Assembly (NCBI GenBank): GCA_013297655.1
Contig: JAAFHV010000078.1
Location: forward strand, 1-34,384
DNA from: Myxococcales bacterium
Lineage (GTDB): Bacteria > Myxococcota_A > Polyangia > Polyangiales > Polyangiaceae
DNA length: 34,384 nt
Direction of reading: 5' to 3'
Position numbers and translations under genes: made by a program. The notes under the pieces are model-generated. The model worked only from the letters and a program-made list of their open reading frames with translations, was not told the origin of the DNA and ran no database searches. Shown in pieces: positions 1 to 34,384 of this stretch (the stretch's first letter is position 1; the number at the start of each line of letters is the position of its first letter).

Positions 1-60
1 GGCCTTCGCCTCGAGAGCGAGCGTGTGCTGCTCCGTGTGGTCGGACAAGGAGGCAAATGA
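1..60 (+). CDS. 3' end of an upstream gene (partial, unknown product)
   Basis: Frame 1 is open from the left edge to a TGA at 58-60 and encodes 19 residues ending in VVGQGGK. The codons have the GC-rich third positions typical of this window, and the stop overlaps a following ATG (ATGA at 57-60), the junction style used throughout the region. This suggests the last gene before the ABC transporter and membership of the same operon. Too little is visible to name a product. By analogy with related DUF58/VWA operons a MoxR-type AAA+ ATPase could lie upstream, but these residues do not show it. Confidence 0.5.
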   Translation, partial: GLRLESERVLLRVVGQGGK

Positions 61-167
61 TGAGCGCTCGATCGCACCCTCGTCCTACGCCGGCAGAGCC
101 GCGAACCGACCGAACCATCGAAGCGACGACCACCGCGGCGAGCCGCGGGCGAACGGCGGGACCATGA
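57..167 (+). CDS. possible 36-residue leader ORF before the ABC ATPase
   Basis: An AAGGAGG at 47-53 precedes ATGATG at 57, opening a 36-codon frame that ends in TGA at 165-167. That stop overlaps the ATG of the ABC ATPase (ATGA at 164-167). The product would be rich in Arg, Thr, Pro and Ala with no recognisable domain. The unusually good ribosome binding site and the two stop/start overlaps are what make it plausible. The ATPase start itself has only a weak GGCGGG in front of it, so translation of this ORF could deliver ribosomes to it. Codon bias is weaker than in neighbouring genes, so it may be untranslated spacer. Confidence 0.3.
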   Translation: MMSARSHPRPTPAEPRTDRTIEATTTAASRGRTAGP

Positions 168-1171
168 ACGTAGCAGCAGAAAAACCTGCGATTCGCGTGC
201 GTCACCTCTGGCACCGCTTCGGAGCGTACGACGTGCTCCGCGACGTCTCGTTCGACGTGGGGCACGGCGAGATCTTCGGCTTCATCGGACCGAACGGGGC
301 CGGCAAGACGACCACGATCCGCGTGATGTCGACGCTGCTCGAGCCGATGGCCGGTCGGGTCGAGGTGTGCGGCTACGACGTGAGCATCGACCAAGACGAG
401 GTGCGTCGGCTCATCGGGTACATGCCCGATCACGCCGGCGTCTACGATCGGATCACCGTTCGTGAGTACCTCGAGTTCTTCGCCGACGCGTACGGCGTGT
501 CGTCCGGGGGGAAGAACTACGCCGTCGTCGAGGCGGTGCTCGAGCTCACCGACCTCGACAAGCTGGAGAGCAAGCTCGTCGCGACGATGTCGAAGGGCAT
601 GAAGCAGCGGCTCCAGCTCGGGCGCATCCTGCTTCACGATCCGAAGGTCCTCATCCTCGACGAGCCGGCGAGCGACCTCGACCCGCGCGCGCGAATCGAG
701 ATGCGAGACCTGTTGATGGAGCTTCGTTCGATGGGAAAGACCGTCTTCCTCTCGAGCCACATCCTCACCGAGCTCGCCGACGTGTGCACGTCGGTTGCGA
801 TCCTCGAGCGTGGAAAAATGGTCGTGTCGGGGCCGATCACCGAAATCGCAGAGCGCCTCGCGCGCGCGCGGGAAGGTGTCCACGTGGGCGACGCCGCGAG
901 GACGCCGAGCGTCGTCAAGCGCACCCTGCGTCTACGTGTGCTCGCGACCGAAAACGTCGTGAGGGCGGCTCTCGCCGATGCCCCGTTCGTGACCGGCGTC
1001 GGGCCTGGGCCTGGCGGCTCTCTCGCCGTCGGCTTTACGGGAGACGACCTCGCCGTCGCCGACATCGTGAAGCGCTTGGTGGACGCGAAGGTGCCGGTCT
1101 GCGGCGTCGAGCCGGAGAGAAACGAGCTCGAACGAATCTTCCTCGAAGTGACGAAGGGAGATCTCCAGTGA
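164..1171 (+). CDS. ABC transporter ATP-binding protein (ABC-2 export type)
   Basis: This 335-residue protein is the ATP-hydrolysing subunit of an ABC-2 type exporter; its partner permease follows directly. Visible motifs are Walker A GPNGAGKTT (42-50), a signature variant SKGMKQ (143-148) in place of LSGGQ, as is common in this exporter class, Walker B VLILDEP (162-168), the D-loop, and the switch His in SSH (about 199). About 100 residues follow the nucleotide-binding domain as a C-terminal extension. The start at 164 is the only ATG in frame upstream of the domain that does not lie inside the preceding gene. The stop overlaps the permease start (GTGA). Substrate is unknown. Confidence 0.93.
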   Translation: MNVAAEKPAIRVRHLWHRFGAYDVLRDVSFDVGHGEIFGFIGPNGAGKTTTIRVMSTLLEPMAGRVEVCGYDVSIDQDEVRRLIGYMPDHAGVYDRITVREYLEFFADAYGVSSGGKNYAVVEAVLELTDLDKLESKLVATMSKGMKQRLQLGRILLHDPKVLILDEPASDLDPRARIEMRDLLMELRSMGKTVFLSSHILTELADVCTSVAILERGKMVVSGPITEIAERLARAREGVHVGDAARTPSVVKRTLRLRVLATENVVRAALADAPFVTGVGPGPGGSLAVGFTGDDLAVADIVKRLVDAKVPVCGVEPERNELERIFLEVTKGDLQ

Positions 1172-3009
1172 GCGCGACGACCTCGCCCGCCTCCCCTCCG
1201 CCCGGCCGTACGCTCCGAGACCGGATCGGTGCGCCGAACCCTATTTGGATGCGCGAGCTGCGCCAAAGCGCGCGCCTCGGTCGGACGCCGTGGATCCTGC
1301 TCGCCCTCACGATCACGATCGCCCTATTTTTGTGCGCGATCGGAGGCATCGCCTCGAGCGACCACGTGAACCCCGCGCGGGTCGGCAGCGTGCTCTTTCA
1401 GGCGTTCTTCTCGATTGCCTACATGGTCGTCGTCATCGTCGGACCCGCCGTCGCCGCGAACGGGATCGCGGCCGAGCGCGAGGGCCGAACGTGGGAGGCG
1501 GTGCTCCTCGCCGGCCTCGACGCGCGCGCGCTCACGCGGGGGAAGTTCCTCGCCGCGTACACCACGATCGCCCTCTACATCGTCACCCTCGCGCCGGTCG
1601 GTGCGCTCTCGTTCCTCTTCGGCGGAGTGACCGCGACGGAGGTCGTGACGGCGTTCGGGTTCCTCTTCCTCCTCGCGGGCCTCGCGGTGGCGTTCGGGTT
1701 GGCCGTCAGCTCCCTCATGGAGAGCCTGCGCGGCGCGCTCGTGACGACCTTGGCGCTCGCGGTGATGGTCGGGCCGTTCCTCTACTTCGTCCTCGGTGTC
1801 GGCGGCTGCCAGGTCATCCACGAGAATTGGCCCGACGTCGAGCGCGAGGCTCCGATTTGGCTCCCGCTCGCGCTCACCCGCGCCGATTTCGGCGTGCGTT
1901 ACGCGATGATCCTCTTGCTCGTCCCCACGATCGCGATCCTCGTCCCGGGCCAGTTTCTCTACACCGTGACCGTCGCGAACCTGACGAGCGAGACCGACGA
2001 CCGGTCGACAGGGCTCAAGCGCTGGTACCTGTTCTCCACCCCGGCGATCCTCGCGCTCGCGTTCGTCCCGATGGTGCTCGTCGCTCCGCATCATCGCGGC
2101 GAGATGACGATCATCTGCGAGTGCGCCCTCTTCACCCTCACGCTCTTCGCGGCGTTCCTCTTCGCGCGCGAGCCGCTCGGTCCTTCGCGGCGCGTGCGGG
2201 TGATGTGGGAGCGGCAGCGGGTCGGCGCGATCGCGCGGTTCTTCGGTCCGGGGTTACCGCGCACGATGGGGCTCGTCGTCGTCGTGTCCCTCGGCACGCT
2301 CGCGGCGACGGGGCTCTTCGGCGGGTACCTCGTCTCGAATCTGTCGTTCGCGGAGGGCAAGCAGACCCACATCCTCTTCGTGACCAGCTACGCGTGCGCG
2401 TTCCTCGTGTTCGTCGTCGGCTTCGTCGCGGCGCTCCGTGCGCGCGGGAGCTCGGTGCTCGTCACCCGCATCGTGACGTTCGGTGTGCTCTTCCTCGTCG
2501 CGGCCGTGCCTTGGGTCGCCGCCGCGATCGGGGGGGCGCTGTCGTCGAGCGGCGAGCGCGAGTGGCTGATGATCGCCGCCCCGAGCCCTTTTTACGCTTT
2601 CTACATGATGGATCAGGTCCGCGAGTACGCGACGGGGGTCCCGATCCCGATGAACCGCATCTTCGCCGGCTTCGCGGCGGAGGGCATGTGGACCGTCGTC
2701 GGCCTCGGACTATTTCTCTACGCTCGCGGGCGTACCGCTGCGCTCTTGGATGCCCACGACAAGGCGGTCGCGAGGGCCGAAGAGGCGCTCCGCGCGGAGG
2801 ACGAAGCGCTCGCCGCCGCGAACGCGAACGCGATGCACGAAGGGGCCGCGGCTCCCTCGGACGACGCGGACGCGACTGCAACCAGCTCCGCGTCAGGGGC
2901 ATCCGTGCTCGCGGCGACGAGTGATGCAAGCGATGCGAACGCGGAGCACGCCGGCGACCCTCAGCCCACCAGCGACGCGCCGAGCGACGACGACGGAGGT
3001 CGTTCATGA
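1168..3009 (+). CDS. ABC-2 type transporter permease with long acidic C-terminal tail
   Basis: This 613-residue inner-membrane protein is the partner of the preceding ATPase. It opens with NPIWMRELRQ (24-33), a motif seen at the N-terminus of ABC-2 permeases, followed by a first membrane span (about 42-60). Many further hydrophobic segments follow, making about a dozen in all, more than the usual six, so a permease fused to a second membrane half is possible. From about residue 527 the chain becomes a low-complexity tail rich in Ala, Asp, Glu and Ser, probably cytoplasmic and disordered. Start is GTG at 1168, overlapping the ATPase stop; the end overlaps the DUF58 start (ATGA at 3006). The membrane partner and genetic coupling are clear; the cargo is not. 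Confidence 0.9.
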   Translation: MSATTSPASPPPGRTLRDRIGAPNPIWMRELRQSARLGRTPWILLALTITIALFLCAIGGIASSDHVNPARVGSVLFQAFFSIAYMVVVIVGPAVAANGIAAEREGRTWEAVLLAGLDARALTRGKFLAAYTTIALYIVTLAPVGALSFLFGGVTATEVVTAFGFLFLLAGLAVAFGLAVSSLMESLRGALVTTLALAVMVGPFLYFVLGVGGCQVIHENWPDVEREAPIWLPLALTRADFGVRYAMILLLVPTIAILVPGQFLYTVTVANLTSETDDRSTGLKRWYLFSTPAILALAFVPMVLVAPHHRGEMTIICECALFTLTLFAAFLFAREPLGPSRRVRVMWERQRVGAIARFFGPGLPRTMGLVVVVSLGTLAATGLFGGYLVSNLSFAEGKQTHILFVTSYACAFLVFVVGFVAALRARGSSVLVTRIVTFGVLFLVAAVPWVAAAIGGALSSSGEREWLMIAAPSPFYAFYMMDQVREYATGVPIPMNRIFAGFAAEGMWTVVGLGLFLYARGRTAALLDAHDKAVARAEEALRAEDEALAAANANAMHEGAAAPSDDADATATSSASGASVLAATSDASDANAEHAGDPQPTSDAPSDDDGGRS

Positions 3010-3935
3010 GCGTGAGCGCCGCGGAACACGAGCCGAGCCGCGGCGCGAGCCTGCTCGACCCGGCCTTTTTGCAGGAGCTCGCGGCGATGCGGCGGTTGCT
3101 CAAGCCGCGCTCACGATCGGCAGCCGTCGGCGCGCACCTCGGCAAACGCCGCGGCGGCCACGCCGAGTTCGCCGAGCACCGCGCGTACGTCCCGGGCGAC
3201 GATCCGCGACGGGTCGATTGGGCCGCGTTCGCGCGCACGGGGAGCCCCGTCGTCAAAGTCTTCCGCGCAGAAGAGGACACCTGCGTCCGCCTCGTCGTCG
3301 ACGCGAGCGCCTCGCTCGGTTTCGGCTCTCCCACCAAGCTGCTCGTCGCGAAGAAGATCGCTGCCGGCCTCGCGTACGTCGCGCTCGCGGAGTCCGAACG
3401 CGCCGAGGTCGCCTGCGCGCGGGAGCGCCTCTCGGTCACCCAGGGGCCCACGCGCGGGCGCGCCGGCTTGCCACGCGTCCTGACCGCGCTCGACGCGCTC
3501 GTCGCGGACGGAGGCACCAAGCTCGCGGCCGTCATCGACGACGCGGTGGGCCGCTTCAGGCGACCGGGAATGCTCGTTCTATTGAGTGATTTCATGGATC
3601 AGGGGCCATGGGAAGCCGCGCTCGGGCGCGCGCACGCGGGCGGGCACGAGATAGCGCTCGTGCAGGTACTTTCGCGCGAGGAGGCGTCCCCCGATTTTGA
3701 CGGCGACGTGGCGCTCGTCGACGCCGAGACCGGCGAAACGGTGGAGCTCACGTTCGACGAAGACACGCGCAGCGCGTACGAAGCGAGGCTCTTCGCTCTC
3801 TACGAGCGGCTCGCCACGATCGCGACGAAGGTGCGCGGAAGCTACGCGCGCGCGGTCGGCGACGAGACGATCGTGAGGACGATCTCTCGTGTTCTCACGA
3901 GGACGGTGGAGCGGTGGGAAGTCTCGAGCTCCTGA
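3006..3935 (+). CDS. DUF58 domain protein (VWA-like, MoxR-associated family)
   Basis: This 309-residue soluble protein carries the DUF58 hallmark GDDPRRVDWAAFARTG and, just after it, DASASLG, a MIDAS-like metal-binding DxSxS motif of a von Willebrand A fold. DUF58 proteins generally occur with MoxR AAA+ ATPases and membrane VWA proteins and are thought to act in assembly or activation of membrane complexes. Here it sits between an ABC-2 exporter and two VWA membrane proteins, with an ATGA overlap upstream and a 22-base overlap downstream, so equimolar coupled synthesis is likely. No MoxR gene lies inside the window. Family assignment is firm; role is inferred. Confidence 0.9.
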   Translation: MSVSAAEHEPSRGASLLDPAFLQELAAMRRLLKPRSRSAAVGAHLGKRRGGHAEFAEHRAYVPGDDPRRVDWAAFARTGSPVVKVFRAEEDTCVRLVVDASASLGFGSPTKLLVAKKIAAGLAYVALAESERAEVACARERLSVTQGPTRGRAGLPRVLTALDALVADGGTKLAAVIDDAVGRFRRPGMLVLLSDFMDQGPWEAALGRAHAGGHEIALVQVLSREEASPDFDGDVALVDAETGETVELTFDEDTRSAYEARLFALYERLATIATKVRGSYARAVGDETIVRTISRVLTRTVERWEVSSS

Positions 3936-5851
3936 GCCCGAAGGGGCTCTTGCTCCTCACGGGCGCGGTGCCGCTCGTGCTGCTCTACGTGCTCAAGGTG
4001 CGACGCGAGCGGCGGACCGTCGCGTCCACGTGGCTGTTCGCGGCGGCGCGGAGGGATCTCGTCGCGAGCCATCCCTGGAAGCGCCTCACCCCCGAGCGGT
4101 CGCTCCTCCTCGAGCTCCTCGCGCTCGTTCTCTTCGCCCTCGCCCTCGCCCGACCTTCGTGGCGCACCGACGGCCTCGACACGGAGGTCCTCGCGATCGT
4201 GATCGACGCGAGCGCTTCGATGGGGACAACGTCCGGGAACGTGCGACGCATCGACCTCGCGAAGGAGGCCGCCAAGGACGCCGTGCTCCACGCGCGACCC
4301 GGCACGCGCACCTTCGTCGTCGCCGACGTGGGCTCCCCTCGCCTGCTCGGCGGCCCGGACGAGGTCCGTGAGAGCACCCTCCGCGACATCGAGGCGATCG
4401 GGCCCGAGGACGTGCCCGGCGACCTCGCCGCGTCGATGGCGATCGCGTCGTCGCGCATGCAGGGACTCCCCGGGAAAAAAACCCTCCTCATCGTCACGGA
4501 CGGGGCCGTCGCGAACCCATTGCTGCCTCCTTGCCCATCCGCCGACGTGCGCGTCGTGCTCGTCGGCGAGGCGCGCGAAAACTCGGCGATCGTGCGGCTC
4601 TCGACGCGGTCCAAGCGCGGCACGAACGCGAGCTCCGATGTCGTGGAAGTGTTCGCAGCTCTTCGCCATTTCGGCGCCGCAGCGCGTGAGGTGCACGTCA
4701 CGGTGACGCTCGAGGGAGAGGAGGCCCCGCGCGCGTCGAGGCGCCTCCTGCTGGAGCCAGGGAAGGACGTTCCCGTCGTGCTCTCGTTCGATGCGAAGGC
4801 GAGCGATCGCGGTCGGCCCTTCTACGTGCACGCGTCCCCGTACGACGCGCTGCCGCTCGACGACGTCGCGTTCGGGCTCGTGCCACGTGGTCACGCGATG
4901 CCGGTCACCCTCGCGACCGACAAGAGGGCTTCGTGGATCGCGCGCGCGCTCGAAGCCGACACCGACGTCGCGCTCCAGCTCGTGTCGACCGGAGCGCTCG
5001 GGAGCGTGAACGTCGACGACGACGCCCTCGTGATCGTCGAGGGAGCGTGCCCCGGGCACGGAGCGCTCCCAGGTCACGACGCGCTGCTGGTAGGTCCACC
5101 GAAGGGCCGCTGCGCCGGCGTCGACGTGGGAGACGCCGTCGAGCTGCCACGGCTCACCTCGTGGGAGACCGCCGACCCGCGCCTGCGCTTCGTCTCGCTC
5201 GACGGCGTGGGGATCGGGCACGCGACACCGCTCCTGCTCGCGTCGAAGACACCGCCCCTCCTCCGCACCGATCGCGGCGCGATCGCGGTCGACGCTGGCG
5301 AGAAGGACCGCAACGTCACGATCCTCGGCTTCGACGTCGGCGACACGGATTGGCCCCTCCGCGCGTCGTTCGTTCTCTTCGTACGCAACGTGGTCGAGCT
5401 CTCACGGGTTCATCGGGAGAGCGGCGCGGAGGGCCCGGTGGTGACCGGGGGCGCGCTCCATCTCGGCGCGCGGCGCGACGACGGTGCGACGGCGATCGTG
5501 AAGCGCGACGGCGATCCTGCGTTCTCGCGCGAGGTGTCGCTCCGCGGCGGGCTCTTGGTCGTGTCGCCGGTGACGCGCGCGGGGGTATACCGCGTCACGT
5601 TCTCGGGAGCCAAACCGCGCTCCCGCGTCGTCGTCGCGAACCTCACGAACGCGGAGGAGAGCGATCTCGCGCGCCGCGCGCTCGTCGTACCGGGAGGCGC
5701 CACCGTGGCCTTCGCTGCGCCGCGAGCCCACCGCGAGCTCGCTGCGTTCTTCGCGCTCGCGGGGGCGCTCTTCGTGCTCGCCGATATCCTCCTCGTCACG
5801 CGAAAGCCACGTCCCACGGGCGCGGCGCGCGAGGGCGGGAGCGTCGCTTGA
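3914..5851 (+). CDS. BatA-type membrane protein with VWA domain
   Basis: This 645-residue protein begins with the BatA/aerotolerance-type N-terminus: a hydrophobic helix (about 8-26), the segment VRRERRTVASTWLF, then a second helix (about 63-80). A VWA domain follows with MIDAS motif DASAS at 98-102. A long beta-rich middle region leads to a final membrane helix near 608-629 and a short basic tail. The VWA domain probably faces the periplasm, held by the flanking helices. The GTG at 3914 is preceded by GGTGGAG and lies inside the DUF58 gene; the stop forms TTGA with the next start. It was probably co-inherited with DUF58 as part of a MoxR/VWA system. Confidence 0.88.
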   Translation: MGSLELLSPKGLLLLTGAVPLVLLYVLKVRRERRTVASTWLFAAARRDLVASHPWKRLTPERSLLLELLALVLFALALARPSWRTDGLDTEVLAIVIDASASMGTTSGNVRRIDLAKEAAKDAVLHARPGTRTFVVADVGSPRLLGGPDEVRESTLRDIEAIGPEDVPGDLAASMAIASSRMQGLPGKKTLLIVTDGAVANPLLPPCPSADVRVVLVGEARENSAIVRLSTRSKRGTNASSDVVEVFAALRHFGAAAREVHVTVTLEGEEAPRASRRLLLEPGKDVPVVLSFDAKASDRGRPFYVHASPYDALPLDDVAFGLVPRGHAMPVTLATDKRASWIARALEADTDVALQLVSTGALGSVNVDDDALVIVEGACPGHGALPGHDALLVGPPKGRCAGVDVGDAVELPRLTSWETADPRLRFVSLDGVGIGHATPLLLASKTPPLLRTDRGAIAVDAGEKDRNVTILGFDVGDTDWPLRASFVLFVRNVVELSRVHRESGAEGPVVTGGALHLGARRDDGATAIVKRDGDPAFSREVSLRGGLLVVSPVTRAGVYRVTFSGAKPRSRVVVANLTNAEESDLARRALVVPGGATVAFAAPRAHRELAAFFALAGALFVLADILLVTRKPRPTGAAREGGSVA

Positions 5852-8800
5852 GCCACCTCGACGCCATCTTCGCGTCGCTCGTGCTCCTCGCGAACGCGGC
5901 GATCCTCGTGCGCGCGCGCGTAAATCGAAACGCACCGCCTTTCGCCCTCGTCGCCGGCGCGCTCGCCCTCGCGCCTCTCGTGTGGATCGCGCTCGTCGAT
6001 CTCCGCGTCGTCGGCGACGGCTACTTGCGCTTTACGACGTCGTGGGTCCTCCTCGGCGGCGCTCCCGTCGCGATCCTCGCCGCGCTACGGCTCGGAGATC
6101 TCCCCGCGCGCATGGGCATCGCCCGCAGGCATCTCGTTCGTGTGCTCTCGTTCGGCGCGTTGATGCTCGCCGTGCTCGCGGCGGCGGGCCCCGAGCTCGG
6201 TTTCCCGAACGACGCGCTCGCCGTGATCTTCGTGGTCGATCGTTCGCGCTCGATCGATCTCGTTCCTTCCGCCGAGCTCACGATCACGAGCGAGATGCGC
6301 GCGGCGGAGAACGCGATGCAAAAGGACGATCGCGTGGGCACCGTCGCGTTCGCGGCGGAGGCGCGAGTCGAAGATCCGCTCCGCCCGCGATCGACACTGC
6401 CCCCGCACGAGCACGCCGCGATCGCGCGCGACGCCACGTCGCTCGAGTCTGCGCTTCGCCTCGCCCTCGCCGAGCTCCCGAGCGATCGCGTCGGACGGCT
6501 CGTGCTCTTGAGCGACGGAGTCGAGACCCGCGACGACGCGATGGCGGCCGTCGCCGCGGCGATCACGAGAGACGTCCCGATCGACGTGCTCCCGCTCGTG
6601 CAAGAGCGGCGCGAGAACGTGCGCGTCGTGTCGGTGCGCGCGCCCGTTCGCGCCGACGAAAACGAGGCGTTCGATCTCCGGGTCGTGCTCGCGAGCACCG
6701 CGAAGACCGACGTGGTCGTGCGGGTGAGCCGCGACGGTCGTCCGTTCCGCGAGACGAAGGTCACCGTGCAAGGCGGTGAGGACGTGTTGCGGATCCGCGA
6801 CGTCGGCAAAGACTCGGGGCTTCATCGGTACGACGTCGCGGTCTCCGCCGTCGACCCGAAGGCAGACGATTCTCCCGACGACAACACCGGATCCGCGTTC
6901 GTGCGCGTGCGCGGAGTCTCGTTGGCGCTCGTGCTCGAGGGGTACCCCGGTCAATCGGCGCCGATCACCGTCGCGCTAGAAAATGCGGGATTCCGTGTGC
7001 GCCAGGGTGGTCCGTTCGACGTACCGAGGGACGTGGAGGGGCTCGCCCCGTACGATCTCGTGGTGCTCTCCGACATCCGCGCGACGGAGCTCGCCGGCGC
7101 GCAGCTCGAGGCGATCGCGACCTACACGCGCGACCTCGGCGGTGGGCTCCTGCTCCTCGGCGGAGATCGCAGCTTCGGGCCCGGAGGCTATGCGCGCACG
7201 CCGATCGAGGACGTCTCTCCCGTCTCGTTCGACCTTCGCCAGAAGCAACGCCGGGCCTCGCTCGCGGAGGTGATCGCGATCGACTATTCCGGCTCGATGG
7301 GGATGGAAGTGGCCGGGCAGACCAAGCTCGCGCTCGCGAACGAAGCCGCGGCCCGGAGCGCGTCGCTGCTCGGCGCCGGGGATCAGCTCGGCGTCGCGCA
7401 CGTCGACACGGTCGTCACGTGGACGCAGCCCCTCGTGCCCGTCGTCGACGCCAAGGCGATCGCGGAGAAAGTGCGCCACGTCGGTGTCGGCGGCGGCGGC
7501 ATCTACACCGACCTCGCCCTCGCCGCGTCGTACAAGGCCCTCGACGGGACGACGGCGATGCTCAAGCACGTGCTCCTCTTCGCCGACGGTGGTGACGCCG
7601 AGCAGCTCGCCGGGTGCCGCGCTCTCGTCGAGGCAGCGCGCATGCGAGGGATCACCACGAGCGTCATTTCTCTCGGCGAAGGCAGCGATTCTCCAGAGCT
7701 TTCAGAGCTCGCCAAGATAGGTCAAGGGCGGTTCTATTTGATCGTCGACGCCTCGCGTTTGCCGGAGGTGTTCACCCAAGAGACGGTGCTGGCCTCGCGG
7801 AGCGCGATCGTCGAGAAGCCGTTCGCGGTGAAGCAGGTCGGGAGCGGACCGGCCACCCGCGGGCTCTCCCTCGGCGACGCGCCGGAGCTCTTCGGTTACG
7901 TCGTGACGCGCGCGAAGCCGCGCGCCGAGGTGCTCCTCACCGGCCCGGACGACGATCCCGTGCTCGCGACGTGGGCGGTCGGACTGGGCCGTGCGGCGGC
8001 GTTCACGAGCGACTACAAGAACCGCTGGGGCCGCTCTTGGGGAGCGTACGCGACGGCGGGGAAGCTCTTCGGGCAGCTCGCGCGTGACACCGCGCGCCGC
8101 GAGGACGATCCCCGCGCGAAGCTCGAGGCCGACACGAGCGGCGGCACGCTCCGCCTCCGCGCCGACGTGCTCACGAGCGACGGACGCTCCGACACCCTTC
8201 GCTCGCTCCACGCGAAGATCGTGGGCCCTGGCGGGACCGTCACCGACGCGCCCCTCGCCGCGTGGGGGCCCGGTCGCTACGCGGTCGACGTTCCGCTCGG
8301 CCGCAAGGGGACCTACGTCGCCACCCTCGTCGACGACGCGAAAGGCGAAGTCATCACCACCGCGGGCGCCGTGCTCGGGGAGGGACACGAGCTCACCCCC
8401 ACCGGCACCGATCACGCGCTCCTCGAGCGCATCGCGACGATGACCCGCGGACAGGTCCGCAAGGATCTGCACGGTCTCTTCACCGAGCGTGGGCGACGCG
8501 CGTTCGTGCGCACCCCGGTAGGGTCGTCGTTCTCTCTCGCGTCGGCGCTGCTCCTCGTGGCGAGCGTCGCGGCGAGGAAGCTCGGTGTCCCCGCGCTCGT
8601 GACCCACGCCCTCACCAAGCTCCGCGCCCGCCGTGTCGCTCGCGCCGAGAGGCTGGCGACCACGATCGCCACGAACGCTGCCGAGGCCGACGCGATCGCC
8701 TCGCGGACCCGCGCGCTCGTAAAGAAAGCTCCGCGCATCGAGCCACCACCGCTCGTCGCCATGACACGCGCACCGAAAGTCGCACCGCCACCACCGGCAG

Positions 8801-8886
8801 AGGCGCCCGCGATCGCGAGCAAGGTCGACCGCGAGCTGACCGCCGCCGAGCGTATCGCGTTGAAAAGACGAGAGAAAAAGCTGTAG
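5848..8886 (+). CDS. large membrane protein with two VWA-like domains and a glutamine-amidotransferase-like domain
   Basis: This 1012-residue protein starts at TTG 5848, overlapping the preceding stop (TTGA) with GGCGGGAG upstream. Four hydrophobic segments fall at about 9-22, 32-52, 62-83 and 99-117. A VWA domain with MIDAS DRSRS (131-135) comes next, then a class I glutaminase-like fold (about 359-460), a second VWA domain with DYSGSMG (from about 479), a beta-rich part, a membrane helix near 893-912, and a 100-residue basic Ala/Pro-rich tail. The strand where a glutaminase nucleophile would sit reads LLLGGDRSFG, without Cys, so enzymatic activity is unlikely and the fold is probably structural. 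It is the last gene of the operon and faces the kinase gene. Confidence 0.88.
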   Translation: MSHLDAIFASLVLLANAAILVRARVNRNAPPFALVAGALALAPLVWIALVDLRVVGDGYLRFTTSWVLLGGAPVAILAALRLGDLPARMGIARRHLVRVLSFGALMLAVLAAAGPELGFPNDALAVIFVVDRSRSIDLVPSAELTITSEMRAAENAMQKDDRVGTVAFAAEARVEDPLRPRSTLPPHEHAAIARDATSLESALRLALAELPSDRVGRLVLLSDGVETRDDAMAAVAAAITRDVPIDVLPLVQERRENVRVVSVRAPVRADENEAFDLRVVLASTAKTDVVVRVSRDGRPFRETKVTVQGGEDVLRIRDVGKDSGLHRYDVAVSAVDPKADDSPDDNTGSAFVRVRGVSLALVLEGYPGQSAPITVALENAGFRVRQGGPFDVPRDVEGLAPYDLVVLSDIRATELAGAQLEAIATYTRDLGGGLLLLGGDRSFGPGGYARTPIEDVSPVSFDLRQKQRRASLAEVIAIDYSGSMGMEVAGQTKLALANEAAARSASLLGAGDQLGVAHVDTVVTWTQPLVPVVDAKAIAEKVRHVGVGGGGIYTDLALAASYKALDGTTAMLKHVLLFADGGDAEQLAGCRALVEAARMRGITTSVISLGEGSDSPELSELAKIGQGRFYLIVDASRLPEVFTQETVLASRSAIVEKPFAVKQVGSGPATRGLSLGDAPELFGYVVTRAKPRAEVLLTGPDDDPVLATWAVGLGRAAAFTSDYKNRWGRSWGAYATAGKLFGQLARDTARREDDPRAKLEADTSGGTLRLRADVLTSDGRSDTLRSLHAKIVGPGGTVTDAPLAAWGPGRYAVDVPLGRKGTYVATLVDDAKGEVITTAGAVLGEGHELTPTGTDHALLERIATMTRGQVRKDLHGLFTERGRRAFVRTPVGSSFSLASALLLVASVAARKLGVPALVTHALTKLRARRVARAERLATTIATNAAEADAIASRTRALVKKAPRIEPPPLVAMTRAPKVAPPPPAEAPAIASKVDRELTAAERIALKRREKKL

Positions 8887-8967
8887 CGAGGTGGCGCGCG
8901 CGACGGGACGCCGGGCCGTGCGCGGGCCAAGATCGACCGCCTGCGCGACGCAGCCGAGCCGCGGCTC

Positions 8968-10320
8968 TCAGCGCATGACGAGAATGGCGACCGCCGCGAG
9001 CACGAGCACCACGCCGCCCGCGATGGCCGGCAAGAGCCACGCGGGGCTCTTCGTGGGCACGCCCGCGATCGCGAGCTCGGCCTCTCCGCGGGCACCGTCT
9101 GCGCTGTGCGCATGCGACGAGGGCGGGACGAAGACCGGCGCGGAGGGCGGCGCGGGTGCGTGTTGGCCTTGCGGCCCTTGCGACGCGCGGCCCAGCGGCG
9201 CGGCGAACGGATCGGGCGCCGGCGCCGCGAACGGATCGGCCTCGGTCGCGGTCTCGGTCGCGCGAGGAGCGCCGGGAGGCACCACCGCCGACTCGAGCGC
9301 CTTGGTGAGCTCGGGGAGGGGCATCTTCGCCCAATCGGCGTGGGTGCCGGTGAGGCCGTAAGCGTGGCCGATCGCGTCCGCGAACGCGCCGACCGACTTC
9401 GGGCGGTGGTTCGGGTTCTTCGCGAGCGCAAGCTCCATGACCTCGTCCATCGCGGGCGGGATCGGATACTTCGCGTCTTTGCCTTTTTGCGTGGGCGGCG
9501 GCGGATCCTCGGTGAGGATCGCGAGCAGGATGGAGGGTCCGTTGTTCCCCGTGAAGGGAACGGTGCCCACCATGCACTCGTACGAAATCGCCGCGAGGGC
9601 GAAGACGTCGGCGCGCGCGTCGAGCGTGTCGAGGCCTTGAGCCTGCTCCGGCGCCATGTAGTACGGCGAGCCGATCGTCGTCCCCATGACGGTGAGCTTC
9701 TTCGCGTTCGTGTTCTTGTCCTTCACCGACCCAAAATCCAAAATCTTGGTGACGCCGCCGTCGCGGGAGCCGGAGAGGAACAGGTTGTCCGGCTTGAGAT
9801 CGCGGTGGATGAACTGGTTCGCGTGCGCGGCGTCGAGGCCGAACGCGACATGGGACACCATGCGCACGAGACGCGCGGGAGGCAGGTATTTGTCACGCTT
9901 GAGGATGACGCGAAGCTCCTCGCCGTCGAGGAACTCCATGACCAGGATCCACGCCCCCGCCGCTTCGTCGCGCTGGAAATCGAGGACCCGCACCACGTTG
10001 TCGTTCCCGAGCTGACTGGAAATTTCGTACTCGCGCTTGAACCGCGCGAGGGCGACCTCGTCGCGCGCGACGTCGTCGTGGAGGACCTTGATCGCGATCC
10101 GCGTGTTCGTCTCTTTGTCGATGCCCTCGTAGACGCGGCCCATGCCGCCGTCGGCGACGATGCGACGCACCTCGTAGCGCCCGCCGAGGCGCATGCCCAC
10201 GCGGCGATCTTCGGCGTTCGCGGCGGGGAGAGTGCTCGCCGAGACCAGGCTCGCGCCGTCGTGCGGACAGAACGCCGCATCGTCAGGGTGGGTGCGGTAG
10301 CACTTCGGGCAGCTCTTCAC
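8968..10320 (-). CDS. membrane-anchored serine/threonine protein kinase with N-terminal zinc ribbon
   Basis: This 450-residue Hanks-type kinase phosphorylates Ser/Thr of unknown partners. An N-terminal metal-ribbon motif (C4, C7, C18, then HD) precedes the catalytic domain. The domain has a Gly-rich loop ADGGMGRV (about 57), catalytic Lys in AIKVL (78), HRDLKPDN (172-179), DFG (195-197) and an activation segment ending in GSPYYMAPEQ (218-227). After an Ala/Pro-rich linker, a hydrophobic helix (about 428-449) ends the protein, so it is tail-anchored with the kinase in the cytoplasm. All catalytic residues are present. The start is GTG with GAGG upstream. It is convergent with the VWA operon and lies 81 bases downstream of the zinc-ribbon coiled-coil gene, possibly co-transcribed with it. 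Confidence 0.93.
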   Translation of the reverse strand: MKSCPKCYRTHPDDAAFCPHDGASLVSASTLPAANAEDRRVGMRLGGRYEVRRIVADGGMGRVYEGIDKETNTRIAIKVLHDDVARDEVALARFKREYEISSQLGNDNVVRVLDFQRDEAAGAWILVMEFLDGEELRVILKRDKYLPPARLVRMVSHVAFGLDAAHANQFIHRDLKPDNLFLSGSRDGGVTKILDFGSVKDKNTNAKKLTVMGTTIGSPYYMAPEQAQGLDTLDARADVFALAAISYECMVGTVPFTGNNGPSILLAILTEDPPPPTQKGKDAKYPIPPAMDEVMELALAKNPNHRPKSVGAFADAIGHAYGLTGTHADWAKMPLPELTKALESAVVPPGAPRATETATEADPFAAPAPDPFAAPLGRASQGPQGQHAPAPPSAPVFVPPSSHAHSADGARGEAELAIAGVPTKSPAWLLPAIAGGVVLVLAAVAILVMR

Positions 10321-10401
10321 GTGCGAGGTCCTCGGTTCACGGCTCGCTCCTTCGATCGTTCGCCATCGGCTCGGCGCTCGCCAGGTGGCTCACTTGCAGG
10401 T

Positions 10402-11133
10402 TTACGACGAGACGCTGGGTGTCGTGGGGGGAGAGTAATAAATCATTCGGCCGCACGACGGGCACTGCTCGAGCAGCGGCTCGCGACGGAGCTTGTGGAA
10501 CATCTGCGGGGGGAGCGCGATGTGGCATGCGGTGCAGGTGCCGGTGACGGTCTTCGCGAGACCCGAGCCGCGCTTCTGGCGGACCGCTTCGTAGCGGCGG
10601 TAAACCATCGGCGGGAGCGCCTTCACGAGCGGATCGCGGCCGCTCGCTTTCGAGCCGTGGGAGGACTCGAGATCGTGCACGTTCGCGGCGATCGCGGACT
10701 CTTTTTCGGCGAGCTCCGCTTCGATTCGTTTCTCTTCCGCGAGGGCGGCATCGAGGGAGGCGCGAATCGCCTCGAGGGATTTCCCGAAGCGCTCCACCTC
10801 TTCTTCGCGATCGCGCTGGAGCTTTTTGATCTCTTCGAGCTCGCGCTGGACGGCGTTCGTCTCGCGCTCGGTGCGCACGCGGTTCATCTTCTCGCGCGAG
10901 GCCTCGATTTGGGTGGCCATCGAGCGGAGGTCGGTCTGCGCCTCGTTGCGTGCTTTCTCGGTGTGCGCGAGCCCCGCGCGCTCGGTCGCTATTTTCGCTT
11001 TCGTGGTCGCGAGCTGCCCTTTCAGCCCCTCGAGCAAGCCACGTTCTTCGGTGAGCTTGTCTCCGACGGTGCGAAGCTCGGCGTCGAGCTTTGCGAGATC
11101 TTCAAGGACGCGAATATGATCGGCGATAGTCAA
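10402..11133 (-). CDS. coiled-coil C4-type zinc-ribbon protein (CdsZ / zf-RING_7 family)
   Basis: This 243-residue cytoplasmic protein has a long charged coiled coil (about 1-160) followed by a four-cysteine zinc ribbon: C200, C203, C224 and C227 (CTAC and CPSC). This layout is the PF02591/CdsZ family, widespread in bacteria and proposed to link regulatory or RNA-related partners; its biochemical role is not settled. The start is TTG at 11133, chosen for the GGGAG a few bases upstream, since no ATG precedes the conserved coil. It lies 49 bases downstream of the tRNA and may be read through from the tRNA promoter. The Ser/Thr kinase follows on the same strand. Confidence 0.9.
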   Translation of the reverse strand: MTIADHIRVLEDLAKLDAELRTVGDKLTEERGLLEGLKGQLATTKAKIATERAGLAHTEKARNEAQTDLRSMATQIEASREKMNRVRTERETNAVQRELEEIKKLQRDREEEVERFGKSLEAIRASLDAALAEEKRIEAELAEKESAIAANVHDLESSHGSKASGRDPLVKALPPMVYRRYEAVRQKRGSGLAKTVTGTCTACHIALPPQMFHKLRREPLLEQCPSCGRMIYYSPPTTPSVSS

Positions 11134-11182
11134 ACCGAGGTCTCCCGAGAGGGTGAGGGCCGGCGAGGGCAGCGGCGAGTTT

Positions 11183-11259
11183 TGGTAGGCCCACCTGGGT
11201 TCGAACCAGGAACAGCCCGGTTATGAGCCGGGGGCTCTGACCGATTGAGCTATGGGCCC
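11183..11259 (-). tRNA. tRNA with CAT anticodon, probably tRNA-Ile2 (lysidine type)
   Basis: The 77-base cloverleaf reads on the minus strand. It has acceptor GGGCCCA paired with TGGGCCT (one G-U at 1-72), D-arm GCTC/GAGC, anticodon arm CCCGG-CTCATAA-CCGGG, T-arm CCTGG-TTCGAAC-CCAGG, discriminator A and an encoded CCA. It is not initiator tRNA: there is no 1-72 mismatch and no GGG/CCC triplet beside the anticodon loop. Pairs C4-G69 and C5-G68 are those reported to favour TilS recognition in E. coli tRNA-Ile2, whereas E. coli elongator tRNA-Met has other pairs there. I therefore favour Ile (AUA decoding after lysidine modification), with elongator Met as the alternative. Confidence 0.93.
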
Positions 11260-11389
11260 TCGACTTCACGCGCATCGGAACGTAAACGAAGCGCGAGGAA
11301 GAAGGAAGGTCGCACATGGGCCGTGCGTGTCCCCCTTCCGAAGACCACGCCGCGGTTCTCTCGCTCTTTTTGCCTGAGTGAACGGGAGT

Positions 11390-12724
11390 TCAGGGGCAAG
11401 CGTGGCGCTTCAACAAGGCGCGCGAGGGCCCGCCGTCGCCCGCGGCGATCTGCGCGGACACGAAGCCGCCGCCGACCTCCGCGACGAAGCGACCGCCCGC
11501 GGCGAGCGGCTCGCGTGTCACTCCGTGCGGCGGATCGAGCGCGACGAGCATGGTGCGCTCCGACGGGTCGACGAACGTGACGAGCTTGCCGAACACCGCG
11601 GCCGCGCCCGCGACGCCGCCCGCGAGCGTGGTGGCGGAGGCGGGTTTTCCCGCGCGCACCGGCACACGCACGAGCCGCGATCCCGCGCCGTCGCGCTCCA
11701 CCGCGCCGTCGACGACGAGGACGTCGAAGCCCTCCCCCGCCGCGACGAGCTCGAACGACGAGGCGAACCCCCTGCCCCGCGGTGTCACGGCGAACGGCGC
11801 GCCGCGCGGCCTCCCGCTCGGATCGAGCGCGACCGCTTCGACCCACTGGTGCGCCCGCTCCTCGCCTGGCGCTTCCAGGTAGGCGCCCTCCTTGTCGGCG
11901 TCGGCGAGCACACCACCGTCGTTGCCGAACGCCTCGCGGGCGAGGAAGGCGAGGAACACGTCGCCCTTCTCCGTGCGCACGAGCTTGGGGCCGTCGGCGT
12001 CGGTCTCGTAGGGCGTGGCGAGGACGGTCTCGCCGAGCTTTCCCTGGGAAAACGAGGCGATCTTGACGACCCCACGCACGACGCGGTCCGAGTCTTCGTC
12101 CCACGCGACGAGACCAGCGTCCTTCGCGCCGAGCAGCAAATCGAACGCAGCGGACTCGTCGCCCTGCTGCGGGACCTTGACGAGCAACGTGGCGCGATTG
12201 CCCTCGAGCGAGGACACGAGGAGCACGCGCTGGGGCGCGTCTTTGGCGGTGCCGCCCTTCGTTCCGAGCGATTTTCCCTGCGGCGAGGGCGCGTAGGCGG
12301 CGACGACGGGGACCGCACATCCCGTACAGGTCGCGAGGTGAGGCGCGAGATCGCCGCCCCCGAGATCGCCGAGCTCGATGCGTTCGACTTTCGTGAGCGA
12401 GACATCCGAGACCACGACGACGCCCTTGCGGACCGCGTCGACAACGTAGGAGCCCGCGACGGCGAGGCGATCGCCGGTGACGATCGCACCGCCCGCCTCG
12501 AACGTGTCGCCACCGGGGAGCTCGGCCTCTGCGGTGGTGCTCTTGCAGCGCGCGGGGAGGTCGCCGCCATCGGCGAGCGCGGCCGCCTCGAGGAGCGCGT
12601 CGGACGCGGCATCGGACGCCGCGCCGCCGTCGGTCGAGCGGCACGTGCCGCAGCCCGCGCCACACGCGACGATCGCGACGACGGAGACGAAACCCGCAAA
12701 AAACGAGCGGCGCGCCGCGATCAT
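11390..12724 (-). CDS. exported lipoprotein of unknown function
   Basis: This 444-residue protein has an N-terminal AARRSFF, a hydrophobic stretch and a lipobox IVAC with Cys21, so it is probably lipidated; the double Arg followed by SFF also resembles a Tat signal. Three more Cys lie within the next seven residues. The rest is rich in short beta strands and Gly/Asp turns (repeated patterns such as LVRVPVRAG), compatible with a beta-propeller-like fold, and I recognise no named family. Its ATG overlaps the stop of the upstream homocysteine methyltransferase/reductase gene (ATGA at 12721-12724), so the two are co-translated, though no functional link is evident. Confidence 0.8.
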   Translation of the reverse strand: MIAARRSFFAGFVSVVAIVACGAGCGTCRSTDGGAASDAASDALLEAAALADGGDLPARCKSTTAEAELPGGDTFEAGGAIVTGDRLAVAGSYVVDAVRKGVVVVSDVSLTKVERIELGDLGGGDLAPHLATCTGCAVPVVAAYAPSPQGKSLGTKGGTAKDAPQRVLLVSSLEGNRATLLVKVPQQGDESAAFDLLLGAKDAGLVAWDEDSDRVVRGVVKIASFSQGKLGETVLATPYETDADGPKLVRTEKGDVFLAFLAREAFGNDGGVLADADKEGAYLEAPGEERAHQWVEAVALDPSGRPRGAPFAVTPRGRGFASSFELVAAGEGFDVLVVDGAVERDGAGSRLVRVPVRAGKPASATTLAGGVAGAAAVFGKLVTFVDPSERTMLVALDPPHGVTREPLAAGGRFVAEVGGGFVSAQIAAGDGGPSRALLKRHACP

Positions 12725-14610
12725 TTCTCGAGGTAACCGTCGACCACTTCGAGCGCGAGCTCGTAGCGCTCGAGCGGAGGCATGATGTACGCGCCGGCGA
12801 CGCGGCTGCGGATGGCGGCCAGCATCTCGCGCGCGATCGCGACGCCCTCGGCGCGGGCGGCAGGGCCGGTGCCTGCTTTGCGCATGCGCTCGCGGACCGG
12901 CTCCGGCACCGACATCCCGGGGACCTCGTTGTGGAGGAACTCGGCATTTCGGAAGCTCGCGAGCGGCAAGAGCCCGACGAGCACGGGCAACCCGAGGTGG
13001 GCGATGTCGTCCAAGAACTTCTCGAGCACGCGCGGATCGTAGACCGGCTGGGTCATCACGAGCTCGGCGCCGGCGGCCTTCTTCTCTTCGAGGCGCTTGA
13101 GCTCGCGCTCGTAGTTGAGGGCGGCCGGCTCGGCTCCCGTCGCGAGCAAGAACCGGGTGGTGCCCCCGAGCGGTTTGCCGCCTGGATCGACGCCGTGGTT
13201 GAGCTTGTGGGCGAGCTTCAGGATGCCGATCGAGTCGAGGTCGTAGACCGCGGAAGCATCGGGAAAGTCTCCCATTTTTGGCGGGTCACCGGTGATGATC
13301 ACGAGGTTGTTCACCCCGAGATCGTTCGCCCCGAGGAGGTGCGCGAGGGTGCCGAGCAGGTTTCGATCGCGGCCGCACACGTGGAGGATCGTCTCCATGC
13401 CGACCTCGCGCTGAACGCGCGTCGCCATCGCGAGGTTCACCATGCGCGCTTGAGCGCGCGCGCCGTCGGCGATGTTCACGACGTCGACGCCGCCCTCTTT
13501 GAGCATCTTCGCGGCGACGATCGCCTTCGTCGGATCGAGGCCGACGGGCGGGTTCACCTCCACCGAGACGACGAACTTCTTGTCCGCGAGCTTCTGCGCG
13601 AGCTTCGATTTCTGCGCGAACGGCACGGGTGGGAGCGTGGCGGTAGGTCGCGGGGCGTCGGACCGTGAGGTGATCTCGATCGTGTGCGCTTCGAGGTCGT
13701 CGCTCTGCGAAGAGCCGGCCATGCGCGCGGCCGCGGCGATGCGCTTGATGTGCTCGGTGGTGGTGCCACAGCAGCCGCCGACCATCTTCACGCCGAGCTT
13801 GAACATGCGGCGCGCGTAGACCCCGAAGTACTCGGGGGTCGACACGTAGACGAGGCGCTCGTCCACCCGGCGCGGGAGGCCGGCGTTCGGGACCGCGTAG
13901 ACCGGGAGGCCGCACGCGAGCATCGCCTCCGCTGCGTCGAGCACCGTCATCGGGCCGTCGGAGCAGTTGATTCCCACCACGTCAGCCCCGAGATCGCGGA
14001 GCATCGCGGCGAGGTCGCGCGCGCTCGTGCCGTCGGACATGCGACCCGACTCGTCGACCGACGCGCTCGCGATGACCGGGATTTTCCCGTTCGCGGCCTC
14101 TCTTGCGGCGGCGAGCGCGATCTTGATCTCCGACGTTTGGCGCATCGTCTCGACGGCGAGCACGTCGACCCCGGCGGCGACGAGCGACTCGCATTGCTCT
14201 CGGATCGCGGCCTTCACGCGCTCGGCGTCGGCGATGCTCGGATCGCCCATGAACCAGCCGCTCGGGCCCACGTTGCCGGCGACGTAGGCCTTTTGGCCGG
14301 CCGCTTCGCGCGCGATCTTCACCGCCGCGGCGTTGATCTCGCCGACCTTGCTCGCGAGGCCGTGCTTCTCGAGGCGGAGCGCGTTCGCACCGAAGGTGTT
14401 CGTCGCGACGACCTGCGCTCCGGCGCGCACGTAGTCGTCGTGGATCTTCTTGACGAGCTCCGGACGGGAGAGGTTGAGGTCCTCGAAGCAGACGTTGTAG
14501 AGCACGCCGCGCTCGTAGAGCTGGGTGCCCATCGCTCCGTCGACCACGAGGACTCCCTGCTTGAGAGCTTCCATGAAGGACTTTTCGGGGCGATCTGCGG
14601 CTTGGGACAT
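12721..14610 (-). CDS. bifunctional homocysteine S-methyltransferase / methylenetetrahydrofolate reductase
   Basis: This 629-residue cytosolic enzyme has two domains. The N-terminal half (about 1-300) is a homocysteine methyltransferase barrel with zinc ligands in GINCSDGP and GGCCGTTTEH. The C-terminal half (about 330-629) is a methylenetetrahydrofolate reductase (FAD-binding TIM barrel) with DVVNIADG, HVCGRDRN and ITGDPPKMGDFP. This matches the YitJ-type fusion (about 610 residues) that yields 5-methyl-THF and methylates homocysteine to methionine. No cobalamin domain is present. ATG 14610 is used here; a GTG at 14628 behind AAAGG is an alternative adding six residues. It diverges from the AGPS-like gene across 128 bases in which I see no riboswitch. 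Confidence 0.93.
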   Translation of the reverse strand: MSQAADRPEKSFMEALKQGVLVVDGAMGTQLYERGVLYNVCFEDLNLSRPELVKKIHDDYVRAGAQVVATNTFGANALRLEKHGLASKVGEINAAAVKIAREAAGQKAYVAGNVGPSGWFMGDPSIADAERVKAAIREQCESLVAAGVDVLAVETMRQTSEIKIALAAAREAANGKIPVIASASVDESGRMSDGTSARDLAAMLRDLGADVVGINCSDGPMTVLDAAEAMLACGLPVYAVPNAGLPRRVDERLVYVSTPEYFGVYARRMFKLGVKMVGGCCGTTTEHIKRIAAAARMAGSSQSDDLEAHTIEITSRSDAPRPTATLPPVPFAQKSKLAQKLADKKFVVSVEVNPPVGLDPTKAIVAAKMLKEGGVDVVNIADGARAQARMVNLAMATRVQREVGMETILHVCGRDRNLLGTLAHLLGANDLGVNNLVIITGDPPKMGDFPDASAVYDLDSIGILKLAHKLNHGVDPGGKPLGGTTRFLLATGAEPAALNYERELKRLEEKKAAGAELVMTQPVYDPRVLEKFLDDIAHLGLPVLVGLLPLASFRNAEFLHNEVPGMSVPEPVRERMRKAGTGPAARAEGVAIAREMLAAIRSRVAGAYIMPPLERYELALEVVDGYLEK

Positions 14611-14738
14611 CGGGCGGAGGTCTATCACCGTTCGCCTTTCTCGTCGCGATTCGGGCCACGATTCCGGCGCCCAGGGGCCGTCCCGGGTCTCCCGGTCGGA
14701 CGACGCGGCGGGTGGCACTTGGGGTACGCTCCCCGGCG

Positions 14739-16349
14739 ATGACGACCCTCCTCTCTCGGTTCTCGAACGAGGTCCCCGGAGTGCGCGGCACGGACGAGCG
14801 CGTCGACAAGGTCGCCTACGCGCGGGACCTCTGGCCACGCCACCACCTCGCGATTCGTTCCGGCGCCGGCGCCTCGGGCCCCAACGAGCCGGGCGCGATC
14901 GTGTGGCCCGAGTCGACCGAGGACGTCCAGCGAATCGTTGCATTCTGCAATAAAACCGGGACCAAGCTCGTGCCCTTCGGCGCCGGCAGCGGCGTGTGTG
15001 GCGGCGTGCTGCCCGGGCGCGACGTGCTCATCCTCGACATGAAGCGGATGGCGAAGCTCGTCTCGATCGACAGGAGCGCGCCGACGCTCACGGTGGAGCC
15101 CGGGTACATGGGCCTCCCCCTCGAGGACGAGCTCGGGCGCCAGGGTTATACCCTCGGCCATTTTCCCTCGTCGATCGTGTGCAGCACGATCGGCGGCTGG
15201 ATCGCGGGGCGGAGCGCGGGGCAGTGCTCGGGCAAGTACGGAAAGATCGAGGACATGGTCGTCTCGATCGAGTGTGTCACCGGCAAGGGCGAGCGCCTCA
15301 CCCTCGCGCGTCGCGGGCACGGGCCGAGCCTCCTGCCCCTCGTCATCGGCAGCGAAGGCACCCTCGCCGTGATCACCCAGGCGACGATGCGCCTCCACCC
15401 GAAGCCGGTCGCGCGCGCGTTCGCGGCCTTCGCGTTCTCGTCGACGGAGGCGGGCTGGGAGGGAATGCGCGATCTCTTCCAAGCCGGGATGCGACCGGCG
15501 GTAGCGCGGCTCTACGATCCGTTCGACGCGATGCTCGCGCGACAGGGCACGGTGAAGGCCGAGAAAAAAGCGAAGGGCCCGGGAGCAGCAGCGCCAGGCA
15601 TGGGCGGTTCGGTGCTGCGTCAGATTTTGCGCGTGCCTTCCGCGATGAACGCGATCATCGAGGGACTCGGGAGCCAGGTGTTCGGCGGCGCGCTCCTCGT
15701 GCTCGTGTTCGAGGGAGAAGGCGCGGAGTGCGAGGCCGAAGCTGCCCTCGCGCGGAGACGACTGGAGGCGCGTGGTGCGCGCTACGAAGGCGAAGGCCCG
15801 GCGCGAAAGTGGCTCGCCCACCGCTACTCCGTGAGCTACCGCCAGGCCCCCGTGTTCGCGAGCGGCGCGTTCTCCGACACGATGGAGGTCGCCGCCTCGT
15901 GGTCCAAGCTCGGCGCGCTCTACGACGGCGTACGGAAGGCGCTCGGGAAGAACGTGTTCGTCATGGCGCACTTCAGCCACGCGTATCCCGATGGATGTTG
16001 CATCTATTTCTCGTTTGCGGGCAGCGCGCCGCCGGGCACCAAAGACGGATCGTGGGACGAGGCGAGCGAGGCCGTCTACGACCGCACCTGGCAGGCCGCG
16101 CTCGGGGCCGCGGTCGACGCCGGGGCCACCCTCGCGCACCACCACGGGGTCGGCCGCTCGAAGGCGCCGAAGCTCGCCGCCGAGCTCGGGAGCACCGGGA
16201 TTTCCACCGCAAAGGCCGTGAAGCGCGCGTTCGATCCGAACGGCATCTTGAACCCGGGGGCCCTCTTCCCGCCGATCGCGCCGGATCCGTACACGAAGCG
16301 GGCGGGCACCGGCCCGGAGTCCCTCGCCACGGACGGAGGTGCCTCGTGA
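14739..16349 (+). CDS. FAD-linked oxidase of the alkyldihydroxyacetonephosphate synthase (AGPS) type
   Basis: This 536-residue protein has a PCMH-type FAD domain (about 52-220) with P-loop PFGAGSGVCGGV (79-90), EPGYMG (120-124) and GRSAGQCSGKYG (157-168), then a cap and catalytic domain. AGPS-like marks include SHAYPDGCCIYF, RPAVARLYD and the triple-His AHHHGVGRSKA (His 467-469), where the related lactate/glycolate oxidases have EHGVG. AGPS swaps acyl-DHAP for alkyl-DHAP in ether-lipid synthesis, and myxobacteria are known to make ether lipids, so that role is plausible, though other substrates are possible. Start is ATG 14739. The stop overlaps the start of the next gene (GTGA). Confidence 0.88.
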   Translation: MTTLLSRFSNEVPGVRGTDERVDKVAYARDLWPRHHLAIRSGAGASGPNEPGAIVWPESTEDVQRIVAFCNKTGTKLVPFGAGSGVCGGVLPGRDVLILDMKRMAKLVSIDRSAPTLTVEPGYMGLPLEDELGRQGYTLGHFPSSIVCSTIGGWIAGRSAGQCSGKYGKIEDMVVSIECVTGKGERLTLARRGHGPSLLPLVIGSEGTLAVITQATMRLHPKPVARAFAAFAFSSTEAGWEGMRDLFQAGMRPAVARLYDPFDAMLARQGTVKAEKKAKGPGAAAPGMGGSVLRQILRVPSAMNAIIEGLGSQVFGGALLVLVFEGEGAECEAEAALARRRLEARGARYEGEGPARKWLAHRYSVSYRQAPVFASGAFSDTMEVAASWSKLGALYDGVRKALGKNVFVMAHFSHAYPDGCCIYFSFAGSAPPGTKDGSWDEASEAVYDRTWQAALGAAVDAGATLAHHHGVGRSKAPKLAAELGSTGISTAKAVKRAFDPNGILNPGALFPPIAPDPYTKRAGTGPESLATDGGAS

Positions 16350-16819
16350 ACCGGATCGAGATCGACCGAACGAGCCTGCTCGTCGACGTCGCCGCCGACG
16401 TGACCCTCGACGAGCTCGAGTCCACGCTTTCGCGTGAAGGATGCACGCTTTACCTCGACGGCGCGAGCACGAGCGCGACGGTGGGCTCGTGGCTCGCCGA
16501 GGGCGCGCGCGGCGCTCGGTCGCCCTACGCCGACCCCGCCGACCACTTGCTCGCCGGGTTCGAGGCGACGAACGTGGCGACGAAAGAAGAGCTCTTCGTC
16601 CGCGCGGCGCCGAGGAAGAGCGTCGGCCCCGACCTGGTCGCCCTCGTCCTAGGCATGCGCGAGCGCTTCTTCGTGGTCCGCCGCGCGACCCTTCGCATCT
16701 TCCTCTACGACGCCACGACCGTGAATTTGCCCTTCGTCGCGCCGGTCGATGCCGACGCTGGCGACGCGGAGCGCGCCCTCCTCACGCGGATCGGCGAGGA
16801 GCTCGCCCGCGCGACGTAG
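16346..16819 (+). CDS. small protein resembling the C-terminal half of a PCMH FAD-binding domain
   Basis: This 157-residue protein is translationally coupled to the AGPS-like gene (GTGA overlap). Its sequence parallels residues about 108-221 of that neighbour: IDRTSLLVDVAADVTLDEL against IDRSAPTLTVEPGYMGLPL, SATVGSWLAEGA against CSTIGGWIAGRS, and GPDLVALVLGMRE against GPSLLPLVIGSEG. The first half of the FAD domain, including the P-loop, is absent, as is any catalytic domain. It is either a degenerate domain duplication or a small accessory subunit binding the oxidase. Codon use is normal and the frame intact, which argues against a decaying pseudogene. Function unknown. Confidence 0.8.
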   Translation: MNRIEIDRTSLLVDVAADVTLDELESTLSREGCTLYLDGASTSATVGSWLAEGARGARSPYADPADHLLAGFEATNVATKEELFVRAAPRKSVGPDLVALVLGMRERFFVVRRATLRIFLYDATTVNLPFVAPVDADAGDAERALLTRIGEELARAT

Positions 16820-16832
16820 GTGAAACGAAGGA

Positions 16833-16858
16833 CGCGCCCGTTCGAGCGAACGGGCGCG
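16833..16858. terminator. GC-rich perfect hairpin between convergent genes
   Basis: CGCGCCCGTTCG and CGAACGGGCGCG form a perfect 12-base inverted repeat around AG. It lies 14 bases after the FAD half-domain gene stop and 26 bases from the stop of the convergent pirin gene. There is no T-run, so it may act as a factor-assisted, bidirectional transcription end or RNA-stabilising hairpin. Confidence 0.5.
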
Positions 16859-16883
16859 CCGTGGATCTCCATCGAGACGTCGA

Positions 16884-17834
16884 TCAGTCGTGGCCGAGCG
16901 TGCCGCGCTTGTAATCGTAGAACGCGCGTTCGATCTCTTCCTGCGTGTTCATCACGAAGGGCCCGTATTGCACGATAGGCTCGCCGAAGGGCTTCCCCGC
17001 CGCGAAGAGGAGCTGCGCGCCCTTCTCCCCCGCGGTGAGCTTCACCCGCTCGCCCTTGTTCAAGATCGCGAGCTCGGCGCGCGCGATCTTCTTCTCTGCG
17101 ATCGAGATGTCGCCTTCGTTCACGAACACGAACGAGGTGTGCCCGGTCGGGAGCGGAACCTCCACCGTGTGCCCAGGCTGGAGCGCGACGTGGGCGAGGA
17201 GCGGCTCCGAAGGACGCGCGCGAACGGGCCCCTTCTGACCGAAGAGGTCACCCGAGACGACACGCGCCTTGCCCTTGCCGTCGAGATCGGCGACGGCGAT
17301 CTTCTCGGGCTGGAGATCTTGGTAAAAGGGCTCCGCCATCTTTTGGTCTTTGGGGAGGTTCACCCAGAGCTGGAAGCCGCTCATGAGACCGCTCTCTTGT
17401 TCGGGCATCTCGGAGTGCACGATCCCGCGCCCGGCCGTCATCCACTGGATGCCGCCGCCGTGGATGAGGCCGTGGTTGCCGCGGCTGTCCTTGTGGCGCA
17501 TGCGGCCGTCGAGCATCACCGTGACGGTCTCGAAGCCGCGGTGCGGGTGGTCCGGGAAGCCGGCGATGTAGGCGTCCGGATCGTCGGAATGGAAGCGATC
17601 GAGCATGAGGAACGGATCGAGGTTCCGGAGCCGAGGCTGACCGATGACGCGCGTGAGCTTGACGCCCGCGCCGTCGCTCGTGGCCATTCCAGGGAGCACC
17701 TGGGAGACGGAGCGGAACGAGACCTCGGGGGTGGCGGTCATGGTGGTGTCCTTTCGCGTGCAGCCGCTCCCGATCCCTCCGAGCGCGAGCGCGGAAGTGG
17801 CCTGGGCCAGGAAGGTTCGACGCGAGCTTCTCAT
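16884..17834 (-). CDS. Tat-exported pirin family protein
   Basis: This 316-residue protein is a bicupin pirin. The N-terminal cupin holds the metal motif DHPHRGFETVT (His96, His98) and HSEMP (His140, Glu142), all four ligands present, with HGGGIQWMTAGRGI between them. Pirins bind Fe and some have quercetinase activity; most are cytosolic. This one begins SSRRTFLAQATSALALGG, a textbook twin-arginine signal, with an imperfect lipobox ending at Cys25, so export of the folded metalloprotein to the periplasm is predicted, possibly membrane-tethered. ATG 17834 is preceded by AGGATG. It lies downstream of prs on the same strand but separated by a hairpin, so it probably has its own promoter. Confidence 0.92.
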   Translation of the reverse strand: MRSSRRTFLAQATSALALGGIGSGCTRKDTTMTATPEVSFRSVSQVLPGMATSDGAGVKLTRVIGQPRLRNLDPFLMLDRFHSDDPDAYIAGFPDHPHRGFETVTVMLDGRMRHKDSRGNHGLIHGGGIQWMTAGRGIVHSEMPEQESGLMSGFQLWVNLPKDQKMAEPFYQDLQPEKIAVADLDGKGKARVVSGDLFGQKGPVRARPSEPLLAHVALQPGHTVEVPLPTGHTSFVFVNEGDISIAEKKIARAELAILNKGERVKLTAGEKGAQLLFAAGKPFGEPIVQYGPFVMNTQEEIERAFYDYKRGTLGHD

Positions 17835-17908
17835 CGGTCACATCCTAGGCGCGCGAAGCGGCCCTCGCAGCCCGTGCCGCGAGGAACCACTGTTCTCGGT
17901 TTTGGAAC

Positions 17909-17935
17909 AATCTCCCCGTTTGGTGCAGGGAGATT
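17909..17935 (-). terminator. hairpin downstream of prs
   Basis: AATCTCCC and GGGAGATT form an 8-base perfect stem around an 11-base loop, starting 19 bases after the prs stop on the minus strand. The following bases (GTTCC) are not a proper T-run, so termination strength is uncertain. It lies between prs and the pirin gene and fits a transcript end for prs. Confidence 0.4.
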
Positions 17936-17954
17936 CTCGGCGAAACGTGAGAGA

Positions 17955-18899
17955 TCAGGCGAAGAGCGAGCTGACCGACTCGCCGGAGTGGATGCGCTTG
18001 ATCGCCTCGCCGAGGAGGCGCGCGATCGTGACCTGCTTGATCTTGCCGCACGTGCGCGCCTCGTCCGAGAGTGGAATCGAGTCGGTCACGACGACCTCCT
18101 TCAGGGGCGACGCCATGATGCGCTCGATCGCGGGGCCGGAGAGCACACCGTGGGTCGCGCACGCGACGACGCTCTTCGCGCCGTTGTCGATGAGCGCCTT
18201 CGACGCGCCGGCGAGGGTGCCCGCGGTGTCGATCATGTCGTCGACGATGATGCAGTCTTTGCCGCGCACGTCGCCGATGAGGTGCATGACCTCGCTCACG
18301 TTCGCGCGCTCGCGGCGCTTGTCGATGATGGCGAGGGAGGCGTTGAGGCGCTTCGAGAATGCGCGCGCGCGCTCCACACCACCGGCATCCGGCGAGACGA
18401 CCGCGCACGAAGAATCGAAGTTCTTCTTGATGTAGTCCTCGAGCATGACCGGCATCGCGTAGAGGTGATCGAAGGGGATGTTGAAGAACCCCTGGATCTG
18501 CCCGGCGTGGAGGTCGACCGAGACGACGCGCGTGACGCCAGCGGCCTGGAGCAAGTCGGCCACGAGCTTGGACGTGATCGGGGTGCGCGGCGCGACCTTG
18601 CGATCCTGGCGAGCGTAACCGTAGTACGGGATGACCGCGGTGATGTGCTTGGCGGACGCGCGCTTCAGCGTGTCGGCCATGATGAGCAGCTCCATCAGGT
18701 TGTCGTTCACCGGGCTCGACGTGGGCTGGATGATGTAGGCGTCGACGGCGCGCACGTTTTCGCCGATTTCGCAGAAGGTCTCGCCGTCCGAGAAGCGGAC
18801 CACACGGGCCTTTGCGACGGGGATTTCGAGGAAGCTGCCGATGGCGGAGGCCAAGGCGGGGTGCGCGTTGCCGGTGAACAGTCGGACCTGGGTCTGCAC
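17955..18899 (-). CDS. prs: ribose-phosphate pyrophosphokinase (PRPP synthetase)
   Basis: This 314-residue cytosolic class I PRPP synthetase transfers pyrophosphate from ATP to ribose 5-phosphate, giving PRPP for purine, pyrimidine, His, Trp and NAD synthesis. Diagnostic pieces are RFSDGE near residue 36, [10 protein letters not shown] near 93, [11 protein letters not shown], and the PRPP loop [11 protein letters not shown]. Length matches the usual 310-320 residues. The start is GTG 18899, with GGGAG seven bases upstream; a longer frame to 18962 adds non-conserved residues and is rejected. It diverges from the TM/TPR-like gene across 131 bases. Confidence 0.97.
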
Positions 18900-19030
18900 G
18901 CTTTTCTCCCGCGTTTTCGGACTTCCTGGCCCGAGATTTTGCGCGTGGTGTACCCCCGGCATCGGGGCGTGTCAACGCACCGCATCGCATTCTTTTCCGG
19001 GCCAACGAACGCGCTAGTCTGGTCGCCGAA

Positions 19031-20896
19031 ATGGCGAACGAGAAGACCGGGTTCGTGGTGCCCCCGCCGCCCCCGAATCGCCTCCTGCGCACGCAGGTGG
19101 TGTTCGCGGTCTTGGCGGTGTTCCTGCTCTTCGCGGCCTACGTGGTCGAGAGCGTGGGCTTGCTCCTCGCCCTCCCCTTGGTCGGTTGGCTCCTGTGGTT
19201 CCTCGTGCGCGCGCGGCGCCAAGAGATCGGGAGCCACCTCGCGCTCGCGGCGCTCGATCGTTCGGCGCGAGGCCGCTTCGACGAGGCGAGGTTCCTCCTC
19301 GACGCGGTCCCGACGAACGTGCACGGCTCCGTCGTCGGGCAAATGGTGTTCTCGCAGCGCGCCGCCCTCGCCCTTTACGAAGGCAACCTCGAGGACGCGG
19401 TGTCGTTCGCGACCACCGCCGCGCGGGAGGGCAAACGCCTGAACGCGATGGAACGTATTCACCAGGGGAGCGCGCTCTCGATCCGCGCGGTCGCCCACGC
19501 CGGGCTCGGCCACAAAGAGGCCGCCCTTGCCGACGCCGCATCCGTGCGACGGGCCGAGCTTCGGCAAGGCGGGTTCGTGGCGCGGGCCGCGCTCGCCGAG
19601 GCGCTCGTGTGCGCGCGCGACAAGGACCTCGATGGGCTCGCCAAGATCCTCCGCGAGGAGCGCGCGCTCCTGTTCGGTGGCACCGGCCCCCGCGAGCGGC
19701 TCATCGCGCGCGCGCTCGCCCGCATGGTCGCGGCGAAGCGGATCAGCGTGTACCGGGAGACCGCGAAGCGCGACGAAGACGAGCTCGACGAGCAAGGCTC
19801 GTGGGTGGCCAAGCTCGCCCCCGAGGCCGCGACGTACGCGAAGAGCGCGAAGCTGGGCGCGCCGCTCGAGGCGCCGGAGGAGGTCTCACCGGAGGCGACA
19901 AAAGCGGCAGAAAAAGCGCAACCGAAGCCCAAATACCCGTGGAAGCGGGTCGTGGCGCTGTGGGCCGTGCTCGTCATGGTGGTGCTCCTGATCTGGCAGA
20001 TGCTGCAACCGACGACACCGGTCGTCTCCGAGACCGACGACGCGGTCGCGCCGACATCGGCGGTGGGCACGTGGACCGGGCTCGGCGCGGTGTACGTGGC
20101 GTTCTTCGTCTTCGCCGCGGGTCTCGTTTACTACCGGATGCGGCAAGCCAAGCGCCTCGGCGCCGCGCTCGGAGCGGCGATCGAGACGCGACTTCGAGGC
20201 GACCTCGACCTGGCGCGCGCGCGATTCGAGGAGCTGGCGAAGAGCAAGACGACCGGAGTGGCGCCGCAGGCGTACCGCGAGCTGGCGACGATCGCGACGA
20301 TGACGGGCGACTTCCGCGGCGCGCAGACCCACGCCGAGGCGGGCATCGAGGCGACACGAACGAGCCAGGTGTCCGTCGCGTTCGCGCGGCCGGTGCTCCT
20401 CCCCATGCTCCACGGCGAGCTCGCGCTGGCGTTCGCGGCCGAGGGTCGCGTCGCGCGCGCCGAAGAGGAGCTCGAGAAGGTGCGGACCGGATTTCCGACC
20501 TACCCGTTCCTCGCGAAGGACACCTTTCGCACGCGCCTCTTTGCGGCAGCGGCGACGGGGAGGCTCGACGAGGGCGCGGAGATGGCGCGGTCACGGCCGG
20601 TCGACTTGCCGCTCACGATGGACGAGGAGCTCTTGTGCGACATGCTGCGCGTGCACGCCGGAGATGGTCTCCCCGAGGGCGAGCGCGAGCGGATCGAGAG
20701 CGACGTACGCGACGACGCGAGGGCCTCCGCGTTCCTCGACCGGATCGCGCCCACGCTACGAAATGCGGCCTTCCGTAAGGGACCCCGCATCGCCTACGCG
20801 GGGGACGACAAGCCGTACAGCGAGCCGCCGACGAGCGAGGAAGAAGCGGACGAGGAGGCGACGGAAGAGAAAAAGAAGCGCCTCGGGCTCACGTGA
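19031..20896 (+). CDS. membrane protein with two TM-hairpin plus TPR-like units
   Basis: This 621-residue protein looks internally duplicated. Each half has two membrane helices (about 20-40 and 42-60; then about 305-323 and 350-370) followed by about 120-200 residues of Ala/Leu/Arg/Glu-rich helical repeats, for example RGRFDEARFLLDAV in the first half and RGDLDLARARFEEL in the second. The pattern is TPR-like, so the soluble parts are probably cytoplasmic protein-binding scaffolds. The C-terminus is an acidic then basic tail. I recognise no named family. ATG 19031 is used; its stop overlaps the next gene (GTGA at 20893), so they are co-translated. Confidence 0.82.
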   Translation: MANEKTGFVVPPPPPNRLLRTQVVFAVLAVFLLFAAYVVESVGLLLALPLVGWLLWFLVRARRQEIGSHLALAALDRSARGRFDEARFLLDAVPTNVHGSVVGQMVFSQRAALALYEGNLEDAVSFATTAAREGKRLNAMERIHQGSALSIRAVAHAGLGHKEAALADAASVRRAELRQGGFVARAALAEALVCARDKDLDGLAKILREERALLFGGTGPRERLIARALARMVAAKRISVYRETAKRDEDELDEQGSWVAKLAPEAATYAKSAKLGAPLEAPEEVSPEATKAAEKAQPKPKYPWKRVVALWAVLVMVVLLIWQMLQPTTPVVSETDDAVAPTSAVGTWTGLGAVYVAFFVFAAGLVYYRMRQAKRLGAALGAAIETRLRGDLDLARARFEELAKSKTTGVAPQAYRELATIATMTGDFRGAQTHAEAGIEATRTSQVSVAFARPVLLPMLHGELALAFAAEGRVARAEEELEKVRTGFPTYPFLAKDTFRTRLFAAAATGRLDEGAEMARSRPVDLPLTMDEELLCDMLRVHAGDGLPEGERERIESDVRDDARASAFLDRIAPTLRNAAFRKGPRIAYAGDDKPYSEPPTSEEEADEEATEEKKKRLGLT

Positions 20897-21174
20897 CGAA
20901 GAAGCCAGCCCGCTCACGCGCCACGAACGCACCATTCAAGGCATCGATGAGACCTACCCTGAGACACAAAATCCTCGACGTCTGCGAACGCAAGATTCTC
21001 CAGAAAGGCCCGTCGGTCGGCGTCTCGTTCTATGCGTTCTTCGCGAACAAGAACGACGATCCCGAGCTTCTCATGGAGGCCGCCGAGTGGTGGATCCGCA
21101 CCGAGAAGCTGGATCACTTCGAGAAGGCGACGAAGATCCGAGGGATGATCGAAGCGATGGACGATCGGCCTTAG
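20893..21174 (+). CDS. small conserved protein, DUF6500-like
   Basis: This 93-residue protein is coupled to the preceding gene by a GTGA overlap. The conserved part appears to begin at Met19 (ATG 20947, with AAGG upstream) and includes VSFYAFFANKNDDPELLMEA followed by AAEWWIRTEKLDHFEKATK. From memory this resembles the short DUF6500 family (about 70-75 residues), whose function is unknown, so the first 18 basic residues may not be part of the mature gene and 20947 is a real alternative start. It is soluble, with Trp-Trp and many charged residues. Its stop TAG shares bases with the stop TAA of the convergent TolC-like gene. Confidence 0.8.
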   Translation: MTKKPARSRATNAPFKASMRPTLRHKILDVCERKILQKGPSVGVSFYAFFANKNDDPELLMEAAEWWIRTEKLDHFEKATKIRGMIEAMDDRP

Positions 21175-22586
21175 TTTCCCCCTCGATCACGCCCCGTCGC
21201 GTGGAGGAGCCGCACCTCGGCGACCCTCGCGTCGACCTTCGCGGACAGCGAGCCGAGGCGGGCGCGGGTGAGCTCGGTCTCGGAGTCGGTGAGCTCGGTG
21301 CTGGTGGCGCGGCCGGATTGGAAGAGCGAGCGACGGACGCGATAACCCTCTTCCGCGGCGACGAGGGAGCGCGCGGAAGTTTCTCGTGCCCCCTTCGCGT
21401 TTCGGACCGCCTCGACCGCTTGCGCGACCTCGACACGAATGCCGTCCTTGAGCTTGGTGGCCTCGGCGTCAATCTGCGCCTTTTTCGCGGCGACCGCGCG
21501 CGCGGCGGCGAGGCTCGCGAAGGTGTCGTTCGGTGTCCAGGAGAGCTGCGCCGACACCGCCCACGTCGTGTAGAAGCGCGTCTGCTGCGGGATGTAGCGC
21601 TGGTTCGGGTTCGCCGCCGTCACGTCGCCAACCAGATCGATCCGCGGATATGCCCCCGCTTTCGTCGCGCTCACCTGGTCGCCGAGCGCCTTCGAAGTCG
21701 CGTCGAGCACCTTCGGCTCGAGGCGCGCGGAGTACGCCTCGTCGACGAGCGCGGTCGTCACCCCGAGCACGTCGGGGAGCGGCGCATCGTGGTCGAGCTC
21801 GTCGCCGACCGCGTGCGACACGGTCGTCGTCTCGTGGAGGAGCGCGGAGAGCTGGGCGTCGTACACGTCGGCGAGGTTCTTCGTGCGAAGGAGGAGCTGG
21901 TCCGCGTCCGCGAGCTGCGACTCGACCCGGAGCACGTCCGCGCGGCTCGCCTGCCCTGCCTCGAACGCATGGGTCACGTCCCCCTTGTGCGCGTTCGCCG
22001 CGGCGACGGCCTGCTCCGCGACCGGGATCGCGAGCTTCGCGCGCACGAGCCCGTAGTAGACGAGCTTCGCTTCGCTCTTCACCCGCAGCTTCGCCGCTTC
22101 TTCCGCGATCTTGGCCGCGCGCTCGTTTCCGTCGGCGGCGCCCTTGGCCTGCGCGAGGCGGAGCACGTAGTCCGAGAGCGGCACCGCGAGGGTCGCTGCG
22201 AACGTGCCCTGGTTCAAGATCACCGGGAACGTGGTCGCGACGTTCACGAGCGGCGTCCCGGCCGGGATCGGGCCTTCGGGTAGCCCGGGCGCGACGGGCA
22301 GGATCCCGAGGAGCGGCGCATCGATGTCCGAGAGACGCGTGTACCGTGCAACGAGTCCGACACGCGGCGCGAACGCGACGAGGGCCTGGTCCACCTGCGC
22401 CGACGCGGCGAGCAGCTCCGCGCGTTTCACCTCCAGATCGGGGGAGGTCGCGACCACCCGGCGAGCGACCTCGTCGGCGGTGATCGGAACGGCCCCTTCG
22501 CTCGCCGCGCGCGCATCGACAGGGCAAAACAAGCCAAACGAGAGTGTCGCGAGCGCGAGCGACGAGAGGACGATTCGGGCCTTCAT
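21171..22586 (-). CDS. TolC family outer-membrane efflux channel
   Basis: This 471-residue protein has an N-terminal signal peptide (MKARIVLSSLALATLSFG, cleavage likely near ARA-AS), then the repeated long helical hairpins and short beta segments of a TolC/OMF subunit, with ITADEVARRVVATSPDLEVKR near the start and FQSGRATSTELTDSETEL near the end. Three copies would form the outer-membrane and periplasmic exit duct for the EmrAB-like pump encoded just upstream. ATG 22586 was chosen because AGGAG lies just ahead and the signal peptide starts there. The 97-base gap to the pump gene holds a perfect hairpin. It is third in the emrA-emrB-tolC order, so the locus supplies a full tripartite system. 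Confidence 0.93.
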   Translation of the reverse strand: MKARIVLSSLALATLSFGLFCPVDARAASEGAVPITADEVARRVVATSPDLEVKRAELLAASAQVDQALVAFAPRVGLVARYTRLSDIDAPLLGILPVAPGLPEGPIPAGTPLVNVATTFPVILNQGTFAATLAVPLSDYVLRLAQAKGAADGNERAAKIAEEAAKLRVKSEAKLVYYGLVRAKLAIPVAEQAVAAANAHKGDVTHAFEAGQASRADVLRVESQLADADQLLLRTKNLADVYDAQLSALLHETTTVSHAVGDELDHDAPLPDVLGVTTALVDEAYSARLEPKVLDATSKALGDQVSATKAGAYPRIDLVGDVTAANPNQRYIPQQTRFYTTWAVSAQLSWTPNDTFASLAAARAVAAKKAQIDAEATKLKDGIRVEVAQAVEAVRNAKGARETSARSLVAAEEGYRVRRSLFQSGRATSTELTDSETELTRARLGSLSAKVDARVAEVRLLHATGRDRGGN

Positions 22587-22622
22587 GGCGGCTCCTAGGG
22601 AATGAGGACGTAAGGTACCGTT

Positions 22623-22645
22623 CGATGTCTCCAGCGGAGACATCG
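22623..22645 (-). promoter_or_regulatory. 10-bp inverted repeat between pump and channel genes
   Basis: CGATGTCTCC and GGAGACATCG form a perfect 10-base inverted repeat with spacer AGC, in the 97-base gap between the MFS pump and TolC-like genes. No T-run follows on the minus strand, so it is not a standard terminator; it could stabilise the upstream mRNA, tune channel expression, or be a protein site. One arm resembles the operator found upstream of the operon (GGA-GACATC against GGATGACATC), which may be chance. Confidence 0.55.
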
Positions 22646-22683
22646 TGAGCGGCGGTGGGGGGCAGCGGGGTCGGGCTCGCGCG

Positions 22684-24231
22684 TCAGTGCGCGCCGGCGA
22701 CGTCCACGGGGCCCTTGGGCTTCTTGAGGAACAGGATGAGCACGAGGCCGAGCGCGATCGAACAGGCGACGACGCGGAAGCTCTCGTCGAAGGAGAGGAC
22801 CATCGCCTCCTTCGTGACGCGGATCTTCATGATCGTCTCGCCGAGAAGCTCGCGGCTGCCGTTGCCTTGCCCGAGCTTTTGCGCGGTCATCGCGATTTGC
22901 TCTTCGACCTGCGGGTTGCCGGGCACGATCTTCTCGGAGAGGTAAGAGCCGTTGCGCTTGATGCCGTCGGTCACGAGCATGCCCATCAAGGCGGTGCCGA
23001 CCGAACCGCCGAGCTCGCGGGTGAGGTTGAAGAGCCCGGTCGCGTTGCCGCGGTCCTTCGGCGCCACCTCGGAGAGCGCGAGCACCGACACCGGGATGAA
23101 GATGAACCCGAGCCCGGCGCTGCGGATCATGTTCGGCTTCACGAGATCCCAGAAGCCGGCCTCGCCGGTGAGGTGCGACGCGACGATTTGGCTCGTGGTC
23201 ACCGTCACGACGCCGATCACGAGCAAGATGCGCCCGTCGACCTTGTTTCCGATGCGACCGATGAGCGGCATCATGATCATGCTCGCGGTGCCGGCGACGA
23301 GGAACACCTTCCCCACGTCGAGCGCGCTGTAGCGCATCACCGCGCCGCAATAGAGGGAGAACAGGTAGCTCCCCGAGAAGAGGGCGAACCCGGTGAGGAA
23401 GTTCAGCCCCGTGCCCGCCGAGTACGACACGTTCTTGAAGATGCGGAGATCGACCACCGGTTGTTCGGTCTCGAGCTCGTGGATCACGAACGTAACGAGG
23501 GTGCAGAATGCAACCACCGACGCGAGCACGATCGCGTGGCTCTCGAACCAGCCCTCGCGATTGCCCTCTTCCAAGACGTACTGGAGCGCGGGCATGCCTA
23601 TCGCGAGGAGCAAGATCCCGAAGAGATCGATCCGTGCGGCTTTGCCGACCGGGGGTTTCCAGCCCGGCTCCTCGACCACGCGGTTCACGAGCACCGCGCA
23701 GAGGATGCCGAGCGGCACGTTGACGAGGAAGATCCAGTGCCAGTTGAACCACTGGATGAGGTACCCGCCGATCGTGGGGCCGAGAAGAGGACCCGTGACC
23801 GCGCCGAGGCCGAAGAACGCGCCCGCCATGCCGTGCTCCGCTTTCGGATAACGCGCGAAGAGGATGCTCTGCGCCGTCGGGATGATCGCGCCGCCGCCGA
23901 GCCCTTGCAGGATGCGGAAGAAGACGAGCGACGGCAGGCTCCACGCGATGCCGCAGAGCGCGCTCGCGGCGGTGAAGAGCAAGATGCTCGCCGAGAAGTA
24001 CTTGCGATACCCGAAGCGCCGTTGGAGCCAGCCGGTCATCGGGATGACGACGATGTTCGCCATCATGTACCCGGTGGAGACCCAGCCGATCTGATCGATC
24101 GGGGTGCCGAAGCTCGCGCGGATGTCGCTGAGCGCCACGTTGACGATCGTGATGTCGATCATCGCCATCAGCGCGGCGAGCATCACGACCATCGTAATTT
24201 GGGCTTTCGAGCCCCGGACCTCACCGTCCAT
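22684..24231 (-). CDS. EmrB-like DHA2 family MFS drug efflux pump (14 TM)
   Basis: This 515-residue inner-membrane proton antiporter belongs to the DHA2 (14-helix) drug:H+ family. Visible marks are ALMAMIDITIVNVAL in helix 1 (the D-x-T-I-V-N motif), GWVSTGYMMANIVVIPMTGWL, the loop motif RRFGYRKYF, FFRILQGLGGGAIIPTAQ, and GLGAVTGPLLGPTIGGYL (antiporter motif C, G-x-x-x-G-P-x-x-G). A last helix near 490-505 ends before a short tail. It pairs with the adaptor and channel of the same operon to expel compounds across both membranes. ATG 24231 has GAGGAG upstream; 48 bases separate it from the adaptor gene. Confidence 0.94.
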   Translation of the reverse strand: MDGEVRGSKAQITMVVMLAALMAMIDITIVNVALSDIRASFGTPIDQIGWVSTGYMMANIVVIPMTGWLQRRFGYRKYFSASILLFTAASALCGIAWSLPSLVFFRILQGLGGGAIIPTAQSILFARYPKAEHGMAGAFFGLGAVTGPLLGPTIGGYLIQWFNWHWIFLVNVPLGILCAVLVNRVVEEPGWKPPVGKAARIDLFGILLLAIGMPALQYVLEEGNREGWFESHAIVLASVVAFCTLVTFVIHELETEQPVVDLRIFKNVSYSAGTGLNFLTGFALFSGSYLFSLYCGAVMRYSALDVGKVFLVAGTASMIMMPLIGRIGNKVDGRILLVIGVVTVTTSQIVASHLTGEAGFWDLVKPNMIRSAGLGFIFIPVSVLALSEVAPKDRGNATGLFNLTRELGGSVGTALMGMLVTDGIKRNGSYLSEKIVPGNPQVEEQIAMTAQKLGQGNGSRELLGETIMKIRVTKEAMVLSFDESFRVVACSIALGLVLILFLKKPKGPVDVAGAH

Positions 24232-24279
24232 GACGGTTCTCCTCGGTGACCGCGACCGGAAAGGCTCGCGCGGGTGGAT

Positions 24280-25617
24280 TCACTTGGTGAGGACGACGAC
24301 GTCCGCGCTCATGCCGGGACGGAGCACGACATCCTTCGCGCCCTCGAGGCGAACGAGCACGGGTACGCGTTGGACGACCTTCGTGAAGTTGCCCGAGGCG
24401 TTGTCGGGAGGGAGGAGCGAGAAGCGCGAGCCGGTGCCGGGCGAGAAGCTGTCGACCTTGCCGCTGAACGTGCGCGAGCCGAACGTGTCGATCTTGATCG
24501 TGACGGGCTGGCCGACGCTCATGTGCTTGAGCTGGTCCTCCTTGAAGTTCGCGACGATCCACGTGTCGTCGAGATCGACCACCGCGAGGAGCGGGCGCTC
24601 GGGGGAGACGAGCTGGCCCACTTCCACCGTGCGACGGGCGACGGTGCCGGAGACCGTGGAGCGCACCTCGGTGTACGACTTCGCGAGCTCGGCTTGTTCG
24701 AGGGCGGCCTTCGCTTGGTCGACACGGGCCTTCGCGAGCGCCACTTGTGCTTGCGCGGCAGCGACCTGCTCGGGGCCCGATTTGGCGGAGATCATGCGCC
24801 CGCGAGCCGATTCGGCGGTGCCGGTGCCGTTGGCCAGGTTTGCCTCCGCGCTCACGATGCGCGCCTTCGCGAGGGAGACCTGCGCCTCGGCTTCGTCGAA
24901 GCGCGACTTGCGCACGTCGAACTCGGCCTTCGAGACCGCGCCGTCGGAGAGGAGCTTCTGCGATCGCTCGAGCTCGGCCCGCGCGAGACCGAGGCGAGAG
25001 TCGGCCGCGACCCCGTCGGCCTTGGCCTGATCGATTTGTGCACGCGACGATCCGATCGCGGCGCCCGCTTGCACGAGGCCACCGCGCGCCATCGCGAGGT
25101 TTCCGTCGACCGACTTCTCGGTGAGCGCGAGCTGGGTGACCGCGGCCTGGAGCGAGGCCTCCGCTGCCGCGACGTCGGCGCGCACCGCCGCGAGCTTCGC
25201 GAGAGCGTCGCGATCGTCGAGGCGCACGAGCACGTCGCCCGGCTTCACGACCTGGTTGTCCTTCACGAGGACCTCCTTCACCTGCCCGGGAACGCGCGCG
25301 GCCACGTTCGCGACGTGGGCCTCGACCTGCGCGTCGTCGGTGCTCTCTTTTCCCTGCCCCGCGATCATGAGCCCGCCGACCACGGCGGCCGAAAGGAGCG
25401 CGAGCACGGGGAGCACCTTCTTGGCGCGCGACGGCTTGCTCGCGGACGCTTCCGCCGGTTCGGTGGCGGGAGCTTCGGGCTCGGTCGCGGTCTCCTTCGG
25501 GTTGTCCAAACGACGTTCGGTCGTGCGCTCCTTCGAACCTCCCCCAGGACGAGCTTCGCGCTGTTGGGTGGGCACGATCGGTTCGAGGAGCGGGTCGGAT
25601 GCGGTAAGCGTCGCCAT
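24280..25617 (-). CDS. EmrA/HlyD-type periplasmic adaptor subunit with long N-terminal extension
   Basis: This 445-residue membrane fusion protein links the EmrB-like pump to the TolC-like channel. It has a cytoplasmic Pro/Glu/Ala-rich tail of about 66 residues, much longer than in E. coli EmrA, one membrane helix (about 68-87), the lipoyl-like half DAQVEAHVANVAARVPGQV (95-113), a long Ala-rich coiled coil (about 140-310), then the second lipoyl half SYTEVRSTVSGTVARR and a beta-barrel with VDLDDTWIVANFKE. ATG 25617 lacks a ribosome binding site and would lie only 3 bases from the start of a transcript made from the predicted -24/-12 promoter, so translation may be leaderless. It is the first gene of the efflux operon. 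Confidence 0.93.
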   Translation of the reverse strand: MATLTASDPLLEPIVPTQQREARPGGGSKERTTERRLDNPKETATEPEAPATEPAEASASKPSRAKKVLPVLALLSAAVVGGLMIAGQGKESTDDAQVEAHVANVAARVPGQVKEVLVKDNQVVKPGDVLVRLDDRDALAKLAAVRADVAAAEASLQAAVTQLALTEKSVDGNLAMARGGLVQAGAAIGSSRAQIDQAKADGVAADSRLGLARAELERSQKLLSDGAVSKAEFDVRKSRFDEAEAQVSLAKARIVSAEANLANGTGTAESARGRMISAKSGPEQVAAAQAQVALAKARVDQAKAALEQAELAKSYTEVRSTVSGTVARRTVEVGQLVSPERPLLAVVDLDDTWIVANFKEDQLKHMSVGQPVTIKIDTFGSRTFSGKVDSFSPGTGSRFSLLPPDNASGNFTKVVQRVPVLVRLEGAKDVVLRPGMSADVVVLTK

Positions 25618-25630
25618 GACGCACTGTGCT

Positions 25631-25646
25631 TACAAAACGGATGCCA
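25631..25646 (-). promoter_or_regulatory. sigma-54-like -24/-12 element for the efflux operon
   Basis: On the minus strand this reads TGGCATCCGTTTTGTA. Against the sigma-54 consensus TGGCACG-N4-TTGCA it keeps TGGCA at -24 and TTG-A at -12 with the exact 10-base spacing between the GG and GC pairs; the main departure is T for the conserved C at -12, plus TC for CG. The transcript would start near 25620, three bases before the adaptor ATG. The adjacent regulator has a sigma-54-contacting GAFTGA loop, which supports the call. A weak match can occur by chance. Confidence 0.5.
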
Positions 25647-25670
25647 AACGATTTCCGCGGCCTTTGTTGT

Positions 25671-25751
25671 GGATGACGTCCAAAAAATCCGTAAACTGGC
25701 TACTTGGATGACATCCGATTCGCTACAGGATGATGTCCAGGAGAGCAGTGG

Positions 25752-25760
<9 letters not shown>
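25671..25760. promoter_or_regulatory. four-copy operator array of 11-bp inverted repeats
   Basis: Four copies occur in the divergent intergenic region: GGATGACGTCC (25671-25681), GGATGACATCC (25706-25716), GGATGATGTCC (25728-25738) and GGATGACATCC (25750-25760). Copies two and four are perfect 5-base palindromes around a central base; the others depart by one base pair or so. The last three repeat with an exact 22-base period (11 repeat plus 11 spacer), about two helical turns, so proteins bound there would lie on one face. The first is 35 bases earlier. Relative to the predicted efflux promoter they centre at about -56, -91, -113 and -135. Copies three and four flank the ribosome binding site and cover the start codon of the regulator. 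Confidence 0.85.
25739..25743 (+). promoter_or_regulatory. ribosome binding site of the regulator, embedded between operators
   Basis: AGGAG eight bases before ATG 25752 fixes the start of the sigma-54 regulator. It directly abuts the third operator copy, and the fourth copy covers the start codon, so regulator binding could block its own transcription. Confidence 0.75.
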
Positions 25761-28676
<2,916 letters not shown>

Positions 28677-28744
28677 CGATCGCCCTTCGCCGACAGCGCC
28701 AAAATCGCCAATGAGATCAGACTCTTAGAGCGTGCTGCATGCCA

Positions 28745-29167
28745 CTAACGGAGCGAGTACGCCTTCCGGATTTGGCGCATCGCTTCGTCGCAGGCCGGCA
28801 GGGTGTCGCGGCCTTGCACGAGCAGCTTCTCGGCCGCGTCGAGCTCGAGCAGCATCTCGATCGCCTTCGGATCGCCGGGCTGGAGCTTGGGGAAGTCGTT
28901 CGCCATGAAGGCCTCGACGAGGTGCTTCTTGGAGAGGCCCTCGCCGGTGGGCTTGGCGCTCGTCACGCAGGCGGTCCGCGCGTCGCAGATGTCTTTCTTT
29001 TCGCAGGGCACTTGCGCGATGCGGAGGGCGAGCTCCGGCTTCCGGTTGTTCTCCGCCTCGCGGTACGCAGAGACGGCGCGATCGAGCTCGGACGCTTCTT
29101 TGCGCCCAGCTTGGTCGCATGCGCCGAGCGCGATCGCGAGACTCACAACGAACACGACGTGCCTCAT
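28745..29167 (-). CDS. small lipoprotein of unknown function
   Basis: This 140-residue protein has a clear lipoprotein signal, MRHVVFVVSLAIALGAC, with lipobox LGAC and Cys17. The mature part is helical and charged with a few extra Cys (CEKKDIC, TACV, PAC), possibly disulphide-linked in the periplasm. ATG 29167 was chosen because it overlaps the stop of the upstream oxidoreductase gene (ATGA at 29164-29167) and begins the signal peptide; a start at 29188 would add seven non-signal residues. It is co-translated with the oxidoreductase. No family recognised. It converges with the sigma-54 regulator across 68 bases in which I see no clear terminator. Confidence 0.82.
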   Translation of the reverse strand: MRHVVFVVSLAIALGACDQAGRKEASELDRAVSAYREAENNRKPELALRIAQVPCEKKDICDARTACVTSAKPTGEGLSKKHLVEAFMANDFPKLQPGDPKAIEMLLELDAAEKLLVQGRDTLPACDEAMRQIRKAYSLR

Positions 29168-30684
29168 GCGATGTCCACCTTGCTCCACATCTCGCGTCGC
29201 ATCTTTTCCTTCTGCCCGTCGGTGCGCGTGATGATGCGCGCGACGCTGGTCGCGGCGAGCAGCTCACCTTCTTGCCCGAGCGCCGGGAGCACCGACTTTC
29301 CGCACAAAAAAGCGCCCTCGAGCGGCGCACGGAGCGGCTCTGCGCCGAGGCCGAACAGCTCGCCACCGGCGACCCGGTAGCGCGGAATCATCGACTCGGC
29401 CTCGAGCGCGCCGCCCCCTTGACGAAGATGCACCCGATCGACGTCCACGCGGCTGCCCCCGCGGAAATCCCAGAGCGGACGGCCGTCGTGCGGTGAGTCG
29501 CAGAGCAGCACGTGACGCTCGAGGAACGGGAGCTGCGCGGCGAGGGTCGCCACCACCGCCTCGCGCGCCTTCGAGAGCCGCGGCGTCGCGTCGGACAAAA
29601 GCGCCTCGCACGCGAGAGTCACGGTGCCGGGCCACGGCCCCGGCGATCGCTGCACGTGGACGCTGAGCTCGGCCCGCGAGCTCTCCCCGAGGACGAACAC
29701 CTCCGCGCCGAGGGGCGGCGGAATGGCCTCTTCGCGCACGACCAACGTGACCGCCATGCGTTGCTCCTCGGCGACCAGCTCCGGGAACGTATCGGCCACC
29801 TTGCGCGGCACGGGGAACGTAGGCGCGAGACGCAAGAGCTCCTCGAGCGTGCCTCCCGAGACGAGGAACCCCACCCCGACCGGCTCGACCTTTCCGTCGA
29901 TCTCGACCGCGCGCACCTTGCCCCCGCGCTGCACGATCGACACGGCGCGATCTTGGGGCCGCACCTCGCCGCCCTGCGCGCGCACCCGCTCGATCAAAAA
30001 ATCGGTGAGCTCCGCCTCGCCACCGGAGAGCGAGAGCACCCCGCGGGTGAACGAGCCGTGGACGCGGGCGAGGGCGAACGAAGGCAGGAGCGTGGCGTCG
30101 CTGCCGTGGCGTCCGGTCTCGAACACGATGCGCCGAAGCGCGTGGCGGCTCGGAAAATCTGCGAGCAAATCGCGCTCGGGCTCCTTCGCGATGCCCACGT
30201 CGGAGAGCGCGCGGCGGGTCTCGCGGCGCTCCCAGAACGTGCCCGGCGGCCACGTCACGTCTTTCTCGAACGCGAGATCGGCCTCCCCGTTGATGCGCCC
30301 GAGCTCGGCGTAGAGCTCGTCCGTCGCGCGGCGCTGCGCGAAGAGCTCACGATCGATCTCCGCGCCGAAGAGCTCGAGGTCGGGGGGGACGTCGAGGCGG
30401 AGGCCGTCGGAGAGCACTTGGAACATCGGAGAGAGCGCGCGCGTCTTCCGGCGGAAGGTCATCGACTGCGCGAGCTCGCCGAGGGCGCGTGTCCACACCG
30501 GCGACGATCCGAAGAGGAGCGTGAACGCGCGACGCGAGAGCGCGACGTCCTCGAACGTGTACGTCGGTGGGCGCGCGCCCTGCCCGACCACGAGCACGCG
30601 CCACGAACGACGTGACAAAAGCGCCGCTGCGAGGAGCGGCCCGAGCCCCAGTCCGAGCACGACGACGTCGTAGTGCTTGCTCAT
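29164..30684 (-). CDS. FAD-dependent oxidoreductase, phytoene-dehydrogenase-like
   Basis: This 506-residue protein has an N-terminal Rossmann FAD-binding motif (about 6-33, YDVVVLGLGLGPLLAAALL); the usual GxGxxG is here GLGLGP. A desaturase-type middle follows (SLSGGEAELTDFLIERVRAQ and GFLVSGGTLEELL), then a C-terminal FAD-closing segment, FLCGKSVLPALGQEGELLAA. The layout matches the amine-oxidase/phytoene-desaturase superfamily used in carotenoid, retinol-saturase-like and related redox reactions. No carotenoid genes lie nearby, so the substrate is unknown. ATG 30684 has AAGG 11 bases upstream. It is coupled downstream to a small lipoprotein gene. Confidence 0.85.
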   Translation of the reverse strand: MSKHYDVVVLGLGLGPLLAAALLSRRSWRVLVVGQGARPPTYTFEDVALSRRAFTLLFGSSPVWTRALGELAQSMTFRRKTRALSPMFQVLSDGLRLDVPPDLELFGAEIDRELFAQRRATDELYAELGRINGEADLAFEKDVTWPPGTFWERRETRRALSDVGIAKEPERDLLADFPSRHALRRIVFETGRHGSDATLLPSFALARVHGSFTRGVLSLSGGEAELTDFLIERVRAQGGEVRPQDRAVSIVQRGGKVRAVEIDGKVEPVGVGFLVSGGTLEELLRLAPTFPVPRKVADTFPELVAEEQRMAVTLVVREEAIPPPLGAEVFVLGESSRAELSVHVQRSPGPWPGTVTLACEALLSDATPRLSKAREAVVATLAAQLPFLERHVLLCDSPHDGRPLWDFRGGSRVDVDRVHLRQGGGALEAESMIPRYRVAGGELFGLGAEPLRAPLEGAFLCGKSVLPALGQEGELLAATSVARIITRTDGQKEKMRREMWSKVDIA

Positions 30685-30745
30685 CGCGCGGCGACCTTAG
30701 GACTCGTCCGCGAAGAAGGGAACCGTGGCCTTGCGAGACCGGCCG

Positions 30746-31453
30746 TCAGAAGTGCACCGGAGCAGGCACGTTCAGCACGTCGCCGCGACCGACGGAGAGC
30801 CGCTCGTCGTCGTTTTTCCCCCAGCAGCGAACGGTTTTGTCGGTGAGACGAGCGCACGTTCCGTCGCCCGCCGCGACGATTTGCTCCGCGCCGAAGACGC
30901 CCTGGACCGGGAGCGGGACGGGAGAAGGCTCCGCGCGCGCGCTCGCGAGCTGTGCGTTCGTGTTGTCGCCGAAGCACGCGACCGTCTTGCTCGTGAAGCG
31001 GAGGCAGGCGTGCGCTCGGCCGCTCGCGACCTCTGCGATGGGGGCGAGGCCGTCGAGCTTCGGAGGCACTGGAAATCGCGCGGGATCGCACTCGAGCTTG
31101 CTCGCGACGAGGGTGCACGCCGGGCGCGGCGCTTTGGCGTCGAGCGCGGGGTCCACGACGCCGAAACAGGTGCTCGGTGCACCCGCGAGCACGAGACACA
31201 CCGATCGCTCGCCGATGCGTACGTCCAAGAGCGACCCTTGGAACGGGACGTCGCTCGGGCCGTGCGCGCTCGCAGCAGGACCGAGCGCGCCGTCGGAGCT
31301 TCGCCCCTGGCAACGGAGCTGGCCGCTCTCGAGCTGCGCGCACGTGACATGTGGACCCATGTAGAGCTCACGTACCGGCGGCGGCTTGTTCTTCTTCGGG
31401 CACCCCGCGAGGGCGAACGACGAAGCGACGAGCAAGAGCACGAGCGCCCTCAC
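30746..31453 (-). CDS. RCC1-like repeat lipoprotein
   Basis: This 235-residue protein starts at GTG 31453, overlapping the mgtE stop (GTGA). A lipoprotein signal, MRALVLLLVASSFALAGC, has lipobox LAGC with Cys18. The mature part holds about four to five RCC1-type units with paired Cys, such as VTCAQLESGQLRCQG, HACLRFTSKTVACFGDN and GTCARLTDKTVRCWGKNDD. RCC1-like repeats normally form a seven-bladed propeller; only part is present here, so it may be a partial propeller or may oligomerise. The Cys pairs suggest disulphides in the periplasm or on the surface. Function unknown; coupling to mgtE does not imply a shared role. Confidence 0.85.
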   Translation of the reverse strand: MRALVLLLVASSFALAGCPKKNKPPPVRELYMGPHVTCAQLESGQLRCQGRSSDGALGPAASAHGPSDVPFQGSLLDVRIGERSVCLVLAGAPSTCFGVVDPALDAKAPRPACTLVASKLECDPARFPVPPKLDGLAPIAEVASGRAHACLRFTSKTVACFGDNTNAQLASARAEPSPVPLPVQGVFGAEQIVAAGDGTCARLTDKTVRCWGKNDDERLSVGRGDVLNVPAPVHF

Positions 31454-32841
31454 GGGTGACCGAGGGCCGATTTCGCGATCGTCGCCGCCATGATGATCTT
31501 CGCCGCTTGCACGAAGATCACGATCCCGAGCACGTCGACCAGGCTCGCGATGAACGGAGTGGAGCTCGTCGCCGGATCGAGCCCGATACGCTTCAGCAAA
31601 ATCGGCAGGAGGCTGCCTACCGTGCAGCCCGTCATGACGATGCCGACGAGCGACGCGGAGACCGTGAGCGCGAAGCCCACGCCTTGCTCCGGGTACATGA
31701 GCACGCGCACGAAGCCCACCGCCCCGAGGCCGAGACCGAGCACGACGCCCATCATGCTCTCGCGGACGAGGATGCGCATGAAGTCGGTGTGCTTGATCTC
31801 GCCGACGGCGAGGCCACGAATGATGAGGGTGCTCGACTGGGAGCCCGAGTTACCGCCCGCGGAGATGAGGAGCGGCACGTAGTACGCGGCGCCGTGGATC
31901 GCCTCGAACACCGGATCGTAGTGGCGGAGCGCGGTCTGCGTGAAAAACTCGCCGAGGAAGAGCGCGAGGAGCCAGCCGCCGCGCTTGCGAATGAAGCTCG
32001 CGAAGGACGTCTGGAAATAGGGGACGTCGAGGGGCTCGATCGCGCCGAGCTTCTGCACGTCCTCGGTTTGCTCCTGGGTGAGCACGTCGACGATGTCGTC
32101 GATGGTGATGACGCCGAGGAGCGCGCCCTCCTTCTCGATCACCGGCATGACGTTGAGGTCGTACTTGGCCATCCGCCGCGCGACCTCTTCTTGGTCGAGA
32201 TCGGGCGTGACGCTGAGGATGTCGTCGTGGGTCACCTTCGCGAGGGGCGCGTCTGCCTTGGCGAGGAGCAGATCGCGCATGCTCGCCATGCCGAGCAACC
32301 GCTCGCCGTTCCCTACGACATAAACGTTGTAAACCGCGGAGTTATGCTCCTCCGAGAACGTGCGGACGGCCTCGATCGCCTCCTGCACGGTGCCGTCCGG
32401 CGGGACCTGAACGAACGCGGTGGTCATGAGGTGACCTGCGCTCGTCTCGGGCCACTTTTTGATCTCGCGGACCTCTTGCGCGGCCTCGGGGTCGACCTTC
32501 TCGAGCGTCTCGAGGAGGCGATCGCCCATCGCCTCGGGCAACGCGCTGAAGAGGTCGGCGCGATCGTCGGGGGCCATTTCGCTCGCGATGTGCGCGATCG
32601 ACTCGGCCTTCATGATCTCGACGAGCTCTTCTTGCTCGTGCTCCTCGAGGCGCTCGAAGATGGGCGCCGCCTCGTCGGCCGGCAGGAACTCGAGCAGCTT
32701 CGCGGCCTCGTCCGGCTCGAGCTCGCCGATGAGGTCGGCCAGATCTTCGGCGTGAATCTCCTGCAAGAGCGCGCGCGCCTGCTCCGGATCGTCCCTCAGG
32801 ACTTCCTTCAGATCGGGGCCGATCAGCTTCGAGAGGCGCAT
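31450..32841 (-). CDS. mgtE: MgtE-type magnesium channel/transporter
   Basis: This 463-residue inner-membrane Mg2+ channel has the full family layout. An N-terminal superhelical MgtE_N domain (about 1-130) with acidic repeats such as LIGELEPDEAAKLLEFLPADE precedes a CBS pair (about 130-260, ITIDDIVDVLTQEQTEDVQ at its end). Five membrane helices follow, with the ion-path motif GGNSGSQ near residue 330 and the conserved acidic residue in SLVDVLGIVIFV near the end. The cytoplasmic N and CBS domains sense Mg2+ and gate the pore in this family. ATG 32841 starts the conserved N domain; longer frames are rejected. It forms an operon with the RCC1-like lipoprotein gene. Confidence 0.95.
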   Translation of the reverse strand: MRLSKLIGPDLKEVLRDDPEQARALLQEIHAEDLADLIGELEPDEAAKLLEFLPADEAAPIFERLEEHEQEELVEIMKAESIAHIASEMAPDDRADLFSALPEAMGDRLLETLEKVDPEAAQEVREIKKWPETSAGHLMTTAFVQVPPDGTVQEAIEAVRTFSEEHNSAVYNVYVVGNGERLLGMASMRDLLLAKADAPLAKVTHDDILSVTPDLDQEEVARRMAKYDLNVMPVIEKEGALLGVITIDDIVDVLTQEQTEDVQKLGAIEPLDVPYFQTSFASFIRKRGGWLLALFLGEFFTQTALRHYDPVFEAIHGAAYYVPLLISAGGNSGSQSSTLIIRGLAVGEIKHTDFMRILVRESMMGVVLGLGLGAVGFVRVLMYPEQGVGFALTVSASLVGIVMTGCTVGSLLPILLKRIGLDPATSSTPFIASLVDVLGIVIFVQAAKIIMAATIAKSALGHP

Positions 32842-33300
32842 GGCGGGCGGGCGGAATGTAGCCCCCTTTGCGCGAAGCACAGCCCTGCAAAATGGCTCGA
32901 ACGTGCGTTTTTGGCTCGGCGCGCGGAGGTGGCACGCGACGCCACGAAAACGTGGTGAAAGGCCGCTGCGCGAGCGCTCGCCCGTCCTGTCGTGCGAGCG
33001 CAGTGGCGACCCCGCCGGTTCATGGGTGTCTCGCGCCTCGTGCGTTCCTCCGAGGGGCCCGCCCTCGGTCGGCGCACGCTTTCCGCGCCGGCGTGTCACG
33101 CGCTGCCACGACGTGCGCAGACGGAACCCAGGGAAAAACGCTGTCGGTTATGACGCCGGCGCGTCAAGTCCGACGTCACTCTATGGCTCCCATAGGTGAT
33201 TCCAGGTGGCGAAGGCGGCCGCCGCGTGTTCCGCTTCAGTCGGACCAGCGCGGGGGCTCATCGTAGGCCTCGCCTCGTTCGTTCTTACCTAGGAGAGGCC
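32842..33300. other. 459-base stretch without a recognisable gene
   Basis: Between the divergent mgtE and cupredoxin genes, open frames exist on both strands but carry no domain and lack normal codon bias. It must hold both promoters. I found a small palindrome (33181-33195) and a good ribosome binding site, AGGAG (33291-33295), for the cupredoxin gene. I could not identify an M-box riboswitch for mgtE by eye; a covariance-model search would settle that. Confidence 0.6.
33181..33195. promoter_or_regulatory. palindrome upstream of cupredoxin gene
   Basis: CTATGG and CCATAG form a perfect 6-base inverted repeat around CTC, 105 bases before the cupredoxin start. Its size and place suit a repressor or activator site, but no regulator gene sits nearby and it may be chance. 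Confidence 0.3.
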
Positions 33301-33804
33301 ATGAAACAGCTCGTTCGCGTCGCAAGTCTCGTCATGCTCGTCGCCCCGTTCGGACTCGCGTCCGTGGTCGGCACCGGTTGCTCCAGCGACAGCACCACCT
33401 CGGATGGCGGAACCTCGCCCACGAGCACCGGCACCAGCACCGGCACCACGCCCACGCCGACCGGCACCGGCACCGGCACCGGAACGCCGGACTCGAGCGT
33501 CCCGAGCGGACCCGAGCTCAACGGCTGCAAGACCTACGTCGATCTCACCGCCGACGCGGCCAAGCGCGAGATTACGTGGGGCTTCTCGGTCTCGAACACG
33601 CCCGAGGCGTGCATGAGGATCAAAGCGGGCCAGTCGGTCACGTGGAACGGCGACTTCGGCCTCCACCCGCTCGGGCCGAAGGGTGGCGACACCCCGACGC
33701 CGATCACGAACACCGCGACGGTGAAGTTCGACAAGGCCGGCACGTTCGGCTTCGTCTGTACCGCGCACTCCTCGATGCAGGGCGTGATCCTGGTCGTCCC
33801 CTGA
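33301..33804 (+). CDS. cupredoxin (plastocyanin-like) lipoprotein
   Basis: This 167-residue exported protein has a signal peptide (about 1-26) ending at VVGTGC, a loose lipobox with Cys27. A Thr/Gly/Pro-rich linker (about 38-64) leads to a small cupredoxin domain. Type 1 copper ligands are visible: His in GLHPLG, then Cys, His and Met in VCTAHSSMQG. It probably carries electrons in the periplasm or at the cell surface, tethered by the flexible linker. ATG 33301 has AGGAG five bases upstream. It stands alone, ends in a strong intrinsic terminator, and faces a convergent partial gene. Confidence 0.92.
   Translation: MKQLVRVASLVMLVAPFGLASVVGTGCSSDSTTSDGGTSPTSTGTSTGTTPTPTGTGTGTGTPDSSVPSGPELNGCKTYVDLTADAAKREITWGFSVSNTPEACMRIKAGQSVTWNGDFGLHPLGPKGGDTPTPITNTATVKFDKAGTFGFVCTAHSSMQGVILVVP
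33421..33480 (+). repeat. tandem ACCGGC-type repeat coding a Thr/Gly linker
   Basis: Imperfect six-base units (ACCGGC, with AGC and ACG variants) fill this part of the cupredoxin gene and encode alternating Thr-Gly and Thr-Pro pairs. Such repeats can change length by slippage without breaking the frame. Confidence 0.75.
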
Positions 33805-33833
33805 CACGATCCCGCGTGAGCTTACGCGACGAG

Positions 33834-33868
33834 ACGAGGGCCACGGGCGGCCCTCGTTTCGTTTTTTT
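33834..33868 (+). terminator. intrinsic terminator after cupredoxin gene
   Basis: ACGAGGGCC pairs with GGCCCTCGT (9 bases, loop ACGGGC), followed by TTCG and seven T. It starts 30 bases after the cupredoxin stop and is the clearest rho-independent terminator in the window. Confidence 0.88.
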
Positions 33869-33916
33869 GTGGCTTCGGTGGTCGTCCGCGCGCAGAGCGC
33901 GACGAAGCGCGGGAGG

Positions 33917-34384
33917 CTATTTTTTCCCGTGGCTCGGGCCGTTCGCATAACCCCACTCGCGGAGCATGCGGGACATCTCGGCGGCCCCCTCGCCCGCCGC
34001 GCCCTCGCGCGCGAACGCGGCACCGCCACGATCGCGGGAGACGAACACGCCCTCGTCGCGACGCACGTCGACCTCCGGAAACCGCGCCGCTCGCAGCGCG
34101 CGACGGGCATCTTCTCCGACCACGCCGAGCTCGAGCCCAGCCCTCGCGACGCCGAACGGCCCGCCGTAGGCGACCGCGGTCGAGACGGCGTCGAAAGAGA
34201 AGGTCCACTTCACGTCGGCCGCGGGCGGCGTCGTGAGCAAGTCGAAACCGACGAGCTCGTCTTCCGCGGTGAGCAGATCGATCTCGAAGCCGTCGTCGAG
34301 CTTGCGGATGGCCTCCGCGCCGAGGCCGACGAGCTTGAGGTCGCTCGTGGTGCCTTTCACGATCGTGACCTTGCCCTGGACCTT
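33917..34384 (-). CDS. partial gene running off the right edge (unknown product)
   Basis: The reading frame continues without a stop to the window edge (first visible residues KVQGKVTIVKGTTSD), so the true start lies outside; the GTG at 34360 is probably internal. About 155 residues are visible. The segment SDLKLVGLGAEAIRKLDDGFEIDLLTAEDEL suggests an alpha/beta fold, and the end is Ala/Arg/Glu-rich, closing with WGYANGPSHGKK. I recognise no family. It is convergent with the cupredoxin gene, and the terminator between them has its T-run on the other strand. Confidence 0.7.
   Translation of the reverse strand, partial: KVQGKVTIVKGTTSDLKLVGLGAEAIRKLDDGFEIDLLTAEDELVGFDLLTTPPAADVKWTFSFDAVSTAVAYGGPFGVARAGLELGVVGEDARRALRAARFPEVDVRRDEGVFVSRDRGGAAFAREGAAGEGAAEMSRMLREWGYANGPSHGKK

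Follow-up and report, generated by a model that had tools for sequence, protein, structure and literature searches.

The operon encoding an EmrAB-TolC-like efflux pump in the window (the whole stretch of DNA analysed, 34,384 nucleotides, from a soil myxobacterium) very likely has a sigma-54 promoter that is controlled by a divergently encoded activator and gives rise to a near-leaderless message. The promoter candidate is a −24/−12 (sigma-54 type) element, TGGCATCCGTTTTGTA (25646-25631, minus strand), which was recognized from its sequence and has better counterparts at the matching position of eight other loci. What sequence and comparison establish is the element itself, a set of palindromic boxes, the domains of the encoded proteins, and the fact that element, spacing, and gene order are conserved.

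The efflux operon and the divergent regulator

We found an EmrAB-TolC-like gene set with HlyD/EmrA, MFS_1, and OEP domains, all on the minus strand and in one operon. The first gene (24280..25617) encodes a periplasmic adaptor of the EmrA/HlyD type; its best match is TIGR00998, at 235.8 bits and thus below the cut-off of 390.8. The other two genes encode an EmrB-like MFS transporter of 515 aa (22684..24231; MFS_1, E = 4.9e-55) and a TolC-like outer membrane efflux protein of 490 aa (21171..22643; OEP, E = 2.1e-28). This arrangement resembles that of EmrAB-TolC pumps, in which the adaptor, MFS, and OEP genes share one operon. The EmrAB-TolC pumps of E. coli are controlled by EmrR/MarR, whereas the predicted control of the pump in the window is by a sigma-54 activator and not by a MarR-type repressor.

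The regulator gene (25752..28676, plus strand) diverges from the adaptor operon across a gap of 134 bp. Its product of 974 aa was characterized by domain matches, 18 homologues, an AlphaFold model, and Foldseek, and consists of an N-terminal HTH (residues 10-63), a TPR-like solenoid (99-595), a GAF-like domain (610-707), and an AAA+ domain with GAFTGA (730-960). The Sigma54_activat domain within the latter (residues 732-897, E = 2e-63) has an intact GAFTGA. The protein thus combines the sigma-54 AAA+ domain, GAFTGA loop, and Walker B of enhancer-binding proteins with a DNA-binding HTH of its own, though this HTH is N-terminal. Among the 18 homologues, the HTH is strongly conserved (IRxLRG..SRAAFARxLGVTPxTVYRWELP) and GAFTGA is kept, with only Ser/Tyr as loop variants. 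The AlphaFold model has a mean pLDDT of 79, with the AAA+ part weaker. In Foldseek searches this AAA+ part resembles the structures of NtrC1, FlrC, FleQ, and DmpR, and the PDB matches listed are all sigma-54 activators aligned via the AAA+ part. A sigma-54 gene (rpoN) is present in the same genome.

Features shared with enhancer-binding proteins of the NtrC/NorR/PspF family are the Sigma54_activat AAA+ domain with its GAFTGA, palindromic sites upstream, and a divergent target. The regulator differs from them in its N-terminal HTH, its long TPR-like solenoid with GAF-like sensor, and its lack of a C-terminal Fis HTH. LevR-type activators also have an N-terminal HTH, but combine it with PTS domains. 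Its predicted domains thus mark the regulator as a sigma-54 activator with an unusual layout.

The −24/−12 element and the palindromic boxes

The minus-strand stretch around the element up to the adaptor start is TTGGCATCCGTTTTGTAAGCACAGTGCGTCATGGCG. As in sigma-54 promoters, the −24 part has a GG doublet (25645-25644), and the spacing from GG to the −12 doublet is 10 bp, which is identical in all relatives. The −12 doublet (25633-25632) is GT, where the consensus has GC. We scored elements by a simple weighted consensus with a maximum of 22.5, and the element in the window obtained 17. Of 5943 ATGs in related loci, 62 (1.0%) have a score of at least 17 at 12-18 nt from the start, and dinucleotide shuffling of the intergenic region produced such a score in 0.7% of cases; the background frequency of elements scoring at least 19 is 1.6e-4 per position. 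Given this chance level of about 1%, the window element alone is suggestive and moderately unusual, and the decisive evidence is conservation.

The distance from the −12 doublet to the adaptor ATG, which begins at 25617, is 14 nt. When +1 is placed 12 nt downstream of the second base of the −12 doublet, the adaptor transcript is predicted to start at about 25620 and to have a 3-nt leader. Based on this rule and on two genome-wide trends, a C before the ATG and a peak at spacings of n = 12-14 (see below), the predicted transcription start zone is 25617..25621 on the minus strand. The start could possibly fall on the A of the adaptor ATG itself, such that the leader would be 0-3 nt. No AGGA, GGAG, or GAGG was found upstream of this ATG, which is therefore without a Shine-Dalgarno sequence.

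These results agree with a preliminary description of the sequence, which had reported a near-consensus −24/−12 element on the minus strand with correct spacing and a missing −12 C, a start at about 25620 (three bases before the adaptor ATG), the lack of a ribosome binding site, and a GAFTGA regulator next door. That description had also named a sigma-70 promoter driving the operon as evidence that would speak against its reading. A consensus scan of the divergent gap for sigma-70-type promoters gave no match (such scans are weak in GC-rich genomes), and this candidate was dropped.

The gap also contains four copies of the palindrome GGATGAYRTCC, spaced 35, 22, and 22 bp, that were absent from the preliminary description. 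These boxes, to which no strand is assigned, are GGATGACGTCC (25671..25681, centre at about −56), GGATGACATCC (25706..25716, about −92), GGATGATGTCC (25728..25738, about −114), and a second GGATGACATCC (25750..25760, about −136), with both copies of GGATGACATCC being perfect. Shuffles of the gap region never had more than one GGATGAYRTCC box. In 12 gaps, nine boxes of the form GGAWNNNWTCC were observed compared with 0.10 expected. They are present at seven of the 12 loci and mostly lie between −56 and −200 relative to the predicted start, a usual distance for enhancers; at the pump loci of G028 and G434, the boxes are less regular. By sequence and position, these palindromes are probably the enhancer sites at which the divergent regulator acts, and the overlap of the last box with the regulator's own start codon at 25752 suggests autoregulation.

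Conservation at related loci and alternative explanations

A locus search using the regulator's N-terminal 720 residues as the query found eight further loci in which the regulator diverges from an EmrA-type adaptor and an MFS gene; several of the relatives compared are MAGs. All eight have GG-N10-GC in the divergent gap, with scores of 19-21.5 and GC at −12. The predicted leaders are 1 nt in G011 (TGGCACAGAAGGCGCA), G351 (TGGCACGGAAGGCGCA), and G036 (GGGCGCGGTTGGTGCA), 5 nt in G431 (CGGCACGCGGTCTGCA) and G028 (TGGAACGAGATTCGCT), 6 nt in G432 (CGGCACGGAGTGTGCT), 7 nt in G434 (TGGCACGCTCGGTGCT), and 31 nt, with a Shine-Dalgarno sequence, in G008 (TGGCACAACCTTCGCT). This pattern supports the sigma-54 control of the pump proposed in the preliminary description. 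Loss of the GG/GC elements in orthologues, which was to count against that proposal, is the opposite of what we found, and the retention of the element at all eight loci, seven of them with leaders of 1-7 nt, decided this test in its favour.

Regulators of this type also occur in other contexts. In G009, an orthologous regulator lies beside an RND pump, with the element TGGCACGGGACCTGCA and a leader of about 45 nt. Strong −24/−12 elements were found in the divergent gap at two more loci, namely, L062 4770 (leader 87), where the neighbour is a CoA-binding-type protein by inspection, and L068 5964 (leader 2), where it is an outer-membrane-type protein. The homologues G009:C198, G431:C28, and G436 lack a neighbouring pump and were left out of the count; immediately upstream of the first of these (L066) lie units of about 24 bp in tandem (GCAGACGATCCCCAGCAGGCG). 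The Myxococcaceae (L046-L061, from Myxococcus, Archangium, and Pyxidicoccus, with the M. xanthus copy being L058) have homologous regulators without the pump. Those examined have a different neighbour and no matching element, and this group was counted neither for nor against. In the Myxococcus and Pyxidicoccus loci read, a conserved inverted repeat AATGC...GCATT (AAATGCTCAATCGTTTGCATTC) is found upstream.

Due to its GT at −12, the window copy departs furthest from the consensus within the locus set; it is sigma-54-like but off-consensus, whereas the copies of the relatives satisfy the sigma-54 promoter definition. GC at −12 belongs to the core of the consensus, and the GT-bearing promoter could be of low strength; alternatively, the GT could stem from an assembly error. 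It is also conceivable that the promoter has decayed, with the change from GC to GT leaving an ancestral sigma-54 control weak or silent and another promoter now driving the operon. GT at −12 is indeed found only in the window, and the score is the lowest of the set (17 compared with 19-21.5). However, the spacing, the GG, the near-leaderless placement, the four boxes, and the intact regulator are all retained, TTTTGTA of the window element keeps the −12 G and the T-rich run, and the gap has no sigma-70 match, such that we consider this decay unlikely.

Even with the promoter correctly identified, the message would not be leaderless if the true adaptor start were further downstream and preceded by a normal leader. 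The adaptor proteins have long, low-complexity N-termini ahead of the membrane segment, and the window has one in-frame GTG at codon 15. Nevertheless, this explanation appears quite improbable: the adaptor N-termini (MATxA/MVSxA) are similar at the ATG next to the element and begin there at the seven near-leaderless loci, no other start codon is available within 75 nt at most loci, and elsewhere in the genome the ATGs at such spacing are the first codons of signal peptides and lipoproteins. Finally, although the −24 part GGCATCC includes a CATCC half-site that paired with a box arm in the repeat search, the regulator HTH is similar to phage-repressor-type HTHs, and one box covers the regulator's start, it is highly improbable that the element is an operator half-site (CATCC/GGATG) resembling −24 by chance and that the regulator represses an ordinary sigma-70 promoter, since the relatives carry TGGCACG...TGC and not half-sites at the same place, and the regulator retains a GAFTGA and AAA+ motor that repressors do not need.

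Probable near-leaderless sigma-54 genes in Polyangia and implications

The near-leaderless placement described earlier is supported at the pump, but it is not peculiar to the pump, since it recurs genome-wide. In 108 genomes of the family, the strict element TGGCACGNNNNNTGC is followed by an ATG at 10-17 nt in 1105 cases (263 for the reversed pattern) and at 32-39 nt in 422 cases (277 reversed). In three genomes, 59 of the 135 matches within 0-30 nt sit at 12, 13, or 14 nt, and an SD-like motif is present in 9/68 cases at 11-15 nt compared with 17/25 at 20 nt or more. A C precedes the ATG in 48 of 68 cases (71%) at 11-15 nt compared with 15 of 58 (26%) at long spacing, as would be expected of a CA initiator with its +1 on the A of the start codon. 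Among 20 ATGs sampled in the source genome at such close spacing, 16 head reading frames of at least 150 codons, and several start signal peptides or lipoprotein signals exactly there. The 12-14 nt arrangement was found 235 times in the family sample (32 reversed), 187 times in other families of the order (27 reversed), and 186 times in other orders of the class (20 reversed). The pattern is weak in eight Myxococcaceae, with 92 matches at 0-30 nt (116 reversed) and 15 at 12-14 nt.

This enrichment, the rarity of Shine-Dalgarno sequences, and the frequent C before the ATG together make near-leaderless sigma-54 transcripts look general, rather than a quirk of the pump, and such mRNAs may form a common class among these myxobacteria. 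On balance, we think it probable that Polyangia have a genome-wide class of sigma-54 promoters with the start either on the A of the start codon or 1-3 nt ahead of it, and that the genes concerned are translated leaderless. These genes would be activator-controlled and would include many for lipoproteins or secreted proteins, plus the efflux pump. Across the class, many genes behind elements at 12-14 nt encode lipoproteins or secreted proteins. In one genome (G258), 48 matches belong to a near-identical stretch (TGGCACGACGYTTGCGGTCGACCGACTCGATG), apparently a dispersed repeat family.

Leaderless transcripts have been reported in other bacteria, including Sinorhizobium meliloti, with 171 leaderless start sites (PMC3616915), and Deinococcus-Thermus, with −10-adjacent leaderless genes (PMC12340547). 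The adaptor message resembles these in its AUG start codon, predicted to be at or next to the 5' end, and in the lack of a Shine-Dalgarno sequence, but differs in being tied to a −24/−12 promoter. Sigma-54 regulon surveys (PMC12316311, PMC3162934; PMC8743547) also link sigma-54 to envelope and transport genes, and one of the RpoN SELEX peaks in E. coli lies next to the cmr multidrug efflux gene (PMC8743547). Text searches of PMC12316311 and PMC3162934 revealed no EmrAB pump under sigma-54. In the openly accessible literature, we found no description of EmrAB pumps under sigma-54 control or of leaderless genes with sigma-54 promoters in myxobacteria, and a text search of the same literature gave no leaderless messages with such an arrangement in Myxococcus or Sorangium.

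From the arrangement of the locus we infer DNA binding and activation by the regulator, the exact start, leaderless translation, and an inducer. RNA polymerase with sigma-54 would occupy the GG/GT at −24/−12 and be unable to open the DNA alone. The N-terminal HTH of the divergent activator would contact the palindromic boxes, which are centred between about −56 and −136, and an inducer or stress would presumably be sensed via its TPR/GAF-like middle. The AAA+ ring, with ATP and the GAFTGA loop, would open the promoter via DNA looping. Adaptor transcription would begin 0-3 nt ahead of the ATG, such that the first gene would be translated without a Shine-Dalgarno sequence from a leaderless or near-leaderless message.

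If true, a multidrug-type efflux pump would be under a promoter class that is silent until an ATP-driven activator fires, and the boxes provide a testable consensus for the activator sites. The pattern further suggests that one type of promoter goes together with one mode of translation (leaderless) throughout myxobacterial genomes; if so, activator-controlled genes could use an initiation route different from that of the rest of the genome.
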